DNA of 64,000 nucleotides from Candidatus Altimarinota bacterium (lineage in GTDB: Bacteria > Patescibacteriota > Gracilibacteria > JAUYGZ01). A model generated the notes under the pieces. It saw only the letters and a list, made by a program, of their open reading frames with translations, was not told the DNA's origin and made no database searches. Positions 1 through 64,000 of the stretch are shown here, one piece after another. The stretch covers positions 62,001-126,000 of the forward strand of contig JARGOK010000002.1 of the NCBI GenBank assembly GCA_029233985.1, given 5' to 3'. The translations under genes were made by a program, and so were the position numbers. Each line of letters begins with the position of its first letter. The first letter of the stretch is position 1.

Positions 1-13
1 ATGAACAAATATA

Positions 14-82
14 TCATAAAACAGAAAACCCCTCGCCCTTTCCTACCATGTAAACAGGATAAGAAAAGCAGAGGGGTTTGGA
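14..82 (-). terminator. Rho-independent terminator, minus strand
   Basis: AAACCCCTC at 26-34 pairs perfectly with GAGGGGTTT at 71-79. Read on the minus strand the stem is followed by a T-rich run (complement of 18-28). It lies about 140 bases beyond the stop codon of the FecR-like gene and would end that transcript; the rest of 83-221 shows nothing I can name. Confidence 0.6.
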
Positions 83-221
83 GAGAAGTACTCTTTTGAT
101 TTCTTCTTGAAAGAGAATGAAATCGAAAGAAAAAAAATGTGGGGTGTTTACGTCACGAGTCGACACTCGTGGTTATATTGGCAAGTTTTTGTTTTCTGAG
201 CTGTTTTTACTCTGATGAGGA

Positions 222-2009
222 TTACAAGCTGAGTTCAGCCTCATCCTCTTTGACAGCCAGTCCGACTATTTTGGTCGTTGACCGGTCGGTCTCTGGCTCT
301 TTGTAAGCTGTCCCAATCACCGTACCAGTGGTAACGGTTTGAGGCAGCTTATCAGAAGCCAGATCTTTTATACCTGTGATCTTTTTCTGTGCAAGCTCTT
401 GAACAAGGGGCTTGAGAGTATTGGATCGCTGAGCAATATCTTTGAGAATAACCAAGTCGTCTGTTTCTACAAATTCATCTTTGGGTTGGTCAGATTCTTT
501 TGTTTGAGCCGGTGTGTCAAGGAGAGCTTGATATGATTCGAGATGCTGCCGAGCAAGGTCTATATTTCCTTGCTGTGAGCTTTTATGAGCTTGTATGAGC
601 TCTGTACTCGCAAGATTTTGTACAACCTCTTGGTGTGACTTTCCGAGCACAAAGGGCTCAAGATCGAGTGCAACACCTACAAAGCTTTCACGAAGGAAGT
701 ATGCAGGATCATTAGGCTGGTAAAGGGAAACAATCTCTTGGTGTTCTTCGAACAAAGCGAGTTCCTTACCTTTTTCATTATCAGCATCTTCCAACACTCT
801 ATCAAAATTTTGTAGCACCAGTGAAGCGAAATTTTCACGGTAAGATTGAAATGTTTCCAGAGCTATTGCCTTGTCTCCTTTTTCAGCAAGAACAATTGCC
901 TCGGAAAAGAGTTCTTCCAAGAGGACCATCTGAAGGCCTCTTTTGTCTTTTGCTGCGGGCGTAAGAACAATCTTAGCTGATTGGGCGATCTTACCAAGAG
1001 AGTCACCAACATTGCCAGGAAGATTTCCAGCAAGGGTTTCAGAGTCTTCTGTAATTCCTTTTTTCACCGTAGCAAGATGCTCTTCATCATTACGAATATT
1101 TTTTTCAACCCACTTCGTCGTATCATTATCATTTCTGACAATGGTTGATGTACGAAAATTTCGTGAACGATTATTGATAGAAACTCTTTCTACATCCAGT
1201 AGTGTGAGTTTTGTCGAGTTATTTTTTCTATCATCTATTTGTACTTTATAAGGAACAGTAGCAAAAACATCAGTCTGACCGCGAACACCAGCCTTTGTTG
1301 CGATACTAATCGCCCCACCATTAATTTCTGCTGTCATAGAGTCTGTCTTCACAAATGAGACTTCAGATGGAGAGTAATGCCAGACCTTTCCCTCATTGAC
1401 CAATATTTGCACTCCATCATCCTTACGCCTGGAGCCAAGAAGAGTTGTATAGGTATCTTGTGAAAGATATGTTCGAGCAAAGTTTGCGTGAAAAACAGTA
1501 GCTGTTGATTGGTCAGTAGTCTGAATACGATCACCCACAGCAAGTTGCTTCATGGTAGATGAAAGACAGAGTTCGTCGTTAATTGTAACAGTACCACTAC
1601 ACTTGATATAAGCAGCGCGTACATTTTGTACTATTTGTATTCCAGAGATGCTATGTAAAGGTCCAAGAGCAACAGATACCAATAGAATAACTGCAAATGT
1701 TAGAGCAAAACCTCTTCTCATTACCATCAGTAAACCATTCTCAAAGGCAAAATTCTTCTTTTTCTCAGCTTCAGAGATATGATTCATAACGGTGTTCCTC
1801 ACCCCATGTTTCATCTTCACAGGAACACGGACTTTAGTTTTTTCAAGAGCTTTAACGATTTCCTCTTCTCTGTGCTCTACAGACATTTGAATCACTTGAG
1901 ACATAATTGATTCTTTCATACGTGCCTTTGTGAGTTGTCTCCTTTGCAATTGCTGAGACTGATCACAGAAAGTTTTATTGAGTGCGTCTTGTAGATTTTT
2001 GTTGGTCAT
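222..2009 (-). CDS. Membrane-anchored FecR-domain protein (anti-sigma-like)
   Basis: 595 residues. Residues 1-95 are charged and presumably cytoplasmic. One hydrophobic segment at about 99-117 (rich in F, A, L, V) is followed by a FecR-like beta domain at about 130-270, seen in the pattern VGDRIQTTDQSTATVFH and in the later VRGQTDVFATVPY stretch. The remainder (about 300-595) is helical and charged. FecR-type domains in single-pass proteins usually sense or transmit an envelope signal, often as anti-sigma factors; no sigma factor gene is adjacent, so that role is inference. The gene stands alone and is divergent from the large gene starting at 2170; the 160-base gap must hold both promoters. 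Start at 2009 is the first in-frame ATG. Confidence 0.6.
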   Translation of the reverse strand: MTNKNLQDALNKTFCDQSQQLQRRQLTKARMKESIMSQVIQMSVEHREEEIVKALEKTKVRVPVKMKHGVRNTVMNHISEAEKKKNFAFENGLLMVMRRGFALTFAVILLVSVALGPLHSISGIQIVQNVRAAYIKCSGTVTINDELCLSSTMKQLAVGDRIQTTDQSTATVFHANFARTYLSQDTYTTLLGSRRKDDGVQILVNEGKVWHYSPSEVSFVKTDSMTAEINGGAISIATKAGVRGQTDVFATVPYKVQIDDRKNNSTKLTLLDVERVSINNRSRNFRTSTIVRNDNDTTKWVEKNIRNDEEHLATVKKGITEDSETLAGNLPGNVGDSLGKIAQSAKIVLTPAAKDKRGLQMVLLEELFSEAIVLAEKGDKAIALETFQSYRENFASLVLQNFDRVLEDADNEKGKELALFEEHQEIVSLYQPNDPAYFLRESFVGVALDLEPFVLGKSHQEVVQNLASTELIQAHKSSQQGNIDLARQHLESYQALLDTPAQTKESDQPKDEFVETDDLVILKDIAQRSNTLKPLVQELAQKKITGIKDLASDKLPQTVTTGTVIGTAYKEPETDRSTTKIVGLAVKEDEAELSL

Positions 2010-2169
2010 TTATTCTTTATATCATTGTTCGTATATTAATAACGATGTTATGAAGCTTTTGTGACAAAATAAAAATCTATTTCCGGAGCATCTGAATGAT
2101 GTTCTCTCATACCAGTTTGGGTTCGATGAAAAAAATCGATCTGATAGTATTAAAGAGATAACATCTCCT

Positions 2170-5100
2170 ATGAACAACATACAAAAAATCAGCCTCTCAG
2201 CCATACTTCTAAATATCAGCATACTTTTTGTAGCTGTGAATACTCCATCTTATGCCAGTGAAATCGTCACTACACCAGCAAGCCTTATGGACGATTCAAA
2301 TCTCATCTTTTTATCTCAAGAAGCTCTCAGCACCTCTCAGTCACTAAACATCAGTTCATCTCTTTCTACTGAAGACCAAGAATCCTTTACCACTCAGGAG
2401 TATTACGAATCGCAGCAACTCCTGACGACACTCGATGTATCTACTGGAAAAAGCCTTATTCGTTATAATGGTGAGCTCTTAGACCTCCCCTTGGATTTTA
2501 TCAAGAGTGCTTCATTATCGAGTGAATCTCTTATCGTTTTAGGTATTCAAGAACCGAGAACAGTTGCTGACATATATAAGATTGAAATTTCTAGCAATAT
2601 AGCCACTAGGATCATCGAAGCAAAAGAAGAAATTGGGCACATCTCTATAGAAAAAGAAAGCAACACACTCTATTGGTCATCAAAAACAGAAGAAAGTGAA
2701 AAAATAATGAAGTGTGACCTCAGTAACTGCTCACCAGAGATCTTTTTCTCTCTCCCAAAAAACAGCAGTACTAGTAGTGTCTCATCTGACAAAGACTCTA
2801 TAATAATAGAAACAAATGGATCAAAGCTGACAATATGCCAAGCAACCTGCCAGAATGCAAAAATAATCAACAGGCCATCTCAAATCCTTTCATCTGCACT
2901 ACAGACTCCATATTTTATCTGGTCAGAAAAAGTTGATGGGAAAGCCGAAATATTCCTAATCAACACAAAAAACTCCTCAAAGGATGTGATTCAACTGACT
3001 TCTGCGTCTTCTGGAGACCAGCTTTCACCATCACTTTCAGTCTCCAACGAAAAGCTCTGGCATGCAGTATGGGAAAACTACTCAAGTGAGTCAGGCCTCT
3101 TGACAATAGCCAGTATCTCAAGAGAAACCATCCTTTCAAAAAAAAGCATCCCATTACCTGGTCGTCATCCTAAAATCATTACAGTAAATAAAGAAACCTG
3201 TGACGAACAACTCTCCATCAATCTCTGGGAAAAGAACACAAAGCAACTGCTCACCTTCACAAACACCCCAGAAGAAACGGAAATGATTACCAGGATCATC
3301 GAGCTAGACCAACTGAGTTACGAATCAACACTTCTTTTTGATGGTGAAATAGACAGCTCGCAAACATCATTTTATTGGAGAACATCAAAGGATTTCAACT
3401 GGAAACCCTTACAAATAATAAGTGGATCATCACCACTCAAAGGAATCATTTCATCGGCTCACAAAAAGATCCAATTAAGAATACTGTTCTCAGAAAATAA
3501 ACAATGTTTCACATCACTTTCGCTAAACACTTCAAGCATTGCTCCGAATACTTCAAATCTCGCAGATGCTACCACATTCAGCCCAAGTGAATACGAAGCA
3601 ATTCTTCCACTAAATCTGGGAGATGAAAATACAAGAGAAGAAACTCAGCTTGATGCTGCACTCTATGAGAGCATCAACAATCTTTTGACAACATCGACTC
3701 TTGACAAGAGCCTCAACAAAGGCCCTGATAGTGACAAAGACGGACTATCAGACAGCTTCGAAATATACCTCAATACAGATCCTAAAAGTCCAGATACAGA
3801 CAATGGTGGACTCAATGATGGATCAGAACACCTCATTCACCAGCTCGATCCATTAGACCCTACAGATGACAACGAAATTAGTTTAAGAATAAATAACATA
3901 CAGCCCCGAAGCACTCTTCCTGTACTAGACATCATCACTGGATTTGCTCCACAGTCAGACAAAAATGTCTGGTTTTATCTTTTGGATGACAACAAAAAAA
4001 GCATCACCATAGGAAACACCAAAACAAAACCTGATGGGACTTTTATCTTCAAAGCTCCGCCGATTCCAGAAAACTACAAAGGTGAAGTCCTTCTCATAGC
4101 ATCTCAAGTTTCAAATATTAGATTGGCTACCCTCTTTCCAAAACTCACCCAAAGCCTCTCCATCTATCTCTACAACGAGGAAGATATCCTCGCAAAACGG
4201 AACATCATAGAATTAGCGCTTGATGTAGAATCTCTGAATTTTTCTCAAAATGGAGTTTCTCTCAAAACACTCCAAAAAGATTACAGGGAAGTCTTTTATA
4301 TTGATGAAACGTCTCCTATACAAATTCAAATAAAGGGAAAAGTTTATGGAGAAAATTTGAGCAGTGTAAGTGTCTTTTCAACACTTCTGCCAACACTACA
4401 GGAAAAGAATCATGAAAAATTACAAAATGATCCATCACAAATAGACATTATTTTAGAAATGGATCCTTACCCTCAAGACATTCCGATTGATATCAGCATC
4501 CAAGCAAGCGACAACAACCGCAATATGAGTACAACGCAGACACTGAGTTTTAATACGAGGCCAATAGAAAAATATCCTGATCTGACATCACAGATTTTGA
4601 ATGAAGTGCTATCAGAACAAGAAGTTATTGTTTTGATCGTTTTGTTCATTTTGTCATTTTTGTACTACATACTGTGCAAAAGAACTGGCCGCACGACAAG
4701 CTCTCACATTGCTCTCATTATAATGATTTTGAGTGTTTTAGGGACTCTATATAGCATCAGCAGCCTGAGTCTGTATCTCGCACACAAGAGTGGGTTAATA
4801 TCTGTAGTGGATCAAGAACTCAATATTCAAAAAAGCAGAGAGATTTCAGCAAGCTATCTCACATTGGTAAAAAAAGATGAAAACCTAAAAGTGAAACCTC
4901 ACCTAGCAAAAACATGGAGCAATATTAGTGACCTCACTTGGGAGTTCAAAATGAGAAAGCACATCCGTTACGAAGACCAAACCTTTATAAAAAGCGGAGA
5001 TATTATACGAACACTTCAAGAAAAAATTGCTGAAAATTCATCTCAACAGCAGTATTTATCGAGTATCGATCAAATAATAAAGATCAACGACCAAGTATTT

Positions 5101-6162
5101 CAGATTATTACACACTACCCAGACCCACTCCTTCCTCAAAAGCTCACAAAAGTCTCACTTCTGAGCTCGGAAACACCAGACGACGACCACCTCAATGGCC
5201 TTCTTTATATTCCACTAGAAACCTCAGCTGATCACAAAAGACTCAAGATAAACCCCTGGTTTTTTGACTATCCATTCTCACAAAGCAAAACCACTTACAT
5301 CAATGAAAACTACAGTCTCAATCCTGAAAGCTATACCAGAAAAATCACTTCACAAACATTAGATATCATCGATGAACCAGCTCGAGTGCTATGGCAAACA
5401 CTGAAAGAAAACAAGTATACTCTCAAGCAAAAGGTCAGCACAGAGAGCTACGTACTCCTGACAAACAGAAACAGCTTCTTTCTCAAGTCTTCAGAAACAA
5501 TCAAGCAGCTCCAAAACATTCTCCATACTAGGGATCTCCTAGAATCCTACGAAGGAGAAAGCAGTCTTTCTACACAATTCGTTCCACCAGGTGTTGTAGG
5601 CTACAATAGTGAACTCAAAAGTCAGCCAAACACTAGCTTTGTAAGCAATGAAACAACTCTGACACTAAAACTTCATTTCCCAAAAAAAGAATCTGAACTC
5701 GCCAGAATAATAGAACAAATACTTCAGTCAGCAGGTATCAATATTATTCCAGTTTCCTACACCAGTACTGATTTCAAAGATGAACTCCTCAATAGCCTTT
5801 CAGACCTCATTCTTCTCCCACTAGACTTCGAATTAGCTGATGCTGGTCCTTTCCTCGACACCTTTATAGACTCTAGTTCACCATTCAATACGTATTATAA
5901 AAACGATCAGGTTGATGAACTTATTCTCAAAAGTCGTTTTGAACTTGATCAATACAAACGGCTTCAAATCCTTAAAGAAATAATGACTATCATTGTTCAA
6001 GAAGACCCAGCCGGTATACCTCTGATCAACCGGAAAAAGTTCCAAGCCTTTAGGACCAAAGAACCAATAAGCATCTTTGATCAATGGATCAAATCAACCA
6101 TTGAGAGACAGTATGAAAAAGAGGATCCATTACAGTACTTGAACCCTTACGAGGAGTCTTAA
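2170..6162 (+). CDS. Giant membrane protein ending in a family-5 solute-binding domain
   Basis: 1330 residues. An N-terminal signal peptide is followed by a Ser/Thr-rich region that looks beta-propeller-like (about 60-420). Near 517-550 there is a calcium-binding, thrombospondin-3-type motif (DSDKDGLSD and later DPKSPDTDNGG). Ig-like sequence follows to about 800. Two transmembrane segments lie at about 816-836 and 848-870. The C-terminal part, about 880-1330, has the opening pattern of oligopeptide/nickel-binding proteins (SBP_bac_5): LAKTWSNISDLTWEFKMRK and then a GD-I-TL stretch. Those proteins are normally free lipoproteins feeding an ABC permease; here the domain is fused behind a membrane hairpin and no Opp/Dpp permease is next to it. 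The domain assignment is good, the function unknown. Confidence 0.7.
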   Translation: MNNIQKISLSAILLNISILFVAVNTPSYASEIVTTPASLMDDSNLIFLSQEALSTSQSLNISSSLSTEDQESFTTQEYYESQQLLTTLDVSTGKSLIRYNGELLDLPLDFIKSASLSSESLIVLGIQEPRTVADIYKIEISSNIATRIIEAKEEIGHISIEKESNTLYWSSKTEESEKIMKCDLSNCSPEIFFSLPKNSSTSSVSSDKDSIIIETNGSKLTICQATCQNAKIINRPSQILSSALQTPYFIWSEKVDGKAEIFLINTKNSSKDVIQLTSASSGDQLSPSLSVSNEKLWHAVWENYSSESGLLTIASISRETILSKKSIPLPGRHPKIITVNKETCDEQLSINLWEKNTKQLLTFTNTPEETEMITRIIELDQLSYESTLLFDGEIDSSQTSFYWRTSKDFNWKPLQIISGSSPLKGIISSAHKKIQLRILFSENKQCFTSLSLNTSSIAPNTSNLADATTFSPSEYEAILPLNLGDENTREETQLDAALYESINNLLTTSTLDKSLNKGPDSDKDGLSDSFEIYLNTDPKSPDTDNGGLNDGSEHLIHQLDPLDPTDDNEISLRINNIQPRSTLPVLDIITGFAPQSDKNVWFYLLDDNKKSITIGNTKTKPDGTFIFKAPPIPENYKGEVLLIASQVSNIRLATLFPKLTQSLSIYLYNEEDILAKRNIIELALDVESLNFSQNGVSLKTLQKDYREVFYIDETSPIQIQIKGKVYGENLSSVSVFSTLLPTLQEKNHEKLQNDPSQIDIILEMDPYPQDIPIDISIQASDNNRNMSTTQTLSFNTRPIEKYPDLTSQILNEVLSEQEVIVLIVLFILSFLYYILCKRTGRTTSSHIALIIMILSVLGTLYSISSLSLYLAHKSGLISVVDQELNIQKSREISASYLTLVKKDENLKVKPHLAKTWSNISDLTWEFKMRKHIRYEDQTFIKSGDIIRTLQEKIAENSSQQQYLSSIDQIIKINDQVFQIITHYPDPLLPQKLTKVSLLSSETPDDDHLNGLLYIPLETSADHKRLKINPWFFDYPFSQSKTTYINENYSLNPESYTRKITSQTLDIIDEPARVLWQTLKENKYTLKQKVSTESYVLLTNRNSFFLKSSETIKQLQNILHTRDLLESYEGESSLSTQFVPPGVVGYNSELKSQPNTSFVSNETTLTLKLHFPKKESELARIIEQILQSAGINIIPVSYTSTDFKDELLNSLSDLILLPLDFELADAGPFLDTFIDSSSPFNTYYKNDQVDELILKSRFELDQYKRLQILKEIMTIIVQEDPAGIPLINRKKFQAFRTKEPISIFDQWIKSTIERQYEKEDPLQYLNPYEES

Positions 6163-6276
6163 AATCCATTACAACTATCATCTCAGGGAAAGTACTGGAG
6201 ATCTAAGGCAAACAAGTAACTTCTTCACAAAGGATCTTGTTTTTATGCCCTCCCCAATTCAAAAAACACAATTGCT

Positions 6277-9200
6277 CTAGAGTTTTTCAATCCCCTCTTC
6301 TCTGGGAGTTTCGTCAGAGATCGATTCATTGACGTTCTTTTCAAAGTCATTCACTTGTTCACTATCGTTACCATTCTCTTGAGCATTAAGACTCTGAAGA
6401 TCATCATATTCTTTTTCCTTCCTTCCCATTCTCCAGACAATTACCATCATCACAATTGCGAGTAAGAGCATCAACCACATCCAAGAAACATCTGGAGCTG
6501 ATCCATGCAATACAAGTTCACCTTTCTTGCCGTACTCAAAAGGGATCAAAACATCAGGGGTTTTCTCTCCAGTTTCCAAGACTGCATAGACTAGCATTGT
6601 ATGAAGACCATAACTCAAACCAGGAATATACACAGAAAGCTGATTCGTCCCCAAGGCATCAAGTGGCACAACTCGAGCATATCCTGTTTCCAAAACCTCA
6701 ACATACAGCTCTGATCTATAAGTATAAGGAGACTGAACACTCACATCCACCAAGAAATCCTTCGAATTTGTAAGGTCATAAGCCTTGGATTCCAAAGGAT
6801 CCAAGCTGGTTTTTGCAGTTCCTGACCAAATATATTCCAAAACATCTATACCAAACAAACTGTCTGTCACCTCTAGGATAAAAGGACTAGGGTCTTTCTC
6901 TTCTAACAAAAACCAAGATCTCATGAGATCAGTACAAGGGGCAGATACATCAGCAAATAAAACGGAACTATATTCTCCCTTTGGAAGTTGTTCATTTGCC
7001 GCTTCGCCATAAAAAGTACCATTTTCTGCTATTTCCATGTTATTACCCTCTATTATCTGACCTGTTTGCATATCAAGCAAACAAACACGCAGTGTTTTAG
7101 CTTGAGCTACACCATGAAAAGAAAGTCCACGAGGAGTAAATTTTTGAGTTGGAGCACGAAGAGAGATATCAGGACTCAATCGAACAAAGCCTTCCTTTTC
7201 TGGAGAAGAAGACTGTTTTGAAATTTCAGTAATTTGCTTTAGCAGAGGACTCAATTCCTCTGTTCCGCGAACAATTTCTTGGTCAGAAGAAGTACTGATT
7301 CGTTCAGTTTTATACACATATGGACCTTCATCAAATAGAGCAATAAATTCCAAATTCAATTGAACCCCACGAGGTACTACCGCAGACAATGAAGGGTACC
7401 CATTTGCACGTCGTTCGACATCAATATCATTCAGCTCAAATCCAATAGGTTTCAGAACTATCGACAATTGATCTGGAGTGACGGCAAAAGCTTCATCTCC
7501 TCTGTATGACTCTGTTACAGCAAACAATGAAACGACTGACTCAGTCCTTTCATTCAATTGAATCCGATAACTCGGATAAATATACTGCGAGGGATCAATC
7601 CGAATTGGTTCATCAATCTCTACATCAGAGGCAACTTCTTCAATCTCCTTTTCTGGAGAAAAAAGATCATAACAACTGCTCTTCTGAAATAATCGAATAC
7701 ACAACTCCCCTTCCAGCCCCAAGAACACCTTCCATTGAAAATATGGCAACTGATCTCCTTCTTGGTATGGGATAAAGTCACTTGCATCCACAGATGGAGA
7801 AATCAATCTGTTTCTTGCTCTTTTATCATCCAAAGTAAACTGAACATCTTTCCATCGACTTGAGACAAAAATCTCATCAAGCGAGGTCAGATTAAGAGGA
7901 TTTTGAAGAGCATTACCGTCTCCATCCGAAATGAGCATTTCAGGTTTCCAAAGTACGAATGGAGAACTCGCTTCATACAAAAACCGTGGAGCGTCTTCAT
8001 TGACCTCAGATGAAATCTCAAAATGTGCCTGAAAAGCAAAGGTTTGCACAGTAGTTGGCAAAAAATATGTGGCATCAAATGAAGACAAACGAGTGAGATC
8101 AAAAGAATCTGCAGAACTGAAAATCTGCAATGACTCACAATCTACAATTTGAGAATAATTTACTCCAGTAGCACGAATACACCGCTCCATCAGAAGAGGA
8201 TAGTCACTAGTTTCATAATTTCTCGGGACCTCCTCGAGCCCACGAACTGTCGTCAACTCAGAAGAGAGTGAAACAACACCAGAGTATTGATCTTCTAAGG
8301 GAGAAACATCCAAACTGATAGTATAAGCAGGAGCTTCGGGTGGTGGCAAAGACACAACATCAACAAAAACTGTTTTTTCTGATCGAAGCGATGTATTGTC
8401 CAAAACCTCAAACTGAAATGCATATCTACCATTCATTCCAATCTGTGTTTGCCACTCCAGGGAAGACTTAATCAAAAAAGAATCCTTTTGCAAAGGCTTA
8501 AAAACTGCCCGAAACCCTTCCGCAAACTGTCGAGTAGGATCACCTATGAAATACATTTTCAATTGATCGTTGATATCTTCATCCAGTCCAGTCACATCAA
8601 ATTTTATTTTTTCACCTTCAAACACTTCGAGAGGGTCAGAAGCGCTTACCAAAATCACAGGAGGATTATTATTACCAAGAGCACCGACAATTCGCCTACC
8701 TCCACCTCCACAAGTCCCTCCATTAGCGACTATTCGAATATTTACCTGGCTAGTACCTGCGCTCACATTTCCCCGAGTGTCAGTGGCAATAGCTGCAAAG
8801 GTCAGTGGATAAACTCCAACAGGAATAGCTGGCACAGGTGCCGTACAGATATTAGCAGCACATACTGCCGCAACACCGTCAATTGTGACTGCACCGACAT
8901 CACCTTCCACATCTACCACCGATACTTCTACTGGTGTATCTCCAATACCATCTTGGACGAAACATGGTCCAAAAAGAAATGCAGAATCCGTATTGATTTT
9001 AGCTGTTATCTGTATATCTGAAACCAAAAACTCACTTCCAATAGGAAAATCAAATCGGAAAATTTCTCCCAATCGTGAATCCACATGAACTCCAACCAAA
9101 TTAATGACAAATGGTCCAGGGGCAACCACCGTACTATCCGCAACCCCAGGAAAAGCACCTCCATTCTGTCCCCAAAAGACATCCATAACCACAGGCGTCG

Positions 9201-10584
9201 ACGATATCAGGTTTCCAGTAATATCTACATCTCGAAATCCATCAGCAAAAAACAATGGAGCTGTATCGATACGTCCTGAAGTTGTCAGGGCTTGCTGATG
9301 CCAAACAGGAGTATCTGGAAAAGTCCCACTCACACCAAAATCATCTTCAAAGACTACAAAAGACTGACCAGGAGCAAAAGGGGCAAAGGGAGCATCAGTA
9401 AAATCAGCCACACCACCATTATCAAATCGCGTTGTGATATTGACACCTGCACCAGTCTCAAACAAGACAGTTCCAAGATCTCTCCCCGTATCTACCCAAA
9501 AAACAGCTCCAGCATTATCATTACAAGATTCCACCTCTGTGATCACATTTCGTCCACAAATAGTATTCCCTGGACCCACAAAAACAATCAAAGGGTCCGA
9601 AAAAGAAGCTGTACTCGCAGGTGGTGGTTGTGTCTCTACCGTAAAACTATAGTCTTCGTCACTATCTACCACAGCACCAGTCGGAGTATAAAAAGTATTC
9701 GGACCAATGGTATCAAGATCAAACAAGCTAAATACACCACCAGACGTACGCTGTACAGCATGCACTGTTTGTGGAAAGACAAAACTATCGACAATAAACA
9801 AAAAATCAAAACCAGCACGAGGTGCAGCATTCAGTGTCACTCCGTGAAATTCACGCACAGTAGATGCTACCGCCAAAACCACACCAGTATCCGTAAAAAT
9901 AAAATCTGTTCCAGAAACAGTCACCGTAAACAGCGAGGTGTTATTCACATAATACAAGATTCCATTGTGAAAAAGAATCTCTCCAAAAGCAGGAAGCGCA
10001 CCAGGCAACAAAGTACTCACACCCGTCTGAGTAAGAGCACCAGTAGAAAAATCAACAGTAAAGCTCTCCAAACGTGGCTGAACTGCTGGAGTATTGATAA
10101 TGGCATACACAATATTATTTGTATCTGCAGTCAGACTACTAATAGCATCACCAGCAGGTGCAACAAACGCATCAAAGACTTCTGTAGGCAAAACCTCCGT
10201 GACCCCTAAATAAAAGGTTCCTACGATCGTTCCTGCACTGCCCAAATACCGCAAAACTTCCCCAGTACTGTTAGTAATTTTTGTGCTGATATCAGAGCTT
10301 AAAAAGTTAAGAGCTGCATTTGGAGTCCCTACACGAGCTGCAAAAGGACCTGTCACACTATTTTGAAAAGCAGACCTTCCATCATGATCTAAAAGCTCTA
10401 CTGTCGACGTCAAAATCGCCTCTCCTACCTCTGGCACAAAAGCTTTTTCAAAAGTATTCACCGTAATAATTCCAGCTCCAAAAAACGATTCGGAAACATA
10501 CCGGCTCACATGAGAGACAGACATCATCATCACCGCAGAGACAAGCCCTACAACACCTCGCCAAAACCACTTATTTTGATCCAT
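6277..10584 (-). CDS. Large surface protein, anchored at both ends
   Basis: 1435 residues. The first 30 residues form a signal or anchor segment (WRGVVGLVSAVMMMSVSHV). A long beta-rich extracellular region follows, with FDFPIGSE and Ig-like stretches. A glycine/arginine linker (CGGGGRR, near 625) precedes a cadherin/PKD-like module at about 640-740 (FEGEKIKFDVTGLDEDIND). A transmembrane segment at about 1365-1390 (WMWLMLLLAIVMMVIVW) is followed by a short charged, acidic tail. The same Gly/Arg-linker plus cadherin-like module occurs in the SLH protein at 16320-19754, so both probably belong to the same cell-surface layer. No enzyme motif is visible. Confidence 0.7.
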   Translation of the reverse strand: MDQNKWFWRGVVGLVSAVMMMSVSHVSRYVSESFFGAGIITVNTFEKAFVPEVGEAILTSTVELLDHDGRSAFQNSVTGPFAARVGTPNAALNFLSSDISTKITNSTGEVLRYLGSAGTIVGTFYLGVTEVLPTEVFDAFVAPAGDAISSLTADTNNIVYAIINTPAVQPRLESFTVDFSTGALTQTGVSTLLPGALPAFGEILFHNGILYYVNNTSLFTVTVSGTDFIFTDTGVVLAVASTVREFHGVTLNAAPRAGFDFLFIVDSFVFPQTVHAVQRTSGGVFSLFDLDTIGPNTFYTPTGAVVDSDEDYSFTVETQPPPASTASFSDPLIVFVGPGNTICGRNVITEVESCNDNAGAVFWVDTGRDLGTVLFETGAGVNITTRFDNGGVADFTDAPFAPFAPGQSFVVFEDDFGVSGTFPDTPVWHQQALTTSGRIDTAPLFFADGFRDVDITGNLISSTPVVMDVFWGQNGGAFPGVADSTVVAPGPFVINLVGVHVDSRLGEIFRFDFPIGSEFLVSDIQITAKINTDSAFLFGPCFVQDGIGDTPVEVSVVDVEGDVGAVTIDGVAAVCAANICTAPVPAIPVGVYPLTFAAIATDTRGNVSAGTSQVNIRIVANGGTCGGGGRRIVGALGNNNPPVILVSASDPLEVFEGEKIKFDVTGLDEDINDQLKMYFIGDPTRQFAEGFRAVFKPLQKDSFLIKSSLEWQTQIGMNGRYAFQFEVLDNTSLRSEKTVFVDVVSLPPPEAPAYTISLDVSPLEDQYSGVVSLSSELTTVRGLEEVPRNYETSDYPLLMERCIRATGVNYSQIVDCESLQIFSSADSFDLTRLSSFDATYFLPTTVQTFAFQAHFEISSEVNEDAPRFLYEASSPFVLWKPEMLISDGDGNALQNPLNLTSLDEIFVSSRWKDVQFTLDDKRARNRLISPSVDASDFIPYQEGDQLPYFQWKVFLGLEGELCIRLFQKSSCYDLFSPEKEIEEVASDVEIDEPIRIDPSQYIYPSYRIQLNERTESVVSLFAVTESYRGDEAFAVTPDQLSIVLKPIGFELNDIDVERRANGYPSLSAVVPRGVQLNLEFIALFDEGPYVYKTERISTSSDQEIVRGTEELSPLLKQITEISKQSSSPEKEGFVRLSPDISLRAPTQKFTPRGLSFHGVAQAKTLRVCLLDMQTGQIIEGNNMEIAENGTFYGEAANEQLPKGEYSSVLFADVSAPCTDLMRSWFLLEEKDPSPFILEVTDSLFGIDVLEYIWSGTAKTSLDPLESKAYDLTNSKDFLVDVSVQSPYTYRSELYVEVLETGYARVVPLDALGTNQLSVYIPGLSYGLHTMLVYAVLETGEKTPDVLIPFEYGKKGELVLHGSAPDVSWMWLMLLLAIVMMVIVWRMGRKEKEYDDLQSLNAQENGNDSEQVNDFEKNVNESISDETPREEGIEKL

Positions 10585-10793
10585 AGAAGATAGAAATACA
10601 ATCCATTACAAGATATCAACTCACACCAAAAACCCAAAATAAAGCCCCTTGATGAGGTCAAAAGCAATGGTATACAGCGAGATTTTTGATTCTTTGATTT
10701 TTGGTCACTTGAACCCGGAAAAGAATCAGCAAGAAAATTGAGAAATGTAAATATAAGAACAGTATTTATTTTTAAAATGAAGGTCAAAGAACA

Positions 10794-11105
10794 CTAATCA
10801 TCGGCAAAGGTGATCTTCATTCCAATTTCATGAAAATGTGGCAAGTACTTGGTCACTTCGAGGTGAAATTTTTCTCCTAGTTTCGAAGAAAACACTCCAT
10901 TTTTTCCACTTTCCATTTGCTTACACAACTTATCTTCCCAATTATGGACGATCTGTTTAATCTGTGCCCCCTCTTCATCAAATTGAGCCTTCATACCACG
11001 CTTATCTTGAGCATACATATTATCGACCAGCATAAACCGCATAAAATCATCACGATGAGCTTCAAACATTTGGTCAAAGTATTTTTTATATTTTGCTGAG
11101 GACAT
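10794..11105 (-). CDS. Small conserved-looking hypothetical protein
   Basis: 103 residues counting from ATG at 11105 (MSSAKYKKYFDQMFEAHRDDF). The open frame continues upstream but would overlap the preceding gene in an unlikely way, so the internal start is preferred. It is soluble, helical and charged, with no family I recognise. It sits 13 bases after the four-helix-bundle gene on the same strand, so the two may be co-transcribed. The 209 bases between it and the start of the surface-protein gene hold no gene I can support. Confidence 0.5.
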   Translation of the reverse strand: MSSAKYKKYFDQMFEAHRDDFMRFMLVDNMYAQDKRGMKAQFDEEGAQIKQIVHNWEDKLCKQMESGKNGVFSSKLGEKFHLEVTKYLPHFHEIGMKITFADD

Positions 11106-11118
11106 AGGAAATGATTGA

Positions 11119-11550
11119 TTAGGATTGCAAAGACTGAAACGATTGAGAGGATAAGCGTTCAATATCAATATTTCCAACTTTTTTAAGTTGCGCATGAATG
11201 AATTTCTTCAATAAATAATCCGTCTTACAAATTTGAGATCTCAATTGATCATAATCAGTAGTATTCAAATACTTAAGACGGTATGAAAGTTCAATATGAT
11301 TATCTACTTCAACCAAAGAAGATCGTGATATAATAAAAAAATGCCTTCTGTCATTCAATTTAATTCTTTCATTTCCTTCTGCAATATTAGCCATTACGGA
11401 AGAAGATGCCCTTCTAAGCTGACTCACTAATCCATATTTTTCAGCACTAGGAAAAGACTCAGTACTTTTATAAACCATCAAAGTCAATTCACAAGCCTCC
11501 TTCCAGACAATCAATTTTCTAAACGTTCCATTTCTATTATTCATCATCAA
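11119..11550 (-). CDS. Four-helix-bundle protein (S23 / 23S-IVP family)
   Basis: 143 residues. The sequence FRKLIVWKEACELTLMVYK followed by LVSQLRRASSSVMANIAEG is the hallmark of the four-helix-bundle family first found inside intervening sequences of 23S rRNA genes and common as stand-alone genes in candidate phyla. The arginine-containing helix 2 and the NIAEG turn are intact. No rRNA is nearby, so this is a free-standing copy. Its cellular role is unknown. Confidence 0.85.
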   Translation of the reverse strand: MMMNNRNGTFRKLIVWKEACELTLMVYKSTESFPSAEKYGLVSQLRRASSSVMANIAEGNERIKLNDRRHFFIISRSSLVEVDNHIELSYRLKYLNTTDYDQLRSQICKTDYLLKKFIHAQLKKVGNIDIERLSSQSFQSLQS

Positions 11551-11673
11551 TAGCGTTAGTATACTTCAAGAGTACATGTATTTATGTACATGAAAAGAAG
11601 CAAGCATTTACATTTAACGCAAAAAGAAGTGTAATTCCTTTTCAATCATCTCAATCCTTAAAAATCCTCTTCA

Positions 11674-12378
11674 TTATCCTACGATCGTACCAATCGTCCC
11701 TTCAATCGCCTTTAATAAATTCCCATTTTCTCCAAAAGAAAACACTCGAATAGGAAGATTTCCATCTCGACAAAGGGCAATAGCCGCTCCATCCATCACT
11801 TTCAGATCTTTTTCCAAGACTTCATCAAAGCTCACACTCTCGTATTTTTTTGCATCTGCATTTGTATTTGGATCTTTATCATACACACCATCGGTATTGG
11901 TGCCTTTCAAAAGCATATCACAATTGAGCTCTAGAGCACGTAGCGCCGAAGAACTATCCGTAGTAAAAAACGGATTTCCTGTCCCACCCGCACAAATCAC
12001 TATCCGACCTTTATTCAAATGATGATCAGCCTTCACTTTCAAATACGCTTCTGCGAGCTGAGGCACATGTATAGCACTCATTACACGAGCATCTACACCG
12101 GCAGTATTGATAGCCGAACTCAACGCCACACTATTCATTATAGTAGCGAGCATCCCCATATAATCCGAAGAAACCCGGTCAATCCCCGAATCCGTATTAT
12201 CTCGATACCTCCAAATATTCCCAGCACCCACCACTATCGCCAGCTGGTACCCAGCTTTATGAGCTTCTAAAAGCTGAGCTGAAAGACTTTCGAGCAACGA
12301 AAAATCAATTCCAGACTCCTGATCGCCCAGGAAAGCCTCTCCAGAAAGTTTGAGTAACACACGTTTTGTTTCAGCCAT
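11674..12378 (-). CDS. pyrH: UMP kinase
   Basis: 234 residues from ATG at 12378 (MAETKRVLLKLSGEAFLG); nine further in-frame residues upstream are not needed. Amino-acid-kinase fold of the bacterial hexameric UMP kinase: LLKLSGEAF near the N-terminus for phosphate binding, VGAGNIWR-R at about 55, SDYMGMLATIMN for the UMP site, and LLKGTNTDGVYDKDP near 160-175 for ATP. It phosphorylates UMP to UDP in pyrimidine nucleotide synthesis. The usual partners tsf and frr are not beside it. Length and motifs are normal. Confidence 0.95.
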   Translation of the reverse strand: MAETKRVLLKLSGEAFLGDQESGIDFSLLESLSAQLLEAHKAGYQLAIVVGAGNIWRYRDNTDSGIDRVSSDYMGMLATIMNSVALSSAINTAGVDARVMSAIHVPQLAEAYLKVKADHHLNKGRIVICAGGTGNPFFTTDSSSALRALELNCDMLLKGTNTDGVYDKDPNTNADAKKYESVSFDEVLEKDLKVMDGAAIALCRDGNLPIRVFSFGENGNLLKAIEGTIGTIVG

Positions 12379-12468
12379 AAAAATGATGAATGATATCTCT
12401 ATCATTTATAGAGCATTTTAAGCGAAACATAAAGCAAACCCTAAGAGCTAGCATATAAAACAACTCAA

Positions 12469-12496
12469 TTGACTTTTTATCAACTAGGCATATACT
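12469..12496 (+). promoter_or_regulatory. Sigma-70 promoter for the 12694 gene
   Basis: TTGACT at 12469-12474, 16 bases, then TATACT at 12491-12496. Transcription would begin near 12503 and leave a leader of about 190 bases. pyrH starts in the opposite direction at 12378, so the region is intergenic. Confidence 0.6.
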
Positions 12497-12502
12497 AGAC
12501 AA

Positions 12503-12693
12503 CCTGAATGGAATCTCTGTTCAGACTGTCCTTTGTCATGTCAGAAGAATACTGAAGGAGGGGAGAAGTTTTTACATTATGAATTTTTCATTTTACGTTA
12601 AAGACTTCTCCCCTCCTTCAACGGAAGATGGGCGGCACCGAACGGTTCGGTATGTTTCGCCTGTCTCTTTACAGGCTCTGAAAGGAAAAAGAC
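12503..12693 (+). promoter_or_regulatory. Folded 5' leader with three hairpins
   Basis: A long inverted repeat pairs 12554-12574 with 12599-12619 (20 of 21 bases, loop about 24). ACCGAA at 12637-12642 pairs with TTCGGT at 12646-12651, and GCCTGT at 12659-12664 with ACAGGC at 12671-12676. The last hairpin ends just before the AAAGGAAAA ribosome-site region and the GTG start at 12694, so it could control translation. The first hairpin has no T-run and faces away from pyrH, so it is not pyrH's terminator. Confidence 0.5.
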
Positions 12694-13590
12694 GTGAGAA
12701 ATATCTCGCTTATCGTGGCCTTCTTGGCCTTGCTCACTTCCATCAACCCAGCTCAAGCCCAGGATGCTCGCATCAATCGCGACATGGTCTTTCGAGCAAA
12801 AGGCGGCGCTGGTCTTTTCGTCACTGGCAACAAGCACCAGAACAACGATCCCGTTCTCGCAGATCGGAATCGAAAATCTGATGCTGGATTCGCCTTCGGT
12901 GAAGGAAGTATCTACGCCGTGGTTGGTCGCAATAACCAAAAGTCAGAATACCTCGTAGGTATCAAAGGAGGCCATTTCGGTAGTTCAGATACCGATGGGG
13001 TGGTCCCAACGGATATAAAACCAAGAATCTTGGATTACAAACTTTCCTACGGCGCTGCATCAATTGGGCTCCTTAACAGGGAAGCGCGTATAGTTCGGGC
13101 AGACATCTCATTGGACCTCGGGGTTGCCTATCGCGACTTCATTACCTATGAGACGATGTTCATGGCTCAGTTCGACATGGACATCGAAATCAGCCTCGTC
13201 AAACCCTTCGGGATCTACTTCGGTCTCTACGGACTGGGACTAGAGGGCAAAAGCGAACGATATCGTCGGGAGATTCGAGGTGAGGCAGGGCTTCAGCTCT
13301 GGCAGACCTTCGAAGACCCTTTCAAGCTTCATTTCCGTCATGCGAAGATCGGTGGCTTCGTCGGCGCCAAGTGGGAACGGGATCGAAACACCCCAGTTAT
13401 ATACAAGGAGGAACAATTTTTCCTTGGTCCCAAAGCCACACTAGATTTCGGAGTAATTCAATTCGTAATCGAGTGTAGAGTTCCGGGTTCGAGTCGAACT
13501 GTCATCGAAAGAGTGAGTTTCAACACCCGAAAAAGTAAAGACGGATACCGAATAATTGCACCACAAGCCTATTTAAAAATCACCTTCTGA
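12694..13590 (+). CDS. Exported beta-rich protein, unknown function
   Basis: 298 residues, GTG start chosen because it is followed by a clean signal peptide (RNISLIVAFLALLTSINPAQAQ, cleavage after AQA expected). The mature part is rich in alternating aromatic and small residues with many Gly, resembling a beta-sandwich or barrel; it ends in ITF. I do not recognise a family. The gene is more GC-rich than its neighbours, as are the next two plus-strand genes, and sits alone between its own promoter and a strong hairpin. Possible acquired DNA. Confidence 0.6.
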   Translation: MRNISLIVAFLALLTSINPAQAQDARINRDMVFRAKGGAGLFVTGNKHQNNDPVLADRNRKSDAGFAFGEGSIYAVVGRNNQKSEYLVGIKGGHFGSSDTDGVVPTDIKPRILDYKLSYGAASIGLLNREARIVRADISLDLGVAYRDFITYETMFMAQFDMDIEISLVKPFGIYFGLYGLGLEGKSERYRREIRGEAGLQLWQTFEDPFKLHFRHAKIGGFVGAKWERDRNTPVIYKEEQFFLGPKATLDFGVIQFVIECRVPGSSRTVIERVSFNTRKSKDGYRIIAPQAYLKITF

Positions 13591-13606
13591 CCCAAACAAA
13601 GGACAC

Positions 13607-13633
13607 GCCCCGCATCACTTGTGATCGCGGGGC
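13607..13633 (+). terminator. Strong GC hairpin after the 12694 gene
   Basis: GCCCCGC at 13607-13613 pairs with GCGGGGC at 13627-13633, continued inward by ATCAC / GTGAT with a two-base loop. It lies 17 bases past the stop codon. There is no real T-run after it, so it may be a terminator of a weaker type or an mRNA-end stabiliser. Confidence 0.5.
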
Positions 13634-13708
13634 TGTTCGACATATACATCCCAAAGTTCCTAAAGTTCACAACTCTCCCAATACTCCCACTCCCCCCACC
13701 TCTTCCCC

Positions 13709-13736
13709 TTGACAATATCAAATTAAATAGTACAAT
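13709..13736 (+). promoter_or_regulatory. Sigma-70 promoter for the 14111 lipoprotein gene
   Basis: TTGACA at 13709-13714, 16 bases, then TACAAT at 13731-13736. This is close to consensus. The transcript would start near 13743, giving a leader of about 370 bases before the ATG at 14111. Confidence 0.65.
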
Positions 13737-13742
13737 ATAACA

Positions 13743-14110
13743 GCTCTTTTGTTTGTCAATTCGACGATTCCTCTGAGTTGGAGCGGTTTCAGTCACGTAC
13801 TCGAAACTTTCCAAAACACTCAAAGTAGAGTCAAACCGATAATACAACCAAAAGATTGAACTTTGAAAGATCGCTATGTCTTATACATTGGACTGACAAA
13901 TAGGCGAAGAAATCTCACACGTCATTGCGAGCAAAGCGTCGCAATCCCGTGAGGTGAAGTAATTCCCCCCATATCACACTGCGTGGTTCCCCTTTCAAGG
14001 GGTTAGGGGTCAATAGTACTTCTTCCTCTATCTGTCAGTCCAAATTCTCGGCCCTCCCTCCCTGCGGAGGCCAAAAACCGCCCCGCAGGGGCAAAAGAAA
14101 GGAGGTTCCG
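13743..14110 (+). promoter_or_regulatory. Long, highly folded 5' leader (multi-branch)
   Basis: An 11-bp perfect stem pairs TTGGACTGACA at 13888-13898 with TGTCAGTCCAA at 14033-14043 and closes a loop of about 134 bases. Inside it ATTGCGA / TCGCAAT pair near 13923-13944, extended by CTCA..CG with CGTGAG, and CCCCTT / AAGGGG pair near 13990-14002. After it CCCTGCGG near 14070 pairs with CCGCAGGG. The arrangement resembles a structured cis-regulatory RNA, but I cannot match it to a known riboswitch class. This gap of about 520 bases holds no protein gene. Confidence 0.5.
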
Positions 14111-14121
14111 ATGAGGAACCT
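14103..14121 (+). promoter_or_regulatory. Hairpin with the start codon in its loop
   Basis: AGGTTCC at 14103-14109 pairs with GGAACCT at 14115-14121; the five-base loop contains the ATG at 14111-14113. The left arm includes part of the GGAGG ribosome site, so the fold would mask initiation. Confidence 0.55.
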
Positions 14122-14581
14122 TTTCCGATTAATCACTTTAGTCGCTTTATCCACATGCATGATTGCATGTGGTGGTTCTTCCACCGGAGGCAACTCCGGT
14201 GGAAATATCAACAATGGAGGGGTGACATTCAACCACCCCAACAACCCAAACACGAGAGCCGTCTCAACGGCTCTCGTGTCGATAGAAAAAAATTCTGTTA
14301 CGAGCCGCGAGGCTCGTATCAGAATCAATCCGATCAATATGGAATCAAGGAACATCACCGTTCGGATATTATTTCCGAACGGAGAATTCCAAAGTTCAGA
14401 CCTCGCCCCAATGGGGGGCCAAGTTCTGACACCATTTTACGTGGTAGACAATGAGAAAATCACACTGATCTTCTCTGACGAACAAGGAAACCAGGTGGCC
14501 CCTCCGGCCGACCTGGATGTCTTTCTAATTTCCTCCGCGGACACAACCGCAGAAGTCATGGTCCAGATCTTTGGACCATGA
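14111..14581 (+). CDS. Small lipoprotein; hairpin-saturated coding sequence
   Basis: 156 residues. The signal sequence RNLFRLITLVALSTCMIAC ends in a lipobox-like IAC, followed by GGSSTGGNSGG. The rest is a beta-rich domain with no family I recognise. The DNA is remarkable: perfect short inverted repeats follow one another through the frame, at 14151-14172 (9 bp), 14179-14204 (11 bp, loop GCAA), 14250-14279 (13 bp), 14292-14325 (14 of 15, loop GCGA), 14358-14382 (9 bp), about 14491-14516, and near 14558-14581 over the stop codon. Composition is more GC-rich than the surroundings. Confidence 0.65.
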   Translation: MRNLFRLITLVALSTCMIACGGSSTGGNSGGNINNGGVTFNHPNNPNTRAVSTALVSIEKNSVTSREARIRINPINMESRNITVRILFPNGEFQSSDLAPMGGQVLTPFYVVDNEKITLIFSDEQGNQVAPPADLDVFLISSADTTAEVMVQIFGP

Positions 14582-14637
14582 CTTCAAGTCCGGCAGGACT
14601 TAAAACATGCAAGACGTAGTATCTTTCAAGCTCATCT

Positions 14638-14676
14638 AAGTCTCTCCGCCCCTGGTGGAGAGACTTTTCCTTTTAT
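14638..14676 (+). terminator. Rho-independent terminator
   Basis: AAGTCTCTCC at 14638-14647 pairs perfectly with GGAGAGACTT at 14657-14666, followed by TTCCTTTTAT. It ends the lipoprotein transcript about 55 bases past its stop codon. Confidence 0.8.
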
Positions 14677-14705
14677 AAAATATATTAAACAATAAAGAAG
14701 TAGTA

Positions 14706-14734
14706 TTGACAAATACACCAAAAGAGACTATATT
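14706..14734 (+). promoter_or_regulatory. Sigma-70 promoter for the 14933 gene
   Basis: TTGACA at 14706-14711, exactly 17 bases, then TATATT at 14729-14734: one of the best promoters in the window. Transcription would start near 14741. Confidence 0.75.
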
Positions 14735-14740
14735 TCCGAT

Positions 14741-14932
14741 CTCTTTTGCAACAATATTTCTTGTGCAAAAGAAGCTCTTTGACAGCTTCGCAGCTTTATC
14801 AAGCAACAAACAGACTCTGCAATGGAGCTCTGTCGTTCTATAGCATTTACGGACGCCAGAGACCATTGCAGAGCCAAATATGGCCCTGATGGATTTCTAC
14901 ATCTTACACCCCCTTGAGGGGATGAGGATATC
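14741..14932 (+). promoter_or_regulatory. Folded 5' leader of the 14933 gene
   Basis: TCTTTTGC near 14742 pairs with GCAAAAGA near 14764. CTCTGCAATGG near 14815 pairs perfectly with CCATTGCAGAG near 14863, with CTCTG / CAGAG nested inside. GCC / GGC flank an ATAT loop near 14875, and CCCC / GGGG pair at about 14911-14920 just before the ribosome site. No gene fits in this 351-base gap; its content is terminator, promoter and this leader. Confidence 0.5.
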
Positions 14933-16084
14933 ATGAACAATTCACAAACTGCTGCTGTGCAGTATAAAACCAGCATTCTTTCGCTCATCGCCCTCGTCAC
15001 CCTCCTCGTGGGGTGTGGAGGCGGTGGTGGTGGCGGTGGCGGTGGTGCTGGAGCTTCGGCTCCAAGCTCACCGCAAAACCAACCGGCGCAGTTCAGAGTG
15101 ATGAGGCTTTCCTTGGACGAATACGTCCTTGAGAGCCTTAATACCGGAGCAACCGTTAATTCTTCATACTTGTACGAAGAATTGACCGCCACTGGTGCGG
15201 TAATCTCATCTGAAACAGCTCCTGTCGCCATGCTCACTTTGGCCAATAGAACGGATCCAGTCCGAGTTCGGCTCGAGTTCGATGAGCCGGGCTTCGCGAT
15301 CGCCACGTTCGAGGTCGAAATCGACCCGACCGACCTGAGCCAGCTCGCGCTCGACGTGAGCATCGATCAAAAGAATCAATTCATTGACGCAAACGGAGCA
15401 GCAATCCCACTTCCGAGTGGGACCATGCTGCGCCTAAGCGCGATGATCACATCACCTCAAAACGTACTCGGACTAACTCCCGTAGACTCACCAACGCTTC
15501 GCTGGGAAACCAGCACAGCGATGGTGACGTCTGAGAGTGATCCGCTCTTTACTCTCACAAACGCCACTTCGGTGGTGAGCACCTTCACCGTAAACCTCAC
15601 GGCCACCTCATCGGTCGTGAGACAAGCTGACGGTATTGCCTTCATTGAAGGCAATACTTCAGCCACGTTCCTCGTTTCTCCTGCGGGAGGGGCCGGTGGA
15701 AACACCGGTGGTGGTAATAACGGAGGCGGTGGTAACACCGGTGGTGGAGGGATGGTCAATCCCGACTTTGGAATTGCTCTCATCAGCTCATCCACGATCA
15801 CGGGTCAAGATGTGTCTATTTCGATTGATCCAGGTGGGACAACTCCACCAGGAACAAACGAGGCCCTCCTGGTCGTCGTGGAAAGTTCAACAGGAAGTAC
15901 AGCAAGTACATTTCTGTTCACAAGCTCTCCAGCCGTGTTCAACAGGTTACCGCGCGGCATCTCAAAAATTACCGTAACCCGCGGAAGCATAGTCCTCCTC
16001 AACCAGCGAGAGCTGGTCGAAGGAGGTATGATTACCGCGGACATCCAAAACAACGTCGAGGTCAACAACGGCTCTACGCCGTAG
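14933..16084 (+). CDS. Glycine-rich lipoprotein; hairpin-rich coding sequence
   Basis: 383 residues. A long N-region precedes a hydrophobic stretch and lipobox-like LVGC, then a run of glycines and a beta-rich body with a second Gly/Asn linker (GGNTGGGNNGGGGNTGGGG) near 250-270. Probably a surface lipoprotein with two domains. The coding DNA again contains many short perfect hairpins: 15049-15064 (loop TTCG), 15155-15186, 15313-15326, 15406-15421 (loop TCCG), 15633-15657 (11 bp), 15678-15689, 15693-15708 (loop GAAA) and 16058-16092, the last spanning the stop codon. GGCCTC / GAGGCC at 16099-16118 follows. No family recognised. Confidence 0.65.
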   Translation: MNNSQTAAVQYKTSILSLIALVTLLVGCGGGGGGGGGGAGASAPSSPQNQPAQFRVMRLSLDEYVLESLNTGATVNSSYLYEELTATGAVISSETAPVAMLTLANRTDPVRVRLEFDEPGFAIATFEVEIDPTDLSQLALDVSIDQKNQFIDANGAAIPLPSGTMLRLSAMITSPQNVLGLTPVDSPTLRWETSTAMVTSESDPLFTLTNATSVVSTFTVNLTATSSVVRQADGIAFIEGNTSATFLVSPAGGAGGNTGGGNNGGGGNTGGGGMVNPDFGIALISSSTITGQDVSISIDPGGTTPPGTNEALLVVVESSTGSTASTFLFTSSPAVFNRLPRGISKITVTRGSIVLLNQRELVEGGMITADIQNNVEVNNGSTP

Positions 16085-16217
16085 TTGACCTCAAAAAAGG
16101 CCTCTTGAAAGGGAGGCCATCGGTTGCTTGATACACCCCTGCAAGCTGTCAAAGAACCGATTTACATCACATGATACAATCACCAAGAGTTTCTTTGGGT
16201 TTTTACACTAAAAATAC

Positions 16218-16245
16218 TTGACAACATTAATTATATCTGTATAGT
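16218..16245 (+). promoter_or_regulatory. Sigma-70 promoter for the SLH protein
   Basis: TTGACA at 16218-16223, 16 bases, TATAGT at 16240-16245. The leader to the ATG at 16320 is about 68 bases and, unlike the three leaders before it, shows no obvious fold. Confidence 0.65.
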
Positions 16246-16319
16246 AACTACCTTGCCGACACAAAATAAAAAACAAAAAAACGTCCACAGATATTTTTTG
16301 TATTTCTTTTTTCATACTT

Positions 16320-19300
16320 ATGAAAAACTTCCTGTCTCACATTGCAAAGCGATTCACTGCCTTCACGATGGCACTCGTGCTTGCACTCAGTTCTACTATT
16401 ATTAGCGTTCCTCAAACGATTGCTCAAGGAGCACCAGGAGCACTCAACTTTAGTTTCAATACTCCTAATACCTTCCCAGCTCAACCTGTGAGCTTCACCA
16501 TAAACGACGACAACAATGGAGGAGCCCAACAAGCCTTTGGAAATGACATCTTTGGAAACAATGCCTTTCCAAGCGGAGACTACACGGTAAATGTGACCAA
16601 CATGCCTGCAGGGTTTAGCATCATCGCTGGAGCAAACTACAGCGTAGCGACTGCAAACAGTGCGCAGTTGACACTAGCACCTGGAGGAAATCAATTGCTT
16701 TTGATAAACATTGCACAAAACGCCTCTATTCTAGACCTCGATTTCAGTACACCAGCGACTTTCCCAGCTCAACCTGTTAGCTTTACAGTCAACGACAACA
16801 ACGCCGCAGGGAACCAAATAGCAAGCTCCAATGACACTCTCCTCAACAACGCTTTCCCAGCTGGAGACTTCACCGTGAATGTGACCAATATGCCAGCAGG
16901 TTTTGCTATCGCACCAGGAAACAACTACACGGTTGCTTCTAGCAACTCTGCTACATTTTCTACAGTCGTGGGAGGGAATCTCGATTTCACCATAAACATC
17001 ACTCAAAATAGCTCTATTCTAGAGATTGATTTCAACAGACCAGCAATGTTTCCTGTTCAACCAATCATCTTTACCGTAAACGACAACAACAATGCTGGAG
17101 CTCAAGTCGCAGCATCAAACAACGACCTCATCAATAACGCTTTCCCAGCTGGAGACTTCACGGTAAATATCACCAATATGCCTGCAGGTTTTGCTATCGC
17201 ACCTGGAAACAACTACGCCGTTGCTTCTAGTAACTCTGCTACATTTACCACTGTGGCTGGAGGAAACCTCGACTTCACCATCAATATCGCACAAAATAGT
17301 GCCGATCTAACATTCAATTTCAACACACCAGGAACTTTCCCAGCTCAACCTGTCAGCTTCTCTATCACAGACAACAATGGTGGTGCTCAGGTTGCTGCCG
17401 GAGACAACATGCTCCAAAACAACGCCTTTCCACTTGGAGACTTCACAGTAACGATCACCAATATGCCTGCAGGATTCATCATTACTCCTGGAAACACATA
17501 TACAGTTGCCTCTACAAACACTGCTACATTTAGCACAACTGCAGGAGGAAACCTCAATTTCACCATCAATATCGTCCAAAACAGCGGAACAGTAAACCTG
17601 AGCTTCAACAGACCAGGAAACTTCCCAGCTCAACCAATCGCCTTTATCATCACAGACAACAATGGTGGTGCTCAAGTTGCCGCTGGAAACGACACCTTGC
17701 TCAATACTGCAATCCCAACTGGAGACTTTACTATCACACTTACAAACCTTCCTGCTGGATTCAATATTGGAGCAAATGCAGGATACACAGCTACAGGACC
17801 AAACTCCGCTACTTTTAGCGTCGTACAAGGACAAGTCCTCAATCTAGGAGTGAATATCCTTGATGGATCGTCAGGTACTGGTGCGCTTCAGTTCAACCTC
17901 ACCCCAGCAACACAAACGGTTGCCTACACTATTACTGGCCAAAACACTGGTACAACAGTAGCGGGGACCAATACTTTCAATAACAATGCACTTCCAGCAG
18001 ATACCTACACAATTGCATTCAGCCTTCCAGGCGCTCAAGTGATCCAAGCAGGTGCTGGATTCACAGCAAGTGGGAAATCAGTATCCCTAGTTCTCAACGC
18101 TGGAGACAACCTCAATTTTACTTTCAATATCGTAGGAAATGGTGGTGGAGGTGGAAGCAGACGTCGTCGAAATAGAGCTCCAAGCTTCTTCGCAACGAAT
18201 GACAACAAAAACGGGACACCATTTGGAGATAGCCCTGTAAATTATACCGTCTTCACAGACGAAGCCATCAGTATCACTCTGACAGCCACAGATATGAACA
18301 TGGATGACAACCTCAAGCTCGAATTCATCAATGATGGATCAAAAGCTGGAAACAAAGCCATCTACACACCACACATTCCTCCAATGATGCAGTCTGAAAA
18401 GAAAGCAACACTGACATGGACACCAATGGCATCAGATATCGGCGAAACGGTTTTTACCTTCAAGGCTTCAGACGACTTCGAAGCAACAGCCGAATACAGC
18501 ATTGTGGTAAATGTCGTAGAACAACCCACCAACAAGCTCCCAACAATCACGTTCAGTACTGCAGATGGAGCAGTTCAAAACCCGCTTCATATCAAGAAAG
18601 GAAGTATGAATTTAGATCTTATGGTGACCGCAAAAGATGAAAATACCAATCAACTACTCGATCTTAGACTCTTGGTAGACGCAGCTAGCTCAAATAACAA
18701 AGCAATGTTTAGCATCACAAATCCTCCTGTCACAGACTTCCTCGCGGAAAGAGGGTTCAACCCAGCAAACGGAAGATTCCAGTGGATGGCAAAAGATGCA
18801 GCTGCCTCAGCTGATCCATACAAGTTTGTTTTCCAGGTCATTTCAGGACTCGATACAGTAATGGTTACACTCAATATCTTCATTTCTGAAAATGGAAATG
18901 TCACGATCGCTCCACCAACAACCCCACCGACAACTCCACGAACAGTCACTCCTGAGCAACCAAATGGAGGTGGTGGAAGTGGAGGAGGAGGAGGAGGTGG
19001 TGTCAATCAAAGAGTACCTTTTCCAGACGATGTAGAAGGAAACGAAAACCTTACAGATGAAGAAAGAACAGCACTTCAAGACAAAATAAAAAGCTGTCAA
19101 TTCCGAGACAACAAGACCGAATCAGTTGTTATGCTCTGTGTACTCGGAGTCATCAATGGACCAACATCAACACGAAACTTCAGCGGAGAAAAGAAAAACC
19201 AAAAGTACTTTGGACGAGAAAAAATCACACGTGCAGCCTTCACAAAGATGATGGTCAACATCACTTATCAACCTTCAAAGATAGAACGTGTGGCTAAGCT

Positions 19301-19754
19301 GATCCTTGAAAACAATGTCTTCGCCTTCCCTGACGTCGATCCAATCACATGGTTTGCACAGTTCATTGCTATTGCAAAGATAAACAATCAAGTACATGGA
19401 TACTCCAATGGAGACTTTATACCTTGGAACAACATCGAACGATCGGAAGCCTTCAAAATCTTGATCAATACAGCAGCACGAGACAACTCAAAGATACGAT
19501 CTGACCTCGACCTCGCCAAAAATGAAAACGACAGAGGTCCTTGGTTCGCAGCCTTTGACCAAGTGGTCAATATGTACGGAGGATTCAAAACAGCCAAATC
19601 AGTAAATCCTGGAATCACGCTCAGTAAAAAAATGAGCCGTCAAGAGGCTGCAGATGTCATCTATACCACTATCAGAAACGCTGGAATAGACGCCAAGAGT
19701 CAGCTCGCACAACTCAAGCAAGCTCTTGCACAAATCGACGCTCTCTCACTCTAA
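16320..19754 (+). CDS. SLH-domain surface protein with tandem repeats
   Basis: 1144 residues. Signal peptide (about 1-36), then five copies of a repeat of about 97 residues beginning near 41, 139, 237, 334 and 430, each with FPAQPVSF-I-DNN-GAQ, NAFP-GDFTV-ITNMPAGF and a closing FTINI-QN; a sixth degenerate copy starts near 525. A linker GGGGGSRRRRN near 607 leads to two cadherin-like modules (about 620-870). A second glycine run precedes three S-layer-homology domains at about 905-1144, recognisable by FPDVDP-TWFAQFIAIA and ITRAAFTKMM. SLH domains bind cell-wall polymers, so this is likely a wall-bound or S-layer component. Its own promoter is upstream. Confidence 0.85.
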   Translation: MKNFLSHIAKRFTAFTMALVLALSSTIISVPQTIAQGAPGALNFSFNTPNTFPAQPVSFTINDDNNGGAQQAFGNDIFGNNAFPSGDYTVNVTNMPAGFSIIAGANYSVATANSAQLTLAPGGNQLLLINIAQNASILDLDFSTPATFPAQPVSFTVNDNNAAGNQIASSNDTLLNNAFPAGDFTVNVTNMPAGFAIAPGNNYTVASSNSATFSTVVGGNLDFTINITQNSSILEIDFNRPAMFPVQPIIFTVNDNNNAGAQVAASNNDLINNAFPAGDFTVNITNMPAGFAIAPGNNYAVASSNSATFTTVAGGNLDFTINIAQNSADLTFNFNTPGTFPAQPVSFSITDNNGGAQVAAGDNMLQNNAFPLGDFTVTITNMPAGFIITPGNTYTVASTNTATFSTTAGGNLNFTINIVQNSGTVNLSFNRPGNFPAQPIAFIITDNNGGAQVAAGNDTLLNTAIPTGDFTITLTNLPAGFNIGANAGYTATGPNSATFSVVQGQVLNLGVNILDGSSGTGALQFNLTPATQTVAYTITGQNTGTTVAGTNTFNNNALPADTYTIAFSLPGAQVIQAGAGFTASGKSVSLVLNAGDNLNFTFNIVGNGGGGGSRRRRNRAPSFFATNDNKNGTPFGDSPVNYTVFTDEAISITLTATDMNMDDNLKLEFINDGSKAGNKAIYTPHIPPMMQSEKKATLTWTPMASDIGETVFTFKASDDFEATAEYSIVVNVVEQPTNKLPTITFSTADGAVQNPLHIKKGSMNLDLMVTAKDENTNQLLDLRLLVDAASSNNKAMFSITNPPVTDFLAERGFNPANGRFQWMAKDAAASADPYKFVFQVISGLDTVMVTLNIFISENGNVTIAPPTTPPTTPRTVTPEQPNGGGGSGGGGGGGVNQRVPFPDDVEGNENLTDEERTALQDKIKSCQFRDNKTESVVMLCVLGVINGPTSTRNFSGEKKNQKYFGREKITRAAFTKMMVNITYQPSKIERVAKLILENNVFAFPDVDPITWFAQFIAIAKINNQVHGYSNGDFIPWNNIERSEAFKILINTAARDNSKIRSDLDLAKNENDRGPWFAAFDQVVNMYGGFKTAKSVNPGITLSKKMSRQEAADVIYTTIRNAGIDAKSQLAQLKQALAQIDALSL
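16440..17890 (+). repeat. Tandem repeat of about 291-294 bp inside the SLH gene
   Basis: Five diverged in-frame copies encode the repeated domain; the best-conserved DNA is around the FPAQPVS and NMPAGF codons. Copies 2 and 3 are closest to one another, suggesting recent duplication. Confidence 0.8.
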
Positions 19755-19767
19755 AAACAAACCTGCC

Positions 19768-19793
19768 TAGGGACGCGCAGAAGCGCGTCCCTA
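19768..19793 (+). terminator. Strong hairpin after the SLH gene
   Basis: TAGGGACGCGC at 19768-19778 pairs perfectly with GCGCGTCCCTA at 19783-19793, loop AGAA, 13 bases past the stop. There is no T-run, so it may protect the mRNA end rather than terminate. Confidence 0.45.
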
Positions 19794-19830
19794 CAGCAAA
19801 CAAAACAAAAACTCACATCATCAACAGACT

Positions 19831-19875
19831 CCTCTCCTCCACCGCTACACTGCATAAGGACTGAGGGGTTTTTTG
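19831..19875 (+). terminator. Probable Rho-independent terminator
   Basis: CCTC and TCC near 19831-19840 can pair with GGA and GAGG near 19858-19866, followed by TTTTTT. The stem is weak but the T-run and place fit termination of the SLH transcript. Confidence 0.45.
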
Positions 19876-19895
19876 TTTATAAAAATATCAATCGA

Positions 19896-20020
19896 AATCC
19901 CACACCATAAAACACCCTACACATCCGAATTAACAAATAAAAACAAACACCATTCATTACTTTATAATGAATAGTATTAAAATTTGTACATTCGGATGTG
20001 ATGGTTCACAGTGTGGGATT
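19896..20020. repeat. Nested palindrome between SLH gene and aroA
   Basis: Three nested inverted repeats share a centre: AATCCCACAC at 19896-19905 with GTGTGGGATT at 20011-20020; CACATCCGAAT at 19920-19930 with ATTCGGATGTG at 19990-20000; ATTCATT with AATGAAT around 19953-19973. The outer right arm overlaps the last codons of aroA. It could be a bidirectional terminator or a small palindromic element. Confidence 0.5.
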
Positions 20021-21298
20021 CGGATCGTCGTTCATCCTCCGCCTCTCCAACTCCTCCCAAAACCTCGGATACGTCTTCCCAACACATTCCGGATCCAATA
20101 TCTCCAAATTTCCCAGCTTTGTCCCAAGAACAGCAAAACTCATCGCAATACGATGATCGACGTAGGTATCTATTTGAATTACTTGTTGATCATTATACTT
20201 TTCCATATCTAAAGGATCTATCTGCATCCAGTCCTCACCAGTCTCTACCAAAACACCAATTTTTTTCAATTCAGTTGCCATCGCCGCAATACGATCCGTC
20301 TCCTTTACACGTAACGACCCAATATTCACTATCCTTACAGGATACTCCATCAAAGGAGCCATCGCCATCAACATCAAAGATGCATCAGGCATATCATTCA
20401 TATCAATCTCGATTATGTTATTCCCCTTCATAAAGAGACGAGGATCTGTCTGAATAGAATTCACCAATTCCAAAAACCCCACATCTCCCTGCACAGACCC
20501 TTCACTCAAATTCATGATCTCAACCTCACTCCCATGTAAATAATCCAACCCCCACCAATAGACAGCACCTGAGGCATCACCTTCCACATCATATTCATCA
20601 CATTCTAGGTCAGCAGGCTCAACACCAACAATGCCACCTTCAAACATGACTTCCCCACCCCACTCTTCTATCATATGCTGTGTGATCTCCACATAAGGCT
20701 TGGAAATAAGAGGCCCATCTAGTGTAATCTCTAAGCCATTTTCAAGAGAAGACCCAATCAGCATCAACGATGTAACATATTGACTACTAGCATTTCCTCG
20801 CACAGAAACCTTTGAAAAGGGCTCATGCTTCACTTCAATCTGAATAGGAGGATAGCCTTTTTTTTCCAAATAGCTCACTTCAACACCCATGATTCGGAGC
20901 GCATCGACTAAGGCAGAAATAGGCCTCTCTTCTTTCATCCGTTTCACACCGGTCAAAATCGTCTTTCCATATCGAAGACACATCAAACTACTCAAGAATC
21001 GAATCGATGTCCCAGAATTCCCTAAAAACAACTCTATATCATTTTCATTTTCAACCCAGGATCCATTATTAATAATTTTCACACCATCTTCTCTCTCTTT
21101 AATAGTAAGACCAAGCTGTCGCAATGCACTTATCATCAGCTGTATATCTTCAGCTTCAAAGTTCCCTTTTATTTCATACTCTCCAATCGTCTGAGCCGCC
21201 AAAATAAAAGCCCTATTTGCCATCGACTTCGACGCCGGCAAAGTAATACAGTATTTTAATCCAGTTAAATCAAGTTTTTTTACACGCACAGAGTCCAT
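20006..21298 (-). CDS. aroA: 3-phosphoshikimate 1-carboxyvinyltransferase (EPSP synthase)
   Basis: 430 residues. It joins phosphoenolpyruvate to shikimate-3-phosphate in aromatic amino-acid synthesis. Family marks seen: LPASKSMANRAFILAA near 21 (phosphate-binding Lys), GNSGTSIRFL near 92 for the PEP loop (the second residue of the usual NAGTA is replaced), EERPISALVDALR, GNASSQYVTSLMLIG near 170, DASGAVYWW near 240, and PDASLMLMAMA plus LRVKETDRIAAM near 310-340. Full length. No other shikimate gene is adjacent. Start at 21298. Confidence 0.93.
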   Translation of the reverse strand: MDSVRVKKLDLTGLKYCITLPASKSMANRAFILAAQTIGEYEIKGNFEAEDIQLMISALRQLGLTIKEREDGVKIINNGSWVENENDIELFLGNSGTSIRFLSSLMCLRYGKTILTGVKRMKEERPISALVDALRIMGVEVSYLEKKGYPPIQIEVKHEPFSKVSVRGNASSQYVTSLMLIGSSLENGLEITLDGPLISKPYVEITQHMIEEWGGEVMFEGGIVGVEPADLECDEYDVEGDASGAVYWWGLDYLHGSEVEIMNLSEGSVQGDVGFLELVNSIQTDPRLFMKGNNIIEIDMNDMPDASLMLMAMAPLMEYPVRIVNIGSLRVKETDRIAAMATELKKIGVLVETGEDWMQIDPLDMEKYNDQQVIQIDTYVDHRIAMSFAVLGTKLGNLEILDPECVGKTYPRFWEELERRRMNDDPNPTL

Positions 21299-21427
21299 TC
21301 AAAAGAGTTACATCAGCAAAATTATAACAGAAAACCAACAAGAAAGACGGGGGAAATCGACGTCTCTACGGCTAGTAGAAAATCTGTGCAACCACCATAA
21401 TCAGTAAAAATTTGTGATCCAGCCCTT

Positions 21428-22741
21428 CTACTCCAACAACTCCTCATAATCCACGGACATCATGGTCACATCGTACGGTCTTGTCGAATAATTCCCAGAA
21501 GAAGGAAACACTTTATTTGCATACACCTCTTTCATAAACCTATATTTATCAGCTAGCACAGGATGTTCTCGTTGCCATTGCTCAAAAGTTCTTCCCTGAA
21601 GAACATAGAGGGCAAAAATCTCAGCAAAGTCTTCAAAAGGATCGGACAAACCGTATCCAGAAGCAAAAGCATTTCGATCATCAACATGCTCAAAATTACT
21701 CTCCCAACTGTATTTATAAAACTCTACACTGGGATCTTCTTCTAGCAATCGATACGAACCATCAAAAAACTGACTCTTTGGCCCAACAGAAACTTCACGG
21801 TGAAGATCCCAAATATGACCAAACTCATGCACTAAAACTCGGAAAAAATCCAATTCCTCTCCTTTCATAAAGACCACCCCAACCCCAGACATTCCACGAC
21901 GCATTTTCGAATCACCATACACCACATATACTCTTTGAATACGCTGATCAAAATCCCCAGGCATAATCGACAACCCTGTAGCTATTTGAGATGCATGTTG
22001 AGGGTTTAGCTGTCGCCCACTTCCAGACTTATCATTCACAGTAATCAAAATATCTCCAGAAGGGTTTTGAGGGTTCTTTTCCCAATACGTATAAATTTCT
22101 TTAGCTTTTTTTCTGTCTTCTAATAATTTTTTCTGCTGATCCAACAAAGTTCGAAGTCTCTGCCAACGCTGTCGCAAAATACTCTCTTGCGCAATCAGCT
22201 GGTTTCGTACTCCTTCATCCTCCAAACGGGATGAGACAGAAAATAAGGTGGAGGCATCTTGTTCAAATTTTTCTTCGAGCTCCTGTCGTTGAACCAATTG
22301 CTCCACAACTTTGACCTGATCATCAAAAAACTTCAAATCTTGCTCTTCTTCATTCAAACTCTGTTGCCCCTGGAGCTCAATTTCTTTCAAGCGGTTTTCA
22401 ATTTCCTTAATCTCAACTTGGACACTAACCAGCTCCTCACTTTGCCCTTGGTCAACCAGCAGTTCTTCTCTCATTTTCTGTGTCTCCAGCTGTAGACGAA
22501 GCTGTTTTTGATCTACAATAAAATTATCTTTTCTTTTGATGTATGCTCTCCTCCGAGCATCAGCAATACTTTTTGATCGCGCCAGCTGTCGCTGAAGCTG
22601 CTCTAAATCAGTACGAGCTGCCACTTCCTGCAAAAAAGAGAGCTCTTCCATATCTACCAACGCACCCAAAAAACCAACATACCCCCCTACAACAAAGAGC
22701 ACCACACACAACACCAAGGTAACCAAACGAGTCCACTTCAT
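21428..22741 (-). CDS. Membrane-anchored coiled-coil zinc metalloprotease-like protein
   Basis: 437 residues. A hydrophobic segment at about 5-28 is followed by a long coiled coil (about 30-220, rich in Q, E, K, L). The C-terminal domain carries HEFGH at 305-309 and a downstream EDFAE with glutamates at 370 and 374, the layout of a gluzincin with a glutamate third zinc ligand, reminiscent of the anthrax lethal-factor-type fold. The active domain is predicted outside the membrane. It is the last gene of a minus-strand run that begins with an ABC transporter, and it is a paralogue of the preceding gene. The protease call is by motif; the substrate is unknown. Confidence 0.65.
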   Translation of the reverse strand: MKWTRLVTLVLCVVLFVVGGYVGFLGALVDMEELSFLQEVAARTDLEQLQRQLARSKSIADARRRAYIKRKDNFIVDQKQLRLQLETQKMREELLVDQGQSEELVSVQVEIKEIENRLKEIELQGQQSLNEEEQDLKFFDDQVKVVEQLVQRQELEEKFEQDASTLFSVSSRLEDEGVRNQLIAQESILRQRWQRLRTLLDQQKKLLEDRKKAKEIYTYWEKNPQNPSGDILITVNDKSGSGRQLNPQHASQIATGLSIMPGDFDQRIQRVYVVYGDSKMRRGMSGVGVVFMKGEELDFFRVLVHEFGHIWDLHREVSVGPKSQFFDGSYRLLEEDPSVEFYKYSWESNFEHVDDRNAFASGYGLSDPFEDFAEIFALYVLQGRTFEQWQREHPVLADKYRFMKEVYANKVFPSSGNYSTRPYDVTMMSVDYEELLE

Positions 22742-22873
22742 AAAAAAAATTATTCTTCACCACAAAGATAAAGAATCACAAGAAGCATGACAAGCAGCAC
22801 AAATAGCCAATAAACAAAAACTTGGTTAAATATTTCAAAAGCACTCCAAACTCAAATCTTCAAACGAAGAACT

Positions 22874-23974
22874 CTAAAGAAGATCCTCCAAATCAAACCC
22901 CATTTTTGTGACATCAAAGGGTCTATCTGTATACAAAAAACTCGCTTCATACCCTCTATTTTCAAATACGCTTCTCATATAATCATATTTTTTTGCCATT
23001 ACAGTATTTTCCAAGGCCCATTGTGAAAAGGTCTTATTCTGCAATACGTATAACACAAAGGCCTCGGCAAAGTCTTCATAATATTTCGACATACCATAAC
23101 CAGAAGCATAAGCTTTTGGGTCAGGATCAGATTCATGGGCATCCTCCCAACTCAAATCATAATAAGCAATACTGGGATCGTCTTGAAAAAAGCGGTACTG
23201 TCCCAAATAAAAATCACTCAATTCTCCATCATTGATTTCAGAATAAAAATCATAAACATGCCCAAACTCATGCAACAAAACAGCAAAAATATCATCATGT
23301 TCCTCCTTCACAAATACCACACCAGGACCACTCATCCCTCTTCTACTCATCTTTGGATCATTTTTCACAAGATAAAGTTTTTTCAAACGTTTTTCAAAGC
23401 CTTGTGGCATTAAACTCAAAGCAGCAGAAATCTGAGCAACATGAACATCACGAAGAGAAAGCTCTTGAGATCCAGATCTATCCAAAACCTGAATAACAAC
23501 ATTTTCAGGTAGTTCTTGTGATTTATCAGCCCAAACCTCTTGAATTTCTTGGGACTGAACTCTTTCTTTTTCCCAAGTCTTGAGAACATTTATCACAGGA
23601 ATATCATCAGAGCCAACTTCATAGTTTTCTTGCGGCACTTGAGAGGATTTTTCCTTCAATCTTTCCCGAAGGTCTTTCAATTTTTTTCTTTGTTCCAAAA
23701 GAAAAGAGCGGCTTGAACGATCCTTTCTTTCGTACTTTGGGATACTTTTTTGTTTCAAAATATTTCCAGATAATATTGTTCCAGCAGGATCTTGTAATGA
23801 TTCCGCATGGTCAATAAGCTGATCCAATTGTTTCTCATCTTGATCAAGAAAAAACCCCCACTTCTGACGATTAATTTCAAGTGACTCTTTCATCATCTGA
23901 AGATCATTTTCAATGGAGACGTACCCAAAAAAACCTCCAGCAACGAACGCCAATACAATAAAGAGGTTTTTCAT
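22874..23974 (-). CDS. Membrane-anchored zinc metalloprotease-like protein (paralogue)
   Basis: 366 residues from ATG at 23974 (MKNLFIVLAFVAGGFFGYV), which gives a proper N-terminal anchor and avoids overlap with the gene upstream. A short coiled region follows, then the same C-terminal domain as the next gene: HEFGHVYDFYSE at 235 onward, MSRRGMSGPGVVFVK before it, and EDFAEAFVLYVLQ after it. Tandem duplication is clear. It lies 34 bases after the DUF4340-like gene and is probably co-transcribed with the ABC system. Confidence 0.65.
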   Translation of the reverse strand: MKNLFIVLAFVAGGFFGYVSIENDLQMMKESLEINRQKWGFFLDQDEKQLDQLIDHAESLQDPAGTILSGNILKQKSIPKYERKDRSSRSFLLEQRKKLKDLRERLKEKSSQVPQENYEVGSDDIPVINVLKTWEKERVQSQEIQEVWADKSQELPENVVIQVLDRSGSQELSLRDVHVAQISAALSLMPQGFEKRLKKLYLVKNDPKMSRRGMSGPGVVFVKEEHDDIFAVLLHEFGHVYDFYSEINDGELSDFYLGQYRFFQDDPSIAYYDLSWEDAHESDPDPKAYASGYGMSKYYEDFAEAFVLYVLQNKTFSQWALENTVMAKKYDYMRSVFENRGYEASFLYTDRPFDVTKMGFDLEDLL

Positions 23975-24008
23975 AAAGATACTGAGGATTTGCTCAAAAA
24001 AAATTCTA

Positions 24009-25046
24009 TTACTCAGTAGGAATCTCAAGAGGTACTTCTTCTGACGCAACAGGAGATCCTTCTTCCAAAGTTGAGCTCTCATCTTCCCCTAAAGATTGTT
24101 CTTTAATTTTTTCAACAAGGGCATCCACAAACAGTGGCCTCAATGGGACTGAGAAATCAGAAGAAAGAGTAAAAACAGTGTCTTGACCACTCACAGAAGC
24201 AAGATAAAGAGGATTATCATCATCAGTCTTTTGGATTGATACGACTGACTGCATCCCATCACTCAAAGTAAAAGTCAAAAAATTCTGTGCACCATCTACT
24301 ACTATCCCATCTTCAGCAAAACCAGTAGCCTTGAAGGCCAAAAGCCCTTCATAATAAGCATCAACAGCGTCAACATCTTCTATAGGAGTGGTCACACCAT
24401 CCTGATTCCAGATCCACGATCCAAGTGAATCCTGAGAAAAACTCCAAACATCTTCACCTATTCGAACTTCTAGTTCTTTAATATCATCTTGGTCAGTTAA
24501 GACAAGATGTTTATTTTTCCAGGCTTCTGCATCATAAGCGAAAAAACGACTCACTTGAGTATTCACCTCACGAACTTCATCTTCTCCGTCAATTCGTGCG
24601 TAAAGAGCAGTACTTGTGTTGCCCCCATTTCCAAAATACATTTTCAAATAGTTCTCTTCTCCATTTGATAGTACAAGCATTTTCTGAGTATCATCTGTAA
24701 GTCCATATTTTTGCCAATTTTCTTTATTTTTTGAAACAACTGTACCAACAGAAAGCCCTATGAGTTCTTCCAATAAAACCGAGGATTCATCACGATCAAC
24801 AACGGATCCGTCTTCAAGAGTAAAATCAGTTCCGTTCTCAGTCAAAAGAACAGTTTCAATTTCTGGACTTTTTATCACAACTTGATCAAGAGACTCCAGT
24901 TGTTGTTCAGAAAGAATTGCTTTATCAGTCTTCGCATTCTTTCGAGCTTTATCACTTCCTTCATTTTCAAAGAAGACTACAAAAAGGAGCAAAACTACAA
25001 ACAATCCAGCAAACAAATACGTAGATCGAAAACGAGACGATTTCAT
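24009..25046 (-). CDS. DUF4340-like membrane-anchored protein of a Gld-type ABC cluster
   Basis: 345 residues from ATG at 25046 (MKSSRFRSTYLFAGLFVVLLL). One N-terminal transmembrane segment, then a beta-rich exported part with repeats of the pattern YGLTDDTQKMLVLSNGEENYLKMYFG and WKNKHLVLTDQDDIKELEV, typical of DUF4340 proteins found beside GldG-like genes. The C-terminus is acidic. Only 23 bases separate it from the GldG-like gene upstream, so they form one operon. Function in the complex is unknown. Confidence 0.75.
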   Translation of the reverse strand: MKSSRFRSTYLFAGLFVVLLLFVVFFENEGSDKARKNAKTDKAILSEQQLESLDQVVIKSPEIETVLLTENGTDFTLEDGSVVDRDESSVLLEELIGLSVGTVVSKNKENWQKYGLTDDTQKMLVLSNGEENYLKMYFGNGGNTSTALYARIDGEDEVREVNTQVSRFFAYDAEAWKNKHLVLTDQDDIKELEVRIGEDVWSFSQDSLGSWIWNQDGVTTPIEDVDAVDAYYEGLLAFKATGFAEDGIVVDGAQNFLTFTLSDGMQSVVSIQKTDDDNPLYLASVSGQDTVFTLSSDFSVPLRPLFVDALVEKIKEQSLGEDESSTLEEGSPVASEEVPLEIPTE

Positions 25047-25069
25047 AAAACGACAATTAAAATACAGAA

Positions 25070-26743
25070 CTACAGTTTTAAAAAGTTTTCTTCTCTTCTC
25101 CGAATCCAAATACGAACGACTCCATAGAGAACCAAGAAAATAGGAACAAACAAGATACCAAAGAATTTGATAAGATTCTTCTCAATAGAACTGTACTCAC
25201 CAAGTGGCTCATTTGTAATCTGCTTTGAACGAACATTAACAAGTTCTTCACCAAAAGTCATAAAATCAATCATATTTTGAAAAACTACTAGACCACTCTG
25301 ATCATTTTGAACGATCCCATCAGCAATAAAATCTGAATCAGCAAAAACAATCAACTTCCCTTCAGACTGCGCTTCAGTAAGAACTTCTCGACCAGTTCGA
25401 TTATTGTCCTGAGCAACATTTACCAGTTCAAAATCCTTTTCTTCTCCAGTTTCTCTCCACTCTTGCAAAAAAGGTACTCTGTCAGCAGAAGAAATTCGAG
25501 GAAAGAGTCCAGTCAGATAAACACCAACTGGTTGCGATCCAACTTCTTCAGCAGTTGGCTGTGGAACTCCATTAGGGTTCAAATTGAAAGGGAAAGTTTG
25601 AGTCCATGATTGCTGAGAAGAGTTGACAAATCTGTCGTAGGTTAGAGCTTCAATTTTTTCTTCAACTGACAGAGTTGTTACAAATCGAAGAACAAAACTC
25701 TGAACCTTCTTTACGATGGGATTTTGTGAAAAGTTTTGAGAAACCATTCTTACGAAAGGAGGATAAGGCAAAACGTAAAACTGTCCAGGGCCAGCACTAA
25801 AGTTTGTCAGCTCATTAACAGAATCCAGGAGAAGCGTTTGATTGACCACAACACCAAGAGATTCAAAAAGTGTATTCAGATTTGTATCACGAAGGTCGAT
25901 ATTTATTCCTTCAAGTTGATTCACAGAATCAATCAAGAAAATCGCCTTACCTCCATTCAGCATATATTGATCGACTTCAAATATATCTCGTTCAGATAGG
26001 TCTCTTTGAGCACCAGCTACAACCAAAACATCAACATTCTCCAATGTTTGCCCCTTTGAAAAATCAACATTTCTCACAAGATAATTTTCAGAGAGAACCC
26101 GTTTCACAAGAGAAAAATCTTGATTTGGCAACGAAGGAGCACCTTGAATACCAGATCCAAACTCATGCTCTCCGTGTCCGAGCAAAAAAGCGACTTCAAA
26201 AGCACGTGGCTGAGTCAATTTCAAGATTCGTGAAGTAATATCATACTCCAGGTTACCGAGTTCCTGTTGTTGAATGATAGGCATAGATTCCGTTTTCCCT
26301 TCATAAAAAATAGCCAATCCCATATACCCAGTTTTTACCGAGTAGCTATCATTTTCTAAAACCTGCATTTGAACTTGCTCGACACCGACTCTTTGAGCTT
26401 CTTGTGCAGCATCTACATCTTCAGCAGGATCAACAAACTCAAAATCAAGATTTCCACCAGAATACGCCTCATACTCGCCCAAGATATCACTGATATATTG
26501 TCGAACTGGAACAAACTGAGCTGGAAGATCAGACGTAAAGAAAGCTTTCACTGTAACCAAATCATCCAATTCATTCAAAATAGTCACTGTAGAATCAGAA
26601 ATCGAATACTGATCATTTTGTGTCATATCAAAACGAACAAAATATCGCAAAGAAATAATATTCACTAGAATCAGTATCCCAGCGATCAAAAGCGATAGTG
26701 CTTTATTATTGAGTGAGTGTACAGTCTTATCTCGATAGTCCAT
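25070..26743 (-). CDS. GldG-like ABC transporter auxiliary protein
   Basis: 557 residues. One transmembrane segment near 15-35, then an exported domain with FDMTQNDQYSIS-STVTILNELDDLVTVKAFFT, the pattern of the GldG / ABC_transp_aux family, a DVLVVAGAQRDLSERDI stretch and FLIDSV; a second membrane helix (FFGILFVPIFLVLYGVVRI) lies near the C-terminus. In Bacteroidetes GldG works with GldA and GldF; outside that group the role of these systems is unclear. It stands between the permease and the DUF4340-like gene. Confidence 0.85.
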   Translation of the reverse strand: MDYRDKTVHSLNNKALSLLIAGILILVNIISLRYFVRFDMTQNDQYSISDSTVTILNELDDLVTVKAFFTSDLPAQFVPVRQYISDILGEYEAYSGGNLDFEFVDPAEDVDAAQEAQRVGVEQVQMQVLENDSYSVKTGYMGLAIFYEGKTESMPIIQQQELGNLEYDITSRILKLTQPRAFEVAFLLGHGEHEFGSGIQGAPSLPNQDFSLVKRVLSENYLVRNVDFSKGQTLENVDVLVVAGAQRDLSERDIFEVDQYMLNGGKAIFLIDSVNQLEGINIDLRDTNLNTLFESLGVVVNQTLLLDSVNELTNFSAGPGQFYVLPYPPFVRMVSQNFSQNPIVKKVQSFVLRFVTTLSVEEKIEALTYDRFVNSSQQSWTQTFPFNLNPNGVPQPTAEEVGSQPVGVYLTGLFPRISSADRVPFLQEWRETGEEKDFELVNVAQDNNRTGREVLTEAQSEGKLIVFADSDFIADGIVQNDQSGLVVFQNMIDFMTFGEELVNVRSKQITNEPLGEYSSIEKNLIKFFGILFVPIFLVLYGVVRIWIRRREENFLKL

Positions 26744-26804
26744 ATGATGATAATTTTAGGTTTTACAGAGAAGGTGTAAATCAGCTTATTAAAAGACAAA
26801 TAAT

Positions 26805-27530
26805 CTATTGAAATCGTCGGCCAGCAATATAACGAACATTCAAATACAAGAAATATCCTGTAAATGACAAATAATAAATAACATCTCGCGAATCAATCAC
26901 CCCACGTGCAAGGCTCGCATAATGAGGGCTCAACCCAAGGAATCGAAATACAGGAGAAAGAAATCCTGGCATTGTCACCAAGAAACCAACTTGTCCTATC
27001 AAATAAAAGACAAAACACACAACCATTGACAAAATAAAGGCGATAATTTGATTATCTGTAAGTGCAGAAATGAAGAGACCAAGAGAGAGATAAGCCCCTC
27101 CAAGCAAAAGAAGTCCTAAATAAGTAGAAGCGATCACTCCCCAATCAAGAGGACCTGTATACATCACAATCAAAGGAACACATACTGAAAAAATCAATCC
27201 AATAGTCAAAAAAAGAAACGAAGAAAGAAATTTCGCAAAAACAATCTCGTAATCCTTAATAGGCATCGTCAAAAGCAATTCAATTGTCCCAGACTTTTTT
27301 TCTTCTGCCCAAGTTCGCATAGTAATAGCTGGAACAAGAAAGAGAAAAACTGTAGAAACCGTATCTAAATAACCTCTCACATCTACAACCTTAATAAAAA
27401 AGTAGCCTCGGAAGAAAAAGTAGGCTGGTAAAACCAAAAACACACTAAGAAAAATATAAGCAATAGGAGAATTGAAATAAGATCTCAATTCTTTGCGTGC
27501 GATAGTCCATATAAGAGACAAACTTTCCAT
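26805..27530 (-). CDS. ABC-2 type permease (GldF-like)
   Basis: 241 residues from ATG at 27530 (MESLSLIWTIARKELRSYF). Six predicted membrane helices. The N-terminal KEL-SYF-SPIAYIFL and the cytoplasmic MRTWAEEKKSGTIELLLTMPI are diagnostic of ABC-2 permeases of the GldF / NosY kind. It follows the ATPase gene by 13 bases and precedes the GldG-like gene, as in the gliding-type ABC cluster. Confidence 0.88.
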   Translation of the reverse strand: MESLSLIWTIARKELRSYFNSPIAYIFLSVFLVLPAYFFFRGYFFIKVVDVRGYLDTVSTVFLFLVPAITMRTWAEEKKSGTIELLLTMPIKDYEIVFAKFLSSFLFLTIGLIFSVCVPLIVMYTGPLDWGVIASTYLGLLLLGGAYLSLGLFISALTDNQIIAFILSMVVCFVFYLIGQVGFLVTMPGFLSPVFRFLGLSPHYASLARGVIDSRDVIYYLSFTGYFLYLNVRYIAGRRFQ

Positions 27531-27543
27531 AGGAATACAGGTA

Positions 27544-28500
27544 TTAAGAAGTAGGAGCACTCGTATCTACATTTGTGAGTTCAGCAAAGACGTCTTCAAG
27601 GGTTTTTCCTTCACGTTGAACTTCCACCAAGTCAAAACCACCACCGACAACCGCCTGGGTCACTTCTTTACGCAAGTCTTTATCTGAAGCAGTTTCAACC
27701 TCAAAAAGACTAAATCCCTTTTCTACCCCACGATCCATCTGCATAACTCCAACAACTCCGTCTATGGTTTGAAGTTTTTTCGGAAGACCTTTTCCAGTCC
27801 CCTCAATTTTCACTCGGATCAAAGCCTTATCTTTATGACGTGAACGAAGTTCTTGAGATGTACCAGAAGCAACAATACGTCCTCTATTGAGAATTATCAC
27901 TCGGTCACAAGTAGCTTCAGCTTCTGAAAGAATATGTGTACTAAAGATAATCGTCTTATTTTTTCCAATTTCTTTAATCAAATTTCTGATCTCAACAATT
28001 TGATTAGGATCAAGCCCAGAAGTCGGTTCATCCAATATTAAAATCTCAGGGTTATGAATCATTGCCTGAGCGAGACCAACACGCTGTCGGTACCCTTTAC
28101 TCAAATGACCAATTTCTTGACGAAGGCGCGCAGACAACCCCGTACTCTCTGCTACTTCCTTGATACGTTTTCGCTTTTGAGATCGAGGGATTTTTCGTAC
28201 ATCAGCAATAAAATCCAAGTATTCTTCTACCTTCATATCGAGATACAGAGGCGCACTCTCAGGAAGATACCCTATAGAACGCTTCACACCATCAGGATCT
28301 TCAAATACATCAGACCCATTTAACACAACTGTTCCAGCCGTCGCCGGCATAAAACCAGTCAAACATCGCATTGTTGTGGTTTTACCTGCACCGTTCGGTC
28401 CAAGAAAGCCAACAATCTCACCTTTTTTAATTTCAAACGAAATCTCATCTACCGCTACAAACTCTCCGTAGAGCTTTCGCAAATTTTCAACTGTGATCAT
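27544..28500 (-). CDS. ABC transporter ATP-binding protein (GldA-like)
   Basis: 318 residues from ATG at 28500 (MITVENLRKLYGEFVAVDEIS); the longer open frame upstream is not coding by composition. Walker A is GPNGAGKTT, the signature LSKGYRQRVGLAQAM, Walker B ILILDEPTSGLDP, and the switch His follows in FSTHILSEAE. The C-terminal extension of about 90 residues is the usual regulatory tail of this class. It is the first gene of the minus-strand operon 28500-21428 and energises the permease at 26805. Confidence 0.92.
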   Translation of the reverse strand: MITVENLRKLYGEFVAVDEISFEIKKGEIVGFLGPNGAGKTTTMRCLTGFMPATAGTVVLNGSDVFEDPDGVKRSIGYLPESAPLYLDMKVEEYLDFIADVRKIPRSQKRKRIKEVAESTGLSARLRQEIGHLSKGYRQRVGLAQAMIHNPEILILDEPTSGLDPNQIVEIRNLIKEIGKNKTIIFSTHILSEAEATCDRVIILNRGRIVASGTSQELRSRHKDKALIRVKIEGTGKGLPKKLQTIDGVVGVMQMDRGVEKGFSLFEVETASDKDLRKEVTQAVVGGGFDLVEVQREGKTLEDVFAELTNVDTSAPTS

Positions 28501-28707
28501 AAGAATAGAGTGGTGAACAAACGAGCTCAAGTATAGAAAAAATAAGGAATGCTGCAAGTAATGCGCATTATGAAAGCTTGATAAAAACAAAAAAACATTA
28601 TCTAGTAGTCTTAGTTCATAAGTATTGATAAAATATGATGTTCCACATTTGCTTCTTGTCAGCATCCTGAGTATCCTATGTATCCAAAATATTCTTAGCA
28701 TACCGAT

Positions 28708-29817
28708 ATGCTCCGAGCTATTATTATCGATACCGTCCCTCCAGACAAAACCCGCACACAAGCGAAACTTGAAATGGAGGAATTGACCCGTCTCGTAGAA
28801 ACATACGGAGGAATTGTTATTCTTGAGGTTCTCCAAAACAGAGGGCGTCCTTCTGCAAAAACATATCTTGGAACAGGAAAAGCAAAACAAGCAGCTGAGA
28901 AAGCGAAAGAAATGAAAGTCGACATGGTCATCATCAATGGGTTCCTCAAACCAGCCCAAATGAAGAACCTCTCAAAAATGTTCTCACACGATGCAGAAGA
29001 CATCACTGGCAAAAGCGATATACCTGTCTGGGACCGAACAGATATCATCTTAAAGATCTTTGAAAAACATGCAAAAACACAAGAAGCAAAACTCCAAATA
29101 AAGCTCGCAAAACTCAGGCATGAAATACCAAAAGTGTATCATTATCAAACCGGTCTTTTTGACAAAGAACGAGGAGGGATTTCCGGAACCAGAGGAGCAG
29201 GAGAAAAAGGAGTAGAACAAGAAAAACGGCATATCAGAGCGCAGATAAAAGATATCGAAAAAAAAATAGAAAAAGTAAAACAAACGCAGTCTAACCAACG
29301 CAAGCACAGAAAACGTTCTGGACTAAAAACTGTAGCTCTCGTTGGCTATACCAATGCAGGCAAGTCAACACTTCTCAGAGCTCTAACAGGAAAAGATGTC
29401 TATATTGCCGACGAACTCTTTGCAACTCTCGATACTCGACTTGGGTCTGTTTGGATTCCAAACGCCAAGCACCCTCACGGGGGAGAAAAAATCATGATTG
29501 CCGACACCATTGGATTTATTCAAAATCTTCCTCCACATCTTATTGAAAGCTTCAAGGCAACTCTCGCAGAAGTCCAGGAAGCTGATCTTGTATTACATAT
29601 TATCGATAGCTCAGATATACAACAAGACCTAAAAATGCAGGTTGTAGACGAAATTCTTATAGAATTAGTTGGCTCACAAGTTCCCATCATACGTGTTTTC
29701 AACAAAAACGATCAACAGTTATGGTGTTCGAAGCAACAGCAAAAGTGTATAAGTGTCTCAGCACATAAAAAACAAGGACTGGATGATCTAAAGAAACAGA
29801 TATCAAACAACAATTGA
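28708..29817 (+). CDS. hflX: Ribosome-associated GTPase HflX
   Basis: 369 residues. N-terminal HflX domain (VETYGGIVILEVLQNRGRPSA, YLGTGKAKQ, VWDRTDIILKIFEKHAKT), a coiled linker containing GERGGISGTRGAGEK-like sequence, then the G domain: GYTNAGKST for P-loop, DTIGF for G3 and NKND for G4. HflX splits stalled or hibernating ribosomes. Divergent from the ABC operon; 69 bases before leuA on the same strand. Confidence 0.93.
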   Translation: MLRAIIIDTVPPDKTRTQAKLEMEELTRLVETYGGIVILEVLQNRGRPSAKTYLGTGKAKQAAEKAKEMKVDMVIINGFLKPAQMKNLSKMFSHDAEDITGKSDIPVWDRTDIILKIFEKHAKTQEAKLQIKLAKLRHEIPKVYHYQTGLFDKERGGISGTRGAGEKGVEQEKRHIRAQIKDIEKKIEKVKQTQSNQRKHRKRSGLKTVALVGYTNAGKSTLLRALTGKDVYIADELFATLDTRLGSVWIPNAKHPHGGEKIMIADTIGFIQNLPPHLIESFKATLAEVQEADLVLHIIDSSDIQQDLKMQVVDEILIELVGSQVPIIRVFNKNDQQLWCSKQQQKCISVSAHKKQGLDDLKKQISNNN

Positions 29818-29886
29818 TCATTATTGAGCTATACAAAACAATAAGCCCCATAATTTTTCGCGTGATTCCATCATTAATATTCCTCA

Positions 29887-31416
29887 ATGAGCAATAAAAT
29901 AAAAATCTTTGACACAACACTGCGTGATGGCGAACAAGCACCAGGGTTTAGCATGAATATCCAAGAAAAACTCCGACTTGCTCACCAACTTGAGGCCTTA
30001 GGGGTAGATGTCATTGAGGCAGGATTCCCAGCGGCATCACCAGAAGACTTTGAATCTGTTGCAAAAATTGCTGAGGAGCTCACGACACCTGAAATATGCG
30101 GACTTGCAAGGTGCCACGAAGGAGATATAGAAAAAACACTAAAAGCTATTGAAAAAGCAAAAAAACCAAGAATCCATGTCTTTATTGCAACAAGTGATAT
30201 TCATTTAGAATATAAATTGCAAATGAGTCGCGATGAAGCCATCAAAAGAGCAATTCAAGGTGTTCAGCAAGCCAAGTCTGGCTGTGATCGCGTCGACTTC
30301 TCACCTGAAGACGCCGGAAGATCAGATAGACAGTACTTAGTGGAAATACTCACTGAAGTAATCAAAGCAGGAGCGGATACCATAAATATTCCTGATACCG
30401 TTGGGTACCTCACTCCGGAAGAATTCGGAGATCTCATCAAGTTCCTTCACAATACCGTTCCAGGAATTCAAGACTGTATCATTTCCACTCATTGTCACAA
30501 TGATCTAGGAATGGCGGTAGCAAACAGCTTGGCTGGAGTAGCAAATGGAGCTCGTCAAATAGAATGCACAATTAATGGAATTGGTGAGCGAGCTGGAAAC
30601 GCTAGTCTAGAAGAAGTCGTCATGGCCATAAAAACAAGACCTGAACTCTACAATGCTCATACAGATATCAATACTAAACTCCTTCTTCAGACCAGCAAAA
30701 TGCTGCAATCAATCTCTGGAAACACTGTTCAGATCAACAAAGCTATTGTTGGACAAAACGCTTTCGCTCACGAAGCAGGCATTCATCAGCACGGCCTCCT
30801 GAAAAACAAAGCCACCTACGAAATCATGAAACCAGATGACGTTGGCTGGAACGAAACCAATATGGTATTAGGAAAACATTCAGGAAAAGCAGCTATTTTA
30901 GCTCGTCTCAAAGAGCTCGGAATAAAACTCAATGACGATCAAGTCTCCGAGCTTATGGCAAACTTCAAAACACTCGCAGATAGAAAAAAAGACATCTACG
31001 ATGAAGACCTCATCATGCTTTCTTTGGGAGAAGAACCAAAAAAACACTACTTCCTCGAAGGAATGACAGTGAATTCACATACGGGAAAAGATTCTACAGC
31101 CTCTATTAGACTCCTTGTCGGGAAAAAAACCGTTGATGAAATCGCTAAAGGAATCGGTTCGGTAGACGCCGTTTACAATTGCATTATTAAAGCCACTGGT
31201 CTTGAAGGAAAACTCACCACATTTCATATCGATGCCGTGTCTCCGGAGCGAGAAGCTGTAGCCGTGTGTCAAATAACATGGGAAAATTCAGACGGAACTG
31301 AAATACGTGGGAAAGGACGTGATACGGACACAGTAAATGCAGCAGCCTATGCACTAGTAGATATTCTCAATAAAGCAAAAATTCGAGAAAAAATCAGTCC
31401 ATACCAAGGTGTTTAA
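29887..31416 (+). CDS. leuA: 2-isopropylmalate synthase
   Basis: 509 residues. Catalyses condensation of acetyl-CoA with 2-oxoisovalerate, the first committed step to leucine. DTTLRDGEQAPGFSM opens the TIM barrel, with FSPEDAGRSD and STHCHNDLGMAVANSLAG supplying metal-binding His residues, GIGERAGNASLEEVVMA after it, and HEAGIHQHG in the linker. The C-terminal LeuA dimer domain (about 385-500: VNSHTG, VDAVYNCI, GKGRDTDTVNAAAYALVDILN) is present, so leucine feedback is likely. No Leu-codon leader peptide was found in the 70 bases upstream. Confidence 0.95.
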   Translation: MSNKIKIFDTTLRDGEQAPGFSMNIQEKLRLAHQLEALGVDVIEAGFPAASPEDFESVAKIAEELTTPEICGLARCHEGDIEKTLKAIEKAKKPRIHVFIATSDIHLEYKLQMSRDEAIKRAIQGVQQAKSGCDRVDFSPEDAGRSDRQYLVEILTEVIKAGADTINIPDTVGYLTPEEFGDLIKFLHNTVPGIQDCIISTHCHNDLGMAVANSLAGVANGARQIECTINGIGERAGNASLEEVVMAIKTRPELYNAHTDINTKLLLQTSKMLQSISGNTVQINKAIVGQNAFAHEAGIHQHGLLKNKATYEIMKPDDVGWNETNMVLGKHSGKAAILARLKELGIKLNDDQVSELMANFKTLADRKKDIYDEDLIMLSLGEEPKKHYFLEGMTVNSHTGKDSTASIRLLVGKKTVDEIAKGIGSVDAVYNCIIKATGLEGKLTTFHIDAVSPEREAVAVCQITWENSDGTEIRGKGRDTDTVNAAAYALVDILNKAKIREKISPYQGV

Positions 31417-31436
31417 GACACAAAAGCCTCATAATC

Positions 31437-32051
31437 TTATTGTAATTCAGCCGAACCAAACAAGACTCCAAAAGGTTTACACCAAATCAAAACAGAAGAG
31501 TAGTCTGCATATTCAGCAGCAACAGAGTAAGAAGAGGGTCCTGAAAGGCTCTTTAAATCTCCCAGATCAACATTCGAGTTTCCATTTGAGAGATACACAT
31601 GAAGCTCTGGACCATCTTCTGTGCTAAAACTCGAACCAAGAGTAACAGTAGCTGTTCCATCAGTATTCTGTTTGAGTGAAACCTGACCAGAAACATCATG
31701 ATCTGAACCAATAAAAACACCTGAAAGATTTTTTGGTTCCGTAGCGACCTCTTGTATTACCGGATTAGATTGTATAGTAGTTTCTTTTGAATCAATCTGG
31801 TCAGCATCAATGTTTTTTTCATCATCTTTTTCAAGTTCAATCAATGAAACATTCTTTGTAGGTTCTTTGTCTTTCAAGACTATTTCTTCATCAACATCTA
31901 CTTGTACAATCTGATTATTCTCCTCACTCAATTCTTTCACCTGAATATCATCAGAAACAACACGGTCTACATTTTCAGTATCTGTCTGGCAAGCAGAAAG
32001 AGAAAACACCAGGATCACTATCAAGAAGAATTGTAAAATGAATATTTTCAT
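31437..32051 (-). CDS. Lipoprotein with a DM13 domain
   Basis: 204 residues from ATG at 32051 (MKIFILQFFLIVILVFSLSAC), which puts a lipobox LSAC at the right place. An acidic linker leads to a C-terminal DM13 domain of about 95 residues (FIGSDHDVSGQVSL, GPELHVYLS, DLGDLKSLSG, VLIWCKPFGVLFG). DM13 domains are thought to take part in extracellular electron transfer or redox chemistry, and the single Cys in WCKPF is conserved in the family. It sits on the opposite strand between leuA and leuC and looks unrelated to them. Confidence 0.8.
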   Translation of the reverse strand: MKIFILQFFLIVILVFSLSACQTDTENVDRVVSDDIQVKELSEENNQIVQVDVDEEIVLKDKEPTKNVSLIELEKDDEKNIDADQIDSKETTIQSNPVIQEVATEPKNLSGVFIGSDHDVSGQVSLKQNTDGTATVTLGSSFSTEDGPELHVYLSNGNSNVDLGDLKSLSGPSSYSVAAEYADYSSVLIWCKPFGVLFGSAELQ

Positions 32052-32321
32052 AAAATATGCAATCAGAAAGTAAGAGAATCTCGCCAATTCTGTTCCTAAA
32101 TACCAAAATTCACAAGTATTTTATTCAAATAAGTGTAAAATTCCAGAGTTTAAAGCAATTAATATCACCAGTGTTTCAAGGATAATTCGCTCTCATTATT
32201 CGAAACATGACCTCAATCCCCTTCTTCCACAACGAGAACCATTAGTCGTGACAAAAGTCACCAAAGCTTTGTGCCCCATACTTGAAATCCTGTAAGGTGT
32301 TTGTATATGTAGCCACAAACT

Positions 32322-33722
32322 ATGCCAAAAAACATCATTGAAAAAATCTGGGAGTCACACGTCGTTATTCAAAAGAATGGTCACCCTGCTGTTTTCGGTA
32401 TCGACCTCCAACTCACTCACGAAGTCACTAGCCCGCAAGGATTTGAAAAACTCCGACAACGCGGACAACAGGTCAAACAAACTCATCGCATGATCTGCAC
32501 CCTAGACCATTCCATACCCACACGAAAAAACCGCCTCGAAATCTACGATGAAAATGCAAAAAACCAAGTCGAACAACTCCGCACAAACGCCAAGGAATTT
32601 GGTATTCCCATCTTTGATTTTGATTCAGGGCACCAAGGGATAGTTCATGTCATTGGTCCAGAGCTCGGGCTGACACAACCAGGCATGACCATTGTTTGTG
32701 GAGACTCTCACACATCTACACATGGCGCCTTTGGAGCTCTTGCTTTTGGAGTTGGAAGTACTGAAGTAGGGCTTGTTATGGAGACCGGATGCATCCTCCA
32801 AAAACCTCTCAAAACCCTTAAGGTTGAGTTTAATGGAATCCCTCAAGCGGGTGTTTACTCGAAAGACTACATCCTTGCGCTCATCACTCAAATAGGAATT
32901 GCTGGAGGCAATGGACACATCATCGAATTTTGTGGTGAAGCTATCAGAGCACTCAGTATGGAAGAACGGATGACCATCTGCAATATGTCTATTGAATGTG
33001 GAGCACGCGCTGGTGTCATTAGCCCGGATCAAACCACATTCGAATATATTAAAGACCGAAAATACGCACCAAAAACAGAAGATTGGGAAAAAGCCATCCA
33101 AGAATGGAAACAAATTACCTCAGACAAAGACTGTAGCTACGACAAAGAAATCAGTATCGATATCAGCACCCTTATGCCACAAATAACCTGGGGAACAAAC
33201 CCAGAACAAGGAATAGGAGTTTCAGAAAGTATCCCAACTATTTCTTCTCTACCTTCCTCGCATCAATCAACGGCAAAAAAAGCTCTAGCCTATACAAAAC
33301 TACAAGAAGGAAAAAAAATAGAAGGAACCCCACTCGATTACGCATTTCTCGGATCCTGTACCAATTCAAGAATTGAAGACCTCCGCATAGCTGCTAAAAT
33401 ATTAAAAGACAAAGTAATATCAAAAAACATCACGATGCTTGTTGTACCAGGTTCTGAAGCAGTAAAAGCTCAAGCAGAATCTGAAGGACTCGACAAAATA
33501 TTCCTCGACGCCGGTTGCGAATGGAGAATGCCTGGCTGCAGCATGTGCCTTGGAATGAATGACGACAAAGTCCCCTCAGGAAAAAGATGTATCAGTACTT
33601 CCAATAGAAACTTCGTCGGCCGGCAAGGAACAGGAAGTATTACTCATTTAGCCAGTCCTGCGACGGTAGCCGTGTCTGCAATCAAAGGGGTAATTAGTGA
33701 TCCAAGAAAACACACGTCATAG
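32322..33722 (+). CDS. leuC: 3-isopropylmalate dehydratase, large subunit
   Basis: 466 residues. Aconitase-type [4Fe-4S] isomerase. Seen: IDLQLTHEVTSPQGFEKLR, VCGDSHTSTHGAFGALAFGVG near 130, GSCTNSRIEDLR with the first cluster Cys near 345, and PGCSMCLGMNDD with the other two near 405-408, then STSNRNFVGRQG. Full length. It partners the small subunit encoded 82 bases downstream. Confidence 0.96.
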   Translation: MPKNIIEKIWESHVVIQKNGHPAVFGIDLQLTHEVTSPQGFEKLRQRGQQVKQTHRMICTLDHSIPTRKNRLEIYDENAKNQVEQLRTNAKEFGIPIFDFDSGHQGIVHVIGPELGLTQPGMTIVCGDSHTSTHGAFGALAFGVGSTEVGLVMETGCILQKPLKTLKVEFNGIPQAGVYSKDYILALITQIGIAGGNGHIIEFCGEAIRALSMEERMTICNMSIECGARAGVISPDQTTFEYIKDRKYAPKTEDWEKAIQEWKQITSDKDCSYDKEISIDISTLMPQITWGTNPEQGIGVSESIPTISSLPSSHQSTAKKALAYTKLQEGKKIEGTPLDYAFLGSCTNSRIEDLRIAAKILKDKVISKNITMLVVPGSEAVKAQAESEGLDKIFLDAGCEWRMPGCSMCLGMNDDKVPSGKRCISTSNRNFVGRQGTGSITHLASPATVAVSAIKGVISDPRKHTS

Positions 33723-33804
33723 CAAGCAAAGCGTAGAAATCCTGTCACCTTCAATAATTCGAAACGTTGCACTCCTCACTCCAAACCTCTAACTCCCAAC
33801 TCAA

Positions 33805-34413
33805 TTGCAATCATTCCAAACCCTTAGCTCCCAAGTCCTCCCTCTCAATATCAAAGATATTGATACAGATATGATCATTCCTGCCCAATTTCTCACTCAA
33901 ACAGGAGAAGGTGGATACGGAGAACATGTCTTTCAAAGGCTGAGATTAGACAAGAACTTCCCGATGAATAATCAAAAGTATACAGGTGCACAAATCATCG
34001 TCGCTCAAGACAACTTTGGTTGTGGCTCATCACGCGAACACGCTGTCTGGGCATTACTCCAATATGGTATTCAGGTCGTCATTGCACCATCATTTTCTGA
34101 TATTTTTTATAGTAATAGCGGAAAGAACGGTCTAGTTCTCATCACATTAGAAGATCAACTGATCCAGTCATTCATTGATACAGCGGAAAAAAATGAAGAA
34201 TATATCTTATCGATAGACCTAGAAGAACAAACTGTCATCACTCAAGAAAAAAACACACATTCCTTTGATTTCGATCCATTTCGAAAAGAATGTATCCTAA
34301 AAGGACACAATGACTTGGAATATTTAACTGATCACATGAGCGAAATAAACCAATGGCAAAAAAATCGAGAAGAAAACCTCTACTACTCAACGCTTCAACA
34401 AAACAATAGCTAG
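33805..34413 (+). CDS. leuD: 3-isopropylmalate dehydratase, small subunit
   Basis: 202 residues from a TTG codon; no ATG gives a complete N-terminus. Typical motifs: DIDTDMIIPAQFL near 18, DNFGCGSSREHAVWAL near 70 (swivel loop), IAPSFSDIFYSNSGKNGL near 95. It forms the active heterodimer with LeuC. The short gap after leuC holds a copy of a dispersed repeat, not a gene. Its last codons overlap the opposite-strand DUF5665-like gene by four bases. Confidence 0.94.
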   Translation: MQSFQTLSSQVLPLNIKDIDTDMIIPAQFLTQTGEGGYGEHVFQRLRLDKNFPMNNQKYTGAQIIVAQDNFGCGSSREHAVWALLQYGIQVVIAPSFSDIFYSNSGKNGLVLITLEDQLIQSFIDTAEKNEEYILSIDLEEQTVITQEKNTHSFDFDPFRKECILKGHNDLEYLTDHMSEINQWQKNREENLYYSTLQQNNS

Positions 34414-34706
34414 TCAGATTGAGACTCTAATTGTTTCTCAACAAGTCGGTCTATTTGCGTCGCTTCAATCAAATCTTTCACATATGGGATCGTATCTACA
34501 GCCTGAATCAAACGAAACAAAATGAGTAAAATAATACCAGCAAAGACTGTGGCACCAATAGCAGCACCAGCTCCTGACACAATCCCACGTAAAAACACAA
34601 GCCACATGGCATTTGCTCGACGAAATTGCTTAGTCAGCTTTGTGACCTCAAGATGAAGAGGGTTTTTGGGAGCTTTCTTCGATGAAACTTTTTTCTTTTG
34701 AGACAT
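34410..34706 (-). CDS. Small membrane protein (DUF5665-like)
   Basis: 98 residues from ATG at 34706 (MSQKKKVSSKKAPKN). A basic N-terminus, then LTKQFRRANAMWLVFLRGIVSGAGAAIGAT followed by a membrane segment (VFAGIILLILFRLI) and a short acidic tail. This pattern matches the small DUF5665-type proteins common in candidate phyla; function unknown. It is convergent with leuD and divergent from leuB. Confidence 0.7.
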   Translation of the reverse strand: MSQKKKVSSKKAPKNPLHLEVTKLTKQFRRANAMWLVFLRGIVSGAGAAIGATVFAGIILLILFRLIQAVDTIPYVKDLIEATQIDRLVEKQLESQSD

Positions 34707-34742
34707 ACTGTTAGGATTACTTATATATAATACCAAATACTT

Positions 34743-35828
34743 ATGAAGAAAACGATTGCGGTTCTAGCAGGAGACGGTATAGGACCAGAAGTCATGGATG
34801 TTACTCTCAGTATTTTGAAAGCAATTGCCAATAAATACGATCATTCTTTCGAATTCAACGAAGCACTCATAGGTGGCGCTGCTTATGACAAACACCAGAA
34901 CCACTTTCCAGAAGAAACTAAAAATATTTGCGAAAAATCTGATGCAATCCTTTTTGGATCTGTAGGTGGACCTATTGAGCAAATGAATCAGCCAAAGTGG
35001 CATAATTGCGAAAAGAACTCTATCCTTGGGCTACGAAAAGCATTCAACTTTCACGCAAATTTTAGACCAGTAACAATATTTCCCGAACTAGCCAATATTT
35101 GCCCTCTAAAAAAAGAAATCGTCGATCAAGGTATTGATATCCTCTTTGTTCGCGAATTGGTCGGAGGGATCTATTTTGGTGAACACAAAACAAAAGAACA
35201 AGACGGCGTGAGGTACGCCTCAGACACGATGGAATATAACGAAGACCAAATAAAGGCCATTGCTCATGCTGCCTTTCAGGCGGCCCAAAAAAGAAAAAAT
35301 CAAGTCACTTCAGTAGACAAATCAAACGTACTCGACTGTTCTCGCCTCTGGAAACAAGTGGTCACTGAAGTTTCTGAAAAATATCCAGACGTATCATTAA
35401 AACACATCCTCGTTGACAACTGTGCAATGCAAATCATAAAGAACCCTTCACAATTTGATGTGATCCTCTGTCCAAACATGTTCGGTGACATTCTCTCAGA
35501 CGCTGGGGCGGTTTTACCAGGATCGCTAGGTCTCATGCCATCTGCTAGTATGAACAACCAAGAATTTATGATGGTCGAACCTGCAGGTGGATCTGCACCA
35601 GACATTGCAAATAAAGACATTGCCAACCCCATCGCACAAATACTTTCAGCAGCGATGATGCTCCGATACGCGTTCAAAATGCCATCTGAAGCAAGGGATA
35701 TAGAAAAAGCTGTCGACACAGTTCTCAGCAAAAACTATCGAACTGGAGATATATGGTCTGACGGCAATATAAAAGTAGGTACAAAAAAACTTGGAGATCT
35801 TGTTTGTAGTGAAATAACAACACTCTAG
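34743..35828 (+). CDS. leuB: 3-isopropylmalate dehydrogenase
   Basis: 361 residues. NAD-dependent oxidative decarboxylation in leucine synthesis. GDGIGPEVMDVTL at the N-terminus, RKAFNFHANFRPV and RELVGGIYFGEHK for substrate binding, DVILCPNMFGDILSDAGAVLPGSLG with the metal-binding Asp residues, and GSAPDIANKDIANPIAQILSAAMML for NAD. With leuA, leuC and leuD the pathway is complete from 2-oxoisovalerate except for the final transaminase. A TATAAT-like box lies only about 15 bases before the ATG, so the mRNA may be nearly leaderless. Confidence 0.96.
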   Translation: MKKTIAVLAGDGIGPEVMDVTLSILKAIANKYDHSFEFNEALIGGAAYDKHQNHFPEETKNICEKSDAILFGSVGGPIEQMNQPKWHNCEKNSILGLRKAFNFHANFRPVTIFPELANICPLKKEIVDQGIDILFVRELVGGIYFGEHKTKEQDGVRYASDTMEYNEDQIKAIAHAAFQAAQKRKNQVTSVDKSNVLDCSRLWKQVVTEVSEKYPDVSLKHILVDNCAMQIIKNPSQFDVILCPNMFGDILSDAGAVLPGSLGLMPSASMNNQEFMMVEPAGGSAPDIANKDIANPIAQILSAAMMLRYAFKMPSEARDIEKAVDTVLSKNYRTGDIWSDGNIKVGTKKLGDLVCSEITTL

Positions 35829-35900
35829 TTTTTGACATAAATTTTGGACAGGTTTTGGACAGTGAAAATCATACAGTAAGAATGTTCTTCATTCACAAGT

Positions 35901-37184
35901 ATGATCCCATCTGTCCACGCACCGGCAATACCCTCTCAGAAAACTAGAAATAGTCACTTACGTGAAAAGCACCACCCCTGGACATCTGCAGACGATGTAT
36001 ATTTTGAAAGTCATCTAACAGACCGGACAAAAGTCATTCGTGAACTCATTACAGCACTACCAGAACAAGCTTTTTGTTTTTTAAATGAATCTGCACTTTT
36101 TCAAAGAGTCAGACTTCTTCAAGATCATTTTCTACCAGGATCTAATAATAGAAGGATTGCATATGCCGTAAAAGCAAACCCAAGAAGACGAATATTAGAA
36201 ATATTAAATCGTGCAGGACTCGAGTCATATGATTGTGCTTCAGTCGAAGAAATTCAAAGAGTTAAAGCTATTAATAATAACGCTGAAGTATTCTTCAATC
36301 ACCCCATCAAAAAAAGACGAGATATTGAGGCAGCCTCATTAATGGGAGTAGACCACTTCACTGCACAAACTCAGAATGAAATAGAAAAAATACTAAGCTC
36401 TGTAGTACCAAACAATGAATCAGCCATCGAAGTAGCACTTCGACTCATCACACACAATCCTTCCGCTGCAATAAATCTTTCTGAAAAATTTGGAACATAT
36501 GCAGCATGTATCTACGAAATGGCCGAATGGATTAAAAAATCTTCAGATTCTCAAATAGGGCTCTCTATTCATACGGGATCACAAAACACTCACCCATCCC
36601 AATTTGCAGAAGGAATATTTCAAATGATGAGTGTAGCAGAACAAATCGGAGGTGTTTCTACACTCAATGTCGGCGGAGGTCTCCCAGCAAATTACCATAA
36701 AGGCGAGAAATACAATCTGGAACATTTTCTCGCTGTTATTTCAAAGACGCTTCGTTCATCTCTTTCAAAGGTACTAAAACCTAATGGGAAAGTCATTATA
36801 GAGCCTGGAAGAGGCATCATTGCAGAAGCAGTTGATATGGTAATACCCATTCTTTCCGTTGAAAAAAGAGGACACAGTAGACTCGTATACATCGATGATG
36901 GTGTGTTTACGAGCTTTAGTGATGCTGTTATTCATCACTGGAAATACAATATTCAGACTTTTTCACCGCATAAAGAAAAAAAATGGGAAAACTCCAGTTC
37001 GGCAGTTGTTTTTGGAAGAACTTGCGACAGTGGAGACTGTCTTGGTGACGTAATGCTTCCGAACAACATAACAGAGGGTGATTACTTTCTTCTCCGGTCT
37101 GCTGGCGCCTACATGGACAGCCAATCAACATCTTTTAATGGGTTTCATCCTCCTCAGTATGTCGTCTACAACCCTATTCACTAA
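35901..37184 (+). CDS. PLP-dependent decarboxylase (ornithine/lysine/DAP decarboxylase fold)
   Basis: 427 residues. Alanine-racemase-fold decarboxylase of the eukaryotic-type ODC family: YAVKANPRRRILEILNRAG with the PLP lysine near 90, ESYDCASVEEIQRV, HTGSQ near 220, NVGGGLPANY for phosphate, EPGRGIIAEA near 295, and CDSGDCLGDV near 376 (substrate-binding CDxxD). Specificity among ornithine, lysine and diaminopimelate cannot be told by eye. It ends 9 bases before the SET-domain gene and is probably co-transcribed with it. Three TTGGACA-like repeats precede it (35833-35861). Confidence 0.82.
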   Translation: MIPSVHAPAIPSQKTRNSHLREKHHPWTSADDVYFESHLTDRTKVIRELITALPEQAFCFLNESALFQRVRLLQDHFLPGSNNRRIAYAVKANPRRRILEILNRAGLESYDCASVEEIQRVKAINNNAEVFFNHPIKKRRDIEAASLMGVDHFTAQTQNEIEKILSSVVPNNESAIEVALRLITHNPSAAINLSEKFGTYAACIYEMAEWIKKSSDSQIGLSIHTGSQNTHPSQFAEGIFQMMSVAEQIGGVSTLNVGGGLPANYHKGEKYNLEHFLAVISKTLRSSLSKVLKPNGKVIIEPGRGIIAEAVDMVIPILSVEKRGHSRLVYIDDGVFTSFSDAVIHHWKYNIQTFSPHKEKKWENSSSAVVFGRTCDSGDCLGDVMLPNNITEGDYFLLRSAGAYMDSQSTSFNGFHPPQYVVYNPIH

Positions 37185-37193
37185 CCTCACATC

Positions 37194-38729
37194 ATGAACA
37201 AACCCTCTACTCCCTCAGACTCAGAAGAATATTCAATAAAGAATGAATACATCCCACACTCTCAAGACAATCAAAATATATCAGTAAAAACATTCCCAAA
37301 AATTGGAAGAAGCGTATATGCCAACAAACAGATAAAAAAAGGGGAAACAATCGCTCAATTTAACGGAAAAAAAATAGTAGGGTTTCCTATTACAGAACTC
37401 CCAAATGAAGCACCTGACTATTTGAGAGACCACGTCATTCAAACGGGTGAGTTCACATATCTTCATGGAAAAAACGGGCTTGCAGAACTTCTCAACCATT
37501 CCTGTGACCCAAACTGTGGGATTACAGGAGACTCAACCATTGTCGCCATCAAAACCATTCTTCCCGATGAAGAACTCAACTGGGACTATGCTATGACTGA
37601 AGACAGCAACTGGTACCTTGAAAACTGCCAATGTGGATCAGACAAGTGTAGAGGAACGATAGGCCCATATAGAGATCTTCCTCAAGAAACGAAAAAATCA
37701 TACTGGCCTCACACTGCCACATGGCTACAAAAAAAATACCCAGAAAACAACCCACTGCACACAAGTCGTTCTAATGACTATAGCTGGAATAAAGATCTCA
37801 GAATCATCCATTATCCTGACACAACAGTTCTCGCAAACGACACCGAGATGATGGAAAAGCTCGCTCGAATGGAGTTGATCACCTGGGGACTTGAGCCTTT
37901 TAATGAATATGCCTATTGTGTTGATAAAAAATGCGGCACAGTGATTGACCTTACCGAAGCCTATCCAGAGTTCAAACATCTCAAAAAAAATTACAAACAA
38001 CTTATCAAAGAGTTTCCACTTGTCACAACGCTCATAAATAATGAAGAACTCAGAGTGCCTCCTTGTCCATGTTGCAATGGCCAATCAGAACTCATATGTG
38101 GGCCAGATAGCTTCATTCCAAAGCTGAAGAAATACTTTAAAAATAACGTTTTTGGAGTCATCGCAGTTGACAAAAAAGACGACATCCAAGGCTTTGCGAA
38201 TGCCATGCTGAGCACTAGGTCAAAAGTCTTCCACGAAGTAATAAACTATCGAGGAGGCTACAATTACAACGATTATATAAGAAATATATCCAGCATACTC
38301 AAAGACAAAACAATGAGTGATGGATCGGAAGAAATCGTCTATTGGAACAAAATAGCCCTTACACCACCATACAGAGGCGGAAAAAGTGATTATTTTGGCT
38401 GGCTAAGAAGAGAATTATTAGAACTCAAGCCAGAGTATGATGATTTGCCACTTACCGGGGATACTCGCTTTGACACGAAAGTATACTCACTCTTCAAAGG
38501 GCTCGGATACCAAGATGTCGTGCAAGATCCTTTTGGTCATGTCATTCATGTCTTCAAAGACTACAAAAAAATGCGGAAAATTGCTCAAATGTCTCGAGAT
38601 GAATTTACCAAAACATTTGGAAAAACAATTAAAGCGTCACAAGAACACCAAAAAAATGTGCTCGAACCTCAGATTGATAAAATAAAAAAAGCCTACCAAG
38701 ATGGTTTCGACAACAACATAAGTATGTAA
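37194..38729 (+). CDS. SET-domain protein with zinc-rich and GNAT-like C-terminal part
   Basis: 511 residues. A SET methyltransferase domain spans about 25-155: GRSVYANKQIKKGETIAQFNG, LAELLNHSCDPNCGI (NHSC motif), ELNWDYAM, then the post-SET cysteines CQCGSDKCRGTIG. Further Cys pairs (CVDKKCG near 243 and PPCPCCNG near 287) suggest a zinc site. Residues about 300-480 look like an acyltransferase fold (FGVIAVDKKDDIQGFANAML, FKGLGYQDVVQDPFGHVIHVFKDY); this part is inference. SET proteins methylate lysines; bacterial targets are mostly unknown. Tight linkage to the PLP decarboxylase suggests a common pathway. Confidence 0.75.
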   Translation: MNKPSTPSDSEEYSIKNEYIPHSQDNQNISVKTFPKIGRSVYANKQIKKGETIAQFNGKKIVGFPITELPNEAPDYLRDHVIQTGEFTYLHGKNGLAELLNHSCDPNCGITGDSTIVAIKTILPDEELNWDYAMTEDSNWYLENCQCGSDKCRGTIGPYRDLPQETKKSYWPHTATWLQKKYPENNPLHTSRSNDYSWNKDLRIIHYPDTTVLANDTEMMEKLARMELITWGLEPFNEYAYCVDKKCGTVIDLTEAYPEFKHLKKNYKQLIKEFPLVTTLINNEELRVPPCPCCNGQSELICGPDSFIPKLKKYFKNNVFGVIAVDKKDDIQGFANAMLSTRSKVFHEVINYRGGYNYNDYIRNISSILKDKTMSDGSEEIVYWNKIALTPPYRGGKSDYFGWLRRELLELKPEYDDLPLTGDTRFDTKVYSLFKGLGYQDVVQDPFGHVIHVFKDYKKMRKIAQMSRDEFTKTFGKTIKASQEHQKNVLEPQIDKIKKAYQDGFDNNISM

Positions 38730-38789
38730 AGAAATAGTCACGCCATCACAATTTTGCTAAGATGAGAACCAATTTCACTATGAATTATC

Positions 38790-40901
38790 ATGTATATTGA
38801 ATCTCTCTATATAACCACAGCAACTCTTGTTGGACTGACATCATTTTTGGCTCTCAAGCAAAACCATTCAAAAAGAGCAAACCTCTACTATACAGGGTTT
38901 GGACTTTTCACACTGTTTTGGATGTGCAGCCTCTATTTTGGCTTTGGATCAGCCCACACTGGAAATATTGAAGAAGCAAATACTCTATTTAGAGCCGTAT
39001 TTGCTTTTGGGTCTCTTTTTATGTTTTTTTTAACACTTTTTTTTTACGAATTCCCAAATCGAAGCTACCAATTTCATCGCTTCTTCGAATACATCTTTAT
39101 AGGACTTACTTTTTCACTTGCTACTGTTGCCTTTTTCACAAAGTGGATCTATGAATCAGTAATACTTCTCGAATCTGGTGAACTCGTAGATATATTTGGA
39201 TTTCTCTACCCAGCATTTCTCGGGTACACCTTTCTCAATTTTGCTATTCAAATTTATCTTTTTATTCAAAAACGCAAAAGATCACAAGGAATCGAAAAAC
39301 AAAAAATATCTCTAGCTTTTACTGGGATGTTTCTTTTCAATTTTGCAGTCATTATGACAAATGTCATCTTACCACTCTTTAATTTCTATATCTTTCAGGT
39401 TGAAGCTGTTACTTTTTCACTTATTTTCCTTATACCAGCACTGTACTCTATGCGTCGGTTCCGGTTTTTCGGAGCATCCTACACAGCACTTAAAATCACC
39501 AGAACACTCATTCTCATAACACTTTTCTCAGCTACCACAGCGATATCATTTCTTCTCCTTTCAGACCTTTCTATTGGATCAACAGACCAAATCCTCATTG
39601 TGTCCGCTCTTGCAGGATTAATGTTATACACAAAAGCAGACCAATGGGTTCCAGAACTCACAACAACCGAGTTTCGACAATTCAGAACAGGGCTAGAAAC
39701 ACTCAGGTCTCAAATATTCTACTGTCAAAACTATTCCAGACTTCTTCAAAACCTCGAAAATGTATTTGTGTTAAGTCTCCACCTTTCTGCTGTCAAACTA
39801 TATCTTGTCAGAGAAAAAGAAGCATCCATATTTATCCCCATATATATCAAAGACGATCTCGTTCAATACTTAGAATCAAAAAAACTCTCTCTTTTAACTC
39901 GTACGCCAAAAAACAACCATTTTTTCACATCGAAAGAATCACAACTCTGCCTTCCAATCTATCTAGATAACAAAGTAATTGGTCTCTTTTTCATCGGAAA
40001 AAAAGCCGACAATGAACCCTATTCTCAAGAAGAAATTAATGAGATAAAAAAAACTCACCAAGCACTTCAGGTCTGCTTTATCAACATCTTGCTGCAGAGC
40101 AACTTGAATGAAGAAAACAACCTCATGAAAGACCTCATTCAAAAGAAAACAAAAAGTTTAAGATCACAAAACATGGAGATCAAACAACTCTTAAGGCAAC
40201 AGTCAGATTTCATTGCAGTCACGGCTCATGAATTCAGAACACCACTTAATATTGCCCTTCTTCAGCTTGAAGACACGCTTGATTCGTACGACCACAACAA
40301 CCAAGTGCTAGCAGATATGGATGTATTAGGAGGCTCGCTTGAGCGCCTCAAATCACTCACACAAAACCTTTTTGATGTTCAAAAATATGACCTCGAAAAA
40401 GTCACACTAAAAAAAGAACCTCAATCACTGCAGTCGCTACTCCAAATCATCACAAATGATTTCCAGGACCTCAGCAAACAAAAACAACTCAAGCTCCATT
40501 TGGTCTCACTAAAAAAAGACATCACTATAAACTGCGACGCTCCAAAAATTCACCAAGTCTTCAGTAACATCATTAGCAATGCAATGAAGTTCACTCCAGA
40601 AAAAGGGAAAATAGAAATAGAAGCCATCACAAACGCAACAGAAGTACAAATACATATACGAGACACAGGAACAGGTATATCAGAAGACAATAAAAAAAGG
40701 GTTTTTGAAAAATTTCAAAGTACCGATGCAACACAAGGAATGGGTATTGGAATGGGACTCTATATTTGCAAAAAAATCATAGAGCTCCACATGGGATCCA
40801 TTCATGTTGTAGACAATCGCCCAAAAGGATCCGTATTTATTTTAAAATTACCGATACATGCGAATGCAAGTACTCAACCAAAACCTTTGGGGGAGTATTA
40901 A
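38790..40901 (+). CDS. Sensor histidine kinase with 7TM-type N-terminus and GAF-like domain
   Basis: 703 residues. About seven membrane helices in the first 270 residues resemble the histidine-kinase N-terminal 7TM region. A GAF-like sensor follows (about 300-440), then a DHp domain with the phospho-acceptor His480 in AVTAHEFRTPLN. The ATPase domain has the N box NIISNAMKFTPEKG, G1 DTGTGIS and G2 GMGIGMGLYICKKI. It heads a cluster with three response regulators and one degenerate kinase-like protein, and its last 65 bases overlap the opposite-strand receiver gene. Confidence 0.92.
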   Translation: MYIESLYITTATLVGLTSFLALKQNHSKRANLYYTGFGLFTLFWMCSLYFGFGSAHTGNIEEANTLFRAVFAFGSLFMFFLTLFFYEFPNRSYQFHRFFEYIFIGLTFSLATVAFFTKWIYESVILLESGELVDIFGFLYPAFLGYTFLNFAIQIYLFIQKRKRSQGIEKQKISLAFTGMFLFNFAVIMTNVILPLFNFYIFQVEAVTFSLIFLIPALYSMRRFRFFGASYTALKITRTLILITLFSATTAISFLLLSDLSIGSTDQILIVSALAGLMLYTKADQWVPELTTTEFRQFRTGLETLRSQIFYCQNYSRLLQNLENVFVLSLHLSAVKLYLVREKEASIFIPIYIKDDLVQYLESKKLSLLTRTPKNNHFFTSKESQLCLPIYLDNKVIGLFFIGKKADNEPYSQEEINEIKKTHQALQVCFINILLQSNLNEENNLMKDLIQKKTKSLRSQNMEIKQLLRQQSDFIAVTAHEFRTPLNIALLQLEDTLDSYDHNNQVLADMDVLGGSLERLKSLTQNLFDVQKYDLEKVTLKKEPQSLQSLLQIITNDFQDLSKQKQLKLHLVSLKKDITINCDAPKIHQVFSNIISNAMKFTPEKGKIEIEAITNATEVQIHIRDTGTGISEDNKKRVFEKFQSTDATQGMGIGMGLYICKKIIELHMGSIHVVDNRPKGSVFILKLPIHANASTQPKPLGEY

Positions 40902-41217
40902 TTTTAATTAAGTAAGCGTCTGCACCTTTATAAACTGCATCTGTCTGCAACTGTTCAGCACTATAATTTGAAAGCATAATAACATGAGCATTTGGTAAAT
41001 GTTCTTTCACTGTTGGGATCAGCTCAAGTCCTGATTTTTCCATACCTTTTATCCCATGGTCCAGCAAAACAATATCCGCCATAAAATGTTCTAATTCCAG
41101 CTCTGTTTCTTCTGCAGTCTTACACCAATTCACTACATAACCCGCCTTCTCAAGGCGTTTTTTATAAATCCTTCCCAGGACCTCTTCATCTTCGAGAATT
41201 AATATCTTGTTGTTCAT
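40837..41217 (-). CDS. Single-domain response regulator
   Basis: 126 residues from ATG at 41217 (MNNKILILEDEEVLGRIYKK). A CheY-like receiver with the acidic pair EDEE, the acceptor Asp in IVLLDHGI, and a later Lys in YLIKIN. No output domain. The 3' end overlaps the histidine kinase gene by 65 bases on the other strand, which ties the two convergent transcripts together. Confidence 0.85.
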   Translation of the reverse strand: MNNKILILEDEEVLGRIYKKRLEKAGYVVNWCKTAEETELELEHFMADIVLLDHGIKGMEKSGLELIPTVKEHLPNAHVIMLSNYSAEQLQTDAVYKGADAYLIKINTPPKVLVEYLHSHVSVILK

Positions 41218-41242
41218 AAAAAACAATTTGTTAAGCACAGTA

Positions 41243-41932
41243 TTACACAATATTATCCTTTCTTAAACAATATCCCTCGCCCGGCAAAACACGAATCCAA
41301 TTTTGACACCCACTCCCCAAATCATTTCGCAATCGAGAAATTGATTGTCGAATATTTCGATGTGGGTTGAGCTGCAGATCTCCCCAATACTTTTGCATAA
41401 TATACTCATGAGTCAAAAGTAATTCTGGCTGACTTAAAAACAACAACAATAAAGCTTTGTTTCTCTTTGACATATGAAGAACTTTTTTTCGAAACAACAC
41501 CTCATGACGCGCTGAATCGTAATACAACCCTTCATATTGCAAATCTTTACGTGGAATAAACTGACCAACACCAAACCATCTCTTCACCCTCAATTCCAAT
41601 TCCCGACAGTCAAAAGGTTTTGTAATGTATTCATTAACTCCAATTTCAAAAGCCTCAGATAAGACCGAAACAGAATGCAATGCGGTAACAACAATCAAAG
41701 GAATTACAGGTTTTTGCTTGCGTACTTCATTACAAATCCAAAGACCAGCTCTATCTTGCTCTCCTAAAACTATATCAACAATAAGAACATCATAGATCCC
41801 TGATAATGCCATCACAAGAGCTTGATCCTTTTCTGCCTGTGTCGTTACGTTGTTTACGCGAGGAGTTTTTCTGAAAATCATAGCAAGCGCACTTGCAATT
41901 TCTTCCTGATCCTCGATAATCAAAATATTCAT
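41243..41932 (-). CDS. OmpR-like response regulator
   Basis: 229 residues from ATG at 41932 (MNILIIEDQEEIASALAMIF). Receiver domain at 1-120 with Asp in VLIVDIVLG and Lys in YITKPF, then a winged-helix DNA-binding domain (LLTHEYIMQKYWGDLQLNPHRNIRQSISRLRNDLG and GYCLR). It ends 26 bases before the single-domain receiver gene on the same strand. Confidence 0.88.
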   Translation of the reverse strand: MNILIIEDQEEIASALAMIFRKTPRVNNVTTQAEKDQALVMALSGIYDVLIVDIVLGEQDRAGLWICNEVRKQKPVIPLIVVTALHSVSVLSEAFEIGVNEYITKPFDCRELELRVKRWFGVGQFIPRKDLQYEGLYYDSARHEVLFRKKVLHMSKRNKALLLLFLSQPELLLTHEYIMQKYWGDLQLNPHRNIRQSISRLRNDLGSGCQNWIRVLPGEGYCLRKDNIV

Positions 41933-41989
41933 AAGGAAGCCATTATTAAAACAAACTATAGTGTATTCTATAACTCCTAACCCAGAAAA

Positions 41990-42589
41990 ATGAATATTCA
42001 AAACAGCAAGAGTCTGGTACGACATGAAATCATGAACACACTCACCATCATTTTATACAAACTAGAAAATGACCCACTCTCTCGTGAAGAACAACAATCC
42101 TTAAAGCACATCATCAGAAATCTCAGCAATCTTATTTGCTATGAAGACCTCCTAGCTGGCGAAAAAACTGAACCGTTCCCAGAAGAAACATCCCTACAAG
42201 AAAGCTTAGACTACATTCATTTTAGAATACAATCAGAAAACAGGACTGGCCTACTCATCGATAAACCAACTTCTCTAACAATAAAAACCGATAAACAGTA
42301 TTTCAATGAATGTTTGTATCAAATAGCTAGTCTCAAAAAACAAAAGAATTTCATTCAAAAAATATCACCAAACGACTCAGAAAATTGTATTATTTTCACA
42401 AAAAACACAGCTGAGAATCTCATACCAGTACAATTAGAGCTCAAATCATTACTTTTAAAAACAAAAGAAGACCATTCGCTTTTTCAAATTCAAATCGCTT
42501 TAAAAATTGCCCAATCAATTGGCATCACACTGACTGAAAAAGAAAAGATCATCACCATCAGCCTTCCACCTGAAAAAATCACTCAATAA
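41990..42589 (+). CDS. Degenerate histidine-kinase-like phosphotransfer protein
   Basis: 199 residues. The N-terminal helix LVRHEIMNTLTIILYKLE resembles a DHp H-box (HE-MNTL), followed by a second helix ending RNLSNLICYEDLL. The C-terminal half looks like a GHKL ATPase fold without the N and G boxes, the layout of a ChpT-type histidine phosphotransferase. Such proteins relay phosphate between receivers, which fits the three response regulators around it. No sensor region. The last 11 bases overlap the next regulator gene on the other strand. Confidence 0.55.
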   Translation: MNIQNSKSLVRHEIMNTLTIILYKLENDPLSREEQQSLKHIIRNLSNLICYEDLLAGEKTEPFPEETSLQESLDYIHFRIQSENRTGLLIDKPTSLTIKTDKQYFNECLYQIASLKKQKNFIQKISPNDSENCIIFTKNTAENLIPVQLELKSLLLKTKEDHSLFQIQIALKIAQSIGITLTEKEKIITISLPPEKITQ

Positions 42590-43244
42590 TGTAACCAGCA
42601 CCTCTTTTTGTTTGAATCAAAAATTTTAACGAACCCTTATTAATCTTATTTCTCAAACGAGCCATGTGAACATCAACGACGTTTGAGAGCAAGGTATCTG
42701 CAGATCCCCAAACATTTTCTAAAATATCATAGCGACTCACCACCTTTCCTCGATTCTGACACAAGTACTCCAGTATTCGGTATTCTCGAGGAGAAAGATC
42801 AATGGGCTCCTTTGCACGGGATACTATTTTTCGATTCCGATCAATCACCATATCATGAATAACAATATCACCATGACGATGAACGTCTTTTCGTCTCATC
42901 AAAGCACGCACTCTTGCAGTGAGTTCAGAAACACTATAAGGCTTTACAATAAAGTCATCAGCGCCACTATCGAGAGCAGTAACTCTCTCATCGACCGAAG
43001 AATGTCCTGAAAGCATAACGATAGGAGTCTGAATATCTTTATTTCTCAAAGCTTTACAAACAGCAATTCCATCCATCTTTGGAAGAATGTAATCCATCAC
43101 AATAACATCATAATCTGATGTTGAAGCCATAAACAAAGCTTGCTCACCATCATACGCAACATCAACTGCAACCATTTGGCTTTCCAAAGGCTTTCTTAAG
43201 AACATGGCCTGATGGGGATTATCCTCAACTATCAATACTCTCAT
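42579..43244 (-). CDS. OmpR-family response regulator
   Basis: 221 residues from ATG at 43244 (MRVLIVEDNPHQAMFLRKPL). Receiver with acidic pair ED, Asp in YDVIVMDYILPKMDG and Lys in DDFIVKPYSVSEL; the winged helix has DLSPREYRILEYLCQNRGKVVSR and SNVVDVHMARLRNKI, all classical. Of the regulators here this is the most complete one. Confidence 0.93.
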   Translation of the reverse strand: MRVLIVEDNPHQAMFLRKPLESQMVAVDVAYDGEQALFMASTSDYDVIVMDYILPKMDGIAVCKALRNKDIQTPIVMLSGHSSVDERVTALDSGADDFIVKPYSVSELTARVRALMRRKDVHRHGDIVIHDMVIDRNRKIVSRAKEPIDLSPREYRILEYLCQNRGKVVSRYDILENVWGSADTLLSNVVDVHMARLRNKINKGSLKFLIQTKRGAGYIIE

Positions 43245-43413
43245 ACAATTCATTAATTTCAGATCGACAATACATGAAGGAGTATGAAGAAACGATGAAA
43301 ATCAGAACCAAAATCTCAAATGACAATTGAATGAAAAAAAGATGAATATTTTCAAACGACTTGTCATTTTTATATAAAATCAAAAAAATTCTTCTATCAT
43401 TGAAAACAATATA

Positions 43414-43590
43414 ATGATTCATATGAGAAATCGCGAAAATGAACTCAAAAAAACCACAGGAGTACTTGTTTTTACTCTCGTCGTATTACTCATTTTTGTT
43501 CTTAGTTGTGGCGCTTTATCTGCAACAATTGAAGAATACAAGCACATTGAAAAAAAAGAAAACTCTATGAAAAATCAAGAACCGAAATAA
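43414..43590 (+). CDS. Small single-pass membrane protein
   Basis: 58 residues from ATG at 43414; MRNRENELKK starting at 43423 is an alternative start. A charged N-terminus is followed by one hydrophobic helix (GVLVFTLVVLLIFVLSCGALSA) and a charged tail. It is divergent from the OmpR-type regulator. No homology recognised; the clear polarity pattern is the only support. Confidence 0.5.
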   Translation: MIHMRNRENELKKTTGVLVFTLVVLLIFVLSCGALSATIEEYKHIEKKENSMKNQEPK

Positions 43591-43723
43591 TTCACAAATA
43601 TTTAGGGTTCTAAACAACTGCCTGTGACACTCTAAAACTAAAGAGTGTATTATTAAGGAATGCACACAAAAACTCCACCCAAAGATATTGACCGAGAATA
43701 TACCAGCTGATAATCTCAGAACA

Positions 43724-43756
43724 ATGAAAAATACAATTATTATTATCGACCTCTAA
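43724..43756 (+). CDS. Leader peptide of the threonine synthase attenuator
   Basis: Ten codons reading MKNTIIIIDL then TAA: one Thr and four consecutive Ile codons. It is followed at once by alternative RNA hairpins and a T-run before threonine synthase, as in the thr and ilv leaders of enterobacteria whose leader peptides carry Thr and Ile codons. The ribosome site is weak (AGAACA before ATG), as for many genes here. Confidence 0.5.
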   Translation: MKNTIIIIDL

Positions 43757-43812
43757 AACAGCCGCGAGTATTCGTACACTTTTTGTAGATCTCGCAGCAG
43801 CGAGGTCTTTTT
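43748..43812 (+). promoter_or_regulatory. Transcription attenuator of threonine synthase
   Basis: Terminator: CTCGC at 43791-43795 pairs with GCGAG at 43800-43804, followed by GTC and TTTTT at 43808-43812. Antiterminator: GCCGCGAG at 43761-43768 can pair with CTCGCAGC at 43791-43798 (one mismatch). GACCTC at 43748-43753, inside the leader peptide's last codons, pairs with GAGGTC at 43802-43807. A ribosome stalled on the Ile codons or running to the stop would select between these folds. Confidence 0.6.
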
Positions 43813-43859
43813 GACAACAACAAATTTTATCTCTATCTCAATTCCTAACATCTATTCCC

Positions 43860-45680
43860 TTGAAAACCTATCACCTCAAATGCTACCACTGCGAGCGACC
43901 TCATAAAGAAACGGAATCTGTCACAGAATGTATCAAATGTGGAGGACCTCTTGAAACCTATTTCAATTATGAAGAAGTCCACCGAAGACTCAATATGCAC
44001 TCTTTGAAGACTGCACCTCTTTCTGCAATGAAATACGTCGCATTTTATCCGATCGAAAATTTTGAATCGATTGTCTCACTCCAGGAAGGTGGGACTCCTC
44101 TCCTCCATGCAACAAACCTTGGAAACAAACTCGGCCTCAAATATCTCTATATCAAAAATGAAGGCCTTAACCCAACAGGGGTTTTCAAAGACAGAGGAAC
44201 GATGGTAGAAGTAACCAAAGCCAAAGAACTTGGAGCTAAAGCTATCTGCCTCGCATCAACTGGAAATATGGCTGCCTCAGTAGCCGCGTATGCATCAGCA
44301 GCAAAAATCCCATGTTACGTTCTTGTTCCAGAAGGGACCCCCGTTGGAAAACTTGCTCAAACTCTCACTTTTGGAGCTCGAGTCATTCAGGTTCGAGCTG
44401 ATTACTCACGATGCGCAGAACTAGCTTCAGAAATGGCAAAGAAGTTCGGGTATTACTTAGCCGGAGACTATACTTTTCGAACAGAAGGTCAAAAATCTCA
44501 AGGATACGAAATCATTGAACAACTTTTTTGGAAATGCCCAGATTACATCGTCTGCTCTGTCGGAAATGGAACAAATTTCCATGCCATATACAAAGGAATT
44601 AAAGAATTCTACAACCTCGGACTCATAAAAAAGCTCCCGAAAATAATCGTAGCCCAAACAACCGGATGCAATCCTCTCGTAAAAGCCTTTCAAAAAAAAA
44701 GCACCAAGTTTACGATCATAAAACCCAACACTGTTGCCTCAGCAATGGCTGTTGGAAATCCATCAGACGGAAGAAAAATCCTCGAAGACGTTTACGAATC
44801 AGGTGGAGGCTGCTACGAAGTCGATGATGAATATCTCCTCCAAGCTCAACAAGAAATGGCACGCGAAGAAGGTGTTTTTTCTGAACCTTCCGGTGCACTC
44901 TCCTATGCTGTGGCAAAAAAACTCGCTGATGAGAATTTCTTCAAATCTGATGATGTGATCGTTGTCAGCGCTTGTGGAAACGGCCTCAAAGACCCAAAAT
45001 CACCTCTAAAAATCCTTCCTGAACCCGCAACTCTCGAACCTGAGTTTTCAGAAATAGAACGATTCATCGACCAAAAACTCTATGCAATACGTGAAAGTGG
45101 TAGTTCAGAAAAAACAAAGATCTTGTTTTCAAATACTCCAACAGCAGAAAAAGTCGGAAATATCATAATCAAGGAGTTTGATGTCGACATCACCAACAAG
45201 ATTTTAGAAGCAGTTACAGAAAACATTAAACAATTCATCACAAAGGGAAAAAAAATCAAAAAAGCGGATCTTGGATATATCTTAGAAGAAGTTCTTGATG
45301 AATTTTCCCTCCAAGACAGAGTAATCTCTATAGAAGACTTTGAAATCAAAACTGGCATGCACAAACCTGCCAAAGCTGAAATCTGGGGGAACGCATTTGG
45401 AAAAGAGTTCAAAAGCACAGCAGAGGGAGTAGGGCCAGTCGATGCCGCTATCATCGCAATCAAAGAAGGACTCAAAGACCAAGACGAACTCGATGTAAAG
45501 CTCATTGATTATGCTGTAGAAATCGATACTAGAGGAGTTGACGCTTCTGTAGAAATCAAAATGACCATGTCTGGAAAAAACGGAGATAGCATCGTTTCTC
45601 GAACAACTTCACCAGATATTATTGTCGCTTCAATTAAAGCCTTTGAAAAAGGATTTAATATTCTCTACAGCAAAAGATAA
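43860..45680 (+). CDS. thrC: Threonine synthase fused to a LeuA-type regulatory domain
   Basis: 606 residues from a TTG start. Residues 1-35 carry a possible zinc knuckle (Cys 8, 11, 24, 27). The PLP domain follows (about 60-390): GGTPLLHATNLG, the PLP lysine 110 in GVFKDRG, ASTGNMAASVAAYA, SVGNGTNFHAIYKG and EPSGA. It converts O-phosphohomoserine to threonine. Residues about 450-606 match the LeuA dimer/allosteric domain (AEIWGNAFGKEFKSTAEGVGPVDAA, IDTRGVDASVEIKM, SPDIIVASIKAFEKGFN). That domain normally binds leucine in isopropylmalate synthase or isoleucine in citramalate synthase, so here it may sense isoleucine, as the leader does. Confidence 0.88.
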   Translation: MKTYHLKCYHCERPHKETESVTECIKCGGPLETYFNYEEVHRRLNMHSLKTAPLSAMKYVAFYPIENFESIVSLQEGGTPLLHATNLGNKLGLKYLYIKNEGLNPTGVFKDRGTMVEVTKAKELGAKAICLASTGNMAASVAAYASAAKIPCYVLVPEGTPVGKLAQTLTFGARVIQVRADYSRCAELASEMAKKFGYYLAGDYTFRTEGQKSQGYEIIEQLFWKCPDYIVCSVGNGTNFHAIYKGIKEFYNLGLIKKLPKIIVAQTTGCNPLVKAFQKKSTKFTIIKPNTVASAMAVGNPSDGRKILEDVYESGGGCYEVDDEYLLQAQQEMAREEGVFSEPSGALSYAVAKKLADENFFKSDDVIVVSACGNGLKDPKSPLKILPEPATLEPEFSEIERFIDQKLYAIRESGSSEKTKILFSNTPTAEKVGNIIIKEFDVDITNKILEAVTENIKQFITKGKKIKKADLGYILEEVLDEFSLQDRVISIEDFEIKTGMHKPAKAEIWGNAFGKEFKSTAEGVGPVDAAIIAIKEGLKDQDELDVKLIDYAVEIDTRGVDASVEIKMTMSGKNGDSIVSRTTSPDIIVASIKAFEKGFNILYSKR

Positions 45681-45766
45681 TGGTGCCCGAGGCGGGACTT
45701 GAACCCGCACGAGATTGCTCTCAAGGGATTTTAAGTCCCTCGTGTCTACCATTCCACCACCCGGGC
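45681..45766 (-). tRNA. tRNA-Leu (UAA)
   Basis: 86 bases including an encoded CCA. GCCCGGG / CCTCGGGC acceptor stem, D-loop GGTGGAATGGTAGAC, anticodon TAA at 45731-45733 (complement), a class II variable arm and TTCAAGTCCCGCC. Its 3' end directly abuts the stop codon of the convergent threonine synthase gene. Confidence 0.93.
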
Positions 45767-45943
45767 ATCTAGCTCAGCTATCTACCAAAAATCTTCAATT
45801 TTTAGCAGATCCCTGTCCTACACTCCAGATCTTCGTTCCTCAGCTCCTCCGTTTAGGAACGCAATGCTCACGGGTCGTCACCAGGGCATTATAAAGACGC
45901 ATCGATACTAATCGAATCAAGAGTGGAGTTCAATAAGATCCCT

Positions 45944-46384
45944 CTAATTACTCACTAAAAGTACTTTTTCACGATCTGACAGATCAATTTGCCACCGCTC
46001 AGCTGATTCCAATAAAAACGAAAGGTATGCTCCATTTGGCAAATCGTAGCATTCTAAAACTTGAGCAGTACTAAACACCAATAAATGATGAAACATCACT
46101 TTACTCAGAAATGAACCGTCGTAATTCAATGAGTTAAAAAAATTCCACATCTCCATATTGTAAAACCTCCCTCCTCTCTTTAGCAATCGATCTGAAACAT
46201 TCACAAAAGCTGCTGCTATATCACTACGAAGATTCAAAGTACAATCCTTAGAAACCATCTGAAGAAGATCATCTCGAACCTTTGTACAAATCATCGACGG
46301 TTGAAAACCAACAGTCTCAGTACATACAGGGACGCTAGGCGAAGCAATATTCACGATTTCATGTATTTTTCGAAAAGGAGGCAT
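45944..46384 (-). CDS. Hypothetical protein
   Basis: 146 residues, start MPPFRKIHEIVNI. Mixed helical protein with several aromatic clusters (YNMEMWNFFNSLNYDG, VMFHHLLVFS). No signal peptide, no motif recognised. It stands alone between two tRNA genes on the same strand. The 431 bases to the next tRNA (46385-46815) show only AT-rich sequence and a short unsupported open frame. Confidence 0.45.
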   Translation of the reverse strand: MPPFRKIHEIVNIASPSVPVCTETVGFQPSMICTKVRDDLLQMVSKDCTLNLRSDIAAAFVNVSDRLLKRGGRFYNMEMWNFFNSLNYDGSFLSKVMFHHLLVFSTAQVLECYDLPNGAYLSFLLESAERWQIDLSDREKVLLVSN

Positions 46385-46815
46385 TCTTATTTTTAAATCA
46401 GGCGCCAGTATAAACCAAAAATCGATATTTTCAAGCCTTTATATAATCCAAGCATCAGTAAAAATAAAAAAATCAAGCACTCATAAACAGTCGCAAACGA
46501 TATAAAACCAAATTACAGACCTTCATATTCCAGATATTAGATACAGGCATCTACCATCCCCACATCAAGTACGAGGCTGCTCTACTCATCGAGCAATATT
46601 CTTTGATTTCTTTATGAGCTATCCAAGCTTCCTTGCTTCCTCCAAAGTTTCACAATCAAAAAACCTTACCAATTCCAATTACCAATTCTTGTGGTTATAT
46701 AAGTGTGAGCATCCCTGTGTTCTTTTAATCTTCCTTCTAGACTATTCGTACTCTCAATACAAAATCTTGTACCCTCAAGAATGCAAAGTCCAATTTTCAT
46801 ACGATATTTTCTAAA

Positions 46816-46891
46816 TGGTGGGACAGCCGGGATTCGAACCCGGGACCATCAGCTTAAAAGGCTGCTGCTCTACCAACTGAGCTACTGTCCC
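46816..46891 (-). tRNA. tRNA-Lys (UUU)
   Basis: 76 bases with encoded CCA. GGGACAG acceptor, AGCTCAGTTGGTAGAGC D-arm, anticodon loop CTTTTAA with anticodon TTT, GGTTCGAATCC T-arm. Confidence 0.95.
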
Positions 46892-47019
46892 AAAAGCATC
46901 TATAAAGGCTCATGAGCCAAAATTTGCTCATCTATAGTACCAATCTTTTGTCTTTTAACAAGTAAAAACAGCTTGTTTCTACTGTATTTTTGATAGTATA
47001 GACGTGTTAATTATCATAT

Positions 47020-47574
47020 ATGAAAAAAATCTCACATCTCTTGTTGTTTCTCGTCATGATTCCTTTCCTTACGGGATGTTTTGGATCCACTGGAGAAGAA
47101 ACAGATACATCACTTGAACGCCAAATCTTTAAGAATTTTTCGGTAGATACTCCAAGCACATGGAGAAAGATTTCTGAGGAAAACTTTGCAAATACTATTC
47201 CAAACGAAACAGTTGCCTTATTTATAAAAAAGATAGACGGTGATGACTTCATACAAAATCTAAATATCGTAAAAGAATCTATCAACACTGATGCAAGCTC
47301 TCTAGAATATGCAAAAGCAAATATCCTCTTAGGGTCAAAAGCCATAATAGATTATCGCCCCATTAATACCGAACAAACCACAATTCGAGAATCAGAGACG
47401 GTTATTCATACATTTCGAGCAAGAAACTCGAGCACAGACCCTCTTCGTCACTTTTCTCAATCATTCTATGCACGTGACCGTATCGCATACACCCTGACCT
47501 GTATTTCAAAAGATGATGATCAGGCACAACAAGAAGCTTGTGCAACGGCCGTCTCTAGCTTTAGATTCCTTTAA
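47020..47574 (+). CDS. Lipoprotein, PsbP/DcrB-like
   Basis: 184 residues. MKKISHLLLFLVMIPFLTGC gives a signal peptide with lipobox LTGC. The mature part has KNFSVDTPSTWRKISEENF near its start and ends in TAVSSFRFL, the pattern of PsbP/DcrB-like lipoproteins (DUF1795-type) found in many bacteria, of unknown job. It lies alone between two tRNA genes. Confidence 0.7.
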   Translation: MKKISHLLLFLVMIPFLTGCFGSTGEETDTSLERQIFKNFSVDTPSTWRKISEENFANTIPNETVALFIKKIDGDDFIQNLNIVKESINTDASSLEYAKANILLGSKAIIDYRPINTEQTTIRESETVIHTFRARNSSTDPLRHFSQSFYARDRIAYTLTCISKDDDQAQQEACATAVSSFRFL

Positions 47575-47621
47575 TTCAGGGTTTCAGGCTGGACATTTTT
47601 ATGGTAAATTTTCTTAGTACT

Positions 47622-47698
47622 GGTGCCGTGGCGAAGTGGCTTAACGCTTCGGTTTGCAAAACCGACATTCATGGGTTCGAATCCCATCGGCACCTCCA
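47622..47698 (+). tRNA. tRNA-Cys (GCA)
   Basis: 77 bases with discriminator T and encoded CCA. GGTGCCG / CGGCACC acceptor, GAAGTGGCTTAACGC D-arm, anticodon GCA in TTTGCAAAA, GGTTCGAATCC T-arm. Confidence 0.94.
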
Positions 47699-47844
47699 TT
47701 CTCATGCCATCAAATCTTTAGAAACAGCTCAAACGATTAAGCTATTTTAATAAAACCAAAGAAAGTGTGACTCTGGTCACGAACTCAGAGTGCACATCAC
47801 AAAATTATCCATAGAATGAATACAATATCTCTTTATTCATTCTT

Positions 47845-48213
47845 ATGAACACTCTCACCCAACAGACAGATAACATCATCGAACAACAACAGAATCCACC
47901 AATAAATAAATCTCCAATTCCACAACAGTGGACCAGTCAAGGGCTCACAAACATTATGAACTCCCCTCTTTATGTTCTCATTTTTCATCCTTTTCAAGAC
48001 AGAGTCTCAGATAATCAAGAAACTCACTCTCCAAATATCGTTCGTTGTACTTGCGGGTACTCCTTCCCAACAAGTTCGATTAGAGTCTTCATCCTTGGAA
48101 CACTAGAAAAAAAGAGCAACTATCAGCGAAACAAAGTACCACTGACATCATTTACACCTGCAGCGATACAAGACGCCAAGCGTGATATTTTTTCTAAAGA
48201 CAAGGTGAGTTGA
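47845..48213 (+). CDS. Doubtful small protein overlapping the next gene
   Basis: 122 residues; Gln-rich N-terminus, one CTCGYSF cysteine pair. Its last 91 bases run antisense to the 3' end of the formylglutamate-amidohydrolase-like gene, so the C-terminus may not be genuine. The upstream 145 bases offer no clear promoter. Kept because nothing else fills the stretch. Confidence 0.3.
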   Translation: MNTLTQQTDNIIEQQQNPPINKSPIPQQWTSQGLTNIMNSPLYVLIFHPFQDRVSDNQETHSPNIVRCTCGYSFPTSSIRVFILGTLEKKSNYQRNKVPLTSFTPAAIQDAKRDIFSKDKVS

Positions 48214-49010
48214 GATAAATCGTATCCATCACTATAAGGATCTTCATTGCTAATTTCAGACTTGCAGATATCGAGTACAGCACACGCTCCCGACCTAACA
48301 AAGGGCGCTGTCGACTGAAGATCTGTAGAATGATACGGGTCATTTCGAGAAAATTTGTAATAATCTCGTCTTAAATGAGTTTGGAGTGCTTGTCTCAAAT
48401 ATCTTGTTTCATCGTGCTCATTTCCATTCAAACCTGTTACAAAAGTACTCTGTCGCTGAGAAACTCTATTGTCAGGATCATTCCAAGCATCTGCAAAGGC
48501 TCCCAGGTTTCCAGGCTTGAGTTCAGGCTTCTCAGCGATATTAAAATCACTCATAGTATGAATATCCAGACAAACACCACCTGCTGATTCAATTTCTTCG
48601 CGGATAAATGACTGAGCTTGAACACACTTGGTCATAAAAAGCTCATACAAACGCTCTCTATACCCATAAGACAAAACATTCATAAAAGCATGTTCACGGA
48701 CCCGGTGCATATCGAGAAGCCCTCTCGTAAAAGTACACTCTATCACTATCACCCTGAACTGATAGATATGGCTCAGTATACGAGCAATCTCATGAGCCAA
48801 CTGGGTAGCTCCATGGTCATATTCCACATCAAAATATTTTTTTAAATGAGGAAGATCATCTGGATGAAAAGTCTCCAAGAGACCAGGGTGTTGGTCTAAA
48901 AAATCACTTCCTACTCCATGTCGAGAAGTAATGACCAGATCAGGTTTTCCATCGAATTTTTGAGGATACCGAGTAGGAAAAACGGAATTTCTCTTTTCTA
49001 AATCAAACAT
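48123..49010 (-). CDS. N-formylglutamate amidohydrolase-like protein
   Basis: 295 residues. DLVITSRHGVGSDFLDQ near 25, DHGATQLAHEIARIL, ECTFTRGLLDMHR near 90 and LDIHTMSD near 150 give the His/Glu/Arg set of the zinc-dependent N-formylglutamate amidohydrolase fold. A histidine-use gene cluster is not present, so the actual substrate is unknown. The 326 bases before it (49011-49336) hold no gene, only AT-rich sequence. Confidence 0.65.
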   Translation of the reverse strand: MFDLEKRNSVFPTRYPQKFDGKPDLVITSRHGVGSDFLDQHPGLLETFHPDDLPHLKKYFDVEYDHGATQLAHEIARILSHIYQFRVIVIECTFTRGLLDMHRVREHAFMNVLSYGYRERLYELFMTKCVQAQSFIREEIESAGGVCLDIHTMSDFNIAEKPELKPGNLGAFADAWNDPDNRVSQRQSTFVTGLNGNEHDETRYLRQALQTHLRRDYYKFSRNDPYHSTDLQSTAPFVRSGACAVLDICKSEISNEDPYSDGYDLSQLTLSLEKISRLASCIAAGVNDVSGTLFR

Positions 49011-49336
49011 AAATATATCAAAAAAAGGAATAAAAGAACTTGAGAAAGCATAAATGCTCTAACAACAGCATTCCTTCAAGCAACATTCTCCAACAAAAAG
49101 GGCTAGTCCAAAGCCAATCTGTAGTGAAGAATTCATAGAAATAATTTATGTGTGAGTACTCTAATAAAAAAAAGCAGAATTCACAAATAAGTTTTTAGAA
49201 AGAAACCCAAACGTCGCTAAAGACGTCTTCGCAATGAAGGCATTCCACGTGCTATGTATCATTTTTTAAGTTGTCGAGATAAGACATCATCAAACAAAAA
49301 TACCTTGTTTCATGTCCATGTTTTCGTTCACAGGGT

Positions 49337-50056
49337 CTATCTCTTCATCCGTTGTTCTTTCACATAATCACTCCCAACACGCTCATCAGCATTCAAAAAA
49401 TCCTTTCCATAGAGCTCATAAAGCCACTGATAGGTCTTTTCAAATGTTCCCTGCCAAAACCCAAAACTCCCCCAACAAAAAGGAAGCGCCATCGGGAGGA
49501 GATAGCTGGTTGTATTAAAGATCAAATACAAGATCAGCATAACTAAAAAGAAGGCAAAGATCGCCACAGCAGAGCTATACAAGACTAAAAGCAGATGACG
49601 ACTATCGCTCACAATCTCCATCGCTAATACAGAAAAAATCGTACACACTCCCATCAAAATAAGGGCAATAATACTCAAAGACTCAAAGCTCTGCAAAGAA
49701 AGCAACAAGCTCAGTGGTGTAGAAACAAGAAAAACAATCGTAATCAGCCAAAAAACATGCGACAGCGTCGAAAGCAGAAAGGGGTAGCGCTCTTTATCCG
49801 TGTAATAAAAGAAAGTCAGACTCGCGAGAGAGGAGACCAGTATCGCTACATAGCTAATAACCAAAGCAATAAATACGATAAATGGATGAACACCTACCTC
49901 TACAGCTGCAATATAAGAAGAAGCAAAAGTTCCACTCAAGAGCACTCCTATCAACAAAACAAGACTCCCAAACCCACCACCAAACACCCCAGCCACCGTT
50001 CGAAAGAACACATCTGAAACATTGACTACAGGACTTTTTGGAAAATCGTACGGCAC
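49337..50056 (-). CDS. Polytopic membrane protein, unknown
   Basis: 239 residues with about six hydrophobic helices (residues 15-200), a short soluble N-terminus and a basic C-terminal tail ending KEQRMKR. Family not recognised. It precedes lspA on the opposite side of a 153-base gap and shares its direction. Confidence 0.6.
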   Translation of the reverse strand: MPYDFPKSPVVNVSDVFFRTVAGVFGGGFGSLVLLIGVLLSGTFASSYIAAVEVGVHPFIVFIALVISYVAILVSSLASLTFFYYTDKERYPFLLSTLSHVFWLITIVFLVSTPLSLLLSLQSFESLSIIALILMGVCTIFSVLAMEIVSDSRHLLLVLYSSAVAIFAFFLVMLILYLIFNTTSYLLPMALPFCWGSFGFWQGTFEKTYQWLYELYGKDFLNADERVGSDYVKEQRMKR

Positions 50057-50209
50057 AATATAGAGTTAGGAATTACAACCCAGTATAAGCCCCAACTGAA
50101 CAAAAAGGCATCATGATTTGTGTCATCAGACCATAAGAGGGCTGTCTCTACTTGTCATTCTTGTATGCCTTTACTGAGACCCGTTCCACTTCTAAAGACG
50201 AGAGACATC

Positions 50210-50635
50210 CTACACCTCAAGCTTCTTATAAAAAAACACCATCAGCCCAACTCCCACAAAAACAAACATATCTGCCAAATTAAAGATCGGGTACCAATAA
50301 ATCTGAATAAAATCCACTACAGCGCCTTCAGTAAATCGGTCAACGAGATTACCAAGGGCTCCACCAATCACCAAAGCCTGAACAGTATGAGAAAACAAAG
50401 AGCTCTTTATATATTGAGAAAAGTAAAAAAGAAGCCCACAAATAATGAGTATATTTATGCTAATCACCCACCATCCCGTAATAGGAACTGAAAAGGCTAC
50501 ACCTTCATTAAAAGACAATCGAAACCCAACTTGTCCATCGATCAACCACCACGGAAGTTCATCAGCTGCCAAAACCCATTGCTTCGAAAGCTGATCAACA
50601 AGTAGTATAGATAATGTGAAAATAAAAACTCTCAT
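50210..50635 (-). CDS. lspA: Signal peptidase II (prolipoprotein signal peptidase)
   Basis: 141 residues, four membrane helices. The two catalytic aspartates lie in GALGNLVDRFTEGAVVDFI and FNLADMFVFVG, both typical. It cleaves lipoprotein signal peptides after diacylglyceryl transfer and would process the lipobox proteins seen at 14111, 14933, 31437 and 47020. Confidence 0.93.
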   Translation of the reverse strand: MRVFIFTLSILLVDQLSKQWVLAADELPWWLIDGQVGFRLSFNEGVAFSVPITGWWVISINILIICGLLFYFSQYIKSSLFSHTVQALVIGGALGNLVDRFTEGAVVDFIQIYWYPIFNLADMFVFVGVGLMVFFYKKLEV

Positions 50636-50752
50636 ACAAAATAATTAAGAAACCGCTTCAAACACCTTCCAGAGAATACACGACAGGATGCTTCAGCCCC
50701 TATATCCTACGCTAATCTTCGGAGAATAGGGTTTCTGTTCTAAATCCCAACA

Positions 50753-51925
50753 ATGAAACGATCCTACAACTACTCCATCCTTGCTACCGCGCTCGCCCTC
50801 AGTTTTTTTGGACTCGCAATGATCGCTTCTGTCAGTGTATACGAATCCTTCAACACCTTTCAACAAAACGACTTTTATTTCTGGAGAAGAATGGGACACA
50901 TGATCATTGCATTATCTGCAATGGGCGCCTGCATGATCATCCCCTATCGCTTTTGGGAAAAAATCTCTCTAGTCGTCATGACTGTTTCCGTAGGGATGCT
51001 CCTTTTTGTCTTTTCTTCTTTTGGAAACGATTATGGAACAGCCACCAGCTGGATAGATATTCCTTTTCTCCCTTCTATTCAACCAGTAGAAATCGCAAAA
51101 TTTGGCCTCATTATCTACCTCGCTCATTGGATGGCAGAAAACAAACCAGATATAAAGCATTTTCATTATGGGTTTACTCCTTTTGTCATCATCCTTAGTC
51201 TTGTTCTGATCCCACTCGCCCTCCAACCAGATTTTGGATCCCTTATCGTTATTCTTCTCACAGCTGTTGCTGTCTTCCTGGTGGCAGGAGGAAGCATTTT
51301 TCAGGTCACCGCTGGAGGAATTCTTGCGGGTCTTCTGGGAATGATTATCGCCCTAAATGTCGACTACATCTACAATCGCTTTGTAACGTTTTTCAATCCC
51401 GAAGCTGATGCTCTTGGAATCGGGTATCAAGTAAAAAACGCCCTCACAGCTATTGGAAGTGGTGGCTTTTTTGGTCTAGGGTTTGGTCAATCCATACAAA
51501 AGAATGGGTATCTGCCTGAAGTCCAAGGTGACACCATTTTTGCAGCAGTAGGAGAAGAAATGGGCTTCATCAGAACAGCCATCATCCTCATTCTCTTCGC
51601 TACTTTTGCATGGAAAAGCTACGACATGGCCAGGAAAACCAAAGACTGGTTTGGAAAGCTCATCGTCATCGGTTTTGCCACCTCTATCACTGTCCAAGCT
51701 GTCATTAATATCGCTGTAAACATGGCACTTTTCCCAAACACCGGAATAACCCTCCCCTTTATTAGCTATGGAGGAAGTTCTCTCATGATGACTATGGCCT
51801 CAGTAGGAATCATTCTCAATGTCTCTCGAAACGGATCATCTCAACACCATTACAACCAAAAACAACGCTCAAGAACGATCAAAAGAGGAGCTAGAAAGCG
51901 ACAATCCAACTATGTCTATCGATAA
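50753..51925 (+). CDS. ftsW: SEDS-family peptidoglycan polymerase (FtsW/RodA/SpoVE)
   Basis: 390 residues, about ten membrane helices. GTATSWIDIPFLPSIQPVEIAKFGLIIYLAHW near 95-130, LALQPDFGSL near 155, GIGYQVKNALTAIGSGGFFGLGFGQSIQKNGYLPEVQGDTIFAAVGEEMGF near 215-265 and NTGITLPFISYGGSSL near 330 are the SEDS signatures; the catalytic Asp is in the PEVQGDTIFA loop. FtsW or RodA cannot be told apart by eye, so the symbol is provisional. Divergent from lspA. Confidence 0.88.
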   Translation: MKRSYNYSILATALALSFFGLAMIASVSVYESFNTFQQNDFYFWRRMGHMIIALSAMGACMIIPYRFWEKISLVVMTVSVGMLLFVFSSFGNDYGTATSWIDIPFLPSIQPVEIAKFGLIIYLAHWMAENKPDIKHFHYGFTPFVIILSLVLIPLALQPDFGSLIVILLTAVAVFLVAGGSIFQVTAGGILAGLLGMIIALNVDYIYNRFVTFFNPEADALGIGYQVKNALTAIGSGGFFGLGFGQSIQKNGYLPEVQGDTIFAAVGEEMGFIRTAIILILFATFAWKSYDMARKTKDWFGKLIVIGFATSITVQAVINIAVNMALFPNTGITLPFISYGGSSLMMTMASVGIILNVSRNGSSQHHYNQKQRSRTIKRGARKRQSNYVYR

Positions 51926-51991
51926 AAACTAGCTCAGAAGCCCCACCTCCTTTAAAGGAGAGACACTCTAAAAACAGAAATACATACCGAC

Positions 51992-52063
51992 ATTACGAGC
52001 AAACGGAGCGTTCTTTGTTGAAGTGAAGCATAGCAACCTCGCCACCTTCAGTAATTCATACAC
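51992..52063 (+). repeat. Copy of a dispersed repeat
   Basis: CATTACGAGCAAACGGAGCG followed by GAAGTGAAGCATAGCAACC and CACCTTCAGTAATTC resembles sequences at 13922-13963 (CATTGCGAGCAAAGCGTCG, GTGAAGTAATTC) and 33716-33763 (CATAGCAAGCAAAGCG, CACCTTCAATAATTC). All are intergenic. Confidence 0.5.
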
Positions 52064-52141
52064 ATCCTCTCTGGGCTATCTACTTGCAAGGCAATAGAGG
52101 TTTCACAATGTCTCCAAATACCTCATTCTCCCCAGATTCTA

Positions 52142-52169
52142 TTGCATAAAGCCCTCTATTTGCTATAAT
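52142..52169 (+). promoter_or_regulatory. Promoter of the RRM gene
   Basis: TTGCAT at 52142-52147, 16 bases, TATAAT at 52164-52169. It leaves a leader of about 90 bases, long enough for cold-shock-type control, though no fold is clear. The rest of the 340-base gap 51926-52265 holds the dispersed repeat. Confidence 0.6.
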
Positions 52170-52265
52170 AAGAGTGTTAACTTTTGTTCTAGATCGGTAG
52201 GAGGCCTTAGCTAAATACATGGATCATGAAAACAAAGTGCCGTGTATTTCTTAATTTTTTTTCAC

Positions 52266-52538
52266 ATGGCTAAGAAACTTTTCGTCGGTAACATCTCTTG
52301 GGGGATGGATACCGCAGCTCTACAAGCAGCTTTTGCTTCTTACGGAGAAATCGAAGACTGTATCGTGATCACTGACAAGTTCAGCGGACGATCAAAAGGA
52401 TTCGGATTCGTTACTTTCACAGACGACGCTGCAGCTGATGCTGCTATCGCTGAAATGAATGGTAAGGAAATGGAAGGTCGAGAACTCGTTGTAAACGAAG
52501 CTCGTCCTCGTGAAGAACGTCCTCCACGTCAGTTCTAA
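52266..52538 (+). CDS. RRM-domain RNA-binding protein
   Basis: 90 residues from ATG at 52266 (MAKKLFVGNISWGMDTAAL). One RNA recognition motif fills it: RNP2 LFVGNI near 5 and RNP1 SKGFGFVTF near 45, then ELVVNEARPREERPPRQF. Bacterial single-RRM proteins of this kind (Rbp-like) are often cold-induced RNA chaperones. Monocistronic, with its own promoter and terminator. It is the last ordinary gene before the integron-like array. Confidence 0.92.
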   Translation: MAKKLFVGNISWGMDTAALQAAFASYGEIEDCIVITDKFSGRSKGFGFVTFTDDAAADAAIAEMNGKEMEGRELVVNEARPREERPPRQF

Positions 52539-52560
52539 TAGAACTCTCAATGAGACTTTC

Positions 52561-52599
52561 AAAAAGACCTTGTATCAATTGATACAGGGTCTTTTTTTA
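52561..52599 (+). terminator. Rho-independent terminator of the RRM gene
   Basis: AAGACC and TGTATC around 52563-52576 pair with GATACA and GGTCTT around 52581-52592 across an AATT loop, followed by TTTTTTT. Its end touches the stop codon of the convergent recombinase gene. Confidence 0.92.
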
Positions 52600-53418
52600 G
52601 AACGGACTCTGAATATTCAACAGTGCAGACTTCGCAACCTTCGTATACACCTGAGTGGTCCGAATGCTCGAATGCCCAAGCAAACTTTGTACATACCGAA
52701 GATTGGTGCCATTTTCTAACAAGTGCGTTGCAAAACTGTGGCGAAGAGAATGAAAAGTAGCAGGTTTTTTTATCCCAACAGCCTTCAACGCTCTTTCAAA
52801 AACCTTTTGGAGAGATCGAGAACTCAAGTTCCCCCCCCTTTCACTTTCAAAAACCGCAGCATCTCCACCCCTATTCTTACAATACTCAAAAAGAGAATCT
52901 TTCAATCTTTCCGGTAATAGCGTGACCCGATCCTTACAGCCTTTGGCAGCCTTCAGATGAATCGAATTCGTATCAAAACATATATCACCCACCTGGAGTG
53001 CAGTCACCTCAGAAATCCTCAGTCCCGAGCCATATGCCAAAGATATCATCAAGTGATGCTTGAAATTTGTTACGCGTGATAACAGCACCTCTATCTCATG
53101 ATGAGACAGCACAACTGGTAATTTTTTTGCTCGATACGATGAAGGGATATCCACTATCAGTGGCTTTTTTAAAACATATCTCGAAAAGGCCTGAAAAGAT
53201 TGCTTATAAGTATTCAATGTAGAGGAAGCATAATTATATTTCAAATGCCTCTCAACAACGAACGCTCTCAAATTCAACGGATTAAATTCTTGAAAATCAT
53301 AACACTCAAAAAAAGCTTCCAGATTACTTAAGTACATCTTCACCGTCCGAGGACTCTTCTTCCGAAGCAATAATTCTTCACGAAAAACCTTCAAATATTC
53401 TTCTTTCATATCATTCAT
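52597..53418 (-). CDS. Tyrosine recombinase of the array (Xer/IntI-like)
   Basis: 273 residues. N-terminal SAM-like core-binding domain at 1-85 (SPRTVKMYLSNLEAFF), catalytic domain after KLPVVLSHHEIEVLL. Active residues are all present: Arg134 (GSGLRISEV), Lys159 (AAKGCKDR), His223 and Arg226 (FHSLRHSFATHLL), His249 (LLGHSS), Tyr258 (TTQVYT). The C-terminus IQSPF recalls the SPL ending of IntI. It is shorter than typical IntI (about 320-340) because the insertion between KNRGG and the SLQKVFERA helix is missing. Head-to-tail divergence from the cassettes is the classic integron layout. Start at 53418; M at 53409 is possible. Confidence 0.85.
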   Translation of the reverse strand: MNDMKEEYLKVFREELLLRKKSPRTVKMYLSNLEAFFECYDFQEFNPLNLRAFVVERHLKYNYASSTLNTYKQSFQAFSRYVLKKPLIVDIPSSYRAKKLPVVLSHHEIEVLLSRVTNFKHHLMISLAYGSGLRISEVTALQVGDICFDTNSIHLKAAKGCKDRVTLLPERLKDSLFEYCKNRGGDAAVFESERGGNLSSRSLQKVFERALKAVGIKKPATFHSLRHSFATHLLENGTNLRYVQSLLGHSSIRTTQVYTKVAKSALLNIQSPF

Positions 53419-53515
53419 CTAAAAACTACAATTCATTTTCTTTTTACTCCCAGTTCGGATAATAAGCAAAAAAGTGGTGTTGACAGGTAAACAGTTCGTA
53501 TATACTGGAGTTGTC
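53419..53515 (+). other. attI-like recombination site
   Basis: The 91 bases upstream of the recombinase start lead to GTTGTCCGAC with the core G at 53509. GTTGTCC plus the following bases of cassette 1 are complementary to the sequence just before attC1 (GGACAAC at 54864-54870 and beyond), so the junction is fixed by cassette 1 itself. The part to the left shows no attC-like palindrome, as expected for attI. Confidence 0.6.
53479..53505 (+). promoter_or_regulatory. Possible cassette promoter (Pc-like)
   Basis: TTGACA at 53479-53484, 15 bases, TATACT at 53500-53505, pointing into the cassettes from within the attI region. The spacing is short, so activity is uncertain. Cassette 1's gene runs the other way. 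Confidence 0.4.
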
Positions 53516-53722
53516 CGACATTTCTGTTTGGGAATCTCTTAATTTGGATAAAATGGGTACTTTTTCTTAGGAAGAACACAATACACCCCCTCCCCACCCA
53601 AAAAACAATTCCATAAAATAAGTAAAACAGCCACCTCTGAGAGTGGTTACTATTCACCGCATGCTTAAAAATACACCTCAGTGGCTTACGAGGAAAGAAA
53701 ATATTCAAAATAAAAACAAAGA

Positions 53723-54682
53723 TCAAAGATCAATCTGACCCATCACCGCCGACCGCAAACGCGCCCCAGGAGCGTCAAGCACTAGACTGCGCACAGACAG
53801 GTTCACGCTCCGAGCGTTCGGATTCCAATCAACCACGCCAACAAGGCCATTTTCCTCATCTATTTCCTGAAGGAGTGTATATTGCCATTCGTACTTCGCA
53901 TCTCGCCTCGTGCTTTCACCTTCATATTCACATCCTAGTGGTTTGGCTTGAACTAACGAGTCCATCATGAGAACAGCAGCCGATCCAAAATTGAGTCTTT
54001 GCACACCTGTATCTTGGTAGCGCCTATCAAACTCTCCAATCCGTCCTCTAAAGTCTTGTAGAGCACTATCCCACTCAGGAATATCAACTCGTTGTGCCCC
54101 ATCGACGATAGCCCAACGATAGCCGGGGATCTTTTTTCCTTCCTGAGCTAAGGCATTGAGTGAATTTCGAGTGAAATCTGATAAATATGGCGTTTGCTGC
54201 CCTTCCATGGTACGGCAAGCTTCACAATTTAAAGCCTGCACATACCGCTGAGCATTGGTAATTGGATAGATCACAAGACGCGGTTCTTTAAATTGTAGTA
54301 CTTCCTGAGCTTGGCGTGGAGTCAACTGAGATCGGATTGACTCAAGTACTTGCTCAGGTTCCGGCAGAGCAACGTCTCCTTGATCCGGATTGACCTCAAA
54401 AAGAGCCATTGTAGTTAACGCATGGTGTATTTGATTAAGCTCATTGTCAACTCGCTCTAGCAATAATGCCATAACTTGAAGAATTGCACGCCTCTCTTCG
54501 GGAATATTGTCTACTTGAGCTAGGGTAGCTGCCCGAACGTTCGAAGCTACTGAAATAAGAGCTGATGCCAGTTGAGGCTCTTCACCGCCATTTCTCACAA
54601 CTACTCGCAAAAGAGCTACTCCTTCACTAGGAGCTCCGCTTGCTCTTACCGCTCGTTCGAGTTTTCTTACACCCTCATCCAT
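53723..54682 (-). CDS. Cassette 1: hypothetical protein, reversed orientation
   Basis: 319 residues, start MDEGVRKLERAVRASGAPS. Helical N-terminal half, then a mixed half with YPITNAQRYVQALNCEACRTMEGQ, YRWAIVDGAQRVDIPEWD and a C-terminal KYEWQYTLLQEIDEENGLVGVVDW. No family recognised. It is transcribed toward the recombinase, against the usual cassette direction, so it cannot use a promoter in attI. Only the unused flanks and the long inverted arms share the cassette with it. Confidence 0.6.
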   Translation of the reverse strand: MDEGVRKLERAVRASGAPSEGVALLRVVVRNGGEEPQLASALISVASNVRAATLAQVDNIPEERRAILQVMALLLERVDNELNQIHHALTTMALFEVNPDQGDVALPEPEQVLESIRSQLTPRQAQEVLQFKEPRLVIYPITNAQRYVQALNCEACRTMEGQQTPYLSDFTRNSLNALAQEGKKIPGYRWAIVDGAQRVDIPEWDSALQDFRGRIGEFDRRYQDTGVQRLNFGSAAVLMMDSLVQAKPLGCEYEGESTRRDAKYEWQYTLLQEIDEENGLVGVVDWNPNARSVNLSVRSLVLDAPGARLRSAVMGQIDL

Positions 54683-54863
54683 GTTTTATGCTTAAACTAT
54701 CATTACATTATACCATACTTTTGACTGGATTTGTTAAGAATTTTTTAAAAATATAGGAGAATTGTTTTCGCCCCCTCCTTTCTCTCTCTACAGAGAGAGA
54801 CCAGAAAATTTAAGGTAAAAGTGCCCATTTTAACAATATATACGATTCCCAAACAGAGACAAC

Positions 54864-54948
54864 GGACAACAGCCTGCTATCCTACATATCGACGCGGTTC
54901 AACAATTATACCGCACCGATTCGTCGGATCAGCATGCAAACGTTGTAT
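54864..54948 (+). repeat. attC1
   Basis: Left arm GGACAAC then AGCCTGCTATCC; right arm GGATCAGCATGC, AAAC and GTTGTAT at 54942-54948. Extra unpaired bases occur on the right arm, and a second stem TATCGACGCGGT / ACCGCACCGATT forms the terminal part around 54888-54921. These are the elements of an attC fold. Confidence 0.85.
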
Positions 54949-55033
54949 GACATCCATTCTTCTTCCTCTGTTCCAGAGGATTTTCACTCTGCTTTAGGGG
55001 AAATAAATAAGTAATTCAGGACAAGATTTTTCT
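54942..55033 (+). repeat. Left arm of cassette 2's long terminal inverted repeat
   Basis: Three blocks pair with the right arm at 56565-56633: GTTGTATGA plus CCATTCTTCT near 54942-54963, a 16-base block 54981-54996 with 56588-56603, and a 25-base perfect block 55008-55032 with 56565-56589. The arms enclose the reverse transcriptase gene. Confidence 0.85.
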
Positions 55034-55103
55034 CTAAGAAAGACTAATAAGAAAACACCTGAAGGTGTAGAATGGAACAAGGGAAATAAGATAATACAAT
55101 AAA

Positions 55104-56525
55104 ATGATAGAGTTTGGTGAGTTCAAAAAATACTTTAACAATAATTTCTGGAAAAGATTTCACCAGAAAGTGGTATTTTTTCCTATCCTGTTATCTTCTG
55201 AAAAAGAAGAAATCATAGAAACTCTATATAATGATCTTTTAAACAAGAAATACTACCCATCTATTCCAAGAGCATACATATTTGAGAATAAGGGCAAAGG
55301 AGTAACCAGAAAAGTGCCGGTCTTTGAAATTAAGGATTACTGCCTATATTACTATTGTGTTAAGAGACTAGAAAAGAAAATTGCATACAATAGAGTCGAT
55401 AATACATTTGGGGGATGGTCACTTGGTGGTGTTTTCAGAAAAAGCGAAGATGAGGAGATGAAATTTAGAACTGAAACGCATAATTCCTTTGAGGACGAGC
55501 TTGCTAATTATCATGGTGTCTCCTTAGCTGAATACTCATTTAACCCAACTGCATGGAGCAAGGCTTATGGGGATTTTAGCTCCAAATTGTATGCGAGCAC
55601 ACAGGAGGCGAGCTATAAATATGCAGTTGAGTTAGACATATCTAATTTCTACGATTGTATTCGTCTCGATTTGCTGGAAATTTGGATAAGGGAAGTTGCC
55701 AGTAAAGATAACGCTGAAGATATAAGTGTTCTATTTCATTTTTTGAATTATTGGAACAGGGAATCAAATAAGTATGACAAACAAACCGTCGGAGTCCCAC
55801 AAGATGCCTTTGCTGACTGTTCCAGAATTCTAGCTAATTTTTATCTTCAAAGACACGATCAGTATACATATGAATTATGCGAAATTAACCAGTGTAGATA
55901 TTTAAGATATGCTGATGATCAATTCATTTTTGGAGAGAGTAAAGAGAAACTTGAATACTTAATTTACTTAATTTCGGTCAACCTGTCTAAATTCGGACTT
56001 AATCTTAATCAAAAGAAAGTAAAATATTGGGAAATAGATGAACTGACAGAGCATCGTTCATTTAAGCTTTTCGATTTGGCAAAAGATAAAGAAGATAGAA
56101 AGAACAAAGAAAATGTCGAGAAATTTCTAGATAGTTATTTCTATATTAGAGACAGTGGATTGGAAGATAGTCTCAAAAAAAGAGGAATCTCCTTATTACG
56201 AAAAGCGCTTTTATGCGATTTGAGTATTGTATCATTAGATAGAAGGATAAAGACACTTGGATATGCTCTTGAAGAGGATTTTCTCAGAAAGGCAGAAAAG
56301 AATTATCTAAAAAGAATATATGAAAACCTAGATACTGATGAAAAGAAGCAAGAATTCATTAATCAACTTAAAACACTAGCAAATGAGGCATTTTATAACT
56401 CAATTCATTTCAGAATAAAAAGTTTCTTTGAAGACTTAAAAATTGACACTAAAGAAATCGATGAAAGAATAGATTTCCTCAATAATAGAGAACCTAAATA
56501 TGAGTCAGGGGTAGAATTTATTTAA
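55104..56525 (+). CDS. Cassette 2: reverse transcriptase
   Basis: 473 residues. RT motifs: ELDISNFYDCI with the first catalytic Asp near 178, GVPQDAFADCSRILANFYL (motif 4), YADD at 269-272 in RYLRYADDQFIFG, and LNLNQKKVKYW (motif 6). The C-terminal 170 residues are helical, without the group II intron maturase (X) domain or HNH nuclease. The closest style is the defence-related RTs (DRT/UG and Abi groups). No msr-msd hairpin of a retron and no template-repeat pair were seen. Its promoter is not clear; a TAATACAAT box lies just before the ATG. Confidence 0.85.
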   Translation: MIEFGEFKKYFNNNFWKRFHQKVVFFPILLSSEKEEIIETLYNDLLNKKYYPSIPRAYIFENKGKGVTRKVPVFEIKDYCLYYYCVKRLEKKIAYNRVDNTFGGWSLGGVFRKSEDEEMKFRTETHNSFEDELANYHGVSLAEYSFNPTAWSKAYGDFSSKLYASTQEASYKYAVELDISNFYDCIRLDLLEIWIREVASKDNAEDISVLFHFLNYWNRESNKYDKQTVGVPQDAFADCSRILANFYLQRHDQYTYELCEINQCRYLRYADDQFIFGESKEKLEYLIYLISVNLSKFGLNLNQKKVKYWEIDELTEHRSFKLFDLAKDKEDRKNKENVEKFLDSYFYIRDSGLEDSLKKRGISLLRKALLCDLSIVSLDRRIKTLGYALEEDFLRKAEKNYLKRIYENLDTDEKKQEFINQLKTLANEAFYNSIHFRIKSFFEDLKIDTKEIDERIDFLNNREPKYESGVEFI

Positions 56526-56564
56526 AGGAGCTCTAAAACTCGCTCACCACAACCAATAAAGAAA

Positions 56565-56633
56565 GAAAAATCTTGTCCTGAATTACTTAAAGCAGAGTGA
56601 AAAGAAGAGGGAGAAGAATGGACATCATACAAC
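56565..56633 (+). repeat. Right arm of cassette 2's long terminal inverted repeat
   Basis: Reverse complement of blocks in 54942-55033; it runs directly into the left core box ATACAAC of attC2. Read as a circle, the two arms and attC2 would form one hairpin with a stem of about 70-90 paired bases. Confidence 0.85.
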
Positions 56634-56762
56634 AGCAGTATGTGCGGTTCACTGCTAATCACCCACTCCGAAAACCACGTTCACCCATATCGTTCGGTGG
56701 TCCTCCCGCTTTGCGGAAAAATTATACCACCTCCGACATCGCACATACTGCAAACGTTGTAG
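56627..56762 (+). repeat. attC2 (long terminal loop)
   Basis: Left ATACAAC then AGCAGTATGTGCGG; right CGCACATACTGC, AAAC and GTTGTAG at 56756-56762. The central loop is about 50 bases longer than in the other sites and contains its own pairing (CCGCTTTGCGG, and ACCAC with GTGGT). Confidence 0.85.
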
Positions 56763-56802
56763 GACATAAATGTGTTTTCCAAAAAAGTGATTTCTTCCTT
56801 AT

Positions 56803-57447
56803 TTATAGAGGGGAGAAACATTCCAATAAGTCTCGTGGATGATCAAGGATTCTATCTGCCATCGAGAAATCATGGTTTAAAGTGTACTTGTTGGGAATCA
56901 CAAAACAAATCAAACCTGCAGCTTTGGCAGCTTGAACACCTCTTTGCGTATCCTCAATTACCAAACACTGTTCCCTATCATGTGGAACTCGATCATAAGC
57001 CTGCAAATAACAAGCTGGATCAGGTTTGTCCTCATCAAAGTCCTCTCTGGCAATTATGAAATCAAAATATTTTCTCAAATTCTTAGCATCTACAATATGA
57101 TCATTGTTACTACGAAGCGAACTTGTAACAACTGACATTGGTACTCGTTGATGAAGTGAATCCAAAACCTCACGAATTCCATCCATTATGACAACTTCTC
57201 TTGACAATGAAGTTTGGTAGAGAAGATTTCGTTCTTCCCTCAATTGTTGCACTCGTTTCCGATCGACACCTTGATCAAGTAGCAAGTCGAAAGAACTCTT
57301 CCCTGTGGCAAGATGAACACCCGTCCACCAATCAATTGTGAGTTCCAAACCTTCTTTGGATAAAACTTGCTGAGTTGCTTTAAAAAAAGCTGGTTCAGTA
57401 TCAACGAGAGTTCCATCGCAGTCCCAAAATATTTGCTTATACGGCAT
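56803..57447 (-). CDS. Cassette 3: HAD-superfamily phosphatase
   Basis: 214 residues. Motif I DCDGTLVDTE near 9-18, motif II VTSSLRSN near 105, motif III Lys in EDKPDPACYLQA near 145, motif IV VIEDTQRGVQAAKAAG near 170. It belongs to the beta-phosphoglucomutase/phosphoglycolate-phosphatase-like subgroup; the substrate is unknown. Orientation is opposite to the array. The terminal inverted arms overlap neither catalytic part. Confidence 0.88.
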   Translation of the reverse strand: MPYKQIFWDCDGTLVDTEPAFFKATQQVLSKEGLELTIDWWTGVHLATGKSSFDLLLDQGVDRKRVQQLREERNLLYQTSLSREVVIMDGIREVLDSLHQRVPMSVVTSSLRSNNDHIVDAKNLRKYFDFIIAREDFDEDKPDPACYLQAYDRVPHDREQCLVIEDTQRGVQAAKAAGLICFVIPNKYTLNHDFSMADRILDHPRDLLECFSPL

Positions 57448-57585
57448 ACGTTTCGATTTATTGGAAGCTAGTATATCATCATTTTTGCCCTATAAATAGG
57501 GCGATTTGGCTCGCAAAATTCACCCCCATCCCCTCTTTTGCTCGCCAGAAGAAATCACAATTTTAAGGGAAAACACATTTTCATC

Positions 57586-57669
57586 CTACAACAGCGGTCC
57601 ATATGACATATCGCGATGGTGGGAACATTTTACCATCACGATTCATCACATAGACCGCAAACGATATAC
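57586..57669 (+). repeat. attC3
   Basis: Left CTACAAC then AGCGGTCCATATG; right CATAGACCGC, AAAC and GATATAC at 57663-57669. The two boxes do not match each other, but the left box fits the start of cassette 3 (GTTGTAG) and the right box belongs to cassette 4, as the integron rule demands. Confidence 0.8.
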
Positions 57670-57692
57670 GAAATATTTCTCAGCCCAATTCT

Positions 57693-58610
57693 TTAGGAAG
57701 AACATTGTTTAACATGTTCTAGGAAAGCCCTTAACAGGTAAAAAACACTATCATTTCGCGGCTTATTACCTTGAGTTTCAATATCCCAACCATTCCAACC
57801 TTCAACACCATTAGCAATCGCCTCTTCTCCTTTAGCTAGTAGTTCTCCGATAGTAATGGTTACCATACCTCTAACCTCTTCGGTTTGTTCAGCATACTCT
57901 ACAAGCCGCTCAAGATCAGCAGTACCTAACATGCCTAACTCGCGTATTTCAAGAAGGAATCCAAGTAGTTTATTACCATCTGGAGTTAATTGAACTCCTT
58001 CATCTCTTAATTTTTCTTCAATTTGAGCATTCATATTACCCAAACCAACTGTCGTCAGTTGAGTCACCTTAGGGTCTAACGGAAGAACATCGCCTAGAGT
58101 AATTAATCCTTCTGCTTCATCACCAGCTTCCTCAGAAATCTCTCTTTTCAGCTCTCTCCCCATGATCTGCTCCATGCCGGAACGCAAATCATAAGTCGGT
58201 ACAAACAATTTGCCTGTATCAAGAACATGTGCTCCTTGCATAAGAAAGTATAGATATTGAGGGACCTTGCCCCCTACAATAAACCTTTCATCTACTAGAG
58301 AAGGATCTTGAGCAAATTGCTCTTCAACACGTTGTTCTTCCTGAGAATTAAGACCACCTCCAATAAACTCTAATACCCTACGTTGAGCTTGTATTCCCAT
58401 TCCCACCGGCATTTCTTCAACACGATCAAGAAACTCCCTCCAATTATGAGGAACTATAACTGCCGCAACTGACTGACGAAAAGAACGTCTCTCATCAGGA
58501 ATATCTGAATGCTCACCGGGTGCCTGAACAATACCTTTTTCTTGAAAAATACGGTTGATTCCAGTTTCAACCTCCAGTGCTTTATCGGCTAATGAGTTTA
58601 TTGAAGACAT
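57693..58610 (-). CDS. Cassette 4: hypothetical protein, reversed orientation
   Basis: 305 residues from ATG at 58610 (MSSINSLADKALEVETGINRIF). Acidic, mostly helical; no motif or signal peptide. The early PDERRSFRQSVAAVIVP recalls the PEERRAILQVMALL stretch of the cassette 1 protein, and both have similar length and direction, so remote relatedness is possible but unproven. The inverted arm TTAACATGTT recurs near both gene ends. Confidence 0.6.
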   Translation of the reverse strand: MSSINSLADKALEVETGINRIFQEKGIVQAPGEHSDIPDERRSFRQSVAAVIVPHNWREFLDRVEEMPVGMGIQAQRRVLEFIGGGLNSQEEQRVEEQFAQDPSLVDERFIVGGKVPQYLYFLMQGAHVLDTGKLFVPTYDLRSGMEQIMGRELKREISEEAGDEAEGLITLGDVLPLDPKVTQLTTVGLGNMNAQIEEKLRDEGVQLTPDGNKLLGFLLEIRELGMLGTADLERLVEYAEQTEEVRGMVTITIGELLAKGEEAIANGVEGWNGWDIETQGNKPRNDSVFYLLRAFLEHVKQCSS

Positions 58611-58685
58611 AATAGAAAAATTAAGAGACAACATGTTAACATTTGGCTAGAATAAGTCAAATAGAGTAGGGCTGAGAAATTCATC

Positions 58686-58770
58686 GTATATCAGCCTGCT
58701 ATCCTACATATCACCGCGGTTCGAACATTATACCACGGCGATTCGTCGGATCAGCAGGCAAACGATATGT
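58686..58770 (+). repeat. attC4
   Basis: Left GTATATC then AGCCTGCTATCC; right GGATCAGCAGGC, AAAC and GATATGT at 58764-58770. Nearly the same core as attC1. The left box complements cassette 4's first bases GATATAC. Confidence 0.85.
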
Positions 58771-58811
58771 GATATATTGGAATAAACTTATCCACCCCTT
58801 AACTCATCATC

Positions 58812-59201
58812 ATGAAAAAGCTACTTTCTTCTTTTGGATTACTGCTACTTGGTTCTATTGCCACTCTAGGCGCAGTTTATGCGCAAGGCGCTGTAAAAGA
58901 TTTCCCCGATGTAGATTCTTCAGCATACTATTTTGAAGCTCTTCAAGATATAAACTCACGTGGCATAGTGAATGGATATCAAAATGGAAACTTTGGCCCA
59001 AATGATGCTGTAACTAGAGCTCAATTGGTGACTATTTTAAAGAGATTCGATGATAGTCAAGTAAACGCATACCATAGAGGTGGCATTGGAAAACTTCAAA
59101 CGCTCATTTGTGCAAGCATCAACAAAGAAGACCTGGCATCAGAAAGTGAAGGATGGGGAAAGCCTCAAGAAGTCTATGATGAAGTCTGTACCCTCCCCTA
59201 A
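58812..59201 (+). CDS. Cassette 5: small exported SLH-domain protein
   Basis: 129 residues. Signal peptide MKKLLSSFGLLLLGSIATLG with AQG near the cut, then one S-layer-homology domain (VKDFPDVDSSAYYFEALQDI, GIVNGYQNGNFGPNDAVTRAQLVTILKRF) and a short tail with two Cys. It should attach to the cell wall, like the SLH protein at 16320. Smallest cassette (539 bp); the ATG follows the cassette's left end by only 47 bases. Confidence 0.85.
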   Translation: MKKLLSSFGLLLLGSIATLGAVYAQGAVKDFPDVDSSAYYFEALQDINSRGIVNGYQNGNFGPNDAVTRAQLVTILKRFDDSQVNAYHRGGIGKLQTLICASINKEDLASESEGWGKPQEVYDEVCTLP

Positions 59202-59218
59202 ATTTATTCCAATTCATC

Positions 59219-59309
59219 ACATATCAGGCGTATATCCAAAATATCCCGTACTAATCCTGCGGGATGTTTTAGTATTTAGATTCATCGGATCACTCTGCAA
59301 ACGTTGCAT
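59219..59309 (+). repeat. attC5
   Basis: Left ACATATC then AGGCGTATATCC; right GGATCACTCTGC, AAAC and GTTGCAT at 59303-59309. The core stem is less regular than the others, with ATCCCGT / GCGGGAT in the terminal part. The left box complements cassette 5's first bases GATATGT. Confidence 0.75.
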
Positions 59310-59438
59310 GGCATATCTCTTCATTTTTCTTTCTTTCTAAACATAATTGAAACGAGAAATAGAGTATTTTTCTTGTCACATTTTTTATTACTCCAATTAC
59401 ATCGAAAGTGTATATTTAACTTATAGATAATAATTTCA

Positions 59439-60032
59439 ATGAAACTCACACCACTAATACTTAAAGCAATCACTTCAGCCACCAGACTGCATAATGGGGC
59501 CACTCGAAAAGTCGATGATACCCCATTCATTGTGCACCCATTCAGTGTGGCCTGGATAATTTCAGAAGTCACAGATGACGAGGAGATTATCGCAGCTGCT
59601 TTACTTCATGATGTATTAGAAGATGTAAAGGGGTATCGGGAAGAGGATATGCTGAGAGATTTTGGCCCAAGGATTACAGGAATAGTTAAGGATGTAACAG
59701 AAGACAAGGACCCAAACAAAGAGTACAACGAGAAAGCTACCTGGAAAAAACGCAAGATGGGGTATATAGACCATCTAAGAACAGCTTCACCAGAGGCTAT
59801 GATACTTTCTTGCTCAGACAAAATTAGTAATCTTACTAGTTTTCTCAGAGATTATAGAGAATTAGGAGAAGAGATATGGGAATATTTTAATGCCAGCAGA
59901 GAAGAAAAATTTTGGTATGAATCTTCTTTATTGGCAATATTCAGAGAAGTAGAAGATCAAAGAATGGCGCCTCTACTGGGTGAGTATGAAAGACTTGTAA
60001 AAGAAGTTCATATAGATAGCTCATTGAAATAA
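59439..60032 (+). CDS. Cassette 6: HD-domain hydrolase, RelA/SpoT-HD-like
   Basis: 197 residues. HD phosphohydrolase of the SpoT/MESH1 type: ATRLHNGATRKVDDTPFIVHPFSVAWI (metal His), AAALLHDVLEDV with the HD pair near 62, then CSDKISNLTSF with the last Asp. No synthetase, TGS or ACT domain, so it would be a stand-alone (p)ppGpp hydrolase or a related nucleotide phosphohydrolase. Plus strand, in array direction. Confidence 0.85.
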   Translation: MKLTPLILKAITSATRLHNGATRKVDDTPFIVHPFSVAWIISEVTDDEEIIAAALLHDVLEDVKGYREEDMLRDFGPRITGIVKDVTEDKDPNKEYNEKATWKKRKMGYIDHLRTASPEAMILSCSDKISNLTSFLRDYRELGEEIWEYFNASREEKFWYESSLLAIFREVEDQRMAPLLGEYERLVKEVHIDSSLK

Positions 60033-60055
60033 ATTTAATAAAGAAAAAAGATATC

Positions 60056-60140
60056 ATACAACAGCGTGATATCCTACATATCACCACGGTCCAAACATTA
60101 TACCGTGTCGATTCATCGGATCAACACGCAAACGATATAC
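60056..60140 (+). repeat. attC6
   Basis: Left ATACAAC then AGCGTGATATCC; right GGATCAACACGC, AAAC and GATATAC at 60134-60140. Terminal stem CACGGT / ACCGTG. The left box pairs with cassette 6's first bases GTTGCAT with one mismatch. Confidence 0.85.
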
Positions 60141-60208
60141 TCCATTGCACCACTTTTTATTTTACTTTTTAATAGGTCATTTAGAGCTATTTTTCTTAAG
60201 AAAGACCA

Positions 60209-60236
60209 TTGATATTTAATAAATATACAATATAAT
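60209..60236 (+). promoter_or_regulatory. Own promoter of cassette 7
   Basis: TTGATA at 60209-60214, 16 bases, TATAAT at 60231-60236, 23 bases before the ATG. A cassette with its own promoter does not depend on a promoter in attI. Confidence 0.6.
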
Positions 60237-60258
60237 GTACTCTTGATTAGTTCATATT

Positions 60259-61452
60259 ATGAATAGAAAAAAGATTGATGTTCTTGGAGCTGGTATCAAT
60301 GGAATTACATCTGCTATTTCCTTAGAACTTGCTGGGTATGATACTCAAATTCATAGCCAAAATCTTCCATTTGACTTGGATTCCCGAGATAGTCGAATTT
60401 CAAAAATCGCAACAGATTTTGCAGCTGCATCGGTTATTCCTCACACCGTGGAGATTGATAACCTAGCCACAAGAATGGGGGTATCCCAGCAGATATTTCG
60501 TATTCTGAGTCAGCACACTCCTACTGGAGTAGGCTGGCGAAGACATTATGAAGTTTTCGAAAAGAGCAAAAAAAATCCTCCATATGCAAATCTTGTAGAT
60601 AATTTTAGTCGTTTTCCTGAATCTGGAGAGGGTATTTCTGGTGCTCCAAGACGAAATAATGTAGATGAAATTTGGGGATGGACATTTAGAGCTCTATTTG
60701 CTGATATGCCAGTGTATCTCCAATGGTTAAATGCTCTCTATATAAACCTAGGGGGAAAAATTGTCACTCATGAGATTACACCTGAAACTATCTCAGATCT
60801 TAAGGGAAGTGCTATTGTTAATTGTACAGGATATGGGAGTTCAGTCTTATTTCCGGAACTTTATTCTACAGAAAATAGTGATTTCAATATCGTAAAAGGA
60901 TATCTTGTCCATCTCCCAACTGGAAATATCATTGTCCCTAAAAATAACGAAGAATTACTTGTTTCATATAATTACACACCTGATCCTAAAGATTTTGAGC
61001 AAGGTCAAGATGTGTACTTTTATCCTAGAAAATCAGACATTGTATTAGGAGGCACACGTCAAAAGGGAAATTTTGAATCTGATGGAAAATGGAATGGAGA
61101 TAGGACTAAAGGACCTACCATTGAAATCACTGGAGTAGAAATACCAGAAGGTGTAATTACAATAAATCGAGAAATTATCCTTAATCTAACAGGGATTGAC
61201 ATTGAACAATTCGATAAATCTGCATGTTGCGGCTATCGGTTTACCACATCAAAAGTAAGACTCGAAATTGGTGAAAATCTCAGAAGGGATCGAAAAATAA
61301 TTCATAATGTCGGACATGGAGGATCAGGAGTTACACTTTCATGGGGTTGTGCCACACAAGTAGTAGAACTAGTTTGTGAAGCACTCAATGATCAATCAAA
61401 GAACTCAGAAGAAATCTGTAATTCCCTACAAGAAGTAATCAGGCAGAAGTAA
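60259..61452 (+). CDS. Cassette 7: DAO-family FAD-dependent oxidoreductase
   Basis: 397 residues. FAD-binding dinucleotide fold DVLGAGINGITSAISLELAG at the N-terminus, then NCTGYGSSVLF near 190, and near the C-terminus CGYRFTTSKVRLE and NVGHGGSGVTLSWGCA, which is the pattern of D-amino-acid oxidase and related enzymes. Probably soluble. Substrate unknown (D-amino acid or similar amine). Longest enzyme in the array. Confidence 0.88.
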   Translation: MNRKKIDVLGAGINGITSAISLELAGYDTQIHSQNLPFDLDSRDSRISKIATDFAAASVIPHTVEIDNLATRMGVSQQIFRILSQHTPTGVGWRRHYEVFEKSKKNPPYANLVDNFSRFPESGEGISGAPRRNNVDEIWGWTFRALFADMPVYLQWLNALYINLGGKIVTHEITPETISDLKGSAIVNCTGYGSSVLFPELYSTENSDFNIVKGYLVHLPTGNIIVPKNNEELLVSYNYTPDPKDFEQGQDVYFYPRKSDIVLGGTRQKGNFESDGKWNGDRTKGPTIEITGVEIPEGVITINREIILNLTGIDIEQFDKSACCGYRFTTSKVRLEIGENLRRDRKIIHNVGHGGSGVTLSWGCATQVVELVCEALNDQSKNSEEICNSLQEVIRQK

Positions 61453-61511
61453 AAAGAAAAATAGCTCTAAATGACTTTGAGAGGTGATGAAATAAAAAGT
61501 GGTGCAACAGG

Positions 61512-61594
61512 GTATATCAGGCAGCTACCCAACATATCCGGTCGGTGAAAAATCATACTAACCAAATTCGTCGGATATACCGCAAACAATATAT
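61512..61594 (+). repeat. attC7
   Basis: Left GTATATC then AGGCAGCTACCC; right CGTCGGATATACCGC, AAAC and AATATAT at 61588-61594. The core pairing is weaker than in attC1-6. The left box complements the first bases of cassette 7 (GATATAC), with a second exact block near 61497-61506 paired to 60146-60155. Confidence 0.75.
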
Positions 61595-61746
61595 GACATA
61601 TTTTTCAATAATTTTTCCTCAAGCAGGAAATTTTGTTGAAGAATTTAAAAAAAAGAATGAAATTTCTATTTTTTTCAATATAGTGAGGGGGATAAAAAAG
61701 TGTTTCTCCACTATCGCTCCGAAATAAATAACCTTAAGGATAATTT

Positions 61747-62340
61747 ATGATTAATAAACGAACTAAATTTATTGTTGATAAAGCTTCTTGGAAAAAAGTT
61801 TTACTACTATTGATTCCAACTTTAGGCACATATTTTACAATGTTGTTTTACTCCATTCCAAAAGTTATGGAATATACAAATGGTATGAAAATTTTAGACC
61901 TAATACCAATGGGATATAATTCAGAATATGCACAAAAACTTTTTGAAACTTTGGGGAAAACTGGTCGTAATATTTATCTCTGGGAACAAATCCCCCTGGA
62001 CATGATTTATCCTATTCTATTTGCCATTACTTTTTCATTATTTTTAGCTCTTGTTCTTAAAAAAGCATTTTCTCAAGAAAAGAATCTACAGAAACTTTGT
62101 ATACTTCCTGCTATTGCTGGATTATTTGATTACTTAGAAAATATTGGAATTATTATTATGATTCAGATTTTTCCTACTTTTAACAATGGAATAGCAAATA
62201 TTACGAATATTTTTTCAGTATCAAAAAGCCTAACGACAACAATATCATTCACACTTATTATTATAGGTCTAATTACTTTATTTTTGAAAAAGAAAGGAGT
62301 TTTTAAAAATGAAATTCTTCAGCAAAATAATAAGGAATGA
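61747..62340 (+). CDS. Cassette 8: polytopic membrane protein
   Basis: 197 residues with about four membrane helices (near 18-38, 85-105, 118-140, 160-185) and charged loops. Family not recognised. Its last codons (KNEILQQNNKE) lie inside the right inverted arm of the cassette, which pairs with 61591-61650. TGA stop. Confidence 0.65.
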   Translation: MINKRTKFIVDKASWKKVLLLLIPTLGTYFTMLFYSIPKVMEYTNGMKILDLIPMGYNSEYAQKLFETLGKTGRNIYLWEQIPLDMIYPILFAITFSLFLALVLKKAFSQEKNLQKLCILPAIAGLFDYLENIGIIIMIQIFPTFNNGIANITNIFSVSKSLTTTISFTLIIIGLITLFLKKKGVFKNEILQQNNKE

Positions 62341-62351
62341 AAAAAGTATTG

Positions 62352-62440
62352 AAAAATACGCTTCGGGGTCGTTGCACTTCACTCTCCAATATTTTGTTCC
62401 ATTTCATTTCACAATGCATCGCATATACTAAACAATATAT
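62352..62440 (+). repeat. attC8, degenerate; right end of the array
   Basis: The right half is clear: TCGCATATACTAAAC then AATATAT at 62434-62440, like attC7. The left arm before it (GAAAAATACGC at about 62351-62361) fits cassette 8's start only in part, and the inner left arm is not recognisable. No complement of the sequence after 62440 was found further on, so the array seems to end here. Confidence 0.5.
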
Positions 62441-62476
62441 GGAATTTCTATCAAAGAAACCCAAAAACTCACTACT

Positions 62477-63250
62477 TTAGCCAAACACCCCAAAACCCAC
62501 CGTTCTCTCTACCACCCAAAACAAGGCCACAGCCGCCATCACTACAGCACTACACTTCATCACTACCTGATAATACGAGGTTTTTTTCAAGAGAAGAATC
62601 ATTGGAATAACAGCAGCTAAGATCAAGACCTGTCCTACCTCAACTCCGACATTAAACGAAAGCAGTGAAAGCAAAAAATGATCAACGGGGATATTCAGAT
62701 CCGCCAATAATCCTGCAAACCCTAGACCATGAAACAGACCGAAAAAGAACACACCGAAGATCTGTCTTCGTTCAGATTTCACCAGTTCGTTCTTCGCAAA
62801 GAAAACCGGAAAAATGGCCATATAGACAATAGAAAGAGCAATAAGAGGCTCCACGACAGAAGAACTGAGCTCAAAAAAACCAGACCCAGCCAGGATCAAC
62901 GTAATACTATGAGCAATTGTAAATGAAGTCACGAGCTTTAGTACATGACCAAGCCTGGTATACACCAATACCAAGGTCAGGACAAAGAGAATATGATCAA
63001 GTCCTTCTAAGATATGTTTCACTCCCAATACCACAAAATCTTGAAAGAGCTGCCATTGACCTGCCCAAGTGTCACTTCCTTGTGAAGCCACAAAAGCATC
63101 AATTTCATCAGCAGTAATATCTGGGTTATTCTGAATTAATTCGAGCACATCTGCTGGAATAATTTCATGTGCAGAGACAAGAGAAACAGATGATTCAGCA
63201 ATAAATAGGAGTCCAAATAGTACAAAGACAGCGACAACAAATTTTTTCAT
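62477..63250 (-). CDS. HupE/UreJ-family membrane protein
   Basis: 257 residues. Signal peptide (1-28), an exported stretch with IIPADVLELIQNNPDIT, then about six helices with GVKHILEGLDHILFVLTLVL and VTSFTIAHSITLILAG and FFGLFHGLGFAGLLADL, the His-rich marks of the HupE/UreJ type 2 family (possible nickel or cobalt permeases). No hydrogenase or urease genes are in the window. Confidence 0.85.
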   Translation of the reverse strand: MKKFVVAVFVLFGLLFIAESSVSLVSAHEIIPADVLELIQNNPDITADEIDAFVASQGSDTWAGQWQLFQDFVVLGVKHILEGLDHILFVLTLVLVYTRLGHVLKLVTSFTIAHSITLILAGSGFFELSSSVVEPLIALSIVYMAIFPVFFAKNELVKSERRQIFGVFFFGLFHGLGFAGLLADLNIPVDHFLLSLLSFNVGVEVGQVLILAAVIPMILLLKKTSYYQVVMKCSAVVMAAVALFWVVERTVGFGVFG

Positions 63251-63354
63251 AGGGAAGGGTGAAGTTTTCCTCAGTAAATCACAGCATCAGTTCAATGCAA
63301 GTTTTTTTGATGTTTCTGTTAGAATAAAAACACATTTTTGTCCACTTGTCGTAT

Positions 63355-63561
63355 ATGAAACCTGAAATAACAAATTGCGTCATTCAACTGCGAAAAAAGC
63401 ATCAGTTCACCCAAGAAGAACTCGCCTCAAAACTAGGAGTAAGCCGTCAAACCATCATTTCTATTGAGAAAGGCAAGTACTTACCGTCAATTCGTCTTGC
63501 ACTACAGATGGCAGAAGTCTTTAATAAACCTATAGAACACATCTTCACCTTACAAAAATAG
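63355..63561 (+). CDS. XRE-family transcriptional regulator
   Basis: 68 residues from ATG at 63355 (a TTG nine bases earlier is possible). One helix-turn-helix: IQLRKKHQFTQEELASKLGVSRQTIISIEKGKYLPSIRLALQMAEVF, the YozG-like small XRE type. It is followed within ten bases by a small membrane protein gene, a common pairing. Confidence 0.9.
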   Translation: MKPEITNCVIQLRKKHQFTQEELASKLGVSRQTIISIEKGKYLPSIRLALQMAEVFNKPIEHIFTLQK

Positions 63562-63569
63562 ATTTGCAT

Positions 63570-63938
63570 ATGAATAATTTCCACATCAAACGTGAGATAG
63601 GCGCTTCCATTATTCTTGCCGTTCTCCTCATTACCATCAGCAATCCTTTTGATTCAGTCTATATTTCTGAATACCTCAACTACTGGATCCCTATTGCGGT
63701 CATGGTCTTTTTTGGACTGGCTTTTTTCATGTGCCACAAACCTAGCAATGACGAAAGACAGCAACTTCTCCTCTTATTGGGGGAACGATTTGGGTTTATG
63801 GCAGGATCCCTTATTCTCATGATTGGACTTATTATCCAAGTCATAGATGGATTAGTAGACCCCTGGCTATTAGGAACATTCGTCGTCATGCTCTTAGCAA
63901 AAACACTGGGAATGATCTACGGAAAGGTCAAACATTAG
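63570..63938 (+). CDS. Small membrane protein paired with the XRE regulator
   Basis: 122 residues from ATG at 63570. About four membrane helices, with a conserved-looking cytoplasmic NDERQQLLLLLGERFGF between the second and third. This is the usual partner (DUF2178-like) of small XRE regulators. Function unknown. Confidence 0.65.
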   Translation: MNNFHIKREIGASIILAVLLITISNPFDSVYISEYLNYWIPIAVMVFFGLAFFMCHKPSNDERQQLLLLLGERFGFMAGSLILMIGLIIQVIDGLVDPWLLGTFVVMLLAKTLGMIYGKVKH

Positions 63939-63962
63939 CAGAAACACAAATGTAAAGTTTCC

Positions 63963-63990
63963 TTGACATAGATGTACAGAAGCCTACACT
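63963..63990 (+). promoter_or_regulatory. Promoter at the window edge
   Basis: TTGACA at 63963-63968, 16 bases, TACACT at 63985-63990. It would drive a gene beyond the window. Confidence 0.5.
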
Positions 63991-64000
63991 TTGTATGCTT

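Follow-up and report, generated by a model that had tools for sequence, protein, structure and literature searches.

The 64,000-nucleotide stretch of DNA analysed here (the window) carries what is, on sequence evidence, probably (at roughly 80%) a distinct, CPR-wide (Candidate Phyla Radiation) type of chromosomal integron that would be driven by a tyrosine recombinase lacking I2, the IntI-specific insertion. Integrons are gene-collecting arrays known for the spread of antibiotic resistance. A first-pass annotation had described a recombinase gene, an attI-like junction and eight cassettes in a candidate-phylum genome. All of these parts are present, and the nearest named relatives are Patescibacteria/Peregrinibacteria. 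Its integron interpretation holds for the organisation, with an attI, hairpins in one orientation and varying cassettes at the same attI, but the recombinase lies outside IntI as currently defined, because it is without the IntI-specific domain. The array of eight cassettes runs from 53511 to ~62434 and is preceded by two features:

52597-53418, minus strand: tyrosine recombinase, I2-less relative of IntI (273 aa; Pfam PF00589, 4.5e-38)
53495-53521, plus strand: attI, a dif-like dyad TTCGTATATACTGGAG/TTGTCCGACAT (here and below a slash marks the crossover), crossover after 53510

The catalytic residues of the recombinase (R134, K162, H223, R226, H249 and Y258) show no variation across the recombinase family in our alignment. 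The integron integrase profile TIGR02249 matches the protein in two pieces, reaching 187 bits of a 265-bit cut-off, and its positions ~179-236 find no match. In the alignment, 60 residues separate two motifs in the window and other CPR recombinases, as against 102-103 in IntI, where in Vibrio IntI the insertion contains I2; the control integrases (IntI1, IntI2 and Vibrio IntIA) were taken from a plasmid search. This spacing is nearer to that of Xer (69-74) than to that of IntI. The AlphaFold2 model (pLDDT 87.5) has IntI4 (2a3v) as its top PDB fold match and XerA as its second, and in the I2 region it passes from a helix (170-180) through a loop and a short strand to a helix (200-214). Profile, alignment and predicted structure agree that I2 is missing from CPR recombinases.

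The attI junction, reading ACTGGAG/, adjoins the start of the recombinase, with the crossover fixed at G/TT. Across CPR attI is a conserved dif-like dyad, with a constant crossover after G (G/TT or G/AT). A leave-one-out position matrix finds the attI motif in 23 of 31 CPR flanks, which none of 100 shuffles matches; it superseded a regular expression that had recovered only 10 of 32. TTGACA lies directly upstream of the attI core, where a promoter scan made no plus-strand call. The same genome holds a second attI copy (98% identity over 64 nt) that is identical as far as the junction; beyond it come another cassette and then an attC. Between the window and the flanks of genome G001 homology stops at the attI junction. 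The recombinase clade and attI motif occur together in 19 of 145 CPR genomes sampled phylum-wide, with attC as well where contigs extend far enough. Cassettes at this same attI, the first ones included, differ between these genomes, as the first-pass annotation had proposed to check, so the array serves to store cassettes.

These observations bear on whether the enzyme is a mere chromosome dimer resolvase beside an array that never changes, one of two outcomes that the first-pass annotation had named as refuting it. The attI dyad is dif-like, the catalytic core is shared with Xer and XerA, and the XerC, XerD and XerA (NF040815) profiles do match the protein, although all below their cut-offs (169.9/335, 160.5/330 and 198.3/220 bits, respectively). 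Unlike Xer or XerA, however, the recombinase has cassette arrays attached and is found in only part of CPR, the first cassettes vary, and the genome retains a distinct Xer-type gene of its own (G000:C5:184109), as do relatives. We regard a resolvase role as practically negligible.

The cassettes stand in tandem, each ending in an attC site with mutually inverted R and L boxes, or in the remnant of one (fold energies of the strands in kcal/mol):

54861-54951 including R boxes, minus strand: attC site 1; bottom -19.4, top -13.1, z -4.3
56624-56765, minus strand: attC site 2; bottom -24.7, top -19.7, z -3.7
57583-57672, minus strand: attC site 3; bottom -19.2, top -14.6, z -5.9
58683-58773, minus strand: attC site 4; bottom -21.8, top -15.0, z -5.0
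59216-59312, minus strand: attC site 5, mismatched halves; z -1.2; 65 bits with model R1, whose training set includes the site
60053-60143, minus strand: attC site 6; bottom -13.9, top -11.1, z -3.6
61509-61597, minus strand: attC site 7, mismatched halves; z -0.7; 77.8 bits with model R1, whose training set includes the site
62350-62441, minus strand: terminal site 8, decayed; the left half is lost, while the right half and the core AAACA/ATATATGG persist; z -0.2

The attC-like palindromes reported between the cassettes are confirmed, with limits at sites 5, 7 and 8. Sites 1-7 have the attC layout in a single orientation, and five of the seven fold well (z -3.6 to -5.9) with the bottom strand the more stable; sites 5 and 7 have halves that match poorly, and the degenerate half-site 8 gave no match to model R1. 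Since sites 5, 7 and 8 fold poorly, parts of the window array may be decayed. Sites 1-6 end in GCAAACG/ and site 7 in GCAAACA/. The cores comprise GTTGTAT, GTTGTAG, GTTGCAT and GTTGTCC but also GATATAC, GATATGT and AATATAT; in part they follow GATATRYG rather than the R' consensus GTTRRRY. Relatives have GTTAGCT and GTTATAT. One covarying structure, taken from site 1, is common to the seven sites: of its 30 pairs, 15 have both partners substituted, a level reached by none of 500 shuffles. At the gathering threshold Rfam reports three tRNAs in the window and nothing else. The bottom strand is the more stable in 34 of 37 CPR sites. In the Vibrio control the same energy measure favours it in only 12 of 44, so this bias alone cannot certify attC function, and we dropped it as proof. 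The covarying stems and stabler bottom strands indicate that CPR attC is kept in predicted structure and not in sequence.

The attI-like R cores could alternatively be exchanged as duplex in Xer style, with the hairpins serving for example in transcription termination. Such a double-strand pathway would suit the dif-like dyad of attI and the absence of I2, a helix thought to permit single-strand substrates. It does not fit the strand bias of the CPR sites, nor an attC L side that differs in sequence between sites yet keeps its pairing, which leaves no sequence-specific duplex L arm. We consider it unlikely, while allowing it some weight.

Each cassette starts right after a crossover:

53511-54942: cassette 1, hypothetical protein (53723-54682, minus); TIR arms 53511-53569 and 54811-54870
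54943-56756: cassette 2, reverse transcriptase (55104-56525, plus) of the defence-associated UG13b class (PADLOC RT_UG13b, 9.2e-127); TIR arms 54942-55035 and 56562-56633
56757-57663: cassette 3, HAD-family phosphatase (56803-57447, minus; Pfam HAD_2, 3.2e-30); TIR of ~45 nt
57664-58764: cassette 4, hypothetical protein (57693-58634, minus); TIR arms 57663-57692 and 58663-58692
58765-59303: cassette 5, short secreted S-layer-homology protein (58812-59201, plus; Pfam SLH, 1.1e-14); TIR arms 58764-58790 and 59199-59225
59304-60134: cassette 6, HD-domain (RelA/SpoT-like hydrolase) protein (59439-60032, plus; Pfam HD_4, 1.1e-15)
60135-61588: cassette 7, FAD-dependent oxidoreductase (60259-61452, plus; Pfam DAO, 4.9e-17); TIR arms ~60134-60200 and 61452-61518
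61589-62434: cassette 8, membrane protein (61747-62340, plus); frame formed by the opening ~100 nt and an end at 62305-62379

Annotation of the cassette genes agrees with the earlier description of the cargo as varied and unrelated; the cassette 8 protein has a single homologue among 60 relatives (in G024). The reverse complementarity of cassette ends had also been noted, with examples that are exact (GATATACGA and TCGTATATC for cassette 4, GATATGTGAT and ATCACATATC for cassette 5). It greatly exceeds chance and reaches far past the core: in seven cassettes own-end scores are 17.5-36, whereas shuffles never score above 15.5; in cassette 6 it is weak and confined to the core, and a long terminal inverted repeat (TIR) is not significant (p=0.31). 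What the first-pass annotation did not contain is that these repeats are long terminal frames, beyond the core-site complementarity of ordinary cassettes. Own-core complementarity of ~4-14 nt is common to the Vibrio sedentary chromosomal integron and CPR arrays, whereas long cassette-specific TIRs occur in 7 of 8 window cassettes and 18 of 23 other CPR cassettes but in 1 of 43 in the Vibrio superintegron and 0 of 19 in Bacteroidota. The cassette 8 frame is shared with a cassette of genome G042 (84% identity in a 102-nt stretch and 93% in a 74-nt stretch) that encodes an unrelated 705-aa ATPase, the interiors being unrelated. Frames shared around swapped cargo were found in two independent pairs, across genera. 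At locus L034, two inverted repeats that could pass for nested cassettes belong to two separate cassettes whose arms are alike; each cassette matches its own end.

Arms that are long, cassette-specific and reused around other cargo might also mark transposon-like TIR units, moved in trans by a transposase or spread through homologous recombination between arms, with the adjoining recombinase incidental. The window cassette genes, however, include no transposase, the junctions fall at a constant base of a conserved attI beside one recombinase clade, and the covarying hairpins between cassettes all share one orientation, which makes this explanation improbable.

In phylogenies the CPR recombinases form a single clade beside IntI (30 rows, support 99/96), and other CPR classes hold the same parts. 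The array is present in a complete single-contig genome (G032); among 18 relatives, contigs end less than 1 kb away on the array side in nine and on the other side in none. A viral scan returned no member of the CPR clade (best match 35% identity), leaving a phage origin unsupported. Recombinases without I2 also occur outside this clade, in lineages of Bacteroidota, Spirochaetota, Bacillota and archaea. The missing I2 and the poor sites 5, 7 and 8 could be read as the decay of a canonical integron, its ordinary IntI ancestor having lost I2 to leave an inactive enzyme and a fossil array. Against this, the whole CPR clade and these other lineages lack I2 while their catalytic residues are invariant, attI is conserved although cassettes differ, and none of 21 genomes of the class has an IntI above the TIGR02249 cut-off. 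We judge such decay quite improbable.

The proposed CPR integron resembles the Vibrio IntIA superintegron, our control, in its intI-attI-array order, divergent integrase, single-gene cassettes, R''/R' boxes and G/TT crossover. Vibrio attC sites, however, are near-identical repeats, whereas stems in the window vary and covary. The archaeal integrons of Ghaly et al. 2022 (PMC9668308) are likewise integron-like arrays from mostly uncultured lineages, but their IntIs retain the IntI-specific domain. In Bacteroidota (e.g. Flavobacterium difficile, L129), I2-less IntI-like recombinases also lie beside attC-like arrays. Those arrays have regular 118-nt sites with GTT cores, the bottom strand being stabler in 27 of 29; their recombinases form a clade apart from CPR, and the array lies 3' of the integrase.

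In the reading favoured here, a cassette would be excised as a circle, and the recombinase would join its bottom strand, once folded, to attI. The two terminal arms of such a circle would lie on either side of the attC hairpin and add tens of base pairs to it. This would promote its extrusion or folding, and the arms may give the stability or asymmetry that I2 gives in IntI. New cassettes could arise when another gene comes to lie between arms already present. More tentatively, at odds a little short of even, we propose that a CPR-wide lineage recombines hairpin attC cassettes without I2 by means of these long repeats, which would lengthen the hairpin of the circle. The arms would then act as cargo-independent frames for gene swaps, a concrete route of cassette birth, and the lineage would be a surviving intermediate that links Xer/dif with IntI integrons. 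We know of no experimental precedent for attC recombination without I2. This follows from the loss of activity of IntI1 deprived of its IntI-specific domain (Messier and Roy, as cited in PMC7790495 and PMC9668308).

In the published view, the integron integrase arose from a double-strand recombinase through the innovation of the I2 helix. This poses a chicken-egg paradox, as I2 was not selectable before attC, nor attC before I2 (PMC4792948), and intermediates are missing (PMC7790495). Natural I2-less enzymes beside attC arrays make this question of single-strand recombination directly testable. How cassettes are first assembled is, as far as we know, unsolved, and long-TIR frames reused around different genes offer a concrete way into the problem. 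Such arrays would be scored as integrase-less or overlooked in surveys that, as in PMC9668308, require the IntI-specific domain. Finally, arm-plus-site blocks with 80-91% identity between CPR genomes of different families indicate a platform for gene exchange within CPR.

The window array begins on the 5' side of a tyrosine recombinase gene, and its eight cassettes, which reach to about position 62434, all start directly after one fixed base (slash):

52597-53418, minus strand: tyrosine recombinase, 273 aa
Cassette 1 junction, integrase side: GGAG/TTGTCCGACAT
Cassette 2 junction: AAACG/TTGTATGACAT
Cassette 3 junction: AAACG/TTGTAGGACAT
Cassette 4 junction: AAACG/ATATACGAAAT
Cassette 5 junction: AAACG/ATATGTGATAT
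Cassette 6 junction: AAACG/TTGCATGGCAT
Cassette 7 junction: AAACG/ATATACTCCAT
Cassette 8 junction: AAACA/ATATATGACAT

Cassette 2 carries a UG13b-class defence-associated reverse transcriptase gene (55104-56525), and anti-phage cargo may therefore travel as a cassette. A cassette leader element, GAGGGGATAAT plus a hairpin with loop TCCGCTWCGCTCCG (about 61680-61730), recurs in flanks from other genomes (L009, L010, L014 and L019), upstream of unrelated genes in several Candidate Phyla Radiation (CPR) genomes.

Pfam finds an integrase domain in the recombinase. No NCBIfam family reached its cut-off (XerA 198/220, XerC 170/335, XerD 160/330), the integron integrase match (187/265) being split in two pieces. 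The KDR-to-HxxR spacing is 60 residues, compared to 102-103 in IntI1, IntI2, Vibrio IntIA and a Cyanobium IntI and 69-74 in Xer; aligned to IntI4 (PDB 2a3v), the window protein has 18 residues where IntI4 has 61. In the AlphaFold2 model (pLDDT 87.5) only a loop and a short strand separate helices 170-180 and 200-214, and the model's closest PDB folds are IntI4 and then XerA. None of the catalytic residues varies in the family alignment. The CPR sequences (n=30) form one clade (99/96) and IntI another (100/99), with Bacteroidota, Bacillota and Spirochaetota sequences as a third group; the tree gives no firm branching order for the three.

Using a leave-one-out matrix on 31 flanks, we found the attI motif TTCGNATAnnnnnGAG/TTATNNGAAAT in 23 (equalled by 0/100 shuffles); several of the flanks without it are very short. 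Its halves make a dyad, which we take to resemble dif. Homology to a same-family genome (G001) spans attI and stops at the junction, beyond which the cassettes differ. The window's own genome holds a second attI (C5:406981-407044; 98% identity over 64 nt) without a recombinase, followed by one cassette encoding a 540-aa AAA ATPase (the locus as a whole being C5:406981-409047, or L079 4982-7048) and an orphan attC at C5:408959. Since the two copies are alike up to one base and then lead into different cassettes, they are strong evidence that insertion at attI is site-specific.

The sites between window cassettes are hairpins. Folding each bottom strand, the check proposed by the first-pass annotation, shows that sites 1, 2, 3, 4 and 6 fold well (-19.4, -24.7, -19.2, -21.8 and -13.9 kcal/mol; z -3.6 to -5.9), the bottom strand beating its own top strand in all five; sites 5 and 7 fold poorly and site 8 is a remnant. 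Across seven window sites 15 of 30 pairs show two-sided changes (matched by 0/500 shuffles), whereas pairings slid by one to three columns gave at most 6, a comparison somewhat biased in favour of the structure, which was derived from site 1. Within site 5 (59216-59312) and within site 7 (61509-61597) the halves do not pair; the left stem of the former is roughly like the right stem of the latter, hinting at a half-site exchange. The bottom strand is more stable in 34/37 CPR and 27/29 Bacteroidota sites but in only 12/44 Vibrio sites, so this stability supports, and does not prove, strand use.

Cassette openings had been described as complementary to the bases before the next site's core in cassettes 1-7. 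This complementarity is to the cassette's own end, not to those of other cassettes, and extends far past the core (about 60 nt in cassette 1, 94 aligned columns in cassette 2, 27 to 67 nt in cassettes 3, 4, 5 and 7), except in cassette 6, which lacks a long repeat. With the first 12 nt dropped (p<=0.01), such terminal inverted repeats were detected in 7/8 window cassettes and 18/23 cassettes of other CPR arrays. By contrast, the identical measure gave 1/43 in the Vibrio sp. HDW18 superintegron, whose cassettes do have the expected own-core complementarity (4-14 nt), and long repeats occur in 0/19 cases in Bacteroidota arrays whose integrase lacks the IntI-specific insertion helix (I2). At R' positions 10-12, cassettes of the window, L034 and L100 have a short mismatch inside the terminal stem (CA at the opening, CA at the end); it recurs at the identical place in different cassettes and may be an orientation mark.

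Non-coding arm-plus-site blocks share 80-91% identity across genomes that belong to different families and have recombinases mostly below 50% identity. Window cassette 8 encodes a 197-aa membrane protein, and the first cassette of the TGA-recoding genome G042 a 705-aa ATPase. The two have matching openings (84% over 102 nt) and matching ends (93% over 74 nt) around unrelated interiors. Likewise, the second-attI cassette has a frame in common with a G052 cassette that holds two other genes, the ends matching at 85% over 74 nt and the openings at 77% over 48 nt. We read these two pairs as reuse of a cassette frame with changing cargo, which may come about through recombination between the arms or otherwise.

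The recombinase gene occurs in 19/145 genomes sampled phylum-wide (E<=1e-40) and also in named Peregrinibacteria, Gracilibacteria, Paceibacterota, Moranbacteria, Wolfebacteria, Magasanikbacteria, Falkowbacteria and Kuenenbacteria, and genomes from other classes of the phylum share the window's attI and attC layout. On the array side the contig stops within 1 kb in 9/18 relatives, on the opposite side in 0/18, a pattern to be expected where repeated sites break up assemblies. In G032, a complete genome in a single contig, an array with its sites and a long terminal repeat adjoins the recombinase, so the arrangement is not an assembly artefact. In a complete Wolfebacteria genome (CP011209; L098 7733-9845), three nearly identical sites (about 134-146 nt) directly adjoin the recombinase and look like an expanded repeat.

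In Bacteroidota, arrays lie 3' of an integrase lacking I2 in Flavobacterium difficile (L129 11417-20482) and at L144, L151, L120, L126 and L139. Their attC-like sites are regular, about 110-120 nt long in most of these loci and about 54 nt in L139, and the cores of about 10 nt are cassette-specific. In this group, only few members had complete integrons according to IntegronFinder 2.0.

I2 has been described as required for cassette capture and as having made single-strand recombination possible, and a chicken-egg paradox and the lack of intermediates have been remarked on (PMC4792948, PMC7790495). Archaeal integrons were described as retaining the IntI-specific domain (PMC9668308), unlike the CPR recombinases. 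Our literature search, outside bioRxiv and most subscription journals, found no publication on integrons in CPR bacteria. Organisation, fixed junctions, structural conservation, spread and frame sharing are directly observed. As for mechanism, the recombinase would act on the folded bottom strand of attC, and the arms, side by side in the excised circle, would lengthen the hairpin, which may help an enzyme without I2. Set against the current integron definition, the window array lacks one defining feature, I2, and has the organisational ones. On that basis we class it as a variant, new within the literature searched, which, judged from its sequence, appears to work like an integron.

What the first reader, a model, noticed from the sequence alone, without database searches (positions are those of the whole stretch)
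54943..56756. Reverse transcriptase carried as an integron cassette
The RT has YADD and the other palm motifs but no intron, retron or diversity-generating partner in its cassette. Integron cassettes are increasingly seen to carry defence genes; an RT of the DRT/UG or Abi style would fit. Its cassette also has the longest inverted arms, which could double as a structured RNA; ACACC / GGTGT lies between the arm and the gene.
Basis: partly seen in the sequence, partly recalled or inferred. Interest (0 to 1): 0.7.

Follow-up and report, generated by a model that had tools for sequence, protein, structure and literature searches.

The report
Defence-type reverse transcriptase in an integron cassette
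A bacterium with a small genome carries a probable anti-phage reverse transcriptase as one exchangeable gene cassette in an unusual integron, in which cassettes are bracketed by their own long inverted repeats and the integrase lacks a domain thought essential.

Summary
A 473-aa reverse transcriptase (55104-56525) is the only sizeable gene of a cassette bounded by attC-like sites (54943-56756), second of eight cassettes beside a tyrosine recombinase. It is a UG13b-type RT (PADLOC 421.7 bits; next group 98), not a group II intron or retron RT. UG13b is a described profile of the defence-associated (DRT) collection. Close relatives (78-92% identical to each other) sit in type I R-M operons, beside an HpaII-type endonuclease plus Vsr, and in a second inverted-repeat cassette, so the RT is a portable defence-style module. 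The idea that the arms form an RT-specific RNA is not supported: all eight cassettes have cassette-specific terminal inverted repeats (rank 1 of 40,320 pairings; 27-92 nt in seven), absent from class 1 integrons (7-12 nt) but present in several arrays of the same taxonomic class. No DNA flanking the RT is shared among close relatives. Best explanation: a stand-alone, ncRNA-independent DRT carried as cargo of an integron-like system whose integrase lacks the IntI-specific insertion and whose cassettes carry extended palindromic attC arms. Defence activity and recombination are inferred, not shown.

The parts
55104..56525 (+). UG13b-type reverse transcriptase, 473 aa; RT domain about 1-330, C-terminal all-helical domain about 335-461
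54943..56756 (+). RT cassette, from the presumed cut point G|TT at 54942/54943 to the G of the next core site
54862..54949 (+). attC-like site upstream of the RT cassette (junction of cassettes 0 and 1)
   Evidence: alignment A2
54942..55033 (+). left terminal inverted-repeat arm of the RT cassette, including the core site GTTGTATG
56564..56633 (+). right terminal inverted-repeat arm of the RT cassette, ending in the inverse core CATACAAC
56626..56763 (+). attC-like site belonging to the RT cassette (long variable loop)
55055..55068 (+). small hairpin ACACC-TGAA-GGTGT between left arm and gene; not significant
52597..53418 (-). XerA/integron-type tyrosine recombinase, 273 aa, lacking the 42-residue insertion found in IntI1
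53480..53510 (+). presumed attI region next to the integrase gene; cassette 0 begins here with GTTGTCCG
   Evidence: inferred from position
53510..54942 (.). cassette 0 (319-aa protein of unknown function on - strand), with terminal inverted repeats
56756..57663 (.). cassette 2 (HAD hydrolase on - strand), with terminal inverted repeats
57663..58764 (.). cassette 3 (313-aa protein of unknown function on - strand), with terminal inverted repeats
58764..59303 (.). cassette 4 (SLH-domain protein), with terminal inverted repeats
59303..60134 (.). cassette 5 (HD-domain protein), weakest terminal inverted repeats of the array
60134..61587 (.). cassette 6 (FAD-dependent oxidoreductase), with 64-nt terminal inverted repeats
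61587..62434 (.). cassette 7 (197-aa membrane-like protein), with terminal inverted repeats; last in the array

Best explanation
The RT is a stand-alone defence-associated reverse transcriptase of group UG13b, carried as cargo by an integron-like cassette system. Shown: it is a UG13b-type RT with an intact catalytic triad, it is the only sizeable gene in its cassette, and relatives occur beside restriction-modification genes and in at least one other inverted-repeat cassette. Inferred: on phage infection it makes DNA without an adjacent RNA template, as Abi-type (Class 1) UG RTs do, and this arrests infection. Also inferred: the cassette moves by single-strand recombination at attC-like hairpins. 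Its own terminal inverted repeats lengthen the attC hairpin in the excised circle (predicted -84.5 versus -30.8 kcal/mol for the junction in the array). In the array, pairing of the two arms would bring the flanking attC sites side by side for excision. The arms serve the cassette, not the RT.
For: PADLOC UG13b 421.7 bits over residues 3-460, next group 98 bits; all seven relatives scanned also score best with UG13b. Relatives sit in type I R-M operons (L003, L005, L007), after HpaII endonuclease and Vsr (L008), or upstream of a ResIII protein (L051). L003-L006 and L008 are 78-92% identical to each other yet lie in different contexts and in records labelled with different phyla. L004 is a second RT between 42-nt arms at 98%. 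AbiK, Abi-P2, DRT4 and DRT6 align over the C-terminal helices to residue 450-471 in at least one of the two models, whereas ncRNA-dependent DRT2 and DRT9 align only over the RT domain. In L004, L005 and L007 genes abut the RT on both sides, leaving no room for an adjacent ncRNA, and close relatives share no flanking DNA. Arms are cassette-specific: rank 1 of 40,320 pairings. Tiled arms also occur in L034, L040, L071, L072, L076 and L048 (3-6 per chain; shuffles at most 1). Hairpin energies.
Against: No phage or defence assay exists for this protein, and I found no open-access experimental paper on UG13. In most relatives the RT is next to R-M genes; this genome has no N6_Mtase hit, so no type I R-M partner, and the RT might be inactive alone. 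The structure models are of medium quality (mean pLDDT 74-75), so the C-terminal likeness to Class 1 enzymes is suggestive only. An ncRNA encoded elsewhere is not excluded. The pairing-assisted excision step has no experimental support.
Confidence: 0.66

Rival explanations
1. The RT is an auxiliary part of restriction-modification systems (relatives lie inside type I and near type II and III loci) and was captured alone, so in this cassette it is a stranded, inactive or differently used fragment.
For: Relatives in R-M operons; no N6_Mtase in this genome.
Against: Partners differ between relatives 78-92% identical (type I, HpaII/Vsr, none in L004), so no fixed R-M partner is evident. L004 is also a cassette without R-M genes. 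The window ORF is intact, with all catalytic residues.
Confidence: 0.17
2. The RT works with a structured RNA from its own cassette (the 54950-55103 leader or the paired arms), like Class 2 DRTs.
For: 54960-55103 folds somewhat better than shuffles (z -1.9, 9 of 200 as good); long arms.
Against: All eight cassettes have arms regardless of cargo. Relatives have no room for, and no shared, flanking RNA. No Rfam match. C-terminal domain resembles Class 1.
Confidence: 0.08
3. The RT takes part in making cassettes (for example by copying transcripts into cDNA with self-primed hairpin ends, which would create the terminal inverted repeats).
For: An RT lies inside an array of inverted-repeat cassettes; fold-back copying would give cassette-specific arms.
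Against: The recombinase is in 74 of 242 genomes of the class but a UG13b RT in only this one, while inverted-repeat arrays occur in genomes without it. Relatives lie in R-M loci.
Confidence: 0.03
4. A mobile retroelement RT (group II intron, retron or DGR) that happens to lie in a cassette.
For: Weak NCBIfam similarity to group II intron RT (72.6 bits) and retron RT (49.7 bits).
Against: Both far below curated cut-offs (300 and 235); no intron or retron RNA in the Rfam scan; UG13b score of 421.7 bits.
Confidence: 0.02

Closest known systems
UG13b defence-associated reverse transcriptases (PADLOC RT_UG13b, PDLC03750)
   Same: Full-length profile match, same length and motifs, R-M neighbourhood in relatives
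   Different: Carried as a single-gene integron-like cassette without any R-M partner; about 50% identical to the nearest full-length relatives
Class 1 Abi/DRT reverse transcriptases (AbiK, Abi-P2, DRT4, DRT6)
   Same: RT domain plus C-terminal helical domain; no adjacent ncRNA evident
   Different: Belongs to another group by profile; C-terminal domain is only about 125 residues; activity not tested
Integrons (class 1 as tested; chromosomal and archaeal integrons from the literature)
   Same: Tyrosine recombinase divergent from a row of single-gene cassettes, each ending in an imperfect hairpin with core sites; position for an attI
   Different: Integrase lacks the IntI-specific additional domain; core sites GTTGTAT/GATATAY rather than GTTRRRY; cassette-specific arms of 27-92 nt in most cassettes, compared with 7-12 nt in class 1
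Inverted-repeat cassettes in a Doudnabacteria record (L004)
   Same: A UG13b RT between 42-nt arms at 98%, next to a second cassette with its own arms
   Different: Core hairpin unrelated in sequence; no close relative of the window integrase found in that genome (best partial match 35%); nested inside a further 128-nt inverted repeat

Membership tests
UG13b / DRT collection (PADLOC) | Best and near full-length match to the group profile | tested here: met
   421.7 bits over 3-460 of 473, E 9.2e-127; next 98.1 bits
UG13b / DRT collection (PADLOC) | Intact catalytic RT motifs | tested here: met
   D178, D271, D272 invariant among full-length relatives
UG13b / DRT collection (PADLOC) | Genomic association with defence genes | tested here: met
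   R-M genes adjacent in L003, L005, L007, L008 and nearby in L051; not in the window itself
UG13b / DRT collection (PADLOC) | Protection against phage dependent on RT activity | not testable with these tools
   needs an experiment
Class 1 UG RTs (alphaRep, template-independent) | C-terminal alphaRep-like helical domain | tested here: inconclusive
   helices 335-460; AbiK, Abi-P2, DRT4, DRT6 aligned to 456-471 at Z 12.6-15.4, rmsd 3.9-7.1; model pLDDT 74.6
Class 2 UG RTs (ncRNA-templated) | Conserved ncRNA encoded in cis | tested here: inconclusive
   no shared flanking DNA among close relatives, no Rfam match; an RNA elsewhere is not excluded
Group II intron RT | Curated maturase/RT score and intron RNA | tested here: not met
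   72.6 bits against cut-off 300; no intron RNA
Retron RT | Curated retron RT score and msr-msd RNA | tested here: not met
   49.7 bits against cut-off 235; no Rfam match
Diversity-generating retroelement | Template/variable repeat pair and target gene | not tested
   no dedicated search was made
Integron | Array of attC-like hairpins next to a tyrosine recombinase | tested here: met
   aligned sites with consensus hairpin; integrase at 52597-53418
Integron | IntI-specific additional domain | tested here: not met
   42-residue stretch of IntI1 absent in the window integrase and two class relatives; TIGR02249 187.5 bits against cut-off 265
Integron | Core site GTTRRRY / inverse core RYYYAAC | tested here: not met
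   window cores GTTGTAT, GATATAC, GTTGCAT and AATATAT do not fit; among class relatives some fit (GTTAAGT in L040, GTTAGGC in L034) and others do not (GTTATAT, GTTATCG)
Integron | Recombinase-dependent excision and integration of cassettes | not testable with these tools
   needs an experiment

The most novel reading that the evidence does not exclude
The array belongs to a distinct, widespread kind of integron in this class of small-genome bacteria. A Xer-like recombinase without the IntI-specific domain works on attC sites whose stem continues, past a small conserved bubble, into long cassette-specific terminal inverted repeats that assist folding and synapsis. These systems spread stand-alone defence RTs among distant bacteria.
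Probability: 0.5. Interest if true: 0.78.

Novelty: new variant of a known kind. Interest (0 to 1): 0.6.

Why it matters
It links an untested group of defence-associated RTs (UG13b) to a cassette system, showing how such a gene could move as a single unit between bacteria with very small genomes. It also points to integrons that a search requiring the IntI domain or canonical core sites could miss. Their cassette-specific inverted repeats make two open questions testable: how cassette ends arise, and whether arm pairing helps cassettes to be cut out.

Tried and rejected
Rfam scan for an intron, retron or other RNA: only three distant tRNAs. Phage records: no relative. Plasmids: only partial matches at about 30% identity. 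First viral-contig scan found nothing; with an alignment one distant relative, L051. RT-specific RNA in the arms: rejected because all cassettes have arms. RT as maker of the inverted repeats: rejected because UG13b is in 1 of 242 class genomes while the repeats occur without it. Type I R-M partner elsewhere in the genome: none found. The full UG/Abi classification paper is not held, so UG13's place in Class 1, 2 or 3 could not be read. Several arrays could not be examined because contigs end just beyond the integrase, and several examined regions (L036, L037, L070, L079, L080 and others) showed no inverted-repeat chain above shuffles.

Full report
Observation. The cassette and the gene are real. 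The ORF at 55104-56525 encodes 473 aa with an RVT_1 domain. The first catalytic aspartate (LDI, D178) and YADD (D271, D272) are invariant among full-length relatives. The cassette lies between two core sites, GTTGTATG at 54942 and GTTGTAGG at 56756, each closing an attC-like hairpin. The core, close to GCAAACGWTRTA, recurs at each boundary of the array up to 61587, and a variant (AAACAATATATG) closes it at 62434. No RNA family other than three distant tRNAs was found in the window.

Which reverse transcriptase. PADLOC's RT_UG13b profile matches residues 3-460 with 421.7 bits; the next group, UG19, has 98 bits. NCBIfam scores for group II intron RT (72.6 against a cut-off of 300) and retron RT (49.7 against 235) are far below threshold. 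UG13b is a profile in a published defence collection; I found no open-access experimental study of it, and the paper that defines the UG groups is not held.

Relatives and their surroundings. One scan of genome contigs gave six relatives at 46-57% identity, one search of the phylum gave a distant one (L002), and viral contigs gave one (L051). Seven of these eight, all except L008 which was not scanned, score best with UG13b. Their neighbours, by Pfam and position, are: type I R-M methylase and specificity proteins immediately upstream (L003, L005), methylase, specificity and restriction subunits around it (L007), HpaII endonuclease and Vsr immediately upstream (L008), and a ResIII protein downstream on a phage-like contig (L051). 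L006 has RhuM and Fic proteins downstream. L004 has a small HTH regulator upstream and a lycopene-cyclase-like membrane protein downstream. L003, L004, L005, L006 and L008 are 78-92% identical to each other yet sit in these different contexts and in records labelled Patescibacteria or Doudnabacteria, Planctomycetota and Ignavibacteriota. MAG labels may be wrong, above all for the short L008 contig. This is the pattern of a portable module without a fixed partner. The window genome has no N6_Mtase hit, so a type I R-M partner is absent.

No sign of a required flanking RNA. In L004, L005 and L007 genes abut the RT on both sides, and 1.2-kb flanks of eight loci share no DNA apart from one 44-nt match between L003 and L051. 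In the window, 54960-55103 folds only somewhat better than shuffles (z -1.9) and the ACACC/GGTGT hairpin does not stand out (z -1.5). An RNA encoded elsewhere remains possible.

Structure. Two AlphaFold2 models (mean pLDDT 73.8 and 74.6) show an RT fold followed by a bundle of helices at 335-460. Published work describes Class 1 UG RTs as RT plus an alpha-helical repeat domain with template-independent synthesis, and Class 2 as ncRNA-templated (PMC13174585; PMC12632851). That DRT4 and DRT6 are of the Class 1 kind is from my own knowledge. I therefore favour template-independent synthesis, as an inference from a medium-quality model.

The arms belong to the cassette system. The RT cassette's arms (54942-55033 with 56564-56633) are the longest in the array, but all eight cassettes have their own. 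Scoring every left end against every right end, the true pairing ranks first of all 40,320 permutations, with own scores 22-72 and all others at most 28; cassette 5 (score 22) is not individually above the cross-pairs. In eight class 1 cassettes from five plasmids, used as control, the match ends after 7-12 nt, which is the core site plus a few bases. Chromosomal integrons of other bacteria were not tested. A search for tiled inverted repeats next to homologous integrases in the same taxonomic class found chains of 6 (L034), 6 (L040), 4 (L071), 4 (L072), 3 (L048) and 3 (L076), against at most 1 in shuffles of the same regions; other regions gave no signal or ended at the contig edge. The arms are unique to each cassette, yet directly after the core site there is a recurrent 2-3 nt mismatch (left about GAxAT, right ACATC or TCATC) before pairing resumes, seen in the window and in L040 and by eye in L034 and L008. 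In the excised circle the RT cassette's attC plus arms is predicted to fold as one hairpin of -84.5 kcal/mol (bottom strand, DNA parameters), against -30.8 for the same attC in the array. My inference is that arm pairing stabilises the circle's attC and, in the array, brings the two flanking attC sites together.

The integrase. The recombinase at 52597-53418 scores below cut-off with both TIGR02249 (187.5 against 265) and XerA (198.3 against 220). In an alignment with IntI1 of R388 it lacks 42 residues that IntI1 has before box II, as do two homologues from the class. That additional domain is described as necessary for integron recombination and as a defining feature of IntI (PMC9668308). Homologues (E up to 1e-40) are in 74 of 242 genomes of the class. 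I found no open-access paper describing integrons in these bacteria, a search of limited reach. I therefore call this integron-like rather than file it as a standard integron. That the host is of the candidate phyla radiation is an inference from genomes of about 1 Mb and in-frame TGA codons in some class members.

A second cassette. L004 holds a UG13b RT between 42-nt arms at 98%, next to another cassette with arms of its own at 98%, both nested in a further 128-nt inverted repeat. Its core hairpin differs and no close relative of the window integrase was found in that genome, so it may be another cassette system. In L008 an attC-like site follows the RT, then a further cassette.

Verdict. 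The RT is a new member of a described but untested defence-RT group; the cassette context and the surrounding system, with its inverted repeats and an integrase without the IntI domain, make it a new variant. Defence, DNA synthesis and recombination are inferred and need experiments.

Noticed in passing
53510-62434: All eight cassettes of the array have cassette-specific terminal inverted repeats (the weakest in cassette 5), unlike class 1 integron cassettes.
   Followed up: yes
52597-53418: The integrase lacks the IntI-specific insertion although it sits beside an attC-like array; homologues are in 74 of 242 genomes of the class.
   Followed up: partly
L034, L040, L071, L072, L076, L048: Tiled inverted-repeat cassettes next to homologous integrases in other genomes of the class, with a conserved 2-3 nt bubble after the core site visible in L040 and L034.
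   Followed up: partly
L004:283-410 and 5164-5291: The two inverted-repeat cassettes are nested in a further 128-nt inverted repeat at about 97%, as if inserted into the tip of a long chromosomal palindrome.
   Followed up: partly
L008:3068-3094 and 3963-3989: The right arm of the RT-containing cassette pairs with the left end of a different cassette two positions on, suggesting shuffled or related cassette ends.
   Followed up: no
G435:C37, G292:C46, G439:C4, G299:C10 and others: Many homologous integrases lie within a few hundred bases of a contig end, suggesting that arrays break assemblies and are under-reported.
   Followed up: no
53726-54682 and 57696-58634: Two minus-strand cassette proteins of 319 and 313 aa had no PADLOC match and no significant Pfam match; genes in the array point both ways, so several cassettes probably carry their own promoters.
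   Followed up: no
52242-52538: A small RNA-recognition-motif-like protein (by eye) is encoded just past the 3' end of the integrase gene.
   Followed up: no
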